DNA from: Selenomonadaceae bacterium
GTDB lineage: Bacteria > Bacillota > Negativicutes > Selenomonadales > Selenomonadaceae
Direction of reading: 5' to 3'
NCBI GenBank assembly: GCA_017635875.1
Contig: JAGBKP010000176.1
Location: 1-45,667 of the forward strand
DNA: 45,667 bases
Shown here: positions 1-45,667 of the stretch, piece by piece
Layout of the letters: the number at the start of each line of letters is the position of its first letter
How positions within the stretch are numbered: position 1 is the stretch's first letter
Translations under genes and position numbers: made by a program
The notes under the pieces: model-generated
What the model saw: the letters and a program-made list of their open reading frames with translations, nothing else
Told to the model about the DNA's origin: nothing
Database searches by the model: none

Positions 1-1
1 C

Positions 2-943
2 ACGGGGGATTCAAACAAGACCACAGAAACTATTCAGTCCGTTGTAAATATGCTTCGCTCGTACGGAGTTACGGTTTCTTCCGCATCGCTGAAACCTAAA
101 AACGTGGCGGCGGTTATGGTTACGGCGACTTTGCCGCCTTTTGCAAGAGAGGGCGACACGCTTGATGTTACCGTTTCTTCTATGGGCGACGCTAAGAGCG
201 TGCAAGGCGGCACGCTTATTCAAACGCCGCTTCGCGCAGGCAACGGCGGAGTATACGCCGTCGCGCAAGGCGCGGTTTCTACCGGCGGCTTTATGGCGGG
301 CAGAGGTGGAAACGGCGTGCAGAAGAACTTCCCCACCGTAGGGATTTCCCCTAACGGCGCGATTGTTGAAAAAACCGTTGAGGATAACATAGGCGACAAG
401 GGTAATATTTCTCTTTCCCTCTCCAAATCGGACTTTACAACGGCGTCCCGCGTTGCTGCGGCGGTCAATTCCCGTTACGGCAATATCGCAAAAGCGGCTA
501 ATCCAGGCAGAGTTGATATAACAATACCTCGCCGCTATCAAAACAACGTGGTTGATTTTATAGCGAGCATTGAAGAACTTCCGATTATGCCCGACAACGT
601 CGCCCGCGTCGTTGTAAACGAGCGCACCGGCACCATCGTTATGGGCGGCAACGTCACCGTTGACGAATGCGCCATCACGCAGGGCGGCATCAGCATAAAC
701 GTCACCAGTTCCGAAGATGCGGTCGTTGCGCCATATACTTTAGGTAACGGCGTAAAGGTAAACAATTCCGCCGTCGAAGTGAAGGAGGAAAAGGCGAGGA
801 CTATCGTAGTGCCGCCGTCCACCAGCATCAACGACATAGTGGGCGCGTTAAACACCGTGGGCGCGACGCCCCGCGACATCATCTCCATCATAGAGGCGAT
901 GAAGTCCGCAGGCGCGATTCACGCGGAAGTTGAAATAATTTAA
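2..943 (+). CDS. flgI: Flagellar P-ring protein FlgI (3' part, 5' end outside window)
   Basis: Structural subunit of the P ring, the periplasmic bushing around the flagellar rod at the peptidoglycan layer. The frame is open from base 2 with no start, so the N-terminus (signal peptide and first few tens of residues) lies before the window. The visible protein begins TGDSNKTT and contains FlgI hallmarks: KNVAAVMVTATLPPFAREG, VSSMGDAKSVQGGTL, then VYAVAQGAVSTGGF. The C-terminal part ends with TSINDIVGALNTVGATPRDI and a short hydrophobic tail, as expected for a complete 3' end. A P ring is found in bacteria with an outer membrane. Directly downstream is a rod-binding protein gene, the usual flgI-flgJ order. 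An internal ATG at 50 lies inside the conserved domain and is not the start. Confidence 0.95.
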   Translation, partial: TGDSNKTTETIQSVVNMLRSYGVTVSSASLKPKNVAAVMVTATLPPFAREGDTLDVTVSSMGDAKSVQGGTLIQTPLRAGNGGVYAVAQGAVSTGGFMAGRGGNGVQKNFPTVGISPNGAIVEKTVEDNIGDKGNISLSLSKSDFTTASRVAAAVNSRYGNIAKAANPGRVDITIPRRYQNNVVDFIASIEELPIMPDNVARVVVNERTGTIVMGGNVTVDECAITQGGISINVTSSEDAVVAPYTLGNGVKVNNSAVEVKEEKARTIVVPPSTSINDIVGALNTVGATPRDIISIIEAMKSAGAIHAEVEII

Positions 944-947
944 AACC

Positions 948-1030
948 TTACTTTCTTTTTCTCTTTCTTTTTTGAAAAAAAGAAAAGAGAAAAAGAAAGT
1001 AACAAAGAAAAAGAGAAAAGAAAAAACTTT
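948..1030 (+). repeat. Three-arm purine/pyrimidine repeat A1 (Y-R1-R2)
   Basis: Directly after flgI. Pyrimidine arm 948-973, purine arm R1 975-1002 nearly complementary to it (one-base indel), a single C, then purine arm R2 1004-1030. R2 is the mirror image of R1 around the junction GTAAC; the mirrored core is AAAGAAAAAGAGAAAAG. It ends in ACTTT. It could act as a hairpin terminator for flgI, but the third arm is not explained by that. Confidence 0.8.
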
Positions 1031-1088
1031 ATCAAACTAAAATTTTAAAGTTAATCATTACATTTTTCTTTTTATTTTTATATTAAAA

Positions 1089-1147
1089 TTCTTTTTCTTT
1101 CTTTTGGTACTTTTCTTTCTTTCAAGAAAAAGAAAGAAAAGTACGGT
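1089..1147 (-). repeat. Three-arm purine/pyrimidine repeat A2, opposite orientation to A1
   Basis: Read on the minus strand it shows pyrimidine arm, purine arm and second purine arm with the junction GTACC. The inverted arms share 16 bp (AAAGAAAGAAAAGTAC), and the third arm AAAAGAAAGAAAAAG mirrors R1. With A1 it forms a tail-to-tail pair separated by about 58 AT-rich bases, all within the flgI-flgJ gap. Confidence 0.7.
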
Positions 1148-1178
1148 TTTAAAAAACCAACAAAACGAGGTATAAACA

Positions 1179-1598
1179 ATGATAAATCCGGTAGGCAGTA
1201 TGGGCATCGCGACTAACAACAGTTACGCGTCGTCAAACGAAGCGTTAAAGGACGCGGAGTTTAAATCCTTTTTAAAGGAAGCGGAACGAAAAGCCGTAAA
1301 AAACCACGACCATATTGTAAACAGCGAAGATTTCAACAAAGAGGACAAAGAATTAAAAGAGGCGTGCAAAGGCTTTGAAACTATGTTTCTGCAGATGATG
1401 TACCGCTCTATGAGGGCGACGGTGCCCGACAACGAACTCTTCGGCAAAAAATCCAACGCCATAGAGCTTTTTGAGGAACTTCGCGACAACGAGCTTATGA
1501 AGAAAACGGCGGACGCCGGCGGGCTTGGTCTTGCCGATATTATCTATAAGCAACTTGCCCCAAGCGTACACGAAAAAGCCGCGCTTATGCAAAAGTAA
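1179..1598 (+). CDS. FlgJ-like flagellar rod-binding protein
   Basis: A 139-residue protein with the rod-binding domain found at the N-terminus of FlgJ, which helps assemble the flagellar rod in the periplasm. The diagnostic segment is LKEACKGFETMFLQMMYRSMRATVP (about residues 61-85) followed by ELFEELRDNELMKK and GGLGLADIIYKQL near the C-terminus. The muramidase domain of enterobacterial FlgJ is absent; stand-alone rod-binding proteins of this length are common outside Gammaproteobacteria. Start ATG 1179 has a GAGG Shine-Dalgarno about 8 bases upstream. It follows flgI on the same strand and is probably the last gene of this flagellar run, since a terminator and convergent genes come next. 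Confidence 0.88.
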   Translation: MINPVGSMGIATNNSYASSNEALKDAEFKSFLKEAERKAVKNHDHIVNSEDFNKEDKELKEACKGFETMFLQMMYRSMRATVPDNELFGKKSNAIELFEELRDNELMKKTADAGGLGLADIIYKQLAPSVHEKAALMQK

Positions 1599-1611
1599 TT
1601 TTTTTATTTCT

Positions 1612-1702
1612 CTACTTTCTTTTCTTTCTCTCTCTTTTTTGAAAAAAAGAGAGAGAAAGAAAAGAAAGTAGCAAAGAAAAGAAAGAGAGAGAAAAAACTT
1701 TA
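1612..1702 (+). repeat. Three-arm purine/pyrimidine repeat A3
   Basis: Starts 14 bases after the flgJ-like stop. The pyrimidine arm CTACTTTCTTTTCTTTC... pairs with purine arm R1 ending GAAAGTAG. After a C the third arm AAAGAAAAGAAAGAGAGAG is an exact mirror of R1 over about 25 bases. The arm sequence differs from A1, yet all three arms differ together. Confidence 0.85.
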
Positions 1703-1736
1703 ATAAAAAATAAATAAAAATTTAATAATTTACTAT

Positions 1737-1770
1737 AAAAAATCTCGCGTGTTGTTCGCGAGATTTTTTT
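1737..1770. terminator. Bidirectional intrinsic terminator between flgJ-like gene and manC
   Basis: Perfect stem AAAAAATCTCGCG / CGCGAGATTTTTT with a 7-base loop. There are A and T runs on both sides, so it works for both converging transcripts. Confidence 0.9.
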
Positions 1771-1783
1771 ATTTAATTCTCTA

Positions 1784-3109
1784 TTATATTTTCACTTTAT
1801 CTTCTATGGAAATATCGTCGCCTATTTGCACTTCTATAATTGAAAGCTGTGTTTTTGCGCTTACGGTGTGAGGAGTTTTTCGCTTTATTTCAAGTATGTC
1901 GCCAGCGGATATTTCGCGTTTTTTGCCGTCGATTTTTGCTATACCTTCGCCTTCTGTTACCGTCCAAATTTCGTCGCGATGATTATGATAATGATAGCTT
2001 AATTTATGCCCACAGTTTAAAATTATTTTTATCGTTAAACTATTTTCACCCACGTCTAAAATTTTAAAATCGCCCCAAGATTTTTCCGTGTATCTTATCT
2101 CATTCGGGAATTTTTCAACATAGGGTTTTATATAACTTGATTCGTTTTTATCAGATACCAAAATCCCGTTTGCGCTCGCGACCACCACCGCATTTTTTAT
2201 TCCGCTCACCAACAGCGGCATATCAAGTTCGTTTATGGCGTGCACGTTTTCTGCACTATTTGTCAAAGTTACGTCGCCAAGCGCGCTGTTCATAACCTCC
2301 GTTAAAGTGTTCCAAGTTCCTAAATCTTTCCATTCTCCGTTATAGCGAAGCGCGCCGATTTTTTCTTCTTTTTCCACTACCGCATAATCAAAAGAAATTG
2401 GCGTTATGTTTTCAAAATTATCATAAAGTTCTTGATATGATTTTACATTTAAAATATCTTCGGATTTCTCTATAACATAAGATAATTTCATTGCAAAAAC
2501 GCCGCTGTTCCACAGGGCGTTTTTTTCTATATATTCTTTTGCTGTTTCTTCGTCCGGTTTCTCTTTAAAATAATTTACTTGTGAAATTTCGTCAAAAGTT
2601 TCGGGGAAAATATATCCGTATTTTGCAGATGGATAAGTCGGTTTTATTCCCATAAGCATTATATTGTTATAGCTCGTTTTTGCTGTTTCGCCAAGTCTTT
2701 TTACGCTTAAGAAAAAATCAAAATTTACATAGGGATCGACAGGCAAAAATACAACGATTTCATCTAGACTTACCTGCAAAATATCCTTTAAATAAAAACT
2801 TGCGAGAGCTATCGCGGGAAAAGTATCGCGCCTTAAAGGCTCTTTTGAAATTGAGCAATTTTTCCCTATTTGATTGTTTAAAATCGAGAGCTGTTTCTTT
2901 GGCGCGGCGATTGTTATTTTTGCCGTTGGAATAGCTTTTTTTATATCGTTATAAACCCTCTGTATCATCGAAGAATATTCGCCGTTTTCTTCTTTAAAAA
3001 TACGCAAAAATTGTTTGGAACGAACATCGTTTGAAAGCGGCCAAAGACGTTTGCCCGACCCGCCCGAAAGCAGGATTATATGCAAATTTTTCACCTTCTT
3101 TTTACCCAA
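1784..3109 (-). CDS. manC: Mannose-1-phosphate guanylyltransferase with C-terminal cupin (ManC/CpsB type)
   Basis: Makes GDP-mannose from mannose-1-phosphate and GTP. The cupin part may also isomerise mannose-6-phosphate. The N-terminal nucleotidyltransferase has the signature GGSGKRLWPLSN (about residues 16-27). The middle shows FKEKPDEETAKEYI and NSGVFAMK typical of the family. The C-terminal type II phosphomannose-isomerase cupin has SYHYHNHRDEIW. At 441 residues it is slightly shorter than many bifunctional members. The start is uncertain: TTG 3109 overlaps the fcl gene; GTG 3094 gives MKNLHIILLSGG, the usual family N-terminus. Neither has an ideal Shine-Dalgarno. Last gene of the fucosyltransferase-gmd-fcl-manC operon, supplying the first sugar nucleotide of GDP-fucose synthesis. 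Confidence 0.9.
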   Translation of the reverse strand: MGKKKVKNLHIILLSGGSGKRLWPLSNDVRSKQFLRIFKEENGEYSSMIQRVYNDIKKAIPTAKITIAAPKKQLSILNNQIGKNCSISKEPLRRDTFPAIALASFYLKDILQVSLDEIVVFLPVDPYVNFDFFLSVKRLGETAKTSYNNIMLMGIKPTYPSAKYGYIFPETFDEISQVNYFKEKPDEETAKEYIEKNALWNSGVFAMKLSYVIEKSEDILNVKSYQELYDNFENITPISFDYAVVEKEEKIGALRYNGEWKDLGTWNTLTEVMNSALGDVTLTNSAENVHAINELDMPLLVSGIKNAVVVASANGILVSDKNESSYIKPYVEKFPNEIRYTEKSWGDFKILDVGENSLTIKIILNCGHKLSYHYHNHRDEIWTVTEGEGIAKIDGKKREISAGDILEIKRKTPHTVSAKTQLSIIEVQIGDDISIEDKVKI

Positions 3110-4031
3110 ATCTTTTCAAAAAATCCTCATAAGCGATTTTTATTCCGTCTTTCAATTTTGTTTTAGCAGTCCAACCTAAATTTTTCGCCTTTGTTATATC
3201 CACAAGTTTTCTCGGCGCGCCGTTTGGTTTTGTCGTATCCCATAATATTTCGCCGTTAAATCCTACGATTTCCGCTACTGTTTCCGCCAATTCTTTTATC
3301 GTTATATCTTTTCCAACGCCTGCGTTTATTGTTTCCGCTTCGTTATAATTATTCATTAAAAATACGCATAAATCCGCTAAATCGTCTACGAATAAAAATT
3401 CTCTTAAAGGACTTCCGTCTCCAAAACAAGTTACGCTTTTTTCGTTTGCGATTTTCGCTTCGTGAAAACGACGAATAAGCGCAGGCAAAACGTGACTTCT
3501 TTCTTTATCGTAATTATCGCCTATACCGTATAAATTTGTAGGCATAACAGAAATAAACTCTTTGTTTTTTTCATTAAAAATATATTCGGCGTACTTAAGA
3601 CCGGAAATTTTCGCGAGAGCGTATCCTTCGTTTGTCGGCTCTAACGAAGAAGTCAAAAGCGCGGATTCTTTTATCGGCTGAGGCGCAAGTTTTGGATAAA
3701 TGCAAGAAGAACCCAAAAACAGCAATTTTTTGCAATCGTACTCTAAAGCCGCATGAGTTACGTTCATAGAAATCATAATATTGTCGTACAAAAAATCTGC
3801 TTTTGCCGCTTGATTTGCCATAATTCCGCCGACTTTTGCCGCCGCTAAAAAAACGTATTCCGGCTTTTCTGCTGCGAAAAATTCATTTACTTTTTGCTGA
3901 TTTGTTAAATCCAATTCGCTATGATTTCTTACGATAATATTCGTATAATTTTCCGATTGCAATTTGCGTAAAATCGCGCCGCCAACCATACCTCTATGAC
4001 CGGCTACGAAAATTTTTGAATCTTTTTTCAT
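3102..4031 (-). CDS. fcl: GDP-L-fucose synthase
   Basis: Epimerase-reductase that converts GDP-4-keto-6-deoxy-mannose into GDP-L-fucose with NADPH. Extended short-chain dehydrogenase: the N-terminal Rossmann motif is [10 protein letters not shown], and the catalytic YxxxK is in [14 protein letters not shown]. Family signatures include [17 protein letters not shown] and [13 protein letters not shown]. About 309 residues, the normal length. I chose ATG 4031 because it overlaps the gmd stop as ATGA and has AAGAAGG 10 bases upstream; an ATG at 4037 (two residues longer) is also possible. It is translationally coupled to gmd, the preceding enzyme of the same pathway. Confidence 0.95.
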
Positions 4032-5047
4032 AGGCATTTCACCTTCTTCATATCCTCTTCCACCATCATCTTTACGAGTTCGTTAAAACTTACTTTTCGT
4101 CTCCAACCCAGCGTAGTTTCCGCAAAAGAGCTGTCGCCTAAGAGAATTTCAACTTCTGCGGGGCGGAAAAATTCGGGGTTTACGTCAATTAAAAGTTTGC
4201 CCGTCTTTTTGTCGTATCCCTTTTCTTTTACGCCTTCGCCTTCAAATTCAATATCAATTCCCGCCGCTCTAAACGCCAAAGTCGCAAAGGCGCGTACCGT
4301 GTGGGTTTCTTTTGTCGCAAGCACGTAATCGTTGGGCTTTTCTCGTTGCAACATTAGGTACATACCCTCTACATAATCCCCCGCAAATCCCCAATCGCGC
4401 TTTGCGTCTAAATTTCCTAGAGATATTTTATCTTGCTTTTTCGCCAAAATATTTGCAACGCCTAAAGTGATTTTTCGCGTTACGAAATTTTCGCCCCTTC
4501 GCGGCGATTCATGGTTGAACAAAATTCCGTTTACCGCGAACATATTGTACGCTTCGCGGTAATTTTTCACTATCCAATAAGCGTAAAGTTTCGCCGCGCC
4601 GTAAGGCGAACGAGGGTGAAACGGCGTTTTTTCGCTTTGCGGCTCTGTTCCCGGTATTCCGCCGAAAAGCTCCGACGTTGAGGCTTGATAAAACTTCGTA
4701 TCGGGTTTTGTTTGGCGAAGAGCTTCCAAAAGCCTGATAGTTCCTACGCCCGTAATGTTTGCCGTATATTCCGGCGCGTCAAAAGACGAGCCTACGTGGC
4801 TTTGCGCCGCTAAATTATACACTTCGTTCGGCTGTATTTTTCCTATTATGCGTGTAAGCGAAAGAGAATCGGATAAATCCGCCTCATAGAGATGAAAATT
4901 ATCGTCTTTTATATGGTCTATCCTTTCCGTATTGTGAGAGCTTGCGCGACGAATAAGCCCCGTCACTTCGTAGCCTTTAGACAAGAGAAGTTCCGCTAAA
5001 TAAGAGCCGTCTTGCCCCGTCACTCCCGTTATTATAGCTTTCTTCAT
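4028..5047 (-). CDS. gmd: GDP-mannose 4,6-dehydratase
   Basis: First committed step to GDP-fucose: GDP-mannose to GDP-4-keto-6-deoxy-mannose, NADP dependent. The N-terminus [21 protein letters not shown] is the family dinucleotide-binding motif. [22 protein letters not shown] and [13 protein letters not shown] (catalytic YxxxK) follow, as does [17 protein letters not shown]. 339 residues, full length. ATG 5047 is preceded by AAAGGAG at good spacing. It lies between the fucosyltransferase and fcl, so donor synthesis and transfer are made from one transcript. Confidence 0.97.
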
Positions 5048-5060
5048 ACATGTTGCTCCT

Positions 5061-6009
5061 TTAAAATATCTCTCTTTGCGGGGTTAAATTTATTATCAGT
5101 CCGTCTCTATACTCTCTAAACAGGGCGGCGCAAAAACAAAAACTCGAATTGTTCACTATTCTGTGCTTGCACATAGCCATAAGTTGCATATCAATATAGT
5201 TGTTTGGGCTTTGATTTCCTTCTACGTATATTATGTTGTTATGCGTAAGCCCAAGTTCGTCGATATGTTCTTTGCAATACGCCAAATCGTCGCTGAAAAT
5301 AAAATATGTCGGATTGCTTATTTTTTCATTCATCGCCTTTACCGCGCTCGCGTACGCCTCCGGCGGCATCGCCCAATTTAGATTTACAAAATCGCCGCGC
5401 CTTATATGAAGCGCAACGGATTCCGTTGACTTTATCTCGCTTGCGTATTTTGCGTTTTCTTCTCCGACGAGCGACGGAAATGGATTTGCTGGAATACAGT
5501 TTGCCTTCCTTAAGTCGTTAAAATAGTGTCCTATAATAGTATATATGTGATAATATATCATTCCCGCATTTTTCACGACCGCTGGAAAATAAGAAGGCAT
5601 ATATGTAATACTTCCCGAAAACTTCGGCGCGTTCACCTCGCCGACCACCGATATGTCATACCCCCCCCAGCAATTGTTCGGCTATTCCTTCGCCAAGTTC
5701 TGCGCGTTTTATCATATCCATATATATTTGACCCGGGATTATGTCGACGAGTTTTTTTATTTTAAATCCGAAAAGTTTTTCAAGTTCATAGCCGTTATGC
5801 GGGTTGGTATAAAAAAATATGGAAGTATCCGCTATAACGGGAGCTTTCCCGGAACATTCCAAAAACCGATAGAAAAAATATTGGCAAAGCTGATTGCCAA
5901 GCCCCCCGTTCATAAAGGTGATTCGCTCGTCGCCGTTAAGACCGTACGCCTCTCTGGCAACTTTTTTGCTTAAACTCGACAATGCGCGGGCTTCTTCTAT
6001 GTTTTTCAT
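5061..6009 (-). CDS. GT11 alpha-1,2-fucosyltransferase-like gene, frame-broken at a G tract (phase-variable, OFF here)
   Basis: Likely transfers fucose from GDP-fucose to a surface glycan. It is read in two frames. The first 117 residues (6009 to 5656) hold the family N-terminus [17 protein letters not shown]. The second part (to 5061) holds the donor-binding motif HIRRGDFV, then [12 protein letters not shown] and [12 protein letters not shown], typical of glycosyltransferase family 11. The break is at eight Gs (5668-5661 on the minus strand). With eight, translation ends GGV-stop; with seven the frames join as [14 protein letters not shown] to give 315 residues, a normal GT11 length. Start ATG 6009 has AAGGAGG. 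No other stop interrupts either half, so this is an intact switchable gene rather than a decayed one. A consensus error at the tract is the main alternative. Confidence 0.85.
5661..5668. repeat. Homopolymer tract (8 C on plus, 8 G in coding strand) inside the fucosyltransferase
   Basis: It lies exactly at the crossing point of the two reading frames. Loss of one G, or gain of two, restores the full protein. Poly-C/G tracts are known switches of fucosyltransferase genes in Helicobacter pylori. Confidence 0.85.
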
Positions 6010-6050
6010 ATTGCCTCCTTAATGTATCGCTGAATTTTTGATTTTTTACG

Positions 6051-6080
6051 ATTATACCATAAAACTATAACTATCCTCAA
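6051..6080 (-). promoter_or_regulatory. Promoter of the GDP-fucose operon
   Basis: Minus strand -35 TTGAGG (6080-6075) and -10 TATAAT (6056-6051) with an 18-base spacer. The -10 lies about 40 bases before the AAGGAGG-ATG of the fucosyltransferase. Confidence 0.7.
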
Positions 6081-6081
6081 T

Positions 6082-6121
6082 AAAAAAACTATCTCGCATA
6101 ATCTTTACGAGATAGTTTTTT
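6082..6121. terminator. Terminator downstream of the GNAT gene
   Basis: Stem AAAAAAACTATCTCG / CGAGATAGTTTTTT with an 11-base loop. Runs on both strands. It ends the upstream minus-strand transcript just before the GDP-fucose promoter. Confidence 0.85.
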
Positions 6122-6657
6122 CACATATTCTCCAACCCTTGATTTTTTCTGTCAAAATATTCCCTGTCCAAAATTCCAAGCACCACTAAATTTTCATAAA
6201 CGCCGTTTATAAAGAGCGTTTCCCTTATAAGACCTTCTCTTTGCAGCCCTTCGCTTTCGTAGAGATGAAGCGCGCGCTCGTTGTAGTCTTTAGAGTCCAT
6301 CCAACCTCTGTGCGCTTTTAAGGTTTCAAAGGTGTATCTTTTTATGAGTTTCATCGCCTCGTGTCCGAAGCATTGACCTTTTTTCTCTATTACTATATGC
6401 GTCCACTCGATTTCTTTTGAATCAAGCTCCAAGCCTTGAATCCAAAAATAACCTATCGGGTTGTCCCCTTCTTTTTCGATTATCATTATATCCATAGCCG
6501 TTTTTGGATTTTTTATTACGTTTAAATGGTCTTCCCTTGAAAACGGCACGATAAATTTTAAATTTTCCTCGTCCGTTTCCCACTTCATAATGGTGTCAAT
6601 ATCTGATTCTTCCGCCACCCGAAGATATACGCGCTTTCCATCGGCTAAAATATTCAT
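6121..6657 (-). CDS. GNAT family N-acetyltransferase (RimJ/RimL-like)
   Basis: A 178-residue acetyl-CoA dependent acetyltransferase of unknown substrate. It starts ILADGKRVYLRVAEESD, the usual RimJ/RimL-like opening. The acetyl-CoA loop is around IVIEKKGQCFGHEAMKLI, followed by the helix-strand DSKDYNERALHLYESEG typical of GNAT proteins. The frame extends 25 codons further upstream to 6732, but that stretch is the GC-rich hairpin repeat. ATG 6657 has AAGGGGA at correct spacing, so the shorter form is right. It follows murI with the repeat between them and may acetylate a sugar nucleotide or a protein N-terminus; the sequence does not decide. Confidence 0.8.
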   Translation of the reverse strand: MNILADGKRVYLRVAEESDIDTIMKWETDEENLKFIVPFSREDHLNVIKNPKTAMDIMIIEKEGDNPIGYFWIQGLELDSKEIEWTHIVIEKKGQCFGHEAMKLIKRYTFETLKAHRGWMDSKDYNERALHLYESEGLQREGLIRETLFINGVYENLVVLGILDREYFDRKNQGLENM

Positions 6658-6676
6658 AAACTTCCCCTTTTTGACT

Positions 6677-6732
6677 AACACAGGGCTTCGCCCCGTACCC
6701 CACAAGGGGAACTCGTCCCCCTTGACCCCCAT
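6677..6732. repeat. GC-rich hairpin chain H1
   Basis: Motif order TAACACAG, hairpin GGGcttcgCCC, linker GTACCCCA, hairpin CAAGGGGaactcgtCCCCCTTG, then ACCCCC. Same grammar as H2-H6. It lies between murI and the GNAT gene. Confidence 0.8.
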
Positions 6733-6736
6733 TTGT

Positions 6737-7513
6737 TTATTTTATTTCTTGCATCTTGTTTAATCTTAATAAAAGATTATTAAGTTTTTGCAACTCATTT
6801 TTATCCGTCACTCTTTTTCCCGAATAAAAATATTCGGTTGAATTTTCACCGCTTGGATTTTTATTTAAATCAAGCCTTCGTTTTAATTCGTTTACAGTAC
6901 CTTCATTCCCGTCTATTAAAGATACGCTTTGAGGCAAAAGATTTCTTAACGTATCTTTAAAATAGTTGAAATGCGTGCAACCCAACACTACCGCAGAATA
7001 TTTTTCAAAATCGTAAGGCGTCAGCTTTTCCGTTAAATATTTTGTTACGTTATCGCTTTCAAATTTGCCCGCCTCGGCAAAGGTCACAAGTTTTGGAAGC
7101 GCGAGCAAGTCCGTAAGATGCGCCTTGTCCACTCTTCCTATCAGCTCTTTCATCTTTTCGCCCTTCACCGTCACGGGCGTAGCTATTACAAGCACTCGTT
7201 TTTCGTCGTTTAGTTTCAGCGCGTATTTTATCGCGGGTTCCATTCCTATTATGGGGAGGTCGTACTTTTCCCGCAGAATTTTCGCCGCTACGGAAGTTGC
7301 CGTGTTGCAAGCTAAAACTATCGCGTTCGCGCCTTCATTTATAAGAAAACTTACGGCATCGTCAACATATTTTAAAATATCCTCTTTGGGCTTTTCGCCG
7401 TACGGAACGTTATCCTTATCCGCATAAAACAAAAAGTCCGCGTCTAATCTGTCTTTCGCCTCGTTTAAAACCGAAAGACCGCCGATACCGGAATCAAAAA
7501 ACGCTATCTTCAT
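6737..7513 (-). CDS. murI: Glutamate racemase
   Basis: Interconverts L- and D-glutamate without cofactor, supplying D-glutamate for peptidoglycan. The two catalytic cysteines are in VLACNTATS (Cys69) and VVLGCTHF (Cys179), with the N-terminal FDSGIGGLSVLNE and YGEKP motif. 258 residues, normal length. It begins 6 bases after the HD-GYP stop and probably shares its transcript; the Shine-Dalgarno is weak, suggesting translational coupling. Confidence 0.96.
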   Translation of the reverse strand: MKIAFFDSGIGGLSVLNEAKDRLDADFLFYADKDNVPYGEKPKEDILKYVDDAVSFLINEGANAIVLACNTATSVAAKILREKYDLPIIGMEPAIKYALKLNDEKRVLVIATPVTVKGEKMKELIGRVDKAHLTDLLALPKLVTFAEAGKFESDNVTKYLTEKLTPYDFEKYSAVVLGCTHFNYFKDTLRNLLPQSVSLIDGNEGTVNELKRRLDLNKNPSGENSTEYFYSGKRVTDKNELQKLNNLLLRLNKMQEIK

Positions 7514-7519
7514 ACTTTA

Positions 7520-8503
7520 TTATGCTTCTTCCGTTAAATATACCATTGGATTAAAAGTGAGTTTATGTATAAAATGCAAAAGCTCTATGCCGGAAACTTC
7601 CATTTCTATAGCTCTTGTGCCGTCGTCTTTTAAATCTATCCTTTCGGGCTTATCCTTCATATTTCCTTCGTTATCCGCAAAAACGCAGATAGAAGGCGTT
7701 TCCGTATGCCCAAACTCGCATTTTGTGACTATGCCAAAGCCGTAAATCGTCTTTAATATCGTGCCTACCGGGTAAACCGCAACATTGTTGAAAAAGAGAT
7801 GAATAAGACTTTCGTCAAAATGCCCCTTGCTGAGGTTTACCATAATGTTTCTCGTGACCGACGGCGTGTACGGGCGTTTATACGAACGCTCGCTCGTAAG
7901 CGCGTCGTAGACGTCGGCTATCGCAACTACCTTAGAAAAGCTGTGTATTTCGTTCGATTTTTTGTTGTGAGGGTAACCGGAGCCGTCTAATCGCTCGTGG
8001 TGTTCTTCCGCTATTCTCGCCAAAATCTCCGGATGCGGGAGCATATCCGCCATTTCCATTATGCGTCTTGCGCCCTCTTCGGGGTGATGCTTTATTTCAG
8101 AAAATTCTTCATCGTTAAGTCTGCCGTTCTTGTTTAAAATCTCAGAAGCTACCTTTATTTTGCCTAAATCGTGCAAAAGACCGCCAAGTGTTAAAAGCGA
8201 GAGTTCTTCTTTGGGGAGTTTCAAAAGCCTTCCTATCATGGCGGAAATAATGGAAACATTTACGCTATGGGCGAAAGTATAAGTATCGTGCAGACGAATA
8301 TCCGTAAGTTGCAAAAGATTTTCCGGGCGATCGATAACGTCGTACATAATAGAATCCGCAATTTTTTGCAGTTCGTTTATATCAAGTTGCCCGGAACTTT
8401 CAACGGCGGAAAAAGTTGCGCTCATACGCTCTATAGCGTTTTCCCTCGTCGCCTGCTGCACAACGTCTGCCATCTTTACTTTATTTAAAGGCAGTCCCCG
8501 CAT
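7520..8503 (-). CDS. HD-GYP domain protein (probable cyclic-di-GMP phosphodiesterase)
   Basis: 327 residues. The HD-GYP domain runs from about residue 70 to 240: HDTYTFAHSVNVS, the metal-binding HD in GLLHDLGKIKV (His111-Asp112), HHPEEG, EEHHERLDGSGYP (the GYP motif near 174-178), and IADVYDALTSERSYKRPY. All metal and GYP residues are present, so it is expected to be active on cyclic di-GMP. The N-terminal 65 residues are an unassigned helical region with no transmembrane segment, so the protein is cytosolic. A C-terminal extension of about 75 residues is beta-rich. ATG 8503 has GAGGTG upstream. First gene of an operon with murI. Cyclic di-GMP control would fit a cell that makes both flagella and Tad pili. 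Confidence 0.9.
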   Translation of the reverse strand: MRGLPLNKVKMADVVQQATRENAIERMSATFSAVESSGQLDINELQKIADSIMYDVIDRPENLLQLTDIRLHDTYTFAHSVNVSIISAMIGRLLKLPKEELSLLTLGGLLHDLGKIKVASEILNKNGRLNDEEFSEIKHHPEEGARRIMEMADMLPHPEILARIAEEHHERLDGSGYPHNKKSNEIHSFSKVVAIADVYDALTSERSYKRPYTPSVTRNIMVNLSKGHFDESLIHLFFNNVAVYPVGTILKTIYGFGIVTKCEFGHTETPSICVFADNEGNMKDKPERIDLKDDGTRAIEMEVSGIELLHFIHKLTFNPMVYLTEEA

Positions 8504-8566
8504 ATAATCACCTCGCCTTTAAGCATTTTAAAGGTAAAACAAAATCAGTGAAAATAACATAAACCA

Positions 8567-8572
8567 ATTATA
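8567..8572 (-). promoter_or_regulatory. Possible -10 element for the HD-GYP gene
   Basis: TATAAT on the minus strand, 64 bases before the HD-GYP ATG. A matching -35 is poor (TTTTAT at 17 spacing). Confidence 0.4.
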
Positions 8573-8674
8573 CACAAGAATTAAACAAAATAAAAGAGAA
8601 TTTTAGCAATTTTAGCTATGTACTTATCATTATTCTACAAGCAATGGATATATTCCTTCTATTATGGCAAGCAT

Positions 8675-10339
8675 TTATTTTATATTTATGTTCACCTTGT
8701 AGAGTCTGGCGTAAACTTTTCCCGCATCGTCTTTTTCCTCGTGAAGCAAAACAAAATCCTTATCGTGAGGAAGCATAGCAAATAATACGCCGTCCCCTTC
8801 TTCAACGAGCATATAGTTAAAATTATACTTTTCCACAAAATCGCGATAATAAATTTTTCCATTAATTACGTCAATATATTCGCCTATTATGCTAAAATCC
8901 TTGCCGCTGTTTTTCGGCGCAAAAATTTCAGGGCGCGCGTCCATATAACATTTTATTCCGCGATATTCCGCATACGCCCCCGTGTTAAATCCAGTGAAAA
9001 AAATCAAATCTTTCGCATCATTTTCACCTAACAACACGTCTATACATTCCTTGTATTTTTCTCCGATATAATCTTTTTCGGAAGTCCTGTTTTGAAAATT
9101 CATACTTGCAATCAAAACGTATGGCAAGAGCAAAACCAACAACCATTTTATCCTCTTTAAGCCGTCGTTTTTTCCGTAACAAACGGCAAACACCGTTAAA
9201 GATACAAAAAGAAATATTAAATATATTATATGTATAGCAGGTAAGGGAAAAATTGAGTCTTTTTGAATAATTTGATAAATTACGAATAAATCTATAACAA
9301 TAAAAGGCAATAAATGTAAAAAAGTCCAATTCAATTTTGCAAGTTTAAATTCATAATTGCGCAGATTGTAAGCAAAAACAAAAGTTCCCAAAGAGTAGAA
9401 CAAAAATACATTTCTTATGGCAAGCATAGCCAAAAAGCCAAGACCCGCAAAGAGTAAAATCAAATAAAGCGGCGTCTTTTTCCTCGAAATCAATACTACG
9501 CCCGAAAATAAAAATACGAAAAAAAACAACGAGTATACAAAAAAGAGGGAGGAAAAATCAAATTTTAACGTCATAGGCTGAACTTCGCTTATAATTCCGT
9601 GAACAGCAGGGTCGTAAGAAGTAAACAAAAAAGCCATAGCATTAAAACCGTAAGGGTTTAAAAAACCGACGAAAAAACTTATAGTCGCAGTAAAAACTAT
9701 GGGCATTATATCAAATTTTTCACCCAAATATTCTTTGTCTAATTTAGTTAAAATTCTAGCAAAAAAAGTCGCCGTAAACGGAAGCATCAAAACGAAAATC
9801 ATAGGCCAAAGAGCGGCATGAAGATTGATCATCAAAAGCGAAAAAATCGGAATAAGAAACAAATATTTATTTTCATTTGTTTTTGCATATTTTAAGAGCA
9901 AAAAAACTTCCGCAAGAAATATAAGAGCGGAAAAAATTTGCGGGCGCGTCACCAAAAAAGGGGAGGCTATCAACACGCCGAAAAAAAGCGTTAAAATCTT
10001 TGAAAGAGCAACATTATCGCTTAAAAAAAGACAAATTTTTTCGTATATAAAAATAATAAAAAATCCAATAATAATTACAAAAGCGATAACGCCCTCCGCG
10101 CCAAAATAATGAAAAATTTCCCAATAAATAATATCCGTCGCCCATTGTTCCAACACAAAATTGAGCCCTTCGTGCATAGTAAAAGGCTCCGTATACGGAA
10201 AACCGTTTTCCGCAACAAATTTTCCGCTGTTTAATATAAACCAAAAATCGGAATCAAATTTTAAACGCGTAAACAAGAGTCCCATAAAAGGCAGTAAAAA
10301 AAATAGAGCTTTCGCTCCAAAATTTCCGATTTTTTGCAT
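8675..10339 (-). CDS. Large multi-pass membrane protein, GT-C glycosyltransferase-like, function unknown
   Basis: 554 residues with about 10-12 hydrophobic helices and a soluble C-terminal tail of about 130 residues. Early motif FDSDFWFILNSGKFVAENG followed by YTEPFT and EQWATDIIYWEIF resembles a family of GT-C-like integral membrane proteins that carry an acidic pair in the first periplasmic loop. The tail has CYMDARPEIF, also recurrent in that family. Donor and acceptor cannot be told. The longer frame starts at GTG 10360, but ATG 10339 has GGGAGG at proper spacing, so I use it. It stands alone between the BrnT pair and the HD-GYP gene. Confidence 0.75.
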   Translation of the reverse strand: MQKIGNFGAKALFFLLPFMGLLFTRLKFDSDFWFILNSGKFVAENGFPYTEPFTMHEGLNFVLEQWATDIIYWEIFHYFGAEGVIAFVIIIGFFIIFIYEKICLFLSDNVALSKILTLFFGVLIASPFLVTRPQIFSALIFLAEVFLLLKYAKTNENKYLFLIPIFSLLMINLHAALWPMIFVLMLPFTATFFARILTKLDKEYLGEKFDIMPIVFTATISFFVGFLNPYGFNAMAFLFTSYDPAVHGIISEVQPMTLKFDFSSLFFVYSLFFFVFLFSGVVLISRKKTPLYLILLFAGLGFLAMLAIRNVFLFYSLGTFVFAYNLRNYEFKLAKLNWTFLHLLPFIVIDLFVIYQIIQKDSIFPLPAIHIIYLIFLFVSLTVFAVCYGKNDGLKRIKWLLVLLLPYVLIASMNFQNRTSEKDYIGEKYKECIDVLLGENDAKDLIFFTGFNTGAYAEYRGIKCYMDARPEIFAPKNSGKDFSIIGEYIDVINGKIYYRDFVEKYNFNYMLVEEGDGVLFAMLPHDKDFVLLHEEKDDAGKVYARLYKVNINIK

Positions 10340-10362
10340 AAAACGCCTCCCAAATTTCACTC

Positions 10363-10391
10363 TTTACAATTAACCGATTTAAGCCCGTCAA
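10363..10391 (-). promoter_or_regulatory. Promoter candidate for the membrane protein gene
   Basis: Minus strand -35 TTGACG (10391-10386), 17-base spacer, weak -10 TGTAAA (10368-10363). Confidence 0.5.
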
Positions 10392-10444
10392 ATTTTTTTT
10401 ATCCTTTCTATAATGTCATCATATAAATCAGCTCCTTACGCTTT

Positions 10445-10639
10445 CTAACTCGCCGCGACTTCTTTTTTCACATAACCCTTTTTCTTTAAGAGTTCTTGAA
10501 AATAATCCTTCATTTGTTTTTCCGTTAAAGGCGGGCAGTCCTCGTCAAAAGTTATGGGCGCGTCTTTAAGATTTTCCAATTCTTTTGCCACATGGTCAGG
10601 CATTGGCTTACTAAAATCAATATAATGAGTTACTAGCAT
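10445..10639 (-). CDS. Putative BrnA-like antitoxin (short)
   Basis: 64 residues, start ATG 10639, overlapping the 3' end of the BrnT gene by 23 bases. The central ITFDEDCPPLTEKQMKDYF resembles the segment before the ribbon-helix-helix in BrnA-type antitoxins. The usual C-terminal DNA-binding segment is not evident, and the protein ends in a basic tail KKKGYVKKEVAAS. It is therefore either a shortened antitoxin or a different antitoxin type. Assignment rests mainly on the position directly after the toxin in an overlapping pair. Confidence 0.65.
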   Translation of the reverse strand: MLVTHYIDFSKPMPDHVAKELENLKDAPITFDEDCPPLTEKQMKDYFQELLKKKGYVKKEVAAS

Positions 10640-10901
10640 AATACATTCCCTCCTCCACTCTTGTCGCTTTTCTTGCTGATATTATACGAATAGTTTCATT
10701 ATGACGAATAGTATAAACCACAAAGAGGATACTTTTTGCCATACCTATAGTTATCCATCTTTCTTCCGTCCAACTATGATCAGTATCCGGAAAGACAAGG
10801 CGTTTTTCATCATCGAACACCCAAGCGGCGGATTCAAAACTCACATCATGTTTCCGCTTATTTATTCTATCCTTATTTTCGTCCCATTCAAATTTTTGCA
10901 T
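10617..10901 (-). CDS. brnT: BrnT-family toxin (ribonuclease of a type II toxin-antitoxin pair)
   Basis: 94 residues matching BrnT throughout: FEWDENKDRINKRKHDVSFE, AAWVFDDEKRLVFPD, EERWITIGMAKS, then VVYTIRHNETIRIISARKAT. BrnT is a RelE-like ribonuclease that arrests growth and is neutralised by BrnA. The conserved HDVSFE and IISARKAT strands are intact, so activity is expected. ATG 10901 has AAGGATGG upstream and a good promoter lies just before. Toxin first, antitoxin second with overlap is the known brnTA order; the pair is usually autoregulated by the antitoxin. Confidence 0.9.
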   Translation of the reverse strand: MQKFEWDENKDRINKRKHDVSFESAAWVFDDEKRLVFPDTDHSWTEERWITIGMAKSILFVVYTIRHNETIRIISARKATRVEEGMYYASNSLY

Positions 10902-10922
10902 ACAACACCATCCTTTTATATT

Positions 10923-10951
10923 ATTTTACCATAAACCCCATACAGCGTCAA
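10923..10951 (-). promoter_or_regulatory. Promoter of the BrnT/antitoxin operon
   Basis: Minus strand -35 TTGACG (10951-10946), 17-base spacer, -10 TAAAAT (10928-10923). Confidence 0.75.
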
Positions 10952-10965
10952 TTTAACAAGCGCAC

Positions 10966-10993
10966 AAAAAAAGAGGCTTTCGCCTCTTTTTTT
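10966..10993. terminator. Terminator at the end of the tad locus
   Basis: AAAAAAAGAGGC-ttt-CGCCTCTTTTTTT hairpin overlapping the tadG stop. It works on either strand and closes the minus-strand tad transcript. Confidence 0.88.
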
Positions 10994-12443
10994 AATCCCA
11001 CGATATGTTGCTTGGATTTGCAAGTTTTATGCTTGACGTTTTTGTTAAAATACGCACTTTAGAGCCTTGACCGCTGCCACCACCCATACCATAGTTCACA
11101 TACTTATAACTGGCGTTGTCGCCGCGAAGCGTTAAATTATCCGCCATTATCGTGCCTTCAAAACTCGCTCCGCCAGCGTTTACAATAACTTGACTGGCGT
11201 ATGGCGCGTATACATAACCTGAAAAAGTTTGACCGCTTGAAATATTAAACGCAACCTCCGCTGTACCGTTGTATATAAATATAACGGGTCGTCCGTTGCT
11301 TGCGGTAACATCTAAATTTATATGTTGATTGACCGTTTCATCAATATAGAGATACACAGGCTCGGTACCTGAAATCGAACTGTTAAGATTTATTGCTAAG
11401 TTGCCGTCGCCAGTTGTAGTATAAGCACAATTTTCCGTCAGCATCGAAGCGTCCACCGTTTTATTTCCGGCATTGATATCCAAAAACTTATCGTATCCAT
11501 CGGAACTTCTGTAATTATCGCGAGCTACCCCATAAGCGTCCCATTCGGCTTGCGACGATTGCCAAGTCGGCACATTTCCTATAGGATCCGGCAAGCCCAT
11601 TGCCGCTCTTGCTTTTGCCGGTAAAGCCGTTTCATCGTAAGGCTCGTAATAAGCCTCCGAATGATACTTCATATCGGTATCTTTAATCACGGCATCTTCT
11701 ATGGTCATATTATTTTTGCTAGCTTCGGATTTTAAGAAAGCGTTTAACCCCGCCATTTGCGAGCTATATTTGAAATGATCATTATCCTCCATATTTTTCA
11801 AATACGCTTTTCCATCTTCATCAGATTTTGCATTCAGCGTACCGTCGGTAACAACGATATTTCCGTCAAAGGTTGTGGATACTTGCCCCGCCATAGTAAC
11901 AGTATCCGGGTTATTGACAGCATTAACCGCGTCAAAGTGACTTTTGACGATAAAAAGCTCGTCGCCCGATGTATTTTCCTCCGCAACAGACCAAGCGATA
12001 GCCGCGATGGCGCTTGCGCTAACATCTTGCTGTTCTCTTCCTATGATACGCAAAAAATAAAGAGGAACGGTCTCCTGTAAATCAACTCTGTAATATATGG
12101 CATTGTTATCCGCATCTTCTTTAGCTTGAGGAGCCGGCGTAAGCGATATTTCATTTTTTATATTGTTTTTTTCCGCATTTTCTTCCGCATATTCTCTTGC
12201 TTCAGCGTCCGCCGCAGGGTGAGATGACACGGTATCGGGAGAGCGAGTATCGTTACTTGCCGCAAATTCCCTCGCGCCCGCAAGCGCCGCCGCGTCCGCC
12301 GCGTTTTGAAGACGCGTCTTATGCACGTAGAGATTGCCAAGATCAAAGGCAAGTCCTACGCATATCATCATAAGCGGAAGAAGGAGCGCGGTAAAAACGA
12401 TAATCGCGCCTTTTTCTTTAGCGTTTTTTAACTTCTTAATCAT
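10992..12443 (-). CDS. tadG: TadG-like pilus-assembly protein
   Basis: 483 residues. N-terminal pseudopilin-like segment KEKGAIIVFTALLLPLMMIC and the TadE/TadG hallmark LYVHKTRLQNAADAAALAGAREF (about residues 38-60). The rest is a large extracytoplasmic region rich in Asn, Thr and Ala. Its C-terminal third has beta-rich, polymer-like segments (VNQHINLDV, SSGQTFSGYVYAPYASQ) resembling DUF7305-type modules. It probably anchors in the inner membrane and acts in Tad pilus assembly. ATG 12443 has GGAGAGG. Last gene of the tad run. The C-terminal extension is longer than in simple TadG proteins and could be an adhesive or scaffold part. Confidence 0.8.
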   Translation of the reverse strand: MIKKLKNAKEKGAIIVFTALLLPLMMICVGLAFDLGNLYVHKTRLQNAADAAALAGAREFAASNDTRSPDTVSSHPAADAEAREYAEENAEKNNIKNEISLTPAPQAKEDADNNAIYYRVDLQETVPLYFLRIIGREQQDVSASAIAAIAWSVAEENTSGDELFIVKSHFDAVNAVNNPDTVTMAGQVSTTFDGNIVVTDGTLNAKSDEDGKAYLKNMEDNDHFKYSSQMAGLNAFLKSEASKNNMTIEDAVIKDTDMKYHSEAYYEPYDETALPAKARAAMGLPDPIGNVPTWQSSQAEWDAYGVARDNYRSSDGYDKFLDINAGNKTVDASMLTENCAYTTTGDGNLAINLNSSISGTEPVYLYIDETVNQHINLDVTASNGRPVIFIYNGTAEVAFNISSGQTFSGYVYAPYASQVIVNAGGASFEGTIMADNLTLRGDNASYKYVNYGMGGGSGQGSKVRILTKTSSIKLANPSNISWD

Positions 12444-12470
12444 ACAACCGCCTCTCCTACTACTGCAATT

Positions 12471-12812
12471 TCATACTTCAACCAACCTCATCCCCTCACA
12501 AATCCCGAGTCTATCCGCCTCGCCTGCCGCGACTTCCACCACGCTTTCAGCTTTTAGACACGCGGAAAGCCCGACCCAAGTCGGAAGATTTTTCACGATT
12601 TTCAAAACTTTCATATCCTTATCAAGATAAATAACGTCTATCGAAAACCGCATAAACATCATATGCACGGAATTACAAGGGGTTATCAAAAGACCCGTTG
12701 ACGGGGGAAGTTTCTTTCTCCCCATAAGACCCAAAAATCTTTTGAAAAATGTATCGGCTGTTTCTATATGAATGATATTGTCGACACCATCAATTCTAAA
12801 CTTCTTTTTCAT
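12471..12812 (-). CDS. DUF192 family protein
   Basis: 113 residues covering a complete DUF192 domain: ADTFFKRFLGLMGRKKLPPSTGLLI, the conserved CNSVHMMFMRFSIDVIYLD, and VVEVAAGEADRLGI. The biochemical role of DUF192 is unknown; genes of this family are often next to tad genes. No signal peptide. It sits between tadC and tadG on the same strand, so it is part of the operon. No clear Shine-Dalgarno; a purine-rich remnant of the three-arm repeat lies just upstream and may serve. Confidence 0.88.
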   Translation of the reverse strand: MKKKFRIDGVDNIIHIETADTFFKRFLGLMGRKKLPPSTGLLITPCNSVHMMFMRFSIDVIYLDKDMKVLKIVKNLPTWVGLSACLKAESVVEVAAGEADRLGICEGMRLVEV

Positions 12813-12821
12813 AAAATAATA

Positions 12822-12848
12822 AAGTTTTTTCTTTCTCTCTTTCTTAAC
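12822..12848 (-). repeat. Remnant of a three-arm repeat (third purine arm only)
   Basis: Directly after the tadC stop the minus strand reads GTTAAGAAAGAGAGAAAG and ends AAAAAACTTT, the exact 3' ending of complete elements. Arms Y and R1 are missing. Confidence 0.5.
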
Positions 12849-13778
12849 CTACATATTCTTCATCAAGAACAATATGGACGGCATAAGCACCACCACGAAG
12901 AGCGCGGGGAAGATGAATATAACAAGCGGGAATATAATCTTAACCGGCGCTTTTAACGCTTCGCCTTTTGCGTACTGACGGCGGCGTTCGCGCATATTAT
13001 CAGCTTGATTTTCCAAAGTCGTCGCCATACTCGTGCCGAGACGCTCCGCCTGTATTACGGAAGTCGTAAACAAATAAACCTCTTGCACGTCGCAACGCTG
13101 CGCCATTTGTCTTAAACTTCTCGCGCGGGGCATACCCATACGCACATCGCGTTGCATACGAACACATTCGTCGATTAAAGGGCCTTTCATACGATCGACT
13201 ATTTTAGTAAGTCCGCCGTCGAAAGAAAGCCCCGCCTGCACGCTTACGCAAAGAAGATCCAAAAATTCGGGAAGTTGTTTTGATATGAGTTTCTTTCTTT
13301 TTTGTATCATTGAATTTAAAATGGCAAACGGCAAGAACGCGCCGATAGCCAAACTCACCATTAAAATAGCCGTACGCTGCACGAACGGGAAAGTCCCTTC
13401 CGAAACGTACATAAACGCCAGCAAAAAGCACAGCGCGACGGAAAAAAGCCAACCGCAAGCGAAAGCGTTGACGCTCCATTCTCCGAGTTTGCCCGCCATC
13501 ATTATCTTTTGCTCTATCATGGCGCGAATGCCCGCGGGCGCAAACTTCATCAAGGTATTCGTTATGCCCTGAAAGAGCGGTACGATAGTACGCTCGACAA
13601 AAGGAATTTCCTCGATGCTCCCCGCGTCCGCCATTTCGCGTTTAGCTTTAGAGCCGTAACGAATATCCCTTAAGCGTTGCTGGACTTGCGTCTTTGGGAT
13701 AAGGCGGGTCATCACAAAAAAATAGACGAGCATGAAGACAAATAGCCCGCATGCCAACGCCGCCGCAAATATCATCAT
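12849..13778 (-). CDS. tadC: TadC-like inner-membrane protein of the Tad pilus (T2SS F family)
   Basis: About 309 residues. N-terminal membrane helix, two further helices in the middle, then the F domain KQLPEFLDLLCVSVQAGLSF and RLGTSMATTLENQADNMRERRRQ, and a C-terminal helix pair (IIFPLVIFIFPALFVVVLM). This is the partner of TadB in the inner-membrane platform. GTG 13787 and two ATGs are clustered at the start; GGAG spacing favours ATG 13778. It is separated from tadA by a 44-residue ORF and over 700 bases of repeats, so expression may be weaker or separately controlled. Confidence 0.88.
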   Translation of the reverse strand: MMIFAAALACGLFVFMLVYFFVMTRLIPKTQVQQRLRDIRYGSKAKREMADAGSIEEIPFVERTIVPLFQGITNTLMKFAPAGIRAMIEQKIMMAGKLGEWSVNAFACGWLFSVALCFLLAFMYVSEGTFPFVQRTAILMVSLAIGAFLPFAILNSMIQKRKKLISKQLPEFLDLLCVSVQAGLSFDGGLTKIVDRMKGPLIDECVRMQRDVRMGMPRARSLRQMAQRCDVQEVYLFTTSVIQAERLGTSMATTLENQADNMRERRRQYAKGEALKAPVKIIFPLVIFIFPALFVVVLMPSILFLMKNM

Positions 13779-13875
13779 ACTCATCACTCCGAAAAATTAT
13801 TTTATTATTTATTTCTATTTTGTGGTATTTTTATTTTGTTATTTTTATTTTGTTATTTTTTTGTTTGTTGCTGTT
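13779..13875. other. AT-rich spacer between tadC and composite element C1
   Basis: Low-complexity T-rich DNA (tandem TTTATTTTGTTATTT-like units at about 13822-13870). No gene seen. Confidence 0.5.
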
Positions 13876-14127
13876 GTAGAGTTTTTGCAAATATTTTTAC
13901 TTTTCGTTGTCTTCATTTTTCTTTGCTCGTGCAAAGAAAAACGAAGCAAAAAGAAAGCACGCAAAGGGGGCTTGCCCCCCTCTTGACACCCCCCCACAAC
14001 CGCTTCGCTCTTATATGGAGGCGTTGTCATTGAGGCTGTTGAAGAAGTTTGCAAATGTTTTTAGTTTTCGTTGTCCGCTAAAATCGCATCACGCGATTTA
14101 CGCGGACGCGCCCCGTCCTTGGGGCGC
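13876..14127 (+). repeat. Composite multi-hairpin element C1
   Basis: Order: GTAGAGTTTTTGC; short three-arm unit with mirror AAAGAAAAACGAAGC (13920s-13950s); GC hairpin AGGGGGcttgCCCCCCT ending TTGACACCCC; block CATTGAGGCTGTTGAAGAAG; CTTTTCGTTGTCCGC-type double stem GTCCGC-[ATCGCatcaCGCGAT]-GCGGAC; terminal hairpin GCGCCCCgtcctTGGGGCGC. Same architecture as C3-C5. Confidence 0.8.
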
Positions 14128-14215
14128 ACTCAATTTGCGCTTTAGTGGTTATTGGTTGAGGTTTTGATACTATGAAAATTTTGTATAATTGCAACCCCTG
14201 CCACAAAGCGCAAAC

Positions 14216-14461
14216 AAGGAGCGGTAATGCGGCGCAGGACGCGCCGCGCGAAGCGTTTGCCGCAGGACGCGGCAAAGCAAGCAACGAAAAGCGCATATTA
14301 TGCCAAAATTCTTCAATAGGCTCATTTTATAGTTTAAATTCTTAATTTGCAGGGGTCAAGGGGGCGGCGTCGCCCCTTGCGTGTTTTCTTTGGTTCGTTT
14401 CTTTTGCACGAGCAAAAGAAATGAACACCACTAAAGTGAAAATTATGCTAAAACCCTACAA
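14216..14461 (-). repeat. Composite multi-hairpin element C2 (inverted relative to C1)
   Basis: Read on the minus strand it has the same module order as C1, ending with hairpin GGCGCGtcctGCGCC and CCGCTCCTT. The three-arm module is GTTCATTTCTTTTGC / GCAAAAGAAACGAAC / C-AAAGAAAACACG. With C1 it forms a tail-to-tail pair 88 bases apart. Confidence 0.75.
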
Positions 14462-14484
14462 CATCAACAAAACCAAAAAACAAT

Positions 14485-14619
14485 TTATTTTTTTGCCTCT
14501 TTCGGCAAATACTTATCTTCGCCCGATTCAAGATACAACAATATTTCGTTAATTTCATCGCCGCTCCAACCTTTAGCTTTTAACCAAAGAATAAGCCTTT
14601 TTACTTCTGCCATATTCAT
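14485..14619 (-). CDS. Small hypothetical protein (44 residues) after tadA
   Basis: ATG 14619, 33 bases after the tadA stop on the same strand. Product begins MNMAEVKRLILWLKAKGW and continues SGDEINEILLYLESGED before ending in a lysine-rich tail. The pattern is two amphipathic helices; no membrane segment. The start context (GGCGG) is weak, so it may be coupled to tadA. It is shorter than usual gene-finder limits but its composition is protein-like, and it is the only coding-like stretch before the repeat region. I do not recognise a family. Confidence 0.55.
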   Translation of the reverse strand: MNMAEVKRLILWLKAKGWSGDEINEILLYLESGEDKYLPKEAKK

Positions 14620-14652
14620 TTCTATCGCCGCCTATCTTCTTCAAATCAATTT

Positions 14653-16038
14653 CTAATCTTCTCTCTCCTCAATCTCCCCTTTAAATATATCGTTAGGAAG
14701 ATCGACACCATTCATCTGGAATTTCTCTATAAAGCCCGGCTGCAAGCCCGTCGACTTATAACTCCCCACGGATTTCCCGTTGTCGTCTATATGGTCTTGC
14801 ACATAGCGGAAGAGGTCTTGAAGGACTATCGTGTCCCCTTCCATTTTCTGTACTTCCGTAACGTATGTAATCTTTCTGCTGCCGTCCTTTATGCGGGACT
14901 GCTGAATTATTATGTCTATCGCGGAGGCTATCTGCTCACGAATAGCGCGAACGGGAAGCTCCATGCCCGCCATAAGCACCATCGTTTCAAGACGCGAGAG
15001 TACGTCGCGCGGGGTGTTCGCGTGCGCCGTGGTAAGAGAGCCGTCGTGACCGGTGTTCATCGCTTGAAGCATATCTAGAGCCTCGCCGGAGCGAACTTCG
15101 CCTACCACTATTCTGTCGGGGCGCATACGAAGCGCGTTTCTTACCAAGTCGCGGATAGTTACCTCGCCCGTGCCTTCTATGTTTGCGGGGCGGGATTCAA
15201 GCGTTACAACGTGTTCCTGTTGCAAGCGAAGCTCCGCTGCGTCCTCTATCGTTACTATGCGTTCGCCGTCGGGAATAAACGACGACAAAACATTTAGCGT
15301 CGTGGTTTTTCCCGAGCCCGTACCGCCGGAAACCAAAATATTTAATCTCGCTTTAACGCAAGCGCGAAGGAATATCGCCATATTTTCCGACAATGTGCCG
15401 AAGGATATTAAGTTTTCAACGGAGAGCGGAGTTTTCGAGAATTTACGGATAGTTACGCAAGGTCCCACCAATGACAGCGGCGCGATTATGATATTTACGC
15501 GCGAGCCGTCTTGAAGTCTTGCGTCGACAAGCGGCGAAGACTCGTCTATGCGGCGTCCCAGCGGCGTTAAGATACGCTCCACTATATTCATCAAATGCGC
15601 CGTATCGTGGAACTGCACTTTTGTCAGCGTCAGTTTTCCCATCTGCTCCACGAAAATCTGTTTCGGACCGTTTATCATAACTTCCGTTATAGTTTCGTCC
15701 TTTAAGAGGGGCTCGATAGGTCCCAAGCCGAGCATTTCGTCGCAAATATCGGCGACTATTCTCGCTCTTTCGCCTCTCGGCACGGAGAAAGGATTTTCGT
15801 CCAGCACTCTTTGGCAATACGCGTCGATTAGTTCTTCAACCTGCTCGCGATCGCCGCCCGTTGCGGACAAAATCTGCTGTTCTTCCGGGTTCATCTCGTC
15901 CACTATGCGCCTATGTATCGCAAGTTTAAGCTCTTGATACGCGTCCTCCGTGGTTTCGCTTTGGCGACCCGCAAATATGGAGCGTTGTTTCAAGACTTCG
16001 CCCTTCGGTCTTCCTAACCTTTCCAATAAAAGCGACAT
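14653..16038 (-). CDS. tadA: TadA/CpaF secretion ATPase of the Tad pilus
   Basis: 461 residues, the cytoplasmic hexameric ATPase that powers Tad pilus assembly. N-terminal CpaF domain, then LGPIEPLLKDETITEVMING, the Walker A GGTGSGKTTTLN (about 238-249), DAAELRLQQEHVVTLE with the conserved acidic residue, the Walker B region DRIVVGEVRSGEALDMLQAMNTGHDG and the His box TTAHANTPRD. All motifs of an active GspE-family enzyme are present. ATG 16038 has AGGAG. In most tad loci tadA is followed directly by tadB and tadC; here it lies after the pilin and tadE genes, apart from both. Confidence 0.95.
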   Translation of the reverse strand: MSLLLERLGRPKGEVLKQRSIFAGRQSETTEDAYQELKLAIHRRIVDEMNPEEQQILSATGGDREQVEELIDAYCQRVLDENPFSVPRGERARIVADICDEMLGLGPIEPLLKDETITEVMINGPKQIFVEQMGKLTLTKVQFHDTAHLMNIVERILTPLGRRIDESSPLVDARLQDGSRVNIIIAPLSLVGPCVTIRKFSKTPLSVENLISFGTLSENMAIFLRACVKARLNILVSGGTGSGKTTTLNVLSSFIPDGERIVTIEDAAELRLQQEHVVTLESRPANIEGTGEVTIRDLVRNALRMRPDRIVVGEVRSGEALDMLQAMNTGHDGSLTTAHANTPRDVLSRLETMVLMAGMELPVRAIREQIASAIDIIIQQSRIKDGSRKITYVTEVQKMEGDTIVLQDLFRYVQDHIDDNGKSVGSYKSTGLQPGFIEKFQMNGVDLPNDIFKGEIEERED

Positions 16039-16048
16039 TTATCAACAC

Positions 16049-16113
16049 TCCTTACTAACACAGGGGCTCTGCCCCCGTACCCCCGCAAGGGGAACTCGTT
16101 CCCCTTGACCCCT
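16049..16113. repeat. GC-rich hairpin chain H2
   Basis: Between tadE and tadA. Hairpins GGGGCtctGCCCC and CAAGGGGAactcgTTCCCCTTG. Relative to H1 the second stem has an extra A-T pair changed on both sides. Confidence 0.8.
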
Positions 16114-16148
16114 ATATTTATTTTACTTATTTTCAATATTATTTTCCG

Positions 16149-16583
16149 CTAATTACCCGATGCGTTTGTCGCCTCATCGTGCATACTGTATTTAATCATA
16201 TATGTATCGGGAGGAAAAGATGAGTTAAAATATCCATTCTTAACCACGCTTACTCCCGGAAAATTCGGATTTAACGTCGTCGTTATAGTTACCTGTACTG
16301 AATCATCAAGTTCTCCTGCGGCAATATCAAAATTAGTGTCATCATCAGGCCATGTATACAAATTTGAAAGCAACTTCGTACTGCTTCTATAGTTGGTTCT
16401 TATATCTGCGTATTTTTCACTGCCCTGCAACGCAGCCTCTCTTGCGCTGCTCCTTGCAACATTTGAAAGAGTCATATAGTCGGCAAACAACATTCCGCAT
16501 ACTATTATTGAAAATACCAAAGCGAGAAAAATCGGAAGGACTAATGCAAATTCTACGACAGCCTGCCCTCTTTGCTTTTTCAT
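16149..16583 (-). CDS. tadE: TadE-like minor pseudopilin
   Basis: 144 residues. The N-terminus MKKQRGQAVVEFALVLPIFL carries a prepilin-type site (cut after Gly6, Glu at +5, Phe at +6), followed by one hydrophobic helix and the TadE motif MTLSNVARSSAREAALQGS. TadE proteins are processed by the Tad prepilin peptidase and are needed for pilus formation. The C-terminal part is extracytoplasmic. ATG 16583 has GGGAGG. It follows the two Flp pilin genes. Confidence 0.88.
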   Translation of the reverse strand: MKKQRGQAVVEFALVLPIFLALVFSIIVCGMLFADYMTLSNVARSSAREAALQGSEKYADIRTNYRSSTKLLSNLYTWPDDDTNFDIAAGELDDSVQVTITTTLNPNFPGVSVVKNGYFNSSFPPDTYMIKYSMHDEATNASGN

Positions 16584-16638
16584 TTAATATCCTCCCTTTT
16601 AAAATCAATAAATCTGAAAATAAATCGCGCTGACTTTA

Positions 16639-16842
16639 TTATCCCTCTTCAACCTTATCATAAAGCTCCACAGTATTATCAAAGGAATTGGAAACCTTTT
16701 CCTTTAAACCGCCCGAACCGATAACAACAGCAATAACCACAACAAAGGCAAGAAGAATAGCGTATTCCACTATACCCTGTCCCTTTTCGTCAAGACGACA
16801 CTTTAGGGAAACAAATTCAAAAACCCCTTGACCGAAGTTCAT
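16639..16842 (-). CDS. flp: Flp-type pilin 2
   Basis: 67 residues. The leader ends DEKG and is followed by QGIVEYAILLAFVVVIAVVI; cleavage is expected after that Gly, with Glu +5 and Tyr +6 as in Flp pilins, giving a mature pilin of about 45 residues. The frame extends to 16866, but ATG 16842 has a perfect GGAGGTG 5 bases upstream. The leader is longer than that of pilin 1 and has its own cysteine. Second of two tandem pilin genes, separated by a strong hairpin, so it is probably made at a lower level. Confidence 0.88.
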   Translation of the reverse strand: MNFGQGVFEFVSLKCRLDEKGQGIVEYAILLAFVVVIAVVIGSGGLKEKVSNSFDNTVELYDKVEEG

Positions 16843-16904
16843 ACAAGCACCTCCGGCTATTGCCAATATCAGAAATCCGTAACATATTATAGCTGTAACA
16901 AAAT

Positions 16905-16940
16905 CTTATTTGCGGGAAGAGCACTCCTCCCGCAAATAAG
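16905..16940 (-). terminator. Intercistronic hairpin between the two flp genes
   Basis: 13-bp perfect stem CTTATTTGCGGGA / TCCCGCAAATAAG, followed on the minus strand by ATTTTGTT. Probably a partial terminator or mRNA stabiliser that gives more flp1 than downstream transcript. Confidence 0.7.
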
Positions 16941-16976
16941 ACCCACACTCTAAAACTGCGTTTTAAACGTTTTGCA

Positions 16977-17168
16977 TTAGGACGCAAACAAGCTGGCAGT
17001 ATTGTCAAATGCGCCTTTTACTTTGTCCTTCAACGCGCCGGAATTGCCGATAGCTGCCGCAACAACGACAACGAAAGCGAGGATAAGAGCGTACTCAACG
17101 ATACCTTGACCTTTTTCATCCATAGAGCTGAGATAACGAGCCTTGAAATAATCCCAATAGAGTTTCAT
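16977..17168 (-). CDS. flp: Flp-type pilin 1
   Basis: 63 residues. Leader of 20 residues ending DEKG, then QGIVEYALILAFVVVVAAAI and a short C-terminal helix GALKDKVKGAFDNTASLF. Glu +5 and Tyr +6 after the cleavage glycine are the Flp signature. Main structural subunit of the Tad pilus is the likely role. Start ATG 17168 has AGGGGGA. It is the first pilin gene after tadB and lies just before a strong hairpin. Confidence 0.92.
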   Translation of the reverse strand: MKLYWDYFKARYLSSMDEKGQGIVEYALILAFVVVVAAAIGNSGALKDKVKGAFDNTASLFAS

Positions 17169-17226
17169 AACAAAATCCCCCTTAAAATATAATAAATTCT
17201 ATATCAAGCCTGATATAGGCAAGACA

Positions 17227-18198
17227 TCAAATTTCAATATCCACAATTTTTTGAATTGCAAAGAATCCAACAAATTCAAGAACAATCGCCGCGCCAATAG
17301 CCATTCTGCCCAAAGGATCTTCTATAAGCGGCGTCAAGTACCCCGGATTTACGAAAGAAAGTATGCCCGCAAGCGCCAAAGGAAGAGCCGCAAGTATCCA
17401 ACCCGACGCGCGTCCCTGCGCCGTCAATGCCATTACTTCTCTTCTCATTCGTATGCGTTCATTTATGGTATCGCTTATGGTGTCAAGTATCTGCGCCAAA
17501 GAGCCGCCTACCTGACGCTGTATCAAAACGGCAGTCACCATCAGCGAAAAATCGGGACTTCCGACGCGCTTGTCCATATCCTCAAGCGCGCGTTCCATTC
17601 TCGTGCCGATGTTCATTTCGCGCATAACTTTCGCGAATTCTTCGCTAATGGGCGGCTCCATTTCTTTTGCTACAAGCTCCATAGCCTGCAAGAAGGAAAA
17701 ACCCGCGCGCATAGCGTTTGCAACCATTGTTAAGCAGTCGCCAAGCTGATTTGTAAAGACTTCGCGACGATGTTTTATACGGAACTGAACATATACCCAT
17801 TCGCCGATGAGAGCTACAACCGCAACCACAAGCGCGTTCCATATATTCATCGTCAGGAGCATTGTTATAATGCCGGCGAACACCGCGCCAAAAAGCGCGA
17901 CAACGACAAATTCGGAGCCTAAAAGCGGAAGTCCCGCCTGTTGCATCGTAAAGTCTAAATTTTCCGCTTTTTTTACCGACTGGAATTTTTTCGCGATAGA
18001 GCGGACTACATTCATTAAAGTTGCGGCTATTTTTTCGTCGCTTTGAGGAGTCGTAGGGTCTTCCGGGCGAGGAGCCGCGTCCGCGTAATAGCGCATACGC
18101 TGACTTATAGCCGAGCGATTCCGTCTTGCGTATTCAAGGAAGAACACGAAAGCGATAAATACCAATATACCGCATACAATAGCGACTATTATTGTCAT
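17227..18198 (-). CDS. tadB: TadB-like inner-membrane protein of the Tad pilus (T2SS F family)
   Basis: 323 residues. N-terminal helix, a helix pair near 95-140, then the F domain TNQLGDCLTMVANAMRAGFSFLQAME and QVGGSLAQILDTISDTINER, and C-terminal helices. These are TadB hallmarks. It pairs with TadC around the TadA ATPase. The start overlaps the cpaE stop as ATGA, and GGAGG lies in the end of cpaE. It precedes the pilin genes rather than following tadA. Confidence 0.9.
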   Translation of the reverse strand: MTIIVAIVCGILVFIAFVFFLEYARRNRSAISQRMRYYADAAPRPEDPTTPQSDEKIAATLMNVVRSIAKKFQSVKKAENLDFTMQQAGLPLLGSEFVVVALFGAVFAGIITMLLTMNIWNALVVAVVALIGEWVYVQFRIKHRREVFTNQLGDCLTMVANAMRAGFSFLQAMELVAKEMEPPISEEFAKVMREMNIGTRMERALEDMDKRVGSPDFSLMVTAVLIQRQVGGSLAQILDTISDTINERIRMRREVMALTAQGRASGWILAALPLALAGILSFVNPGYLTPLIEDPLGRMAIGAAIVLEFVGFFAIQKIVDIEI

Positions 18199-19316
18199 GA
18201 TGCGCCTCCGCGTCTTATGATTTCATCCGCCATTTTATTGATATTTGCCACAAGCGGACTGTTAGTCTTACTCTCAACCGCCATTTTGCCGTTATTCGCC
18301 GCGGCGGAAACCATTAAATATTCGTTGGGTAAAATCGCGTTTACCTCAAAATTAAGCTCGTTTGAAAGCCAGCGTCTCTGATTTTCGTCGCAAGGAGAAA
18401 CGCGGGTAAACACAGGCTTAATCTTCGCGTCGCAATCCGGCAAAACCTTAAATATTTCAAGGGCGCGTTTCATATGATGTATTTCATATCCGCCGCTTAT
18501 CATAGCCGTTAAATACGTTCTTGACGACAACTCGACGGCAGATATTGAAATAGGATTAAACCCGGGCGGGAGGTCTATCAGTATATATCTAAACAAACTC
18601 TGCGCCATTTTTACGACTTCTTCAAAGGAGTGAATATCGACAAGCTCCGCGTAATCGGGCTTTTTCGTGCCGCAGAGAATTTTCATCTTATCGACTTCCG
18701 GCACTTCCACAAAATATGAATTAAGCGTAACCGGCGACAAGAACTTTACGTCCCTCGACGCTTCCACTATTGTGCTTTTAGGCGATAAATTAAAGAACAC
18801 GGACAAATCGCCGAACTGCAAATCCGCGTCTATTACGCCGACCGCCTCACCGCTCTTTCTTGCAAGCGACAACGCCAAGTTTGAAATAAGCGTCGTTTTT
18901 CCGCTTTTGCCCTTGGGGCTAAAGAACGCGATAGTCTCCGAAGACGCCGCCATACCGGTTTTGCCGAAGGTATCGACAGCCTCCAAAAACTCTTTCGCGG
19001 TAAAGGGTTTCAGCAAATACCCTTTCGCGCCGGATTGCACCATGCGCGCCGCGTTGTTCGCGTCCCAGTTGTCGCTTAAGCAAAGTATCGCCGCGCTTGG
19101 GAAGGTGGATGCAAATTCCGGTATAAGCGCGAGATTATGTCCCGAATCAATATCCAGCAATATGAGATTCGGCTGATACATCGCCCCTTGCCCTAATGCG
19201 TCGCCGGCTTGTTGGAAACGCGCCTCAAGCTCAAAACCCTCTACGCCCCTTAAAACGCTTGAGAGCCTTTCAAGCATCACGCGGTTATTCTCTATAAGTA
19301 TAACTTTATAAGCCAA
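18195..19316 (-). CDS. cpaE: CpaE/TadZ-like protein with receiver and MinD-like ATPase domains
   Basis: 373 residues. The N-terminal 120 residues form an atypical receiver domain (VILIENNRVMLERL, LILLDIDSG with the phospho-acceptor-position Asp, KGYLLKPF). The rest is a ParA/MinD ATPase with deviant Walker A FSPKGKSGKTTLISN, switch I VIDADLQFGDLSVF and Walker B YILIDLPPGF. CpaE/TadZ localises the Tad machine at the pole. The signature lysine of the MinD P-loop is kept here. Start is TTG 19316 with AAGGTGAG upstream. It directly follows a second ATPase of the same type. Confidence 0.9.
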   Translation of the reverse strand: MAYKVILIENNRVMLERLSSVLRGVEGFELEARFQQAGDALGQGAMYQPNLILLDIDSGHNLALIPEFASTFPSAAILCLSDNWDANNAARMVQSGAKGYLLKPFTAKEFLEAVDTFGKTGMAASSETIAFFSPKGKSGKTTLISNLALSLARKSGEAVGVIDADLQFGDLSVFFNLSPKSTIVEASRDVKFLSPVTLNSYFVEVPEVDKMKILCGTKKPDYAELVDIHSFEEVVKMAQSLFRYILIDLPPGFNPISISAVELSSRTYLTAMISGGYEIHHMKRALEIFKVLPDCDAKIKPVFTRVSPCDENQRRWLSNELNFEVNAILPNEYLMVSAAANNGKMAVESKTNSPLVANINKMADEIIRRGGAS

Positions 19317-19331
19317 AATCTCACCTTCTCG

Positions 19332-20147
19332 TTAGCTTTTAAACAGCTTGCTGAACCAGCCGCCGCCGTTCTCGCCGAAACCTTCTTCCGCCTCGCGATT
19401 TGTATACTTTCGCACCAAGGCTTTTAAATCCTGCGACAAGCCGTTGTCGGAAGTATAGACAAGCGGTATGCCCTTTTCTATGGAATCCTTCGCAGGCTCG
19501 AAAGCGTTCGGCAAAACGTGATAGAACGACTCGCCAAGAAGCGCCTCAACGTCTTCCAAATCTATCTTCGTCTTGGAGTTGGAGCGGTTAAGCACAAGTC
19601 TTACCTTGTTGTTTTCGTAACCGAGGCTCCTTATGGTGTCGCAACCGATTTTCATATTTTTTATTGTCGGTATAAAGTCCACTATTCCGAGGAAAGTAAT
19701 AATCGTGGACATATCCATAAGCGCAAGGTTAAGCTCGCTGAACGCCGATGTGGTATCAACGACAACGAAGTCAAAGTTGTACTGTATTTCGCTTAAAATA
19801 TGTGTCGCCGCTTTGGTCTGTATGTTGTACGCCTCTTCGAGTTTATCCGGCGCCGGCAACACGTGAAAAGTCCAATTTTTGTAATAATACGGCGTCAAGA
19901 ACTCTTTTACATCGAAAGCGTCAACATTTTCAGACGCCGCTTTTTGCGCGTCAAACAGCGTCTTTTCGTGGGGAAGAGCCAAATAATTGGTCACGTCCCC
20001 GAATTGCAAGTCCATATCCGCGATGGCGACCCTATATCCTTCTCTCGTTAATTCCGCCGCCATATTTATCGCTATAAGCGTCTTTCCCACGGCTGAGGCC
20101 GTGCTAAAGACCGTGAGCACTATCCCTCTGCGCCCTTCTTCCTCCAT
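19332..20147 (-). CDS. Second CpaE/TadZ-like ATPase without receiver domain
   Basis: 271 residues, MinD/ParA fold only. The P-loop reads FSTASAVGKTLIAINMA: the GKT is present but the upstream signature lysine of MinD is replaced, so dimerisation-dependent ATP hydrolysis may be altered. Switch I is IADMDLQFGDVTNYL and Walker B FVVVDTTSAF. It is shorter than CpaE because the receiver domain is missing. ATG 20147 has a perfect AAAGGAGG. Placed between the secretin and cpaE; tandem cpaE-like genes occur in some Firmicute tad loci. A heterodimer with the downstream CpaE is an inference. Confidence 0.85.
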   Translation of the reverse strand: MEEEGRRGIVLTVFSTASAVGKTLIAINMAAELTREGYRVAIADMDLQFGDVTNYLALPHEKTLFDAQKAASENVDAFDVKEFLTPYYYKNWTFHVLPAPDKLEEAYNIQTKAATHILSEIQYNFDFVVVDTTSAFSELNLALMDMSTIITFLGIVDFIPTIKNMKIGCDTIRSLGYENNKVRLVLNRSNSKTKIDLEDVEALLGESFYHVLPNAFEPAKDSIEKGIPLVYTSDNGLSQDLKALVRKYTNREAEEGFGENGGGWFSKLFKS

Positions 20148-20171
20148 TTTACGGCCTCCTTTGGCTTTTCA

Positions 20172-20321
20172 TAACACAGGGGCTTCGCCCCCGTACCCCC
20201 ACAAGGGGAACTCGTCCCCCTTGACCCCCATTTTTTATTACGGGGTCAAGGGGCGAAAGTCCCTTGCGGAGTCGAGAGGCAGAGCCTCTCGTAGGGTTTG
20301 GGGCAACGCCCCGATATATCA
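20172..20321. repeat. GC-rich hairpin chains H3a and H3b, an inverted pair inside the tad operon
   Basis: H3a (20172-20232): GGGGCttcGCCCC, then CAAGGGGaactcgtCCCCCTTG. H3b (20241-20321) reads the other way: CAAGGGgcgaaagtCCCTTG, GAGAGGCagaGCCTCTC, GGGCaacGCCC. H3b reaches the secretin stop at 20319. The pair fills the whole gap before the second ATPase. Confidence 0.85.
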
Positions 20322-21959
20322 AGGTGTGTTTACATTTGCAAATTTGCCGTAGTCGCTGCCGGAACTCTCCGCGCTTCCGCCGGTTTCACGTTGCCAACGC
20401 TCGTACATACGAGTGCCGGGATTTTCCGGATTTTCCGCCATTTCTTTTTCTTTCTTCTCTTTTTCCTCTTTTTCGAGTTTTTCTTCTACTTCTTTAGGCA
20501 GCGGCGGATTATTCACATCGACGAGATTTCTCTGATCCGCTTCGTACTGATTTTTCGCGTACCATTCGGTCATCTTGTCGGTCATTTGAGCGGGATCGTC
20601 CTGCGACACTATGCGCGGGGTGAGAAGTATCACAAGCTCGCGTTTTTCGTTGTCGTTGGTGTGATGCTTAAAGAATTCGCCGATTATGGGAAGCGAGGAA
20701 AGGAGCGGGACTTTCTTTACGACTTTGGCGTCTTCGGAATTCAAAAGTCCGCCGATAACCATTGTCTTGCCTGCGTCTATATGTACAAGAGAATGTACAT
20801 CGCGTTTTCTGACGGCAGGCATACGGATACTGTTACTTATAATGCCGTTATCCCAGTCCGGCGTACTTACTTCCGCATGAACTTCCGCAGTTACGTCGTC
20901 ATTTTCACCTATAACGGGGTCAATATTTAGGCGAATACCGTAACTTTTCCATTCATAGCTGATTTCGCCGTCTTTGTTGGATTTTGTATAAGGTATCTCG
21001 CCGCCAATGTGGATTTTGGCTTTGGAACCGCTTACAGTCGATATGCTTGGGCGAGAAAGGATTTTCGCTTTGCCCTTCTTCATAAGAAGTTCCAAACGAG
21101 CGTTCACTTGAGCAAAACTATTAACAAACCAGTTTTGCCCGCGAGGGTTGCCTGCATTGCTCCTATGAATACCGGAACCAGCATAAAATGTGTTCTCCTC
21201 GCCTATATATTGTTCGCCCGATGGGTTGCCATAAGTAAGTCCCCATTTATCCTCATCATCGTTGCTAACTTCCACAATTTGCGCCTCTATGCGAATCTGT
21301 GTAGGCGCCTCTATCACAAGCAGATCCACAACATTTTCATAAGTGCCGTTGGATCTGTACGCCACATCGTATTCAAACTTTTCGTCATCGGTGCCGCGAC
21401 GTTTTGGGTCTTGAAGTTTGTCGCCCGTATACAAGCTTGCGATTTTAACGGCGCGGTCATGCTCAACTTGGTCGCGAACTCTGCCTTCCAAAAGAACGCG
21501 TTTCTTACCGCCTATTGTGGCTACGCGAACATTGACGCTCGGAAGCCCGATGGCCTGCTTAATGGAACTCGACATACCCGCATCGTTTGCGCCGACAGTT
21601 ATAACATAAGTGTCGGTAACGCCGCCGCGCCATACAAGCAAACTGGTGGAACCCACTTTTTTGCCTACCACCAAAAGCTCGTTATTGGTGCCGTCGAGGG
21701 TAACCACATCGGCAATTTGAGGATCGCCTATCGCCACTCTCGTAATATTCCCTTTCGCAAAGAAACGATGCGATTCTCCTTCGCCTATATCAATGGTTTC
21801 AGACGCATACGCCGTGGACGCAACCGCGAACACCGCAGGCACCAACGCTGAATTTAGCATTACTTTCGACGCTTTTTTATAAAAATCCTTCTTGTCGGAA
21901 GAAATTTCGCTGAATACATTTATCCTTTTAAACATATTTTTTAGACTGTATTTATTCAT
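20319..21959 (-). CDS. cpaC: Outer-membrane secretin of the Tad pilus (CpaC/RcpA)
   Basis: About 546 residues. Signal peptide region MLNSALVPAVFAVASTAYAS, then the BON/pilus-secretin N-domain FFAKGNITRVAIGDPQIADV and the secretin core: LLMKKGKAKILSRPSISTVSG, GGEIPYT, IDAGKTMVIGGLLNSE and LVILLTPRIV. It forms the outer-membrane pore for the pilus. The C-terminal 60 residues are a charged coiled region rich in Glu and Lys (about 490-515). GTG 21968 and ATG 21965 overlap the cpaB stop; ATG 21959 has AAAGAG at 8 bases and is preferred. Unusually, the signal segment starts about 35 residues in. Confidence 0.92.
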   Translation of the reverse strand: MNKYSLKNMFKRINVFSEISSDKKDFYKKASKVMLNSALVPAVFAVASTAYASETIDIGEGESHRFFAKGNITRVAIGDPQIADVVTLDGTNNELLVVGKKVGSTSLLVWRGGVTDTYVITVGANDAGMSSSIKQAIGLPSVNVRVATIGGKKRVLLEGRVRDQVEHDRAVKIASLYTGDKLQDPKRRGTDDEKFEYDVAYRSNGTYENVVDLLVIEAPTQIRIEAQIVEVSNDDEDKWGLTYGNPSGEQYIGEENTFYAGSGIHRSNAGNPRGQNWFVNSFAQVNARLELLMKKGKAKILSRPSISTVSGSKAKIHIGGEIPYTKSNKDGEISYEWKSYGIRLNIDPVIGENDDVTAEVHAEVSTPDWDNGIISNSIRMPAVRKRDVHSLVHIDAGKTMVIGGLLNSEDAKVVKKVPLLSSLPIIGEFFKHHTNDNEKRELVILLTPRIVSQDDPAQMTDKMTEWYAKNQYEADQRNLVDVNNPPLPKEVEEKLEKEEKEKKEKEMAENPENPGTRMYERWQRETGGSAESSGSDYGKFANVNTP

Positions 21960-21964
21960 CTGCA

Positions 21965-22975
21965 TCACTCTTTCGTAGACTGTACGCCGCGAATTACTTC
22001 TATTTTTGCCACTCCTCTGTCATGTTTGGGAGCCGCCGTCTGCGCGCTACTGCCGCTTGCAGGCGCGCTGTAATTTGCCGCAGGCGCGGGCGCCGCCGCT
22101 ACAGGAGCGGGAGCGGGCGTTGCCGCGCGATTTTGCGCCGCGGCCGCTTTGCCGTTGTCTAATGTTATGGCATAAGAAGTATCCATTATGTATCTGTTGC
22201 TCGGCTTGAAGGGTCTTAATGCGAGATAAAGGGTGCCTACTTTAGACGCAACCGATATTCTCATAGCCTCTTCGGGTCTAACGGCGAGTGTAGCCGTCGC
22301 AGGTTTTTCTATAGTCTTAATACTGCCGTCGGTGGTTTGGACTTTGTCTTTGTTTTTATCGTCTTTTTTATCTTTGCTCTGTGTTTCGGAAGGCGCGCCG
22401 CTCGCTGTTTCAACGGCTTTGTTGATGCCTAAAAGAAGTACGTTTTGCATAACGACTTCGCCCGTAACCGCGCCGTTTTGCAGTTTATCCGAAACGAGCA
22501 TAACATCTACGTAATCGCCCGGCATTGCAAAGCCCGCGACGCCGGTTACGTCGTCAATAGCCAGCGTAATCGCTCTGCAGTCTTCGGGAATAACTCCTGG
22601 GAAACCTGCGGCTCTCTTATCCGAATAAAGTTTTTTAGCCGTGATGACGTCGCCCGCCATAATAGCGACTTTGGCAGGTTTTCCCACTATGGACACCATT
22701 TCTTTTAAAGCGTCCTCCGGTACCGCCGACTGTGGGAGTTCCAAGACGCGGAGCATTTCTTCCTTAATTTCCGTACGAGGCGTTATATCGGTTTTTGCCG
22801 CGACAACCTTCACCATCGTAAGATCTGTTTTTTCTTTCGCTTGTTCTTCTCCCTTGCCGGATAACGCCACAAACACAAGGAAGAACGCCAAGAGCCCCGC
22901 GATAAGGCTCATCGCGAGCAAGCCTTTCGGAGTCATACTCTCAAAAAAGCTTGAAATTTTTTCCATTAAGTTCAT
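21965..22975 (-). CDS. cpaB: Flp pilus assembly protein CpaB/RcpC
   Basis: About 336 residues. One N-terminal membrane helix (GLLAMSLIAGLLAFFLVFVAL), then the SAF/CpaB domain VKVVAAKTDITPRTEIKEEML and the central domain CRAITLAIDDVTGVAGFAMPGDYVDVM. The C-terminus is Ala/Pro-rich and low in complexity (about residues 265-320), probably a flexible periplasmic linker. CpaB acts in the periplasm with the secretin. The frame is open to TTG 23032, but ATG 22975 gives the usual N-terminus; an ATG at 22966 is also possible. First gene of the tad operon. Confidence 0.9.
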   Translation of the reverse strand: MNLMEKISSFFESMTPKGLLAMSLIAGLLAFFLVFVALSGKGEEQAKEKTDLTMVKVVAAKTDITPRTEIKEEMLRVLELPQSAVPEDALKEMVSIVGKPAKVAIMAGDVITAKKLYSDKRAAGFPGVIPEDCRAITLAIDDVTGVAGFAMPGDYVDVMLVSDKLQNGAVTGEVVMQNVLLLGINKAVETASGAPSETQSKDKKDDKNKDKVQTTDGSIKTIEKPATATLAVRPEEAMRISVASKVGTLYLALRPFKPSNRYIMDTSYAITLDNGKAAAAQNRAATPAPAPVAAAPAPAANYSAPASGSSAQTAAPKHDRGVAKIEVIRGVQSTKE

Positions 22976-23070
22976 GGACTCCACGTCCCTTTCTAAAAAA
23001 TTAAAACTATAATTGCAATCTTTCAAGAACAACCTCTTGAAAGAAAAAGCCTAGAATAAAACTGTAATAA

Positions 23071-23079
23071 TTATAGCAT
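23071..23079 (-). promoter_or_regulatory. Extended -10 promoter candidate for the tad operon
   Basis: Minus strand TGCTATAAT (extended -10), about 96 bases upstream of the cpaB ATG. No good -35. Confidence 0.55.
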
Positions 23080-23310
23080 GCAAATTTTTGTTTGCTTGAA
23101 AATTATCTAAAATTAAACTGTAATTTATTTGAAAATTCAAACGGCGTTTTCAGAATGATTTTGATTTTCATTTTCGTTTTGTGAAAATTCTTTTTATTTG
23201 TCAGTAATTAGACAATAATTTTTAAATTCCTGCAAGATAATAAATTTTTTTGGTAATTTTGTCCTAGATTGTTTACTTTCTGGATTTGTTTTTGGTGTTT
23301 TTGGGCAAAA
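23080..23310. other. AT-rich regulatory gap upstream of the tad operon
   Basis: About 230 bases without a gene. Very AT-rich with many T runs. Apart from the promoter elements at either end I see no repeat or ORF here. Confidence 0.5.
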
Positions 23311-23315
23311 ACATC

Positions 23316-23344
23316 TTGCTTATAAACTGTTTATGTGATATACT
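23316..23344 (+). promoter_or_regulatory. Sigma-70 promoter of the candidate small RNA
   Basis: -35 TTGCTT (23316-23321), exactly 17 bases, -10 TATACT (23339-23344). Predicted start near 23351. Confidence 0.75.
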
Positions 23345-23350
23345 CATCGT

Positions 23351-23427
23351 AAGATTAGACGCAGGGATGGACGGAGGGCCATAGGCTTCTACAGTACTGG
23401 TTCCGTAGATACGACTGCGTCTTTTTT
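23351..23427 (+). ncRNA. Candidate structured small RNA of about 77 nt
   Basis: Promoter-driven transcript on the plus strand ending in an intrinsic terminator. Closing stem AGACGCAG (23357-23364) / CTGCGTCT (23415-23422) followed by a U run. Inside, two shorter helices can form: ATGG-CCAT (around 23366-23382) and TCTAC-GTAGA (around 23387-23409), making a three-way junction. The 3' half is antisense to the last 13 codons of the LPD3-like gene on the other strand. It matches no riboswitch consensus I can recall and has no downstream gene on its strand, so an independent small RNA is more likely than a leader. Confidence 0.55.
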
Positions 23428-23853
23428 GTATTCTTCTGTCGGTAATGTATGATTATAATATTGTATTTCTCCGTTATTTCGGCGAATAACAGTAATTTCA
23501 ACGGGAATTGCTTTTTCTTCTACAGACACCATAGTATGCAGATAATAAAAATGTTCCTTTTTGTGAGTAAGTTTAACGGATTGTTTATCCGATATATCGG
23601 TTGCGTTACGGATAAGTTCGGGTAAATATTTTATTATTAAAAGTTTGTGAACTTTTGCGCTGCTGTTTTTCATTTTCTTTTTCCCTGAATTTGTAAAATT
23701 CACAATGCCGTTTTTATCAATACTTATCTTTTTCAAGTTTTCATTTTCAACACTTACTCCCTGCAAGCGTGTCGCATAATATGTCACGGCTTTTTCGCGC
23801 AGTTCCTTGATATCTGCGTAATCGCCAAATTCTTTCCCGCTTACTTTTATCAT
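23389..23853 (-). CDS. LPD3-like (large polyvalent protein-associated domain 3) protein
   Basis: 154 residues. The segment LREKAVTYYATRLQGVSVEN, followed by KYLPELIRNA and IPVEITVIRRNNGEIQYYN, matches the pattern of LPD3 domains (LQG; LPEL-NA; a VxLTV strand; Y-x-L end). LPD3 is known from large phage and plasmid polyvalent proteins and also as small single genes. Its function is not established. ATG 23853 has AGGGGA upstream; the longer frame from 23895 has no site. No signal peptide. A stand-alone copy here may be a relic of a mobile element, but codon use and surroundings do not show one. Confidence 0.6.
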   Translation of the reverse strand: MIKVSGKEFGDYADIKELREKAVTYYATRLQGVSVENENLKKISIDKNGIVNFTNSGKKKMKNSSAKVHKLLIIKYLPELIRNATDISDKQSVKLTHKKEHFYYLHTMVSVEEKAIPVEITVIRRNNGEIQYYNHTLPTEEYKKDAVVSTEPVL

Positions 23854-23991
23854 AAATATTCCCCTTTGTGTTTCATCGTTGTTGATATTCGCCAAATTTA
23901 TATCTATTCCTTCTTGCCGCTTAAGTTCACGGATACCAAAAAGTTAAAATTTATGCTAAAATACAAGAAATTTGCTTTAAGGGGCGATTAT

Positions 23992-24642
23992 ATGAATTCG
24001 TTGATATTTGCCGGAATTTTTGCCGTTTTATACGGATTTCTTACTTCTTTTATAGGAAACAAACTGATAGATTTTCTCCTTATGCGAAAGCGTTACGAAC
24101 TCACCTTCCCGGACGATATGTATATAAGAGGAAAAAATCGCAAATTCTTCCTGTTTACGTTAAGCGCGATTTCGGCTTTTTTTATGATTTTAAATTTAGA
24201 GCCGTTCGCCCTCGCTTTTGCGCTGCTTTTTGCCTTCGGTATGATAATCGCAACCCGCACGGATATGGAGCAATACCTTATCTTTGACGTTTGGCTCATA
24301 CCCTGCGCTATTATCGGCATTATCGCCGTACTCGCTATGAATTTGCCGTTCAAAGAACACATACTTACCGCTGCCGCCCTCTTTGTCGTTACGTTTATAT
24401 TCGCTATATTTTCAAAAGGCGGAATGGGAGGCGGCGACGTAAAACTTTTAGCGGTGATAGGGCTGTGGCTCGGCTATGACTTGGGGCTTCTAACCTTCGT
24501 GTTCGGCGCGGTTTTGGGCGGCGTATATTCTTTATTTCTACTGATAACAAAAAAAGCCGATAAGGGAACTAGCTTCCCCTACGGCCCGTTTTTTACAATT
24601 TCCGCGCTAGTCGCCCTCGCCCTTTGCGGATTTCAGTATTAA
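23992..24642 (+). CDS. cpaA: Prepilin peptidase (CpaA/TadV type, A24A)
   Basis: 216 residues, a membrane-bound aspartic protease that cuts Flp, TadE and TadG leaders. About six hydrophobic helices. The two catalytic aspartates are in ATRTDMEQYLIFD and the GxGD-type GGMGGGDVKLLAV. No methyltransferase-type zinc domain is present, as in the short TadV class. The frame opens at 23866, but ATG 23992 has AAGGGG at correct spacing and begins directly with a membrane helix. Divergent from the tad operon but clearly its processing enzyme. Its stop overlaps the stop of the opposite gene in TTAA. Confidence 0.92.
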   Translation: MNSLIFAGIFAVLYGFLTSFIGNKLIDFLLMRKRYELTFPDDMYIRGKNRKFFLFTLSAISAFFMILNLEPFALAFALLFAFGMIIATRTDMEQYLIFDVWLIPCAIIGIIAVLAMNLPFKEHILTAAALFVVTFIFAIFSKGGMGGGDVKLLAVIGLWLGYDLGLLTFVFGAVLGGVYSLFLLITKKADKGTSFPYGPFFTISALVALALCGFQY

Positions 24643-24857
24643 GTCGGCAAAAACCTCGGCGCGGCTAAAAACAGCGGACATCTCGGCGGATGCCCCCTTC
24701 TTTTGTCGCAGGTTTCTTCTTTGTCGCACCATTTATTCAGCGTTTCGCTTTTCCAAAGAGGTCCGCCGCCGCCTTTATCCGTATAGAGTATCTCTATTTC
24801 CTTTCGCTCGTTATCAACGGGGCAAGCCGCCCGATGCGTAAATTTTTTCTCAGCCAT
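24639..24857 (-). CDS. Small Cys-rich hypothetical protein
   Basis: 72 residues. Begins MAEKKFTHRAACPVDNERKE with later Cys residues in KWCDKEETCDKRRG and PRCPLF, so four cysteines that might bind a metal. No signal peptide or membrane segment. ATG 24857 has GAGGTG at good spacing. Its stop codon and that of the prepilin peptidase share the sequence TTAA (24639-24642). The clear ribosome site, lack of overlap with other coding and Cys pattern support a real gene; function unknown. Confidence 0.65.
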   Translation of the reverse strand: MAEKKFTHRAACPVDNERKEIEILYTDKGGGGPLWKSETLNKWCDKEETCDKRRGHPPRCPLFLAAPRFLPT

Positions 24858-24954
24858 AACAACACCTCAAAAGCATATACTTACACTTATACATTTCTAA
24901 TGAAAACAGAAAATTCCTGCTTATAACCGATAAAAAATTATTGAAAGCGATGTT

Positions 24955-25794
24955 ATGAACACTTTAAAAGACTTATTAAACTATGCGCTTGAAACTTTAC
25001 AAAGCGCAAATACGGTAAATCCGCGTTTGGAAGCCGAAGCGTTGTTGTCGGGATTTCTCCGAAAAGATAAACTGTACCTCATAACCCACAGCGACGAACT
25101 TATTAAAGAAAACGATGTCAAACTTTTTAAAGTTATATTAAAACGTCGAGCTATGGGCGAACCGCTCGCGTATATATTGGGCAAAAAAGAATTTTACGGC
25201 AAAGAATTTTTTGTCAACAAATCCGTTTTAATACCTCGACCTGAAACGGAATTATTGATAGATTTAATAAAAGAACATACTAACGACGAAATAAAAATAC
25301 TTGATTTATGCGCAGGCTCCGGTTGTATCGGGCTTACTTTAGGAAGCGAACTACCGCTTTCTAAAGTAACGCTTTCAGACGTTTCAAAAGACGCTCTTGC
25401 CGTTATAAAAAAGAACGCTCTGATTTTAGGATTAGAGAATAAAGTCAAACTAATTGTTTCGGATTTATTCCAAAATATTAGCGAAAAATTCAACGTTATA
25501 GTAAGCAATCCTCCTTATATCCCGTCGCGCGATATATTAGGTTTAGAAACTTCCGTAAGGGACTACGAGCCCAAAATTGCGCTGGACGGCGGCGCGGACG
25601 GGCTTACGTTTTACAAAAAAATAATCCCTGCGGCAAAAAAATTTCTTGTGCCGAAAGGAAAAATATTCTTTGAAATCGGTTTTGACGAAGCAGACGCAGT
25701 AAAAGCGATATTATCCGAAAATAATTTTTCGGATATAAAGGTTTACAAAGATTTAGCCGAACTGGATAGAGTGGTTATGGGAACTTTTCAATAA
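24955..25794 (+). CDS. prmC: Peptide chain release factor N5-glutamine methyltransferase
   Basis: Methylates the glutamine of the GGQ motif in release factors RF1 and RF2. 279 residues, full length. N-terminal helical domain, then IPRPETELLID, the AdoMet-binding ILDLCAGSGCIGLTLGSE (about 117-134) and the catalytic VSNPPYIPSRDI. In many bacteria prmC follows prfA; prfA is not seen here. Start ATG 24955 has only a weak Shine-Dalgarno (GAAAGCG). Confidence 0.95.
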   Translation: MNTLKDLLNYALETLQSANTVNPRLEAEALLSGFLRKDKLYLITHSDELIKENDVKLFKVILKRRAMGEPLAYILGKKEFYGKEFFVNKSVLIPRPETELLIDLIKEHTNDEIKILDLCAGSGCIGLTLGSELPLSKVTLSDVSKDALAVIKKNALILGLENKVKLIVSDLFQNISEKFNVIVSNPPYIPSRDILGLETSVRDYEPKIALDGGADGLTFYKKIIPAAKKFLVPKGKIFFEIGFDEADAVKAILSENNFSDIKVYKDLAELDRVVMGTFQ

Positions 25795-25809
25795 ACGCAA
25801 AACAAAAAC

Positions 25810-25847
25810 AAGCCGCAGACGGGATTTTTACCGCCTGCGGCTTATTT
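25810..25847. terminator. Bidirectional terminator between prmC and glgA
   Basis: Stem AAGCCGCAGaCGG / CCGcCTGCGGCTT with loop GATTTTTA. Serves the convergent prmC and glycogen transcripts. Confidence 0.85.
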
Positions 25848-25857
25848 AGCGCATTAT

Positions 25858-27306
25858 TTATTTTTTCAAAAGTTTTTCGTAAAGTTTTACATATTCTTTC
25901 GCGGAGCCTGCCCAGCTGTAGTCGCTATTCATAGCGTTTTTGATTAAATCGCCCCATTCGGTCGGGTCGGAATAGATGCCAAGCGCCTTCTTTAACGCGT
26001 ACATCATCTCGTGGGCGTTGTAGTTTGTAAATACAAAACCGTTGCCTACGTCGTTGTATTTGTCGTACTGATTTATGGTGTCCTTTAATCCGCCCGTTTC
26101 GCGAACAACGGGGATAGAGCCGTAACGAAGGGCGATAAGCTGACCTATGCCGCAAGGCTCGTAGTTGCTCGGCATAAGGAAAATATCGCTTGACGCGTAC
26201 ATCTTTTGCGCGAGTTCGTTCGAGAAACGGATATTTATTGAAGTCTTTGTCGGGAATCTCCAAGCAAGACCCTTGAACCAATCCTCAAACACTTTGTCAC
26301 CCGTGCCGAGAAGCACAAACTGAATGTTCTCGTGCTGCAAAATTTCGTCCATCATACGAACGATTAAGTCCATACCCTTTGCGGCGACAAGGCGGGAAAC
26401 AAGCGCGACCATAGGAATACGGCGACCTACGGGAAGTCCCAATTCTTTTTGGAGCATTACTTTGTTTTCCATCTTCTTGTCGAAGGAATTTACGTCGTAG
26501 TTTACGAAAATATTCTTATCCGTCGCGGGGTTATACACACTGTAATCAATGCCGTTCACTATGCCGTAAATGTCGTCTTTTCTGCTCCTAAGCAGTCCGT
26601 CGAGATGTTCTCCGAAATAGTCGTACTGAATTTCCTCTGCGTATGTGCGGGAAACCGTGCTTATAAAGTCGGTGTAGATAAGTCCGCCCTTCATAAAGTT
26701 TACCGCGTCGTAAAATTCCAAATCGCCGTTGTTGAAATATTTCCAGTCAAGCCCCAACACGTCGTCCATTACGTCTTTTGGGAAAACGCCTTGATATTTC
26801 AAATTATGAATGGTATAGAGCGTCTTAATCTTTTCGTAACGCTCGTCGTTTTGATGCTCGAGTTTCAAGAATACATTGACAAGCCCTGCGTGCCAGTCGT
26901 TTGAATGTATAATATCCGGGAAAAATCCGTCGTGATCCTTTATAACCGGAAGCATACAGAGCACGGCGCGGCAGAAGAAGGAGAAACGCTGCGCGTCGTC
27001 CTCGTAACCGTAGAAACCTTCGCGGTTAAAGTATTCCTCATTATCTATAAAGTAATAGGTTACGCCGTCAAGCACACATTTATCAAGACCCACGAATTTA
27101 GTGCGCCAAGAAACGTTTATTTCCTCATCGTGGATATGTTCCATTTTATGTTTAAAATCTTCGGATATTTTGCCGAACTTAGGCATTATAACGCGAATAT
27201 CAACGTTTTCCTTAATCAAAGCCTGCGGCAAAGACCCCGCAACATCGGCAAGCCCGCCCGTTTTGCAAAAAGGCACAGCCTCAGACGCTACATACAAAAC
27301 CTTCAT
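25858..27306 (-). CDS. glgA: Glycogen synthase (ADP-glucose)
   Basis: 482 residues, GT5 family. Extends alpha-1,4-glucan from ADP-glucose. The N-terminal KTGGLADVAGSLPQAL holds the ADP-glucose binding Lys. Other GT-B landmarks are HSNDWHAGLV, YTIHNLKYQG, GIDYSVYNP, and the C-terminal EPCGIGQLIALRYGSIPVVRETGGL. Full length and intact. ATG 27306 has GGAGG. Last gene of the glycogen run, separated from glgP by a three-arm repeat and a GC hairpin chain. Confidence 0.96.
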   Translation of the reverse strand: MKVLYVASEAVPFCKTGGLADVAGSLPQALIKENVDIRVIMPKFGKISEDFKHKMEHIHDEEINVSWRTKFVGLDKCVLDGVTYYFIDNEEYFNREGFYGYEDDAQRFSFFCRAVLCMLPVIKDHDGFFPDIIHSNDWHAGLVNVFLKLEHQNDERYEKIKTLYTIHNLKYQGVFPKDVMDDVLGLDWKYFNNGDLEFYDAVNFMKGGLIYTDFISTVSRTYAEEIQYDYFGEHLDGLLRSRKDDIYGIVNGIDYSVYNPATDKNIFVNYDVNSFDKKMENKVMLQKELGLPVGRRIPMVALVSRLVAAKGMDLIVRMMDEILQHENIQFVLLGTGDKVFEDWFKGLAWRFPTKTSINIRFSNELAQKMYASSDIFLMPSNYEPCGIGQLIALRYGSIPVVRETGGLKDTINQYDKYNDVGNGFVFTNYNAHEMMYALKKALGIYSDPTEWGDLIKNAMNSDYSWAGSAKEYVKLYEKLLKK

Positions 27307-27330
27307 ATAATATCCTCCCTTTGATTTATT

Positions 27331-27408
27331 CTACTTTCTTTTTCTCTCTTTTTTTATAAAAAAAGAGAGAAAAAGAAAGTAGCAAAGAAAAAGAGAGAAA
27401 AAAATTTT
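27331..27408 (+). repeat. Three-arm purine/pyrimidine repeat A5
   Basis: Upstream of glgA. Pyrimidine arm CTACTTTCTTTTTCTCTC..., loop ATA, purine arm ending GAAAGTAG, C, then AAAGAAAAAGAGAGAAAA, a perfect 21-base mirror of R1. Confidence 0.85.
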
Positions 27409-27419
27409 ATCAGTTTTTA

Positions 27420-27505
27420 ATAACACAGGGCTTCGCCCCGTACCCCACAAGGGACTCCGTCCCTTGACCCTGCAAGGGGAACTCATCCCCCTTGACCCCC
27501 ATTTT
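27420..27505. repeat. GC-rich hairpin chain H4 (three hairpins)
   Basis: TAACACAG, GGGcttcgCCC, CAAGGGACtccGTCCCTTG, CAAGGGGaactcatCCCCCTTG, ACCCCC. The middle stem is a variant of the usual CAAGGGG stem, changed on both sides. Directly adjacent to repeat A5. Confidence 0.8.
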
Positions 27506-27584
27506 TATTTTCTATTTGTAATATACAAAAAATTACGAAAATTTGAGTTTTAAATATTTCCCCGCCAAAAGGCGGGGAAATATC

Positions 27585-30044
27585 TTAAGGCACCATTACG
27601 GGTTTTACTTGCCAAATATCGCTTGCGTATTCGTCAATGGTTCTGTCGGAGGAGAACCAGCCGGAATGAGCGATGTTGATGGCGGAAGACCTCAACCACT
27701 CGAAACGCTTCTGATAGCGGCGCATAATCTCCTCGTGTCCCCAGATGTAGGAATTGAAATCCTTTAGGATAAAGAATTCGTCGTTTCCGTGAATGAGGAA
27801 GTCGTAAAGCGAATGGAAATCGCCGTAGGTGTGGTCTACGAGCTGATTCATCACAAGACGAACGTTTTCGTTGGTGTTGTACTCGTCCCAAGCGGAATAA
27901 CTGCCATTAGCGTAGTACGCAAGGACTTCTTCGGAGCGAAGCCCGAATATGACGATGTTTTCGGGGCCGACGGCTTCCGAAATCTCGACGTTTGCGCCGT
28001 CAAGCGTGCCGAGCGTAATCGCGCCGTTCATCATAAATTTCATATTGCCCGTGCCGGAAGCTTCTTTTGAGGCGGTTGAAATCTGCTCCGAAACGTCTGC
28101 CGCAGGATAGACTATTTCGCCGATAGACACGCCAAAGTTTTCGATGAATACCACTCTTAACTGATCGCGGACGAGCGGATCTTTGTTAATTCTGCTTGCC
28201 ACGGCGTTTATAAGGCGAATGGTTTCTTTTGCGATATAGTAGCCCGGCGCGGCCTTTCCGCCGAAGAAATAGGTGGTCGGAACAATGCTGTAATCCGGGT
28301 CTGTCTTTAGTCTGAAATACTGATACATTATATGAAGAATATTCATAAGCTGACGCTTGTACGAGTGAATACGCTTCACTTGAATATCGAATATCGTCTT
28401 CGGATCTATGTCCATATTGTTATGCTCTTTGACGTACTTCGCAAGTTGTTCTTTTCTGATGCGTTTCACGTCGGAGAGCTTTTCGAGGAAAGTCTTGTCC
28501 TCAACATAATTGTTCAAGAGGTCAAGCTGCTCGGGATAACGATGCCAACGACGGCTGCCGACGGTGGAGTCGATTAAATCCGCGAGTTCGGGATTTGCGC
28601 CCATAAGCCAGCGGCGATGAGTGATGCCGTTGGTCTTGTTGTTGAACATTCTCGAATCGTAGTCGTAGAAATCCTTTAAGGTAGAATGTTTCAAAATCTC
28701 GGAATGAAGCTCCGCAACGCCGTTTACGCTGTGAGAGCCTACCATAGCGAGACGAGCCATATGCACTACGCCGTTTTCGATGATGGAAAGCGCGTGGACT
28801 TTGCCCTCGTCGCCGGGATAACGATCGCGAACGGCCTTCAAGTGGCGACGGTTAATCTCGTCGATTATCATATATACGCGCGGGAGAAGTTCCTTGAACA
28901 TATCCACAGGCCAAGTTTCGAGGGCTTCCGGCATAATCGTATGATTGGTGTATGCGATTGTATTTTTCGTAATCGCCCAAGCGGAACTCCAGTCAAGACC
29001 TTGCTCGTCTACGAAGATACGCATAAGCTCCGCAACCGCGACCGCAGGATGCGTGTCGTTTATATGTATCGCGATTTTCTTTGCGAAGTCGCGAATATTC
29101 ATACCCGCGCGGCGATAATGGCGTACGATGCTCTGCACGCCCGCGCTGGTCATAAAGTATTCCTGAATAAGACGCATACGCTTGCCGTCAAAAGTACTGT
29201 CGTCAGGATAGAGATATTCCGTGATACTCTCGACAAATTCGCGATACTGCTTTTTAGCGCGAAGCTGTTCTTGAGTAAGCGTGCCGTAATCGCTGAAATC
29301 GCGGTTTACTTCCGCGTTCCAAAGGCGAAGGGTGTTTACCGTGTTGTTGTGATAACCCACAACAGGCACATCGTAAGGCACAGCCATAATGACCATCGGA
29401 TTTTCGTGGACGAGTTCGAGTTCGCCGTTTCCGATGTCCTTCATATACGCGTTGCCGAAGAATTTAACTTCAACGGCTTTATCCGGCTTTCTGTATTCCC
29501 AAGCAAAACCGTCGCGAAGCCAGTTGTCGGGGATTTCGACTTGGTTGCCTTGAATAATTTTCTGCTCAAACAAGCCATACTGATAGCGTATGCTGTTGCC
29601 GTGACCCGGAAGTCTATGCGCCGCCATAGAGTCGATAAAGCAAGCGGCAAGTCTGCCTAAGCCGCCGTTTCCGAGACCTGCGTCCGGCTCTTCTTCAAAG
29701 GTTGCGTTTAAATCTATCTTGAGTTCGCCGAGAGCTTCCTCTACGGCGTCTTTGATGCCTAAGTTTATTAAGTTCGATTTTAACAAACGACCCATTAAAA
29801 ATTCGACGGAAAAATAGAAAATCTGCTTTTCTTGACCTTCCATATAGGCCTTGTTGGTTTTAATCCATTTTGAGGAAATATACTGTTTTGCGACGGCGGC
29901 CACGGTTTGATATATTTCGTTGGGGGTAAGTTCGTTTAAATCCCGTCCCCACATAACGTGAGCGGACATAACGAAACGCTGTTTAAGCTCTTCTTTCAGT
30001 TTATCGAAGTCCTGATCCTTCGGCACTTCCTTTTTCTTCGCCAA
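27585..30044 (-). CDS. glgP: Glycogen phosphorylase
   Basis: 819 residues, GT35. Releases glucose-1-phosphate from glycogen using pyridoxal phosphate. The PLP-site EASGTGNMKFMMNGAITLG is intact near the C-terminus, with the Lys in GTGNMKF. N-terminal landmarks are YFSVEFLMGRLL and DAGLGNGGLGRLA. Start: the frame begins at TTG 30053, but AAAGGAG lies directly against it; TTG 30044 (giving MAKKKEVPKDQ) is 9 bases after AAAGGAG and is preferred. Follows glgD on the same strand. Confidence 0.95.
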   Translation of the reverse strand: MAKKKEVPKDQDFDKLKEELKQRFVMSAHVMWGRDLNELTPNEIYQTVAAVAKQYISSKWIKTNKAYMEGQEKQIFYFSVEFLMGRLLKSNLINLGIKDAVEEALGELKIDLNATFEEEPDAGLGNGGLGRLAACFIDSMAAHRLPGHGNSIRYQYGLFEQKIIQGNQVEIPDNWLRDGFAWEYRKPDKAVEVKFFGNAYMKDIGNGELELVHENPMVIMAVPYDVPVVGYHNNTVNTLRLWNAEVNRDFSDYGTLTQEQLRAKKQYREFVESITEYLYPDDSTFDGKRMRLIQEYFMTSAGVQSIVRHYRRAGMNIRDFAKKIAIHINDTHPAVAVAELMRIFVDEQGLDWSSAWAITKNTIAYTNHTIMPEALETWPVDMFKELLPRVYMIIDEINRRHLKAVRDRYPGDEGKVHALSIIENGVVHMARLAMVGSHSVNGVAELHSEILKHSTLKDFYDYDSRMFNNKTNGITHRRWLMGANPELADLIDSTVGSRRWHRYPEQLDLLNNYVEDKTFLEKLSDVKRIRKEQLAKYVKEHNNMDIDPKTIFDIQVKRIHSYKRQLMNILHIMYQYFRLKTDPDYSIVPTTYFFGGKAAPGYYIAKETIRLINAVASRINKDPLVRDQLRVVFIENFGVSIGEIVYPAADVSEQISTASKEASGTGNMKFMMNGAITLGTLDGANVEISEAVGPENIVIFGLRSEEVLAYYANGSYSAWDEYNTNENVRLVMNQLVDHTYGDFHSLYDFLIHGNDEFFILKDFNSYIWGHEEIMRRYQKRFEWLRSSAINIAHSGWFSSDRTIDEYASDIWQVKPVMVP

Positions 30045-30073
30045 ATTTAACAACTCCTTTGTTTTGGTGAAGT

Positions 30074-30107
30074 TTGCAGGAGGGGGCGAAACGCCCCCCT
30101 TTGCAAT
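30074..30107 (-). other. GC hairpin between glgD and glgP
   Basis: GGGGGGCGtttcGCCCCCTCC immediately after the glgD stop. No U run follows, so it is more likely a processing or stability hairpin than a terminator. Confidence 0.5.
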
Positions 30108-30108
30108 C

Positions 30109-31215
30109 TTAAATAGTCATATTCTTTTCGATGATAAGCGGGTACTTCTGCGCGCCTTTCAGCCATTTATCCTTGGTGATAACCGCATTCTTATCGCAGA
30201 TAACGTTTTCAATAAGCGCGCCGTCTTCTATGACGCTCTTTTGCATTATTATGCTGTTCTTAATCTTCGCGCCTTTGCCCACCTTTACGCCTCTAAAGAG
30301 AACGCTGTTTTCAACTTCGCCTTCGATTATGCAACCGTTTGCGATAAGGGAGTTTTTAACGACGGAATCCTTCTTGTACTGCACGGGTACGCCGTCCAAA
30401 ACCTTCGTATATATGGAGCGGTCGCCGAGGAAGAGTTCTTCCCAAATTTCGGGGCGAAGTATATCCATATTCGCTCTGTAGTACGCAAGCTCCGTATCGA
30501 TATGGGAAACGTAGCCCTTATGTTCCATAGCGTACATATTGTACTGTTCCGCCTTCTTTATAATGCCGTCCATCATAAAGTCCTGCCCGCCGCGCTCGTA
30601 AGCGGTGGTGACAAGATTTTCAAAGACGGATTTTTCCATAAAGAACACGCTCATACATACTTTGGCGTTATCCTTCGTTTCGGGGCGTTCGGAAATATCC
30701 GTAACTCTGCCGTCCGCGGTGCATTTAATAACAATATCTTTGCCGAGAGCGGCTTCCCTTGCGGTATAATAAACCATAGTGATGTCCGCGCCTTTTTGTT
30801 CGTGGAAAGCGAGAACTTCCTTAAAGTCCATATTATAGACAAAACTTCCGCTTGTCAAGAGGATAAATTTCTGCTTGCAGTTATGAATGTAATCAAGGTT
30901 GAAGTAGAAATTCTTCAAATCGCCCTGGCGCGCTTCTTTTTCAACCTTCGCCGAAGGAAGATAGTATAAGCCGTCGTGACGACGAGCGAGATCCCAATCT
31001 TTACCGGAACGCAGATGATCTAATATGGAGCGTTCCTTATCGGGAAGCATAACGCCCACGTTCAAAATACCGGCGTTCACGATGCCGGAGAGCGCAAAGT
31101 CGATAAGGCGATAACGTCCCGCAAAGGGAATGGACTCCACAGCGCGAAAATCGGCGAGGTTTCTGATAGCGCCCCTGTCCTCGTTTAAGTTTATAAGACC
31201 CATAACTCTTTTCAC
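30109..31215 (-). CDS. glgD: Glucose-1-phosphate adenylyltransferase subunit GlgD
   Basis: 368 residues. Homologue of GlgC that forms a heteromer with it in Firmicutes. The N-terminus MGLINLNEDRGAIRNLADFRAVESIPFAGRYRLIDF lacks the usual GGxGxRL catalytic signature, as expected for GlgD, which is a regulatory or weakly active subunit. C-terminal left-handed beta-helix hexapeptides (VVKNSLIANGCIIEGEVENS). Start GTG 31215 is 9 bases after GGAG; ATG 31203 is too close to a purine site. Placed after glgC and before glgP. Confidence 0.95.
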   Translation of the reverse strand: MKRVMGLINLNEDRGAIRNLADFRAVESIPFAGRYRLIDFALSGIVNAGILNVGVMLPDKERSILDHLRSGKDWDLARRHDGLYYLPSAKVEKEARQGDLKNFYFNLDYIHNCKQKFILLTSGSFVYNMDFKEVLAFHEQKGADITMVYYTAREAALGKDIVIKCTADGRVTDISERPETKDNAKVCMSVFFMEKSVFENLVTTAYERGGQDFMMDGIIKKAEQYNMYAMEHKGYVSHIDTELAYYRANMDILRPEIWEELFLGDRSIYTKVLDGVPVQYKKDSVVKNSLIANGCIIEGEVENSVLFRGVKVGKGAKIKNSIIMQKSVIEDGALIENVICDKNAVITKDKWLKGAQKYPLIIEKNMTI

Positions 31216-31270
31216 TGTATATCACTCCGTTTCAAATTTTAGGAATTAAATCAATATATCTTTAAAAACC

Positions 31271-31354
31271 GTACTTTTCTTTCTTTTTCTTGAATACCCA
31301 AAGGGCACAGGCGAAAAAGTAAAGAAAAGTACCAAAAGAAAGAAAAAGAACTTT
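31271..31354 (+). repeat. Three-arm purine/pyrimidine repeat A6
   Basis: Pyrimidine arm GTACTTTTCTTTCTTTTTC, loop with AAAGGGCACAGGC, purine arm ending AAAGAAAAGTAC, C, then AAAAGAAAGAAAAAG mirrored. One T interrupts R1. Forms a tail-to-tail pair with A7 in the glgC-glgD gap. Confidence 0.75.
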
Positions 31355-31403
31355 AATATTAAAATTAAGAGATATATAGTAAATATTTCAATTTAGTTTT
31401 AAT

Positions 31404-31492
31404 AAAGTTTTCTTTCTCTCTTTTCTTTTTTGTTACTTTTTTCTTTTCTTCTCTTTCTTTTTCAAGAGAAAGAGAGAAAAGAAAAAAGTAAA
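31404..31492 (-). repeat. Three-arm purine/pyrimidine repeat A7
   Basis: On the minus strand: pyrimidine arm starting TTACTTTTTTCTTTTC, purine arm ending AAAAAAGTAAC, and third arm AAAAAAGAAAAGAGAGAAAG ending CTTTA. One-base indel between mirrored arms. Confidence 0.75.
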
Positions 31493-31509
31493 TAATTTTA
31501 AAGATATAC

Positions 31510-32634
31510 TCAAACGGTTTCGCCTTCGGCGACTACGGAGATAGCTCCTGGTTCGCCTTGCACTTTGGCGTTTGCGGTTATTTTGCAGTTATGGGCGATT
31601 ATTGCGTAATCAACCACTGCGCCGTCCTCGATGACGGTGCCGGGTAGTATGACGGAATTTCTCACAACCGCGCCTTTGCCGACCTTTACGCTTGAAAAGA
31701 CGACGGAATGGGAAACTTCGCCCAAAATCATAGAGCCTTCGTTTATCATTGACTTGTTGACGGTAGCGTCGGGGCCGATATATTGAGGCGGGAGGGAGGG
31801 ATTGGAGGAATAAATGCGCCATTCGCCTTGAAGTTCAAAGGGCGGCTCGTCTTGGATCAAGTCCATATTCGCCTGCCAGAGGCTCTCTATCGTTCCGACA
31901 TCTTTCCAATATCCTTCAAACGCGTAGGACTGTAAGTTTAATCCGTCGTTTAACATTTTGGGGATAATATCTTTACCGAAGTCATGGCTCGAATTGTCGT
32001 TTGCCGCGTCTTCTTCCAAATATTTCTTCAATACGTCTTTGGAGAATATGTAAATGCCCATAGAGGCGAGGTTGCTCTTCGGGTTGGCGGGTTTTTCTTC
32101 AAATTCTTCGATTTTTCCGTTGGCGTCGGTGTTCATAATGCCAAAGCGTGGAGCTTCGTCCCAAGGCACTTCGAACACGCCTATGGTCGCGTCCGCGTGG
32201 TTCTTCTTATGCGCGTCGAGCATAAGCGAATAATCCATCGTATAGATATGGTCGCCGGACAAAATCAAAACGTAATCAGGTTCCGTAATGTCAACAAAGT
32301 TGATGTTCTGATAGATAGCGTCAGCCGTGCCGCGATACCAGTCCGCGCCTTTTTCCCTTGCATACGGAGGAAGAATGAACACGCCGCCGCCTTTACGGTC
32401 TAAGTCCCACGCGCTGCCCGTGCCTAAGTAATTGTGAAGTTCGAGAGGTTTATACTGCGTTAAAACGCCCACTTTTCCGATGCCGGAATTGGCGCAGTTA
32501 GATAACGGAAAGTCAATAATACGATATTTTCCCCCAAAGGGAACGGCGGGTTTCGCGATTTTTTTGGTGAGCGCGCCAAGACGGCTGCCCTGCCCTCCCG
32601 CTAAAATCATGGCTAAACATTCTGTTTTTCTCAT
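31510..32634 (-). CDS. glgC: Glucose-1-phosphate adenylyltransferase, catalytic subunit GlgC
   Basis: 374 residues. Makes ADP-glucose from glucose-1-phosphate and ATP, the rate-limiting step of glycogen synthesis. Catalytic signature [25 protein letters not shown] (about 12-36), [14 protein letters not shown], and GTADAIYQN; the ATP-binding and metal motif [11 protein letters not shown]-terminal beta-helix. ATG 32634 has GGGAGG. First gene of the glgC-glgD-glgP-glgA run. No branching enzyme glgB is found in the window. Confidence 0.97.
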
Positions 32635-32788
32635 GTTAAAATCCCTCCCGGATCTTCTTCTGATACTATTAGTTATCCAATATTTTCTACGAAAAATACT
32701 TTTTTCCTTCTAAAAATCATAATTTTTTTGAAATAAATATTACGGGAAAAGGAATTTCATAAAAGAATATGTCAACATATAGGCAAAC

Positions 32789-32825
32789 AAAAAAGCTCTC
32801 GGAAATTTTTCCGAAAGCCTTTTTT
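32789..32825. terminator. Terminator after the aminotransferase gene
   Basis: Stem around GCTCTCGGAAA-ttt-TTCCGAAAGC flanked by A and T runs on both sides. Confidence 0.8.
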
Positions 32826-32827
32826 CG

Positions 32828-33958
32828 TTATATTCTTTTGCAAAAACCATATATTGTTTCAACTACTTTTTCCAAATCGCGCCTATCCATATCGTAGTAG
32901 AGCGGCAGTCTTACGAGTCTTTCGCTCTCCTTTGTGGTGTATTCGTCTTTTCCGCTCAATCTGCCGTAAATCTTTCCCGCAGGCGCGCTGTGGAGGGGAA
33001 TATAGTGAAAAACCGCGCCGATATCCCGTTCTTTTAAATAATTTATGAATTTTGTACGCTCGTCTAAATCCTTTAACTTCACATAAAACATATGCGCGTT
33101 ATGCGTCGCATAATCAGGTATTGTCATAAGTTCAAGTTTTTCTTTTGCCGCAAGGTCTTTTAAATTATCGTTGTAAAAATTCCACGAATCCATTCTGCTC
33201 TTATTTATTTTTTCGGCGTTAATGAGTTCGCCGTAAAGATACGCCGCGTTAAGCTCGCTTAAAAGATAGCTGTCGCCAAAATCCACCCAAGTGTATTTGT
33301 CTATTTCGCCCCTGAAAAATTTGGAGCGATTGGTGCCCTTTTCCCTCAAAATTTCCGCCCGCTCGTTATTTTTCGCGTCTTTAACGGCGATAGCGCCGCC
33401 TTCGCCGGAGGATAAGTTTTTCGTTTCGTGGAAAGAATAGCAACCGAAATCGCCCAAAGTCCCCAAGAATTTATCTTTGTACTTTGCGTAAAGCGCCTGC
33501 GCCGCGTCCTCTATTATAAAGAGATTATATTTTTTTGCGATTTCAAATATTTTTTCCATATCGCAGGCGACTCCCGCGTAATGCACGAGCATAACGGCGC
33601 GGGTCTTATCCGTAATCGCGGCTTCTATTTTGTTTTCGTCTATATTCATAGTATCGGGGCGAATATCGACAAATACGAGCCTTGCCCCCGCAAGCACGCA
33701 AGACGTCGCTGTCGAAGAAAAAGTGTAGCTCGGAAGTATCACTTCGTCGCCTCGTTTTAACGACAAAAACGCCGCCATATCAAGAGCCGACGTGCCGCTC
33801 GTCGTTAAAAGTATCTTGTTTGCTCCCAAACTTTCCTCCAATAGTTTGGAGGATTTTTTTGTAAACTCGCCGTCGCCGGAGATTTTTCTTTTTTCCGCGG
33901 CTTCTTTTATATATGTAAGTTCGTCGCCCACAAAAGGCGGTATGTTAAACGGTATCAT
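32828..33958 (-). CDS. WecE-like dTDP-4-amino-4,6-dideoxy sugar aminotransferase (DegT/DnrJ family)
   Basis: 376 residues. PLP-dependent sugar-nucleotide aminotransferase. The opening MIPFNIPPFVGDELTYI, then TTSGTSALDMAAFLSL, HYAGVACDMEKI, the active-site region IIEDAAQALYAKYKDKFLG and YSFHETKNLSSGEGGAI with the PLP-binding Lys (HETKN) are characteristic of RffA/WecE, which converts dTDP-4-keto-6-deoxy-glucose to dTDP-4-amino-fucose. ATG 33958 has GAGGG at good spacing; the longer GTG 33973 start overlaps the upstream stop. Lies right after a phase-variable glycosyltransferase-like gene, so both may decorate one surface glycan. Confidence 0.9.
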   Translation of the reverse strand: MIPFNIPPFVGDELTYIKEAAEKRKISGDGEFTKKSSKLLEESLGANKILLTTSGTSALDMAAFLSLKRGDEVILPSYTFSSTATSCVLAGARLVFVDIRPDTMNIDENKIEAAITDKTRAVMLVHYAGVACDMEKIFEIAKKYNLFIIEDAAQALYAKYKDKFLGTLGDFGCYSFHETKNLSSGEGGAIAVKDAKNNERAEILREKGTNRSKFFRGEIDKYTWVDFGDSYLLSELNAAYLYGELINAEKINKSRMDSWNFYNDNLKDLAAKEKLELMTIPDYATHNAHMFYVKLKDLDERTKFINYLKERDIGAVFHYIPLHSAPAGKIYGRLSGKDEYTTKESERLVRLPLYYDMDRRDLEKVVETIYGFCKRI

Positions 33959-33969
33959 AAGCTTATCCC

Positions 33970-35368
33970 TCACGAAAATATTTCACTCTGAAACACTTTA
34001 AAATGCCAAGCGCGAAAATCCCTTGTTTCGGGTTCGGCTATATTAAAGGTGTGAGGTCGTCGCTCAAAAATCGCGCGCCGCATATATTCTATCATTTCAT
34101 CACGCGTATATATCGCGTTTTTCATATTGCCTTTTATTTCGTTTCTGTATGCGGCGTCCTTTATATATCTGTCTATCGCCTTAAGTATATCGTTATAATT
34201 GTTAAAAATAACGCCTAATTTCTCGTCGTTTCTGAGGAGTCCGTACACTTCGTCGTTAAACTTCAGCGTAAACGGCGGGCAAAGGGACGCCGCCGCAAAA
34301 ACCATAGTAGAACCGCCAAACATCGGATAGGTGTTTAAAAACATATCGCTATGGCGGAAAACTTCCTTTAAGTCGTCCCTAATGGACGTGTTAAAAACCC
34401 TGTCGGGAAATTTTTCTTTTAATTCCAGAAACCCGGGCGCTTGATTTTCCATAGCGTACCAAAATTTTACGTTTTTATGCCATGTCAGCATATTGTAGAC
34501 TATGTTGTAAAAAGTAAGTCCTTTGTCCAGCGTTTTATAAACGTTGCCGCCCGAAAAAATTATAAAATCATCGTCGCTTTTGGGGAAGGGATAACCTTTA
34601 AAAGGAATATCCGGCAAAACGGGGCTGTAATGAAACTCAAGTATCTTTTCTTCTGGAATACCGCGATAAAGGACAGCCAACGACGCGCCGTAGTTTCTGC
34701 ACTCCAAAAAGTAATCGAAAGCGTTCCGCCCAATCCAAAAAGCGTGGTCTGTTATATCAAACATAAAACGAGTCATAGAGCCTTTAAAGCGCATAAACGC
34801 CAAAAGCCCCGGAACATCTCTCGGTATCGGATAAAAAAACGCGTATTCCGGCTTTACGGTTAAAATCGAATCGCAAAGCGCGTAATATGTGTCTAACATA
34901 GATAATCCCGCGGGGAACGTCACAATATCGCCTTTATATTTTTCAATAACTTTACGCGTTTTCGGTATACTGTCTAATCTGCTGTCCGGCATTAAATATA
35001 CGATATGCAAACCGAGCGCGCCCAAAGAATCCAGAAATTGCTTCGTAAGGCTATGATCGTCAAAAGCGGGATTATCGTAATATAAGACGGTGTTTTTCTT
35101 TGCGACAAACGCCGTTTCGCCTTTTTTCGTAAGTTTTTCGTTCAAGAGCAAAAGCGCCATTTCCAAGAAATCATTCGCGTAATCCTGATTTATATACACG
35201 TGCTTTAACGCGATGCCAAACATTATTCCCGCCGCTTCTTCCAAGCGATCGTTTTCTATGTGCTCCAAAATTTTGCGATGATATTTTTCAAGTTGCGGGC
35301 TAAGCTGAGAAAAATAATTTAAACTCTCATCGTCAAGTCTACTACTGGGGGGGGGTGATACGCGCCAT
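33970..35368 (-). CDS. Glycosyltransferase-like protein, start out of frame at a C tract (phase-variable, OFF here)
   Basis: About 465 residues when in frame. A typical start (GGGAG, 9 bases, ATG 35368) leads into MARITP then nine Cs. With nine the peptide stops after 16 residues; with eight it continues PPSSRLDDESLNYFSQ into the long frame. The frame is open up to the tract, so the apparent TTG at 35268 is probably not the real start. The body has GT-B-like C-terminal features: FWYAMENQAPGFLELKEKFPD, FLNTYPMFGGSTMVFAAASL (acceptor/donor loop with GGST) and repeated helices as in GT41/HMW1C-like enzymes. Substrate unknown; O- or N-glycosylation of a surface protein such as flagellin is possible. 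A sequence error at the tract is the alternative. Confidence 0.75.
35347..35355. repeat. Homopolymer tract (9 G on plus, 9 C in coding strand) near the glycosyltransferase start
   Basis: Lies 13 bases after the ATG at 35368. Eight or eleven Cs put ATG and coding frame in register; nine, as here, does not. Confidence 0.85.
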
Positions 35369-35429
35369 ATATTTCAACTCCCGTTAAGATTGCAATATTT
35401 ATTTTCCTTAAAAGGCATCTCTAAAAACC

Positions 35430-35534
35430 TTACTTTCTTTTTCTCTTTTCTTTTTTGCCTGTCCTCCCTTGCGGAGGGAAAAAAAGAAAAAAAAAAGAAA
35501 GTAACAAAGAAAAAAGAGAAAAGAAAAAACTTTA
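35430..35534 (+). repeat. Three-arm purine/pyrimidine repeat A8 with hairpin loop
   Basis: Pyrimidine arm, loop GCCTGTCCTCCCTTGCGGAG with its own stem CCTCC/GGAGG, purine arm ending GAAAGTAAC, mirrored third arm AAAGAAAAAAGAGAAAAG. R1 has lost some G residues relative to R2. Confidence 0.8.
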
Positions 35535-35624
35535 ATTGCTTTTTAATTTTTTGTTTTGTCTACAGTCTGAACAGAAAAATTAAGAGTATTTTATCATATA
35601 AGTACGGATTAACGCAAGTCAAAC

Positions 35625-35649
35625 AAAAAAAGCGCGAAAACGCGCTTAT
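35625..35649 (-). terminator. Terminator of tRNA-Cys
   Basis: Minus strand AAGCGCGttttCGCGCTT followed by a T run. Confidence 0.85.
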
Positions 35650-35655
35650 AATTTC

Positions 35656-35729
35656 TGGAGGCGACACCCAGAATCGAACTGGGGATAAAGGTTTTGCAGA
35701 CCTCGGCCTTACCACTTGGCTATGTCGCC
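35656..35729 (-). tRNA. tRNA-Cys (anticodon GCA)
   Basis: 74 nt with encoded CCA. Acceptor stem GGCGACA (35729-35723) / TGTCGCC (35666-35660), discriminator U as in tRNA-Cys, anticodon loop CTGCAAA giving GCA, T-loop GTTCGATTC. A near-consensus promoter precedes it. Confidence 0.96.
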
Positions 35730-35755
35730 TTATAAAGTTTGTCAAAAACAAAGAG

Positions 35756-35784
35756 ATTATACAAAATATTTGCTTATCTGTCAA
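35756..35784 (-). promoter_or_regulatory. Promoter of tRNA-Cys
   Basis: Minus strand TTGACA (35784-35779), 17 bases, TATAAT (35761-35756): a perfect consensus, about 27 bases before the tRNA. Confidence 0.92.
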
Positions 35785-35806
35785 GTGTGAAATTTTAGCG
35801 ACAAAA

Positions 35807-36214
35807 TCAATCGTGTTTTTTTATTGTTCTGTAAGTGCCCTTCGTTTCACTTAAAGCTATGAGTTTTTTTCTCGCGTCTATGGCGTTCATTGAAACTTTT
35901 AAATTTTTTTGAATCTTGCCCAAACACTTGTTGCAAAGACTGCCCGTAAAGATAGGCGCGCCGCATTTTTTGCAAGGATACGAGAGCGTTTTGCCTTCAA
36001 AGAAACCTTCCCTCGACATTCTTCTGATAATAGGCATATCAGCCCCCGTCGCTTCCATAATTTCCTCAACGCTCGCGTCGGGATTATCGCGAATATACGC
36101 GCAAACCTCAAGCTGTATATTTTGAATTTCTCTATAGCAATCGGGGCATACCTTATGACCTATCTCTATATAAATATTGCCGCATTTAGGACAATTTCTC
36201 GCTTTAAATGCCAT
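35807..36214 (-). CDS. YvyF-like flagellar operon protein
   Basis: 135 residues, zinc-finger-like. N-terminal NCPKCGNIYIEIGHKVCPDCYRE (two CxxC), then a helical MarR-like region DASVEEIMEATGADMPIIRRM and a second CxxC pair KKCGAPIFTGSLCNKC. This layout matches the TIGR03826/YvyF family, usually next to flgM and flgN in Firmicutes. Here it is alone, with tRNA-Cys downstream and repeat A9 upstream. Probably a regulator or chaperone of flagellar gene expression; the exact role is unknown. ATG 36214 has GAGG upstream. Confidence 0.82.
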   Translation of the reverse strand: MAFKARNCPKCGNIYIEIGHKVCPDCYREIQNIQLEVCAYIRDNPDASVEEIMEATGADMPIIRRMSREGFFEGKTLSYPCKKCGAPIFTGSLCNKCLGKIQKNLKVSMNAIDARKKLIALSETKGTYRTIKKHD

Positions 36215-36245
36215 AATGAAAACCTCTTTTCTTTTTTGTTTTTAT

Positions 36246-36351
36246 TTACTTTCTTTTTCTCTTTTCTTTTTTGCCTGTCCTCCCTTGCGGAGGGAAAAAA
36301 AGAAAAGAGAAAAAGAAAGTAACAAAGAAAAAGAGAAAAGAAAAAACTTTA
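36246..36351 (+). repeat. Three-arm purine/pyrimidine repeat A9 with hairpin loop
   Basis: The most regular copy: pyrimidine arm exactly complementary to R1 (about 27 bp), loop identical to A8, then C and R2, an exact 23-base mirror (AAAGAAAAAGAGAAAAG core). Confidence 0.88.
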
Positions 36352-36529
36352 CTAAACTCTATTGATTAGTTTTTTCGTTATTGTCTTTTATTTAAAAACT
36401 ATCTAAGATTATAACATAATTGATTTGAAAAAGATAGTATATTTATGAAAAAATTATGAGATTTTTGTCCTAAAAACTCCAATTTTTCACTTTTCGTTTT
36501 ATGAACTTGAAAAAAATCTGAAAAACTTC
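36352..36529. other. AT-rich gap before the NlpC/P60 gene
   Basis: No ORF or repeat recognised between repeat A9 and the promoter at 36530. Confidence 0.5.
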
Positions 36530-36558
36530 TTGCAAAAATGAAAATTATCTTGTATAAT
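36530..36558 (+). promoter_or_regulatory. Promoter of the NlpC/P60 gene
   Basis: TTGCAA (36530-36535), 17 bases, TATAAT (36553-36558). Confidence 0.88.
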
Positions 36559-36605
36559 GAAACAAATTATCAGATAAAATTCATTTAAAGAGGGGACGAG
36601 AGAGA

Positions 36606-37349
36606 ATGAAACTATTGCGCATTATGTCGCTCACAACGCTTTTTGCAATCGCCATAACGGCTTTCGGCTCTGCGGCACCTACCTTAAAACGAAATTCGGA
36701 AGGTCATGAAGTCCTCGTCTTGCAAAAAAAATTAAAGCAAATCGGATACCCCATTAACGAAACCGAAGGGGTTTTCGGAAGCGAAACCGAGCGCGCCGTA
36801 TCGGCTTTTCAGCGCGATCAAAACATGAAAATCACCGGCATCGTAACTTCAAGCACTTGGCGCGCCTTAAAGAACACAAAAAACAAAGGCGACTCAAAAA
36901 CTTCTTCCAAAAATATTTTCAACACCCCCACCGTGAAAAACGGACGACTTGTTAAAAATCATACCTTAATAATAGATAAGAAAGAAGCGCAAAAAATCAT
37001 AAAAACCGCAAAGAGCTACACCGGCACGCCGTATGTTTTCGGCGGCTCAACGCCCAGCGGTTTCGATTGCTCGGGTTTTCTCCAATTTATATTTGAAAAG
37101 AACGGAATTATGATACCGCGTCTTGCCGACGAACAATATCTTTTGGGCGAGGACAAGAAGAAAAAGGATTTAGTCCCGGGCGACTTGGTTTTCTTCACCA
37201 CTTACGCGGAAGGCGCGTCGCATTGCGGACTTTATCTTGGCGACGACAAATTTATTCACACCTCCGCAAGCAAGGGTGTAAGGGTAGACGAACTTACAGA
37301 CCCGTATTGGAAGCCTAAATACTTAGGCGGCAAGCATATAGTAAAATGA
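36606..37349 (+). CDS. Secreted NlpC/P60 peptidoglycan endopeptidase with PG-binding domain
   Basis: 247 residues. Signal peptide of about 23 residues (MKLLRIMSLTTLFAIAITAF, then GSAAP). Residues 30-95 are a PG_binding_1 domain (SEGHEVLVLQKKLKQIGYP, GSETERAVSAFQRDQ). The C-terminal half is an NlpC/P60 cysteine peptidase with FDCSGF (catalytic Cys), SHCGLYLG (His) and FIHTSA (third polar residue). Cuts peptide links in the cell wall, in cell separation or wall turnover. ATG 36606 has AGAGGGGA upstream, a strong promoter precedes and a terminator follows, so it is transcribed alone. Confidence 0.93.
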   Translation: MKLLRIMSLTTLFAIAITAFGSAAPTLKRNSEGHEVLVLQKKLKQIGYPINETEGVFGSETERAVSAFQRDQNMKITGIVTSSTWRALKNTKNKGDSKTSSKNIFNTPTVKNGRLVKNHTLIIDKKEAQKIIKTAKSYTGTPYVFGGSTPSGFDCSGFLQFIFEKNGIMIPRLADEQYLLGEDKKKKDLVPGDLVFFTTYAEGASHCGLYLGDDKFIHTSASKGVRVDELTDPYWKPKYLGGKHIVK

Positions 37350-37357
37350 CATAAATT

Positions 37358-37399
37358 TTCCGCTCCGCGCGATAAAGGCGCGTGGGGCGGAATTTTTTT
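37358..37399 (+). terminator. Terminator of the NlpC/P60 gene
   Basis: TTCCGCtCCgCGC / GCGCGtGGgGCGGAA followed by seven T. Confidence 0.88.
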
Positions 37400-37418
37400 G
37401 TATTCATAAATTCTTTTC

Positions 37419-37447
37419 TTGAAATTATGCCTAAAGAGTGATATACT
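37419..37447 (+). promoter_or_regulatory. Promoter of the ilvN-ilvC operon
   Basis: TTGAAA (37419-37424), 17 bases, TATACT (37442-37447). The leader to ilvN is only about 28 bases, too short for a T-box or peptide attenuator. Confidence 0.85.
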
Positions 37448-37481
37448 TACAACATATTTTTTTTACGAGGTGAAACAATCC

Positions 37482-39009
<1,528 letters not shown>

Positions 39010-39048
39010 TTGATTATTGGCAAATGCCTTTGCATTAGAGTGTAATTT

Positions 39049-39283
39049 TAGAGTTTTAGCGCTATTCTTACTTTTCGTTGTCTTCATTTTTCTTTTGCTT
39101 GCCCAAAAGAAAAACGAAGCAAAAAGAAAAAGGCACAGGGGCGACGCCGCCCCTTGACCCTGCAAATAAAGAAAAGTTCGTTTTCATCGTTGCGATTGAA
39201 AAAGTTTGCGCTTTAGCAACTGTTCGTTGTCCGCTGAAACGCCGTCCGGGCGTTTAGGCGGACGCACCCCGTCCTTGGGGCGC
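39049..39283 (+). repeat. Composite multi-hairpin element C3
   Basis: Between ilvC and leuC. CTTTTCGTTGTCTTC, three-arm unit with loop CTTGCC and mirror AAAAGAAAAACGAAGC, hairpin GGGGCGacgCCGCCCC ending TTGACCCTG, ATTGAAAAAGTTT block, GTCCGC-[ACGCCgtccGGGCGT]-GCGGAC, and hairpin GCACCCCgtcctTGGGGCGC. Confidence 0.85.
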
Positions 39284-39330
39284 TATAGACCGTAATTTTA
39301 TTTTCGGTTGCAAATGAATTTTATGTTTAG

Positions 39331-39366
39331 AAGGAGGGGCTGCTTTATTAGTAGCCTCTCCTTTTG
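39331..39366 (+). terminator. Terminator-like hairpin in the leuC leader
   Basis: 14-bp stem (39331-39344 with 39350-39363), two positions being G-U wobbles only in the plus-strand RNA, then TTTTGT. Ends about 15 bases before the leuC ATG. It ends read-through from ilvC or attenuates leu transcription. No Leu-rich leader peptide was seen. Confidence 0.7.
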
Positions 39367-39380
39367 TATAGGAGAACATT

Positions 39381-40628
39381 ATGAATATAAGCGAAAAGAT
39401 ATTGGCTAGGCACGCGGGGCGGGATAAAGTTGTTCCGGGCGAGATAGTCACCTGCAAGCTGGATATGGTGCTTGCAAACGACGTTACCGCGCCGCCTTCC
39501 ATAAAAGAGTTTGAAAAAATCGGAAAGCCCGTTTTTGATAATGAAAAAATCGCGCTTATCCCCGACCATTTTCAACCCGCGAAGGATATAAAGAGCGCGG
39601 ATTTAGCTAAGGCTGTGCGTGATTTTTCAAAGAAACACAATTTGAAATACTATTTTGAAGCTGGCAGAGTGGGCATAGAACACGTTATTTTGCCGGAAAT
39701 GGGAATAGTCGGTCCCGGTATGCTTACCATCGGCGCGGATTCTCATACCTGCACTTACGGCGCGGTGAACGGTTTTTCGACGGGCGTAGGCACCACGGAT
39801 TTAGCAGTGGCTATGGCAACTGGAGAGGCTTGGTTTAAAGTTCCCGAAACTATCGAAGTGAGGTTAAAAGGCGAAAAAGCTCCGCATATCACGGGTAAAG
39901 ACGTTATTTTGTATTTGATAGGCGAAATAGGCGTAGACGGCGCGCTCTATCAGGCGTTGGAATTTACGGGCGACGTAAAATCGCTGACAATGACCGATAG
40001 GCTCACCATTTCAAATATGGCGATAGAGGCGGGCGCGAAAAACGGCGTGTTCCCATTCGACGAAATTACGAAAGAATATGTCGAAGGACGCGTACAAGTA
40101 CCTTACGAGCCGGTAAATCCCGACGCGGACGCAAAATATGTTCGCACGGTTGAGATTGATTTATCGAAACTACGCCCCGTTGTCGCTTTCCCGCATCTTC
40201 CCGAAAACACGAAAGCAGTCGCGGATATAAAGGACGATATTAAAATCCAGCAGGTCGTTATCGGCTCTTGCACCAACGGACGCTTGGAGGATTTGCAAAT
40301 CGCCGCCGAAGTGCTAAAGGGTAAAAAAATCCACGACGATGTGCGTTGCATTGTAATCCCCGGCAGTCAATGGGTATATAAAGAAGCTATGCGTCTTGGT
40401 TACGTTGACGCGTTTATAGACGCGGGTTGCGTCGTTAGTTGCCCCACCTGCGGGCCTTGCCTCGGCGGTTATATGGGCATACTTTCGGCGGGTGAGCGCT
40501 GCGTTTCTACGACCAATCGCAATTTTAGAGGGCGTATGGGACACGTCGACAGCGAAGTGTATCTTGCAAGCCCGTATACTGCGGCGTGCAGCGCGATTAT
40601 GGGAAAAATAGCGGAGGAGGTAAGATAA
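39381..40628 (+). CDS. leuC: 3-isopropylmalate dehydratase large subunit
   Basis: 415 residues. With LeuD isomerises 2- to 3-isopropylmalate in leucine synthesis; binds a 4Fe-4S cluster. Cluster motif [13 protein letters not shown] (two Cys of CxxC) and IGSCTNGR (third Cys). Length and sequence fit the shorter archaeal/Clostridial class rather than the 460-residue enterobacterial type. ATG 39381 has AGGAGA. The stop overlaps the leuD start as TAATG. Confidence 0.95.
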
Positions 40629-41119
40629 TGGCGGCTATATTGGAAGGCAAAGTGTGGCGTTACGGCGACAATATTGATACGGACGTTATTATTCCCGCCC
40701 GTTATTTAAACTCTTTCGACCCGAAAGACCTTGCGGCGCATTGTATGGAGGATATCGACGAAACTTTCTCCAAAAACGTCGAAAACGGCGATATTATCGT
40801 GGGCGGCAAGAATTTCGGTTGCGGCTCTTCGCGCGAACACGCCCCAGTTGCGATTAAGGCTTCCGGCGTTCCCGTTGTCATCGCCGCAAGTTTTGCGCGG
40901 ATTTTTTACCGCAACGGCATAAATATCGGGTTGCCGCTCCTTGAAATCGGCGACGACGTTGAAAAGATAAAGGCGGGGCATAAATTAAAGGTTGACACCG
41001 CCACAGGGGTTATCGAAAATCTTACCACGGGCGACACTTTTAAGGCGCAGGCTATGCCGGATTTTGTGGAGGAGATTGCGAAAGCCGGCGGGCTTATAAA
41101 TTATATTAAGAATAGGTAA
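40628..41119 (+). CDS. leuD: 3-isopropylmalate dehydratase small subunit
   Basis: 163 residues. Swivelling domain that completes the LeuCD isomerase. [17 protein letters not shown] at the start, then [21 protein letters not shown] and [14 protein letters not shown]. Short LeuD class, matching the LeuC class. ATG 40628 has GGAGG inside the end of leuC; a frame from 40586 runs within leuC and is not the start. Co-translated with leuC. Confidence 0.95.
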
Positions 41120-41145
41120 GATTGATTTTTGATATTGAGATTATT

Positions 41146-41378
41146 GTGGAGTTTTAGCATAAATTCTACTTTTCGTTGTGTACTTTTCTTTGCTCGTGCA
41201 AAGAAAGTACCAAAGAAACACGCAAGGGGTTTTCACCCCTTGACCCCACACTTTATTCAACCTATCTTTATTTGTTTTCATTGTGGCGGTTGAAGAAGTT
41301 TTTGGCTGTTTATACTTTTCGTTGTCCGCTAAAACGCCGTCCGGGCGTTTAGGCGGACGCGCCCCGTCCTTGGGGCGC
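41146..41378 (+). repeat. Composite multi-hairpin element C4
   Basis: Between leuD and leuB. GTACTTTTCTTTGC/GCAAAGAAAGTAC with tcgt loop and mirrored CAAAGAAACACGC; hairpin AAGGGGttttcaCCCCTT; ATTGTGGCGGTTGAAGAAG; GTCCGC-[ACGCCgtccGGGCGT]-GCGGAC; GCGCCCCgtcctTGGGGCGC. Confidence 0.85.
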
Positions 41379-41396
41379 ATTACCGTGATTTATTAT

Positions 41397-41476
41397 GATA
41401 TGGGGTCAAGGGGCGAAAGTCCCTTGCAGGGTCGAGGGACAGCGTCCCTCGTGGGGTTTGGGGCAACGCCCCATAA
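41397..41476 (-). repeat. GC-rich hairpin chain H5
   Basis: GGGGTCAAGGGgcgaaagtCCCTTG, GAGGGACagcGTCCCTC, GGGCaacGCCCC; same layout as H3b with the middle stem changed on both sides. It ends just before the leuB ribosome site. Confidence 0.85.
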
Positions 41477-41487
41477 AAGGAGCAGTT

Positions 41488-42552
41488 ATGAAGAAGATAT
41501 TGGTTATTCCCGGCGATGGGATTGGTACGGAGATTACAGAGTCCGCCGTTGAGGTATTGAAAAAAATTGACTCTAAATATAAGATGGATTTTTCTTTTGA
41601 ATACAAAGACGCGGGCGGGGCGGCTTATGATAAGTTCGGTACGCCGCTTCCTGATGAAACTTTGGAGGCTTGCAAAAATTCCGACGCTATTCTTTTTGGA
41701 GCGGTCGGCGGTAAAAAGTGGGATACTTTGGAACCGTCCTTACGTCCCGAAAAGGCTCTCCTTGGTATCAGAAAAGCTATGGGGCTTTATGCCAACATTC
41801 GCCCCGTGAAAATCGCCGACGCTCTTGTTGACTATTCGCCTTTGAAGAAAGAACTTGCAACGGGCGTTGACCTCGTTATCGTTCGCGAGCTTGTGGGCGG
41901 TATTTATTTCGGAGAGCGTTGCGAGTCCGAGATTAAAGACGGCGTTGAGCGCGCTTGGGACACGGAAAATTATTCCGTGCCGGAAGTGGAGCGCATTGCA
42001 AAACTCGCTTTTGAAATGGCTAAAGGTCGCCGCAAGAAGGTGACTTCCGTCGATAAAGCGAATATTTTGGCGACTTCCCGTTTATGGCGGCGCACGGTGA
42101 GCAAAATGGCGGAAAGCGAAAAGGATTTGACGGTAGACCATCTCTATGTCGACAACTGCGCGATGCAGCTTGCGGTTAATCCCGCGCAGTTTGACGTTAT
42201 AGTTACGGGCAATATGTTCGGCGATATTTTAAGCGACGAGGCGGCGGTCGTAGGCGGCTCTCTAGGTATGCTTCCGTCCGCATCGATAGGAGAACTTACG
42301 AGCTTCTACGAGCCGATTCACGGCTCTGCGCCCGACATCGCGGGCAAAGGTATCGCAAACCCGATAGCAACGATACTTTCCGCGGCGATGATGCTCCGTT
42401 ATTCGTTTAAAGAAGAAGCGGCGGCAAAAGCTATTGAAGACGCGGTGGATAAAACGCTTGCGGACGGGTTTAGAACGCCGGATTTGTATAAGGACGGGTT
42501 TACGAGGGTTAATACTAAAGAGGCTACGGAGAGGATTATTGAGAGAATTTAA
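41488..42552 (+). CDS. leuB: 3-isopropylmalate dehydrogenase
   Basis: 354 residues. NAD-dependent oxidative decarboxylase in leucine synthesis. VIPGDGIGTEITESAVEVL at the start, FGAVGGKKWDTL, the substrate-binding RPEKALLGIRKAMGLYANIRPV and RELVGGIYFGER, then VTGNMFGDILSDEAAVVGGSLGML and EPIHGSAPDIAGKGIANP. ATG 41488 has AAAAGGAG. The open frame runs back to 41395, but this is repeat H5. Follows leuD behind two repeat elements. Confidence 0.96.
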   Translation: MKKILVIPGDGIGTEITESAVEVLKKIDSKYKMDFSFEYKDAGGAAYDKFGTPLPDETLEACKNSDAILFGAVGGKKWDTLEPSLRPEKALLGIRKAMGLYANIRPVKIADALVDYSPLKKELATGVDLVIVRELVGGIYFGERCESEIKDGVERAWDTENYSVPEVERIAKLAFEMAKGRRKKVTSVDKANILATSRLWRRTVSKMAESEKDLTVDHLYVDNCAMQLAVNPAQFDVIVTGNMFGDILSDEAAVVGGSLGMLPSASIGELTSFYEPIHGSAPDIAGKGIANPIATILSAAMMLRYSFKEEAAAKAIEDAVDKTLADGFRTPDLYKDGFTRVNTKEATERIIERI

Positions 42553-42594
42553 TTTTGGGTTTTTGATTTTTAGTTTTTAGCTTTGTGCTTATTT

Positions 42595-42828
42595 GTAGAA
42601 TGTTAGCAAATATTTCTACTTTTCGTTATGTACTTTCTTTGCTCGTGCAAAGAAAGTACCAAAGAAACACGCAAGGGGTTTACACCCCTTGACCCCACAC
42701 TTTATTCAACCTATGTTTTTCGTTTTCATTGTGCCTATTGAAGAAGTTTCAGCCCCCGCGACTTTTCGTTGTCCGCTAAAATCGCATCACGCGATTTAGG
42801 CGGACGCGCCTCCGTCCTTGGAGGCGCT
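42595..42828 (+). repeat. Composite multi-hairpin element C5
   Basis: Between leuB and ilvB. Same modules as C4. Terminal part differs in concert: inner stem ATCGC/GCGAT in place of ACGCC/GGCGT, last hairpin GCGCCTCCgtcctTGGAGGCGC. Confidence 0.85.
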
Positions 42829-42919
42829 CTCGACATTTACTTTTGTACTATTAAATAATAGTTCGTTGTTGTTAAAAGTTTATATAATTACATTTCCAAT
42901 TTACTCTCAACCACTAATC
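42829..42919. other. Spacer between composite elements C5 and C6
   Basis: About 90 AT-rich bases. A TATAAT at about 42887 lacks a -35 at proper spacing. No ORF. Confidence 0.5.
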
Positions 42920-43164
42920 AAGGAGCGGTAATGCGGCGCAGGACGCGCCGCCGTTCGCATTTGCCCCAAGGACGGGGCAAAGCGAACAACGAACAGTTGC
43001 GGGTACTCGAACTTCTTCAATCGCCACGATGTAAACTGCTTTACTTGCAGGGTCAAGGGGCGGCGTCGCCCCTGTGCCTTTTTCTTTTTGCTTCGTTTTT
43101 CTTTTGGGCAAGCAAAAGAAAAATGAAGACCACTAAAGTAAAAATATTTGCAAAAACTCTACAG
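42920..43164 (-). repeat. Composite multi-hairpin element C6 (inverted relative to C5)
   Basis: On the minus strand it has the C3-type three-arm and GGGGCGacgCCGCCCC modules. The double stem is GTTCGC-[GCCCCgtcctTGGGGC]-GCGAAC and the last hairpin GGCGCgtcctGCGCC. Tail-to-tail with C5. Confidence 0.8.
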
Positions 43165-43231
43165 TAGCAACAAGCCCAAAAAATCTCTCAATCATTTCCA
43201 ATACAAAATATACACAAAAGCAGGTGAAACA

Positions 43232-44893
43232 ATGACAGGAGCAGAAGCGGTTATCGAAGTGTTGGTTGAAAACGGCGTGGAGCGCGTGTTCGGTTATCCC
43301 GGCGGCATGATACTTCCGCTTTACGACGCGCTTTATTCCGATAAACGCGTCGAAGAAATTCTCGTTACCCACGAACAAAACGCCGCGCACGCCGCAGACG
43401 GCTACGCGAGAGCCTCCGGCAAAGTCGGCGTTTGCATAGCAACAAGCGGCCCCGGCGCTACTAATCTCGTTACAGGGCTTGGCACCGCGTTTATGGATTC
43501 AATTCCCGTCGTCGCCATAACGGGGCAGGTTGACACCACGCTTTTGGGGCGTGACGCTTTTCAGGAAACCGATATTCTTGACGTTACGATGCCCATTACG
43601 AAACATAATTACAAGGTGAAAAGCCCGAAAGAGTTAGTGAAGATTTTAAGAGACGCTTTTAAAATCGCAAAAAGCGGCAGACCGGGGCCTGTACTTGTGG
43701 ATATTCCACGCGATATTTTCTTTAAAAACGCGGATTTTGAGCCGTTAAAGAAAGAAGATACGGAAAAGGCAAAGCCCGACGCGGACTTTTTAATCTGCGC
43801 CGCGGAAGCCGCGGAAGAAATCGTAAAGGCTAAGAAACCCTGCGTAATCGTCGGCGGCGGAGTAATATCCGCAGGCGCGTCGAAAGAAGTCGTAGAGTTT
43901 ATCGAAAAATTTAACCTCCCCGTGGTGCATACGCTTATGGGGCTTGGCGGAATTCCGAGAAGTCACAAACAGTCGCTCGGGTTTGCGGGTATGCACGGCA
44001 AAAAAGCGGCAAATCACGCGGTCGCAGCGGCGGATTTAATCATCGCCCTCGGCTCTCGTTTCGGCGACAGACAGACGGGCGCGATAAACAAATACACAAA
44101 GAACACAAAATTTATACATATAGACATAGACCCCGCCGAAATTGACAAAAACGTTGGCGGAACTCTGGGTCTTGCTGGGGATATGAAGGTTATATTAAAC
44201 CTTTTGATGAAAAAGTCAAAAAGCGTCGATTTAAGCGAATGGTGGGCGCAAATTCGCGCTTGGGAAAGCGAATACGACTACGATTATCAAGTAGACCGTT
44301 TAACCGTCCCTTGGGCTATGAATTACGTCGCTAAAGCTACAAAAGGCTTGCCTTTCGCCTTCGCTACCGATGTCGGGCAGCATCAGATGTGGGCGGCGTT
44401 ACACTTGCAAATAGAGGAGCCTCGCACTTGGCTGACCTCCGGCGGACTTGGCACAATGGGATTCGGACTTCCCGCCGCTATGGGAGCGCAATTTTACTAC
44501 GGCAAAAACCGCCGCGTTGTGCATATCGCGGGCGACGGCGGCATTAAGATGACGGGCAGCGAATACTACACCATAGCGCGAAAAAATCTTCCCATTATAT
44601 CTATAATCGCCGACAACAGCAGTTTAGGTATGATTCGCCAACTTCAAACGGTGCTTTACAAAGAACGCTATATCGCTTGCGAATTTGACTACGAAATGGA
44701 CTACGTTATGTACGCGAAAAGTTTCGGCATAGAAGCCGAAGCCGTATCCACTCAAGAAGAATTTGCGGACGCCTTCAAGCGCGCTATGGAATCCGATAAA
44801 CCTCGCGTAATAGTAATGAAAATCGCCCGCTCCTTCGTCGAACCAATGACTAAAGCAGGCGCAAGAATCGACGAATTTGTTGAGTTTAAATGA
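43232..44893 (+). CDS. ilvB: Acetolactate synthase large (catalytic) subunit
   Basis: 553 residues. Thiamine-diphosphate enzyme condensing pyruvate to acetolactate. ERVFGYPGGMILPLYDAL, the catalytic Glu in LVTHEQNAAHAADGYARASGKVG, GPGATNLVTG, TGQVDTTLLGRDAFQETD, and the ThDP motif AGDGGIKMTGSEY. ATG 43232 has AGGTGA; an ORF extension to 43148 falls in repeat C6. The partner ilvN is at 37482, with leuCDB and several repeats between. Directly followed by hairpin chain H6. Confidence 0.96.
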   Translation: MTGAEAVIEVLVENGVERVFGYPGGMILPLYDALYSDKRVEEILVTHEQNAAHAADGYARASGKVGVCIATSGPGATNLVTGLGTAFMDSIPVVAITGQVDTTLLGRDAFQETDILDVTMPITKHNYKVKSPKELVKILRDAFKIAKSGRPGPVLVDIPRDIFFKNADFEPLKKEDTEKAKPDADFLICAAEAAEEIVKAKKPCVIVGGGVISAGASKEVVEFIEKFNLPVVHTLMGLGGIPRSHKQSLGFAGMHGKKAANHAVAAADLIIALGSRFGDRQTGAINKYTKNTKFIHIDIDPAEIDKNVGGTLGLAGDMKVILNLLMKKSKSVDLSEWWAQIRAWESEYDYDYQVDRLTVPWAMNYVAKATKGLPFAFATDVGQHQMWAALHLQIEEPRTWLTSGGLGTMGFGLPAAMGAQFYYGKNRRVVHIAGDGGIKMTGSEYYTIARKNLPIISIIADNSSLGMIRQLQTVLYKERYIACEFDYEMDYVMYAKSFGIEAEAVSTQEEFADAFKRAMESDKPRVIVMKIARSFVEPMTKAGARIDEFVEFK

Positions 44894-44897
44894 TTTA

Positions 44898-44983
44898 TAA
44901 CACAGGGACTCTGTCCCTGTACCCTGCAAGGGGCTTTGCCCCTTGACCCCAGCAGGGAGCATTGCCCCCTGCACCCCATTTTT
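44898..44983. repeat. GC-rich hairpin chain H6
   Basis: TAACACAG, GGGACtctGTCCC, TGTACCCTG, CAAGGGGCtttGCCCCTTG, ACCCCAG, CAGGGagcattgCCCCCTG. The first stem differs from H1-H4 on both sides. Confidence 0.85.
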
Positions 44984-45001
44984 AATATATTTTTTTTATA
45001 A

Positions 45002-45102
45002 TAAAGTTTTTTCTCTTTCTTTTTCTTTGCTACTTTCTTTTTCTTTCTCTTTTTTTCCCCGCAAGCGGGACAGGCAAAAAAGAGAAAGAAAAAGAAAGTA
45101 GG
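45002..45102 (-). repeat. Three-arm purine/pyrimidine repeat A10 with hairpin loop
   Basis: Minus orientation. Pyrimidine arm, loop GCCTGTCCCGCttGCGGG, purine arm ending GAAAGTAGC, mirrored third arm AAAGAAAAAGAAAGAG. The loop is the A8/A9 loop with its stem replaced (CCCGC/GCGGG for CCTCC/GGAGG). Confidence 0.88.
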
Positions 45103-45122
45103 ATATAAAAGCAGAAGGTGAT

Positions 45123-45667
45123 ATGATGATAAAAATAGGAATATTTGGGTATGGCAATCTTGGACGCGGGGTGGAGCTTGCGGTTAAGAACGCAAAAGAT
45201 ATGGAGCTTGTCGCGGTTTTTACTCGTCGCGACCCTAAAAGCGTAAGCATAAATACAGAAAATGTTCCCGTGGTTTCCGCTGACGAGGTTGAAAAGTGGC
45301 AAGACAAAATCGACGTTATGATACTTTGCGGCGGCAGCGCGACGGATTTACCGAAGCAAACGCCCGCTCTTGCAAAGTATTTCAACGTGATAGACAGCTT
45401 CGACACCCACGCGAAAATCCCCGAACACTTCGCGGCGGTGGATAAGGCGGCGAAAGACACGGGGCATCTCGCTATGATTTCCGTCGGTTGGGATCCCGGA
45501 ATGTTTTCCGTTATGCGGCTTTTCGGAAACGCCATTCTTCCGAACGGCAAGGATTATACTTTTTGGGGAAAAGGCGTGTCGCAGGGACATTCGGACGCCA
45601 TACGAAGAATAGAAGGCGTAAAGAACGCAAAACAGTATACCGTGCCCAAAGACGCGGCTCTTGACGC
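45123..45667 (+). CDS. ddh: Meso-diaminopimelate D-dehydrogenase (5' part, runs off window)
   Basis: At least 181 residues. Makes meso-DAP for lysine and cell wall in one step from tetrahydrodipicolinate, ammonia and NADPH. N-terminal IKIGIFGYGNLGRGVELAV, then CGGSATDLPKQTP, the substrate region SVGWDPGMFSVMRL and WGKGVSQGHSDAIRRIEGV, all typical of Ddh. The 3' end is outside. ATG 45123 (or 45126) has AGAAGGTGAT upstream. Preceded by repeats A10 and H6. Confidence 0.95.
   Translation, partial: MMIKIGIFGYGNLGRGVELAVKNAKDMELVAVFTRRDPKSVSINTENVPVVSADEVEKWQDKIDVMILCGGSATDLPKQTPALAKYFNVIDSFDTHAKIPEHFAAVDKAAKDTGHLAMISVGWDPGMFSVMRLFGNAILPNGKDYTFWGKGVSQGHSDAIRRIEGVKNAKQYTVPKDAALD

Follow-up and report, generated by a model that had tools for sequence, protein, structure and literature searches.

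The window, by which we mean the whole 45,667-nt stretch of Selenomonadaceae DNA that was analysed, contains nine copies of an intergenic repeat built from three matching arms, several of them with differing arm sequences (Table 1); a stricter scan recovers seven copies. In each copy, a pyrimidine arm (Y) is followed by a loop, a first purine arm (R1), the junction GTAxC and a second purine arm (R2), and the + strand at 1612-1702 reads x'TAC - Y - loop - R1 - GTAx - C - R2 - CTTTA. Y and R1 are reverse complements of each other, and R2 mirrors R1, which makes it the non-reversed complement of Y. R1 and R2 consist of A and G, and the arms are mostly 17-25 nt long, with 25 bases for Y at 1612-1702. 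Read from base to apex, the arms are AAAGAAAAGAAAGAGAGAGAAAAAA at 1612-1702 and AAAGAAAAAGAGAAAAGAAAAAA at 36246-36351, where the same skeleton carries a different arm and a longer loop. Copies are often arranged as facing pairs with starts about 100-135 bp apart and variable linkers, and such pairs mix arms and linkers in many combinations. The pair at 948-1144 takes up all of the space that separates the genes at 2-943 and 1179-1598, and the copy at 27331-27409 lies 25 nt upstream of the start of glgA, which is encoded on the - strand.

Table 1. Coordinates of the three-arm repeat copies and of their short relatives in the window
Feature	Position	Strand	Parts and remarks
Copy, one change from perfect	948..1031	+	Y 952-973 (one T missing), R1 976-998, GTAAC 999-1003, R2 1004-1026, tail CTTTA; left half of facing pair with 1084..1144
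Facing partner of 948..1031	1084..1144	-	R1 shortened
Perfect copy	1612..1702	+	Y 1616-1640, loop GA, R1 1642-1667, GTAGC 1668-1672, R2 1673-1697, tail CTTTA; cap pair G1641:C1698
Perfect copy	27331..27409	+	Loop AT, tail TTTTA, cap pair A:T
Degraded copy	31271..31355	+	Long loop; faces 31403-31491
Copy, two changes from perfect	31403..31491	-	Facing partner of 31271-31355
Copy, three changes from perfect	35430..35534	+	Long loop (CCTGTCCTCCCTTGCGGAGGG)
Perfect copy	36246..36351	+	Y 36250-36272, long loop, R1 36295-36318, junction 36319-36323, R2 36324-36346, tail CTTTA
Short relative (GTACTTTTCTTTGCTCGTGCAAAGAAAGTACCAAAGAAACACGC)	41180..41223	+	CACG after R2 can pair with loop CGTG (read from sequence)
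Second short relative, same form	42630..42672	+	Pairing read from sequence
Perfect copy	45002..45101	-	Long loop; Y 45076-45097, R1 45034-45056, R2 45007-45028

Shuffling that preserved the runs, with A/G shuffled inside purine runs and C/T inside pyrimidine runs, yielded 0-2 triples over 50 trials, compared with 7 observed in the window. Across the whole genome the skeleton pattern produced 392 + 133 matches, a figure inflated by nested starts, versus 3 + 2 for the reversed pattern, and the genome is estimated, from stretches of it, to hold roughly 250 copies. The skeleton is also present at high copy number in two sister species. The comparisons below are based on 174 copies parsed from portions of the window's genome and from portions of two further genomes of the same genus, which together represent three species of one genus, presumably of rumen Selenomonadaceae, all available as draft assemblies. 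The copies have unique flanks in the three species, and the long form is also found in the named Selenomonadaceae records L138, L195 and L197; one named record with the long form is 92-95% identical to a same-genus genome. Searches of Rfam with these three loci and with the short relatives described below returned only sub-threshold, hairpin-like matches at the copies. The order of the parts excludes an intrinsic terminator, that is, a G+C-rich hairpin followed by a T run: on one strand the hairpin is A/T-rich and is followed by the A/G arm R2, and on the other it is followed by GTAx and the gene leader.

Matched changes in the three arms

All three arms match perfectly in 108 of the 174 copies, the remaining 66 being imperfect, and the perfect copies fall into 32 arm types, 27 of which occur in the window's genome and 6 in more than one species. 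A minimum spanning tree of these types comprises at least 46 changes, every one of them in all three arms, and 25 pairs of types differ by one change. The initial annotation, which had compared 1612-1702 with 36246-36351 and reported the same changes across Y, R1 and R2, is borne out in that both copies are perfect and their difference is real; the two copies represent two of about 30 families, however, rather than two states of one site. One-arm changes, a predominance of which had been held in advance to speak against covariation, do predominate within types, with 87 one-arm changes relative to the nearest type among the 174 copies (80 distinct: 38 in R1, 27 in R2 and 15 in Y) versus 8 two-arm changes, whereas between types all changes are three-arm. 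Since the perfect copies define the types, a three-arm change is scored between types and a one-arm change within a type. A test that is independent of how types are defined gave a concordant count: Y and R2 correspond exactly in 141 of the 174 copies, versus 9.1 (maximum 21) when R2 arms were dealt randomly among the copies.

R2 is a true mirror of R1. None of the 28 types in an earlier set has mirror symmetry, and when R2 is taken as a direct repeat of R1 the identity is only 0.67, which rules out a direct repeat in disguise. The argument that a mirror repeat lies beyond the reach of antiparallel copying therefore stands, and because such an R2 nevertheless remains in step across the 32 types, selection on the fold is needed. 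The alternative offered in the same annotation, a special mechanism that keeps the arms in step, is not needed, because changes within types are nearly all confined to a single arm, with the other two left unrepaired. Changes in three arms between families, in one arm within them and rarely in two are expected if well-folded sources spread and inserted copies decay; indeed, the single-arm pattern within types looks like the decay of copies derived from a few well-folded sources. The matched arm changes provide strong comparative evidence for a putative three-stranded fold kept by selection.

R1, which is needed by both helices, has the most one-arm changes, opposite to the prediction of selection on each inserted copy. 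A reading of this excess as a sign of a direct link between Y and R2 was dropped, as the arms show no significant difference in their numbers of distinct substitutions (P = 0.23). Four copies of one arm type (L026 4506, L031 13094, L035 10847 and L045 10304) share an additional G that is confined to R1 (GAGGAGAG or a close variant); it seems that either a copy with one mismatched arm has spread or a recurrent error strikes R1.

The cap pair and the folding strand

Covariation also links the base at the start of the loop to the one that follows R2, the combinations being G:C in 111 copies, A:T in 30, A.C in 2 and G.T in 1 (Fisher test, P = 2e-27). As many as 12 arm types include both the G:C and the A:T form, which implies many separate double changes, and the covariation extends to 9 of 10 long-loop copies. 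The end of R2 would accordingly reach the hairpin apex, which is where a third strand running along the hairpin should end.

A pattern scan that took a single genome for each species detected short relatives of the repeat, with arms mostly of 7-10 bases, in Selenomonadaceae, Clostridia, Bacteroidetes, Spirochaetota and others. Among 64 short relatives in other taxa, complementarity between the loop and the bases following R2 averages 3.27 pairs, versus 1.77 when shuffled among copies (maximum of the shuffled means, 2.17 in 500 shuffles), and at least 5 loop pairs are present in 17 of the 64, versus about 1.7% expected. In the short relatives, the cap thus takes the form of a pseudoknot helix with as many as 6 pairs. 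Pairing of the loop beyond the stem, the hallmark of an H-type pseudoknot, is seen as covariation only and amounts to one pair in the window's genus; on this comparative ground, the cap is the predicted second helix of such a pseudoknot, reduced in that genus to a single pair.

The two short relatives in the window are near-identical, share the 3' extension CAAGGGGTTT(T/A)CACCCCTTGACCCC and form a separate repeat family. Prevotella and Bacteroides relatives (L140, L143, L153, L178, L180, L198 and L221) have in common the conserved stretch CTACTTTCTTTC[AG]GTGAGCATGA[CT]GGCGGACAAAGAAAGTAGCAAAGAAACC, in which a three-arm motif and a possible gene start (ATGGCGGACAAAGAAAGTAGC) overlap.

Computed folding of the single-stranded DNA shows only the Y-R1 hairpin, which is predicted to be very stable (z -6.0). 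A purine third strand (G.G-C and A.A-T) would form on the strand shown and a pyrimidine one (C+.G-C and T.A-T, or U.A-U in RNA) on the opposite strand. The dinucleotide GG is absent from the arm types (0 versus 24 expected, with a minimum of 11 in 2000 shuffles), and also from all 32 types of the full set. Neighbouring C+ repel each other in a pyrimidine triplex, whereas G runs help a purine-motif triplex, so that the absence of GG fits the pyrimidine form and not the purine form. Moreover, the opposite strand reads cap-Y2-Y1-loop-R, the classical order of an H-type pseudoknot, with the first loop in the major groove. The pyrimidine form on the opposite strand, as single-stranded DNA or as RNA, is therefore likelier, judging from the sequence, than a fold of the strand shown; G.U-type mismatches show no preference for either strand (9 versus 8). 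A pyrimidine-motif triplex can also be adopted by RNA, according to the sections of PMC4666352 covered here.

A Watson-Crick partner and a mirror-image third strand within one strand, which the 108 perfect copies possess, characterize the intrastrand triplex motifs or PIT elements (Hoyne and Maher; Holder et al. 2015, PMC4666352). In the covered sections of the latter paper, these motifs are counted in thousands of genomes, but footprinting in living E. coli cells gave no sign of an intrastrand triplex fold. As in PIT elements, the pyrimidine, purine and third-strand arms follow each other in this order in one strand, and each genome has numerous intergenic copies, which are associated with variable sites; the repeat would be of class II on one strand and of class IV on the other. 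In E. coli the motif is rich in G and C, contains GGG runs and has a mirror-symmetric arm (GGGAGAGGG), which makes mirror and direct repeats indistinguishable and a parallel covariation test impossible. By contrast, the arms described here are A/G without GG, are mostly 17-25 nt long and lack mirror symmetry, and the repeat has about 30 covarying types, a covarying cap pair and frequent facing pairs. Arms of A/G without GG also set it apart from the TM-ECO motif of E. coli (CCCTCNCCC...GGGNGAGGG...GGGNGAGGG). The covered sections of PMC4666352 describe neither a pseudoknot cap nor arm covariation. By its sequence features, the repeat is a long, GG-free, multi-type and capped variant of the known intrastrand triplex motifs.

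The opposite strand further resembles the H-type pseudoknot of telomerase RNA with its major-groove triple helix (PMC4689454), in that a short helix is combined with a pyrimidine loop along a long helix and with a short loop. Unlike in telomerase RNA, the third strand is far longer (up to 25), the repeats are dispersed and have no known RNA product, and the triplex is a prediction.

Insertion, spread and competing explanations

Of 124 copies, 112 have their Y side close to a gene, either 15-60 nt ahead of a start or 0-25 nt past a stop, versus 40 (maximum 54) under random placement. The median distance is 33 nt from the Y side to the start (85 copies) and 12 nt from the stop to the Y side (52 copies), with genes called by a simple codon-usage script and not by a standard gene finder. 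For 14 of the 15 comparable copies, no copy is present at the related site in a sister species; at the facing pairs in L030 and L034, the sister species has a short spacer without the pair. The unit therefore inserts, as a defined unit in the manner of a MITE, and because it does so into short spacers (about 40 nt), its distance to genes may simply follow. The sole copy shared at a related site (L034-8384 and L084-5216) is alike in place and orientation and has perfect arms that differ between the two species, a difference that might also be due to selection acting in place.

REP/BIME and MITE-type repeats likewise consist of dispersed palindromic units and show facing pairs, mosaic linkers and copies in decay. 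The present repeat differs from these in its third arm and in that no Y1 transposase was found: PF01797 is absent from the five genomes searched (G000-G003 and G014; four of the five assemblies are 79-91% complete), whereas control genomes were positive. On this count the repeat does not qualify as a REP element moved by a TnpA-REP enzyme. At the compared sites, the spacers are too diverged for a target duplication to be visible.

We favour a mobile intergenic repeat, that is, a non-autonomous insertion element, that would be selected for a three-stranded, pseudoknot-capped fold (probability about 0.6). In one self-folding strand, Y would pair with R1 as a hairpin, R2 would run along the full length of the Y-R1 helix to form its third strand, and the cap would be a pair between the first loop base and the base after R2. 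Sources with three matching arms alone would fold and yield new copies, and inserted copies would decay one arm at a time. If only three-arm-matched sources spread, the arm sequence would drift only through states in which all arms agree. Against this reading stand the missing Y1 transposase in the five genomes, the lack of a visible target duplication and of an identified mobilising enzyme, the differing arms at the one shared site and the excess of one-arm changes in R1. The broader proposition, namely a mobile element that spreads through a capped three-stranded single-strand fold, evolves by three-arm compensation and has a short form across many bacterial phyla, is offered as tentative, with the odds against it.

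As the selector of the fold, spreading of the element is favoured over a role in the neighbouring mRNA, in which the three-stranded pseudoknot would tune translation or mRNA decay and each copy would be selected in place. Tight, orientation-specific placement fits such a cis-acting element, as does the one related site at which two species have differing yet perfect arms. However, 66 of the 174 copies are imperfect, copies before starts and those after stops give opposite strands in the mRNA, insertion into spacers of ~40 nt explains the placement, and G.U-type wobble is preferred on neither strand, making this role unlikely. A still less probable alternative is that double-stranded DNA is under selection, either as an R1-R2 mirror that forms H-DNA under supercoiling or as purine-tract sites for a protein. 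Although R1-GTAxC-R2 alone is a mirror repeat of the H-DNA type, neither H-DNA nor a mirror pair needs the Y arm, which is kept equally strictly, neither the cap pair nor the loop pairing of the short relatives is predicted, and about 30 differing arms could hardly be read by one protein. That a copying process writes all three arms, with no need for selection, is suggested by the rarity of two-arm states (8) next to 46 three-arm differences between types, as if changes jumped to all arms; yet R2 is the non-reversed complement of Y, which we know of no polymerase to make, and one-arm changes are common and left uncorrected, so that we give this explanation little credence. Low complexity, chance or assembly artefact, for which one could invoke the A/G-only arms and the draft assemblies, is negligible in view of the run-preserving shuffles, the 5 matches of the reversed pattern versus 525, the unique flanks in three species and the copies in named records.

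A three-stranded fold has been suspected in bacterial repeats and is hard to prove. For the insertion element with such a fold that we propose, about 30 natural versions of one three-arm design, together with the cap pair, constitute the kind of comparative evidence that establishes RNA structures, and the natural arm types are ready-made oligonucleotides and controls with which the reality of intrastrand triplex folds can be directly tested.

Sister-species sites without the three-arm repeat often hold a different, G/C-rich intergenic repeat (L087 9150-9310, L090 17590-18470 and L111 2320-2400), and the spacers thus look like general insertion hot spots. In addition, GGGCATCTCTAAAAACC or a near-match precedes several copies (in L021, L023, L039 and L044, and at 35400-35430 of the window) and recurs at the edges of further intergenic repeats of this genus; it is possibly the end of another mobile unit that is used as a landing site.

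Follow-up and report, generated by a model that had tools for sequence, protein, structure and literature searches.

On/off switching of genes by runs of C or G is known mainly from pathogens, Campylobacter being an example. The phase-variable fucosyltransferase gene futC of Helicobacter pylori contains a poly-C tract, and in Neisseria the tracts of porA and opc are found in promoter spacers. For Campylobacter, a study (PMC6321876) reports poly-G/C tracts with a peak length of 9-10 bases in sugar transferase, methyltransferase, haemagglutinin-type and autotransporter genes, 5-81 poly-G/C phase-variable genes per strain and, in one gene set, an ON fraction near neutral drift. The genome studied here (G000, from a member of the Selenomonadaceae, a family grouping of GTDB) resembles Campylobacter in having poly-G/C tracts of similar lengths in the same kinds of genes. 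It differs in that the host belongs to the class Negativicutes of the Bacillota, that switching is here a prediction from sequence, and that tracts are also found within flagellin coding regions and in the spacers of a set of promoters. As in futC, a C/G tract interrupts a GT11-type gene (at 5661-5668), but the gene that concerns us codes for a different, GT-B protein. As in porA and opc, homopolymers lie between -35 and -10 elements, where their length sets the spacer, but here the arrangement recurs in a family of five or more paralogous promoters within a single genome of the Selenomonadaceae. The mechanism is thus known in kind; a search of the open-access literature, top matches only, gave no paper on phase variation in this family among the matches listed, and a large poly-G/C phasome in Selenomonadaceae is new as far as searched.

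The locus occupies positions 32828-35368, on the minus strand, of the window (the whole 45,667-nucleotide stretch of DNA that was analysed), and its host we take to be a gut-type bacterium. It is very probably a two-gene glycan operon, the first gene of which, called here the GT gene, is a simple-sequence-repeat contingency locus within a genome-wide poly-G/C phasome. The elements pointed out in an earlier note on this DNA are present: a Shine-Dalgarno-like GGGAG (35382-35378), located 9 nt from the ATG (35368-35366), and a run of nine Cs (35355-35347) which begins at codon 5 and extends to codon 8. Beyond the tract, the frame is uninterrupted for 458 codons (35346-33970), down to a TGA at 33972-33970, and as assembled this ORF is one base out with respect to the frame of ATG 35368. 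Translation of tract-length variants reproduced the 465 amino acids announced for the eight-C form, but the stop after 16 residues that had been attributed to nine Cs has to be corrected: in the assembled sequence the ATG frame runs for only 8 residues before its stop (CAG TAG TAG), and it is with ten Cs that 16 residues are obtained. A promoter-like sequence, TTGACT-18-TATGAT (35622-35593), might serve the GT gene, judging only from its match to the consensus at 10 of 12 positions. Between this sequence and the gene, the region 35420-35520 contains a long purine/pyrimidine inverted repeat, and the tract flanks in two other loci of the genome (L004 and L022) are similar to it. Directly upstream of the operon is a tRNA-Cys gene with a consensus promoter (35656-35729); at the gathering cut-off, a tRNA was the sole match given by Rfam in the whole window.

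The protein encoded downstream of the tract was modelled with AlphaFold2 from 69 sequences (mean pLDDT 93.7, pTM 0.90), and the prediction can be assigned with confidence to the GT-B glycosyltransferase fold, with two Rossmann-like domains; the description of the product as glycosyltransferase-like is thereby borne out at the level of predicted structure. Among the matches listed by structure comparison, which include many tied rows, are BshA (5d00_B; Z 24.1, 324 residues aligned, rmsd 3.3 Å) and a bacterial O-GlcNAc transferase (2jlb_A; Z 22.0, 381 residues aligned, rmsd 4.5 Å), and a fold family that is absent from the VIA-align list is not thereby excluded. With GT41 O-GlcNAc transferase (OGT) and SPINDLY (SPY), GT4 BshA and other GT-B enzymes, the protein has the GT-B fold in common over residues 83-430, and with OGT and SPY the N-terminal helices align too, but identity to all of these enzymes is about 10-13%. 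Since UDP-GlcNAc 2-epimerases have the same fold, the label 'glycosyltransferase' is based on fold and context, which together make this function the probable one. Scans with Pfam and NCBIfam gave no match for the window protein. When three relatives were scanned with Pfam, L035 matched PF13524 and PF13692 (E 9e-4 and 0.02) and L036 matched PF13692 (E 0.012), all below cut-off, and L033 gave no match; in one homologue among those scanned, L035, the protein is fused to a hexapeptide acetyltransferase domain. A search of the PDB sequences with the family profile was set aside, because it returned mainly designed helical proteins matching the N-terminal helices.

The second gene of the operon (32828-33973, minus strand) encodes a WecE-type dTDP-4-amino-4,6-dideoxy-sugar transaminase, scoring 562.6 bits with TIGR02379 (cut-off 434.85) and 577.1 bits with NF008687 (cut-off 375), and the WecE-like aminotransferase of the DegT/WecE type noted previously is therefore confirmed by both profiles. 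Its GTG start overlaps the TGA stop of the GT gene by four bases (GTGA), an arrangement suggestive of translational coupling from the GT gene to wecE. A sugar-aminotransferase-like ORF, as judged from its translation, likewise follows the GT homologue in two genomes of the same family (G025 and G019).

The genome is a fragmented draft (2,389,427 bases, i.e. 2.39 Mb, in 222 contigs), so that individual tract lengths may be wrong. C/G runs of 6 or more bases number 122; 34 of them reach 8 bases (33 when the base before the run must not be C), 26 reach 9 and 8 reach 11. For runs of at least 9, extrapolation from the runs of 6-7, with decay ratios of 0.22-0.30, gives an expectation of about 1-3 (1.0-2.6). 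The length spectrum of the 34 tracts (eight of 8, nine of 9, nine of 10, four of 11, one each of 12 and 13 and two of 14) is flat from 8 to 10 instead of showing a geometric fall-off. In general, coding genes are reported to have fewer poly-C/G tracts than expected (PMC2831843). Two of the 34 tracts are no more than 15 bases away from the end of a contig, against an expectation of 0.09; such an excess is what length-mixed reads would cause. Only two runs of at least 8 are in the window, the one at 35347-35355 and a G8 on the coding strand at 5661-5668. The latter is the second case that had led to the proposal that two surface genes shifted at homopolymers exceed chance, and both its existence and the genome-wide count agree with that proposal.

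Whether a run coincides with a broken frame was determined in 252 kb of the genome, comprising the window and 31 loci (L001-L031) picked around C/G tracts, with the requirement that both sides be coding by a codon model; 23 of the 34 tracts, having one or no clearly coding side, did not enter the test. The frame was broken at 9 of the 11 C/G runs of at least 8 with both sides clearly coding, as compared to 3 of 127 A/T runs of 7-8 (3/112 for length 7 and 0/15 for length 8; Fisher p 3e-10) and none of three C/G runs of 6-7. Frame breaks are therefore specific to C/G runs of at least 8 and not a generic homopolymer error. A hand count of 20 classifiable coding tracts, which omitted L001, L002, L018 and L031 (contig end or ambiguous) as well as promoter and unassigned tracts, found 14 out of frame and 6 in frame, the latter being close to the one third expected of random lengths.

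For 19 of the 34 tracts the gene that holds them has an identifiable domain or fold, 4 are in ORFs without Pfam match and 5 in promoter spacers; 6 are unassigned (L004, L007, L025 and L026 fall in repeats or between genes, L018 at the end of a contig, and L021 close to a Fic gene). The methyl- and acetyltransferases identified with Pfam are FkbM (3), TylF (1), Methyltransf_24 (1) and GNAT (1), and the sugar genes are GT9, GT92/GT2, GT11 and the GT gene itself, one of each. The others encode a nucleotidyltransferase/kinase-type (APH) pair (1), citrate-lyase-ligase-like proteins (3), a PglD-like protein (1), flagellins (2), a type I HsdS (1) and a two-partner-secretion (TPS) domain protein (1). 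The design with a tract right after the ATG recurs in the GT9 gene (L006) and in a citrate-lyase-ligase-like gene (L003). The proteins of L003, L017 and L023 are related to each other and share a citrate-lyase-ligase domain at the C-terminus, and each of the three genes has a tract. The two flagellin genes (L012:4061-4070 and L027:3995-4008) have a G tract at the same position in the N-terminal region, and both are out of frame as assembled. At L015:4008-4015, an hsdS gene is broken at a G8 adjoining a TTEL repeat, and restriction specificity could possibly be phase-variable by this means. Spacer tracts are found ahead of large proteins at L016, L019, L029, L030 and L008. The five promoters have the form TTGACA-N7-Gn-TGN followed by a -10-like hexamer, with spacers of 18, 19, 19, 20 and 20, and the proteins behind them carry MN[LI]xFDLQ within their first 35 residues; those scanned gave no convincing Pfam match.

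The tract of the GT gene has two features of simple-sequence-repeat contingency loci: it is longer than chance would give and is placed such that a change of ±1 unit switches the frame, as it would switch the spacing in the promoters. The way it may operate is as follows. Slipped-strand mispairing would add Cs to the poly-C tract or remove them; the gene would be in frame (ON) in one of three length classes, and the other two would lead to a stop within about 7-17 codons (OFF), which would be the assembled state. Translation of WecE may likewise be lower in the OFF state, given the overlap between its start and the GT stop. On a genome scale, such a phasome would vary surface glycans, methyl and acyl groups, flagellins, the specificity subunit of a type I restriction system and the large proteins behind the spacer promoters; the GT gene product itself may decorate the surface. 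The suggestion of a switchable glycan gene at a C tract therefore gains support and was even too modest, given the specificity of the frame breaks and the presence of the same type of tract in dozens of mostly surface-related genes of this genome and its relatives.

Three other readings have to be weighed. The frame shift could reflect ordinary pseudogene decay, or a sequencing or assembly error at a homopolymer, with no switch involved; the assembly is indeed a draft in 222 contigs, and long C/G runs are generally error-prone. But error would not yield the excess of long C/G runs or concentrate them in surface genes, the A/T runs of the same loci are rarely accompanied by a break, and the remainder of the GT gene is intact over 458 codons, so that we regard this explanation as improbable. 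A little less credible still is constant expression from a start at TTG 35268, with the tract and the ATG in a leader of no consequence. The 432-amino-acid ORF from this TTG is open, and distant relatives resemble the protein most from about residue 53 of 458 onwards. The 26 codons from the tract to the TTG have a moderate coding score, 0.06 per codon versus 0.25 for the gene body in the codon model. However, in many homologues about 45-50 residues come before the region of strong conservation; by this measure the natural start lies shortly after the tract position and upstream of the TTG. In addition, a start at the TTG would cut a predicted helix (residues 2-31, with pLDDT of 62, 84 and 98 in successive blocks of ten) and would lack a Shine-Dalgarno-like sequence such as the GGGAG that precedes ATG 35368. 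Since the N-termini of homologues extend upstream of TTG 35268, these data favour a start at ATG 35368, with translation across the tract.

The third reading, to which we give the least credence, is that the DNA tract is fixed and that full-length protein arises by slippage of the RNA polymerase or the ribosome on the Cs, acting as a rheostat and not as a genetic switch. A nine-base run can promote polymerase slippage, but at the DNA level the lengths of homologous tracts are not the same in all paralogues and species, and slippage of frame would be irrelevant to the five tracts in promoter spacers. Among four of these promoters, with flanks 84-90% alike, the tracts at the same position measure 8, 9, 9 and 10; tracts at the same position are 11 and 9 long in L017 and L023, and 10 and 14 in the flagellin genes. 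Across species of one genus, L171 has 10 and L181 has 8 in a flank about 77% identical, and two other pairs (L172/L026 and L176/L185) are of equal length, 10 and 10. As judged from these alignments, homologous tract lengths have changed over evolutionary time, as distinct from within one population.

A profile search with an alignment of relatives found 76 loci, the closest in Schwartzia, Anaerovibrio, Propionispira, Mitsuokella and other Selenomonadaceae and the remaining ones in Clostridia, Bacteroidetes and a few further groups; G001 and G002, of the same genus, gave no match to the protein. In 82 homologue loci, a few of them present twice because two collections were used, no C/G run of 7 or more lies near the start of a complete gene. 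Conservation of the tract among homologues was therefore rejected; the tract is lineage-specific, which counts against the proposed reading. Elsewhere in the homologues, L045 has a G8 late in frame and the fragment L037 a G7 at its edge, and a distant homologue from Antarcticimicrobium (L107) has a C13 inside the gene.

The survey of relatives covered 150 genomes of the same family and class, G000 included. Three of the same family share identical DNA with named organisms: G025 with Propionispira arboris, G019 with Mitsuokella sp. oral taxon 131 and G010 with Selenomonas sp. F0473, in agreement with the placement of the host in the Selenomonadaceae. At least four C/G runs of 11 or more were found in nine of the 150: G000 (8), G001 (4), G004 (4), G035 (15), G064 (82), G081 (4), G092 (4), G108 (9) and G130 (6). 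G035 was left out because its contig L154 consists almost entirely of C and is an artefact of assembly or sequencing. Ten chosen tract pieces from G001 and G002 gave Pfam matches to FkbM (5), TylF (1), GNAT (1) and GT group 1 (1), and two gave none. G064, of the same family (L115-L134), has 90 runs of at least 8, including the 82 of at least 11, a number on par with the 5-81 phase-variable genes reported per Campylobacter strain (PMC6321876). Ten chosen pieces matched GT8, GT2, GT group 1, FkbM (2), radical SAM (2), a TonB receptor and an oxidoreductase, with one lacking a match; the oxidoreductase indicates that tract genes in this genome are not all surface genes. Two GT2-type genes in L134, one of which was run against Pfam, have the tract directly after the ATG, and several GT8-like genes (L119, L124 and L127) have it at one fixed internal place. 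The design therefore recurs in another genus of Selenomonadaceae.

Taken more broadly, it seems likely, if less so than the reading of the operon itself, that the Selenomonadaceae, which are Bacillota with a Gram-negative type of wall, evolved their own large poly-G/C phasomes, switching surface glycans, flagellins, restriction specificity and spacer promoters at once. Members of this family are largely commensal anaerobes. If true, large multi-locus phase variation would be common beyond recognised pathogens, and which surface genes of such a species are on could be misjudged from a single assembly. Glycans, flagellins, HsdS and spacer promoters are ready candidates to be tested in the reads of metagenomes that already exist.

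The second tract of the window, the G8 at 5661-5668, splits a GT11 fucosyltransferase-type gene (5061-6009, minus strand) into ORFs 5656-6009 and 5061-5648. The downstream half matches PF01531 (E 2.2e-16, 60.4 bits, cut-off 23.9); Pfam recognises nothing in the upstream half by itself. Adjoining it at 1784-5047, on the same strand, are sugar-nucleotide genes of nucleotidyltransferase/mannose-phosphate isomerase type, epimerase and GDP-mannose dehydratase, which probably belong to a GDP-fucose pathway. Two observations from the relatives may be added: six runs of exactly 11 C/G occur in G130, from another family of the class (L148-L153), mostly without long ORFs on both sides, and L115 of G064 has a site resembling the spacer promoters, TTGACA-17-TATACT.

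Follow-up and report, generated by a model that had tools for sequence, protein, structure and literature searches.

The repeat unit at positions 36246-36351 of the window (the whole stretch of 45,667 nucleotides that was analysed) is built from a pyrimidine arm Y and two purine arms, R1 and R2. As judged from comparison of its many copies, what is conserved in each such unit is the ability of one strand to make a hairpin, a matched third arm and a pairing between the hairpin loop and the tail. The combination of hairpin, loop-tail pairing and full-length R2 is well supported as an H-type pseudoknot with a candidate third strand, and this fold goes beyond the triplex alone that an earlier note on this DNA had proposed. 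Both the structure and the selection acting on it are well supported, and from them we infer a function.

Architecture of the unit and its copies in the window

The unit lies on the forward strand and starts with a left foot, TTAC (36246..36249), whose partner is the GTAA of the junction. It is followed by the 23-nt arm Y (36250..36272), the hairpin loop (36273..36295), the arm R1 (36296..36318), which is the reverse complement of Y, the junction GTAAC (36319..36323), the arm R2 (36324..36346), a candidate third strand that mirrors R1 exactly, and the tail CTTTA (36347..36351). The first loop base, G, pairs with the first tail base, C, and these two positions covary. Across the 23 triplets there are 0 mirror and 0 Watson-Crick mismatches.

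The six copies that the earlier note had placed at 948, 1612, 27331, 31404, 36246 and 45002 are all real, four of them perfect and two with small lesions. The three other perfect A-type copies share the CTAC/GTAGC foot and junction: 1612..1702 (forward strand, 25-nt arms), 27331..27409 (forward, with loop AT and tail TTTTA) and 45002..45101 (reverse, with 22-nt arms and a GC hairpin in the loop). The A-type copy at 948..1031 (forward) separates flgI from the gene for a rod-binding protein; it has lost 1 nt of Y and stands tail-to-tail with a B-type partner at 1084..1144 (reverse), which has a GTACC junction and the arm AAAAGAAAGAAAAAGAA. Similarly, the A-type copy at 31403..31491 (reverse; TTAC/GTAAC, 24-nt arms), in which R1 carries an additional base and Y a single mismatch, is tail-to-tail with a B-type partner at 31271..31355 (forward; GTACC), whose R1 is degraded. 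These two B-type units, 1084-1144 and 31271-31355, and a decayed A-type copy at 35430-35534 (forward), in which the match to R2 is lost in both R1 and Y, are three units of the window beyond the six cited.

A small GC hairpin, CCTGTCC...GGAGGGA, enlarges some of the loops (36273-36295, 35458-35476 and 45056-45075), and its orientation varies by copy. GC-rich hairpin runs, GGGGCTTCGCCCC-like and AAGGGACTCCGTCCCTT-like, adjoin triplex units at 27430-27520 and 44940-44990.

Covariation of the arms and of the loop-tail pair

The genome of the window, a rumen Selenomonadaceae MAG of 2.39 Mb, contains 228 (116+112) matches to the junction pattern RRRRRRRRRAAAGTARCAAARRRRRRRRR and 0 matches to the reversed pattern used as a control; the same pattern occurs 118 times in RGIG9261 (G001) and 50 times in RGIG6591 (G002), two rumen MAGs of the same genus. 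Detailed scans covered 1.69 Mb of three same-genus genomes, each from a different species (G000, G001 and G002). In these, purine mirror repeats collected without an assumed junction carried the Y arm in 314 of 319 cases, and purine hairpins collected without an assumed R2 carried the mirror arm in 314 of 344, which bears out the three-arm design described in the earlier note. The same note would have given this design up if other copies kept the hairpin and lost the mirror arm at the neutral rate; the 314 mirrors retained by 344 hairpins do not refute it. A hairpin-only repeat was ruled out as well, since a full R2 is missing from just 30 of the 344 hairpins, several of them visibly decayed.

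The spacer between R1 and R2 is 5 nt long, save for a handful of irregular cases, and mostly reads G[TA]A[ACG]C. The arms themselves are diverse, with 72 R2 sequences and 53 distinct, exactly mirrored arm sequences of at least 17 nt. Over 108 distinct pairs, the mirror identity of R1 and R2 is 0.950, as compared with 0.708 +/- 0.010 (maximum 0.743 in 2000 shuffles) when R2 is shuffled among elements. Perfect matching in Y, R1 and R2 was observed in 218 of 304 elements, and 17 of 22 previously unseen copies from other loci are perfect mirrors. The triplex stereochemistry predicted earlier for both strands is likewise supported, as a base-for-base match. Reading R2 as a direct repeat of R1 was rejected (identity 0.65, against 0.950 as a mirror). 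Chance or low complexity was also rejected: the reversed pattern has no match, and among 65 loci of viral contigs that match the junction pattern, taken as a specificity control, the hairpin is present in 0.

Two further pairings accompany the arms. Of 289 elements, 274 have a foot that is Watson-Crick complementary to bases 1-4 of the junction, with six main pair types (feet TTAC, CTAC, CTTC, GTAC, GTTC and TTTC). The loop is mostly two bases long in the genus of the window, and its first base and the first base after R2 form G:C in 213, A:T in 54 and other combinations in 13 of 280 elements. At #166 and #171, two orthologous sites, both partners of this loop-tail pair have switched together. 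Units of other lineages combine shorter arms (9-16 nt) with longer loops, and there the loop is antiparallel-complementary to the bases directly 3' of R2. The resulting helix averages 3.71 bp over 38 distinct loop/tail pairs, as compared with 2.39 +/- 0.17 after shuffling (maximum 2.92 of 5000), and reaches 4 bp in 20 of the 38, where 5.0 would be expected. Examples are TCGCCC/GGGCGA, GCGCAC/GTGCGC, ACGCCC/GGGCGT and GGTCC/GGACC in other Selenomonadaceae, CTCGT/ACGAG, CCCGC/GCGGG and GTTG/CAAC in Oscillospiraceae, and, in Proteobacteria, GTGGCC/GGCCAC (Aeromonas), TGCCC/GGGCA (Pseudoalteromonas), TCGCC/GGCGA (Pasteurella) and GCCGC/GCGGC (Paraburkholderia). The helix is absent from one Burkholderia copy and from some others.

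Two interleaved Watson-Crick helices, the hairpin stem and the loop-tail helix, are therefore present; the second is a single covarying pair in the genus of the window and has 3-6 pairs in other genera, Oscillospiraceae and Proteobacteria. Its length varies with that of the arms: 1 bp goes with arms of 17-28 nt and up to 4-6 bp with arms of 9-11 nt. G.U is not favoured among the mismatches of either strand, so that the choice of an RNA strand by G.U wobble was rejected for want of asymmetry.

Distribution and evolution

A looser pattern finds matches in 52 of 351 Negativicutes genomes. A second Selenomonadaceae genus has up to 122 copies, and its arms, among the matches listed, are genome-specific and mirrored. 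Oscillospiraceae MAGs hold 8-83 copies and one Nitrospirota MAG 33, with 0-1 control matches, and Paraburkholderia chromids have at least 40 pattern matches. In other phyla the pattern matches are scattered and mostly lack the hairpin. Expansions and arm sequences are specific to lineages, and in many genomes all copies fall into a small number of arm types. Since the same design recurs in distant bacteria and its arms change together, it seems to be a structure under selection and not a collection of ordinary hairpins.

Several local arrangements were observed outside the genus. In Oscillospiraceae, the triplex unit lies close to the outer boundary of a repeat of 200-350 bp (L250:1852-3019, L198:5276-6719 and the G356 and G352 contigs), and these repeats often form inverted pairs 0.6-1.3 kb apart around non-coding DNA or one gene, for instance the GNAT-like ORF enclosed by the pair at L198:5276-6719. 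In Pseudoalteromonas (L382:668-787 and L381:500-611), matches to the Rfam TwoAYGGAY RNA, one of them above the gathering score, are found near the unit. In Burkholderia, the sRNA Bp1_684 abuts it.

Orthologous sites allow the arms to be followed through time. Between G001 and G002, six orthologous elements with the same arms differ at 2 of 515 element sites, as compared with 214 of 1775 flank sites (12%). At other orthologous sites (#256 and #166), the arms differ, all three still match one another and the immediate flanks are unchanged. The earlier observation that the arms differ together thus holds at the level of single loci, where Y, R1 and R2 change at once. In comparisons with the more distant G000, foot and junction have changed together and several elements are flipped; indeed, orthologous sites are often occupied by a different whole element, sometimes flipped. 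Since the loci examined were picked for containing elements, the frequency of site sharing is not interpretable. Empty sites exist in a sister species, where the flanking genes abut (#97/98), and presence or absence is at the size of the composite. Because matched third arms arise repeatedly and DNA copying cannot produce a mirror of R1, selection for third-strand pairing of the arms is well supported by these comparisons; once complete, units may also be spread in part by gene conversion or re-insertion.

The gapped comparison of 304 elements shows that, in imperfect ones, the odd arm is R1 in 43, Y in 17 and R2 in 12, with 11 mixed cases. An apparent near-absence of odd R2 arms (R1:Y:R2 of 81:41:5) was dropped, since indels had shifted the frame in that count. 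Many of the R1 lesions are transversions to T, and none of the models considered explains the R1 excess. A stretch of about 1.8 kb is 100% identical in G000 L049 and G001 L129:12214-12458 and flanks, in genomes otherwise about 75% alike, which suggests recent transfer or cross-binning.

Known relatives and possible roles

The earlier note was mistaken in holding that no bacterial repeat family of this design had been described. The class II intrastrand triplex repeats of Holder et al. 2015, formerly BoxC or PIT and also called TMECO, have the same Y-R1-spacer-R2 order and A and B types, and they are intergenic repeats of E. coli and other Proteobacteria (PMC4666352). They form triplexes in vitro by CD and NMR, DMS protection in vivo was absent, and neither pseudoknots nor covariation are mentioned (PMC4666352). 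The class II order, with a pyrimidine arm, a purine arm and a mirrored purine arm on one strand, is that of the units studied here, which resemble BoxC/PIT/TMECO also in their short spacer, intergenic location, A/B subtypes combined in inverted pairs and a complementary strand that can make the pyrimidine motif; an E. coli BoxC pair that we examined is tail to tail, as are the units here. On the other hand, BoxC has 9-nt G/C-rich arms, a 3-nt second loop and a nearly constant sequence, whereas the genus of the window has A-rich, highly variable arms of 17-28 nt, a G[TA]A[ACG]C junction with a paired foot and a loop that pairs with the tail. The BoxC/TMECO consensus is CCCTCNCCC-N3-6-GGGNGAGGG-N3-GGGNGAGGG, and the published search (ITxF) is limited to stems of 6-15 nt and loops of 1-6 nt (PMC4666352). 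All 72 R2 sequences of the genus are A-rich and without GGG, and its arms, as well as some loops of at least 20 nt, exceed the ITxF limits, within which the 9-14 nt arms of other lineages fall. The units are therefore distinct from BoxC, though of the same kind of design. No Rfam family matches above the gathering score over the element, and searches for its sequence strings in the open-access literature returned nothing relevant; subscription journals may contain an earlier description.

Other comparisons are partial. Triple-helix RNAs include SAM-II, preQ1-II and the PAN ENE as well as the telomerase RNA pseudoknot. The order of the pyrimidine strand would be that of the last of these, H-type and with the major groove of the second stem occupied by a U-rich loop, but the candidate third strand here matches the whole stem and belongs to a dispersed repeat. 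REP/BIME elements are likewise dispersed intergenic hairpins, in inverted pairs and between operon genes, but REP has no third arm, and BIMEs go with RAYT (Y1) transposases, which were not found in G000-G003. H-DNA mirror repeats share the homopurine mirror R1-junction-R2, unlike the Y arm in the same strand and the loop-tail pairing, both features of the units here.

The genomic context was assessed in the three same-genus genomes. Outside ORFs lie 280 of 315 units. Co-directional gaps account for 207 of 243 scored element gaps (85%), as compared with 70% of all gaps, and divergent gaps for 14 of 243 (6%) as compared with 18%. Tail-to-tail pairs number 62, their junctions 91-136 bp apart, and head-to-head pairs 0; each combines an A-type unit with, mostly, a B-type unit, so that A and B types occur in inverted pairs as in BoxC/TMECO. 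Among single A units, the sense strand is the pyrimidine strand in 70 cases and the purine strand in 36 (p=0.0012, a bias noticed post hoc in one of four subclasses tested), the pairs show no orientation bias relative to genes, and Burkholderia and Pasteurella single copies have the opposite orientation to the single A units of the genus.

Since the spacers are probably transcribed, single units tend to have the pyrimidine strand as sense strand and a pair provides it on either strand, we favour, tentatively, an RNA pseudoknot with a third strand, acting as an intercistronic stability element that spreads as a BIME-like repeat; this reading is plausible, if short of probable. The relevant fold would form on the complementary, pyrimidine strand, tail'-Y2-G-TTAC-Y1-loop'-R-GTAA, with Y2 occupying the Y1:R major groove through U.A-U and C+.G-C triplets, in the layout of the telomerase RNA pseudoknot. 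We infer this topology from the order of the segments, and the parallel pyrimidine copy is compatible with a major-groove U.A-U third strand. In RNA read from the spacers inside an operon, such a tight knot could block 3'-5' exonucleases or ribosomes and so determine how stable adjacent genes are relative to each other, as BIME/REP do; a tail-to-tail A+B pair would give either transcribed strand one pyrimidine-strand knot, and the units would multiply and exchange as non-autonomous repeats. Against this stand the post hoc nature of the orientation bias, the opposite orientation of the Burkholderia and Pasteurella single copies and the lack of a G.U preference. In addition, R1 is the arm most often broken (43, as compared with 17 for Y and 12 for R2), which neither triplex model predicts, and earlier work summarised in PMC4666352 detected neither promoter nor terminator activity of E. 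coli PIT, the precedent studied most closely, nor any influence on RNA polymerase. With some reserve, it is possible that there is a cross-phylum class of triple-helix H-type pseudoknots, up to hundreds per genome, that fold in intergenic RNA, control the fate of operon mRNAs and have three strands co-evolving base by base; it would span Negativicutes, Oscillospiraceae, Nitrospirota, Beta- and Gammaproteobacteria.

The main rival to a role in RNA is a role in DNA as the foldable ends of a small mobile composite. The purine strand Y-R1-R2 would fold as a single-stranded purine-motif triplex, like BoxC/TMECO, and mark the end of a composite, namely a tail-to-tail pair with its feet outward, copied by an enzyme; the arms would be kept since only foldable copies get copied. 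The exclusively tail-to-tail pairs with their narrow spacing, the presence or absence of whole composites between species, the lineage-specific expansions and arms and the inverted pairs of Oscillospiraceae repeats all fit this scheme, as do the G-rich arms of Oscillospiraceae and BoxC, which suit the purine motif, and the triplexes formed in vitro by TMECO oligonucleotides (PMC4666352). However, A-rich arms are poor for purine triplexes, the strong conservation in place is unexpected if selection acts at copying alone, and no Y1 transposase (PF01797) was found in the four element-bearing genomes G000-G003 (completeness 79-91%). The DNA role appears rather unlikely. RAYT/IS200 mobilisation, hinted at by TTAC/GTAG, was rejected on the same absence of PF01797 from G000-G003; the transposase is present in 6 of 6 element-free relatives tested.

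It is improbable that the units are homologous copies kept identical by gene conversion or re-insertion alone, with a fold of no current function. The small number of arm types among the copies of many genomes and the replacement or flipping of whole elements at orthologous sites are what such exchange would leave, but conversion spreads arm sets and cannot create more than 50 different, exactly mirrored ones, a mirror image of R1 being beyond the reach of any copying reaction. Extrusion of R1-junction-R2 as double-stranded H-DNA under supercoiling, blocking forks and affecting replication, recombination or local instability, seems quite improbable: R1-GTARC-R2 is a perfect homopurine mirror repeat and E. 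coli TMECO sites are more rearranged (PMC4666352), yet H-DNA has no need of the Y arm found in nearly all mirror repeats and leaves the loop-tail and foot-junction pairings unexplained. Ordinary intrinsic terminators or hairpins beside unrelated purine tracts are very hard to credit. Both strands do have strong hairpins (z about -5 to -8), but on the purine strand the A/T-rich stem is followed by GTARC and purines and not by a U-run, convergent gaps are not enriched (22 of 243 with elements, 74 of 584 overall), and the third arm covaries, so that the shuffle test already refutes this explanation for that arm.

Evidence for natural triplexes in bacteria has so far come from a nearly invariant repeat, BoxC, whose conservation is ambiguous. 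More than 50 arm sets with a matched third strand, together with loop-tail covariation across phyla, provide comparative evidence for a third strand, similar in kind to that by which the helices of tRNA and rRNA were established, and the cellular relevance of intrastrand triplexes becomes directly testable by compensatory three-arm mutants.

Other palindromes occur around the units. A second dispersed palindrome, TGACTCCCCGCCCCGAAGGGGCGGGGAGTCA, is found in G001 and G002 (for instance at L138:534-753 and L106:9203-9307); its ends resemble GGGCATCTCTAAAAAC, and GGGCATCTCTAAAAAC-like ends border some triplex composites in G000 as well. In L232 and L243, the palindrome CGCTTAGTGCTTTAGCACTTAGCG lies to the left of R1 and seems, in some units, to interrupt the Y and R1 arms or to take the place of part of them.
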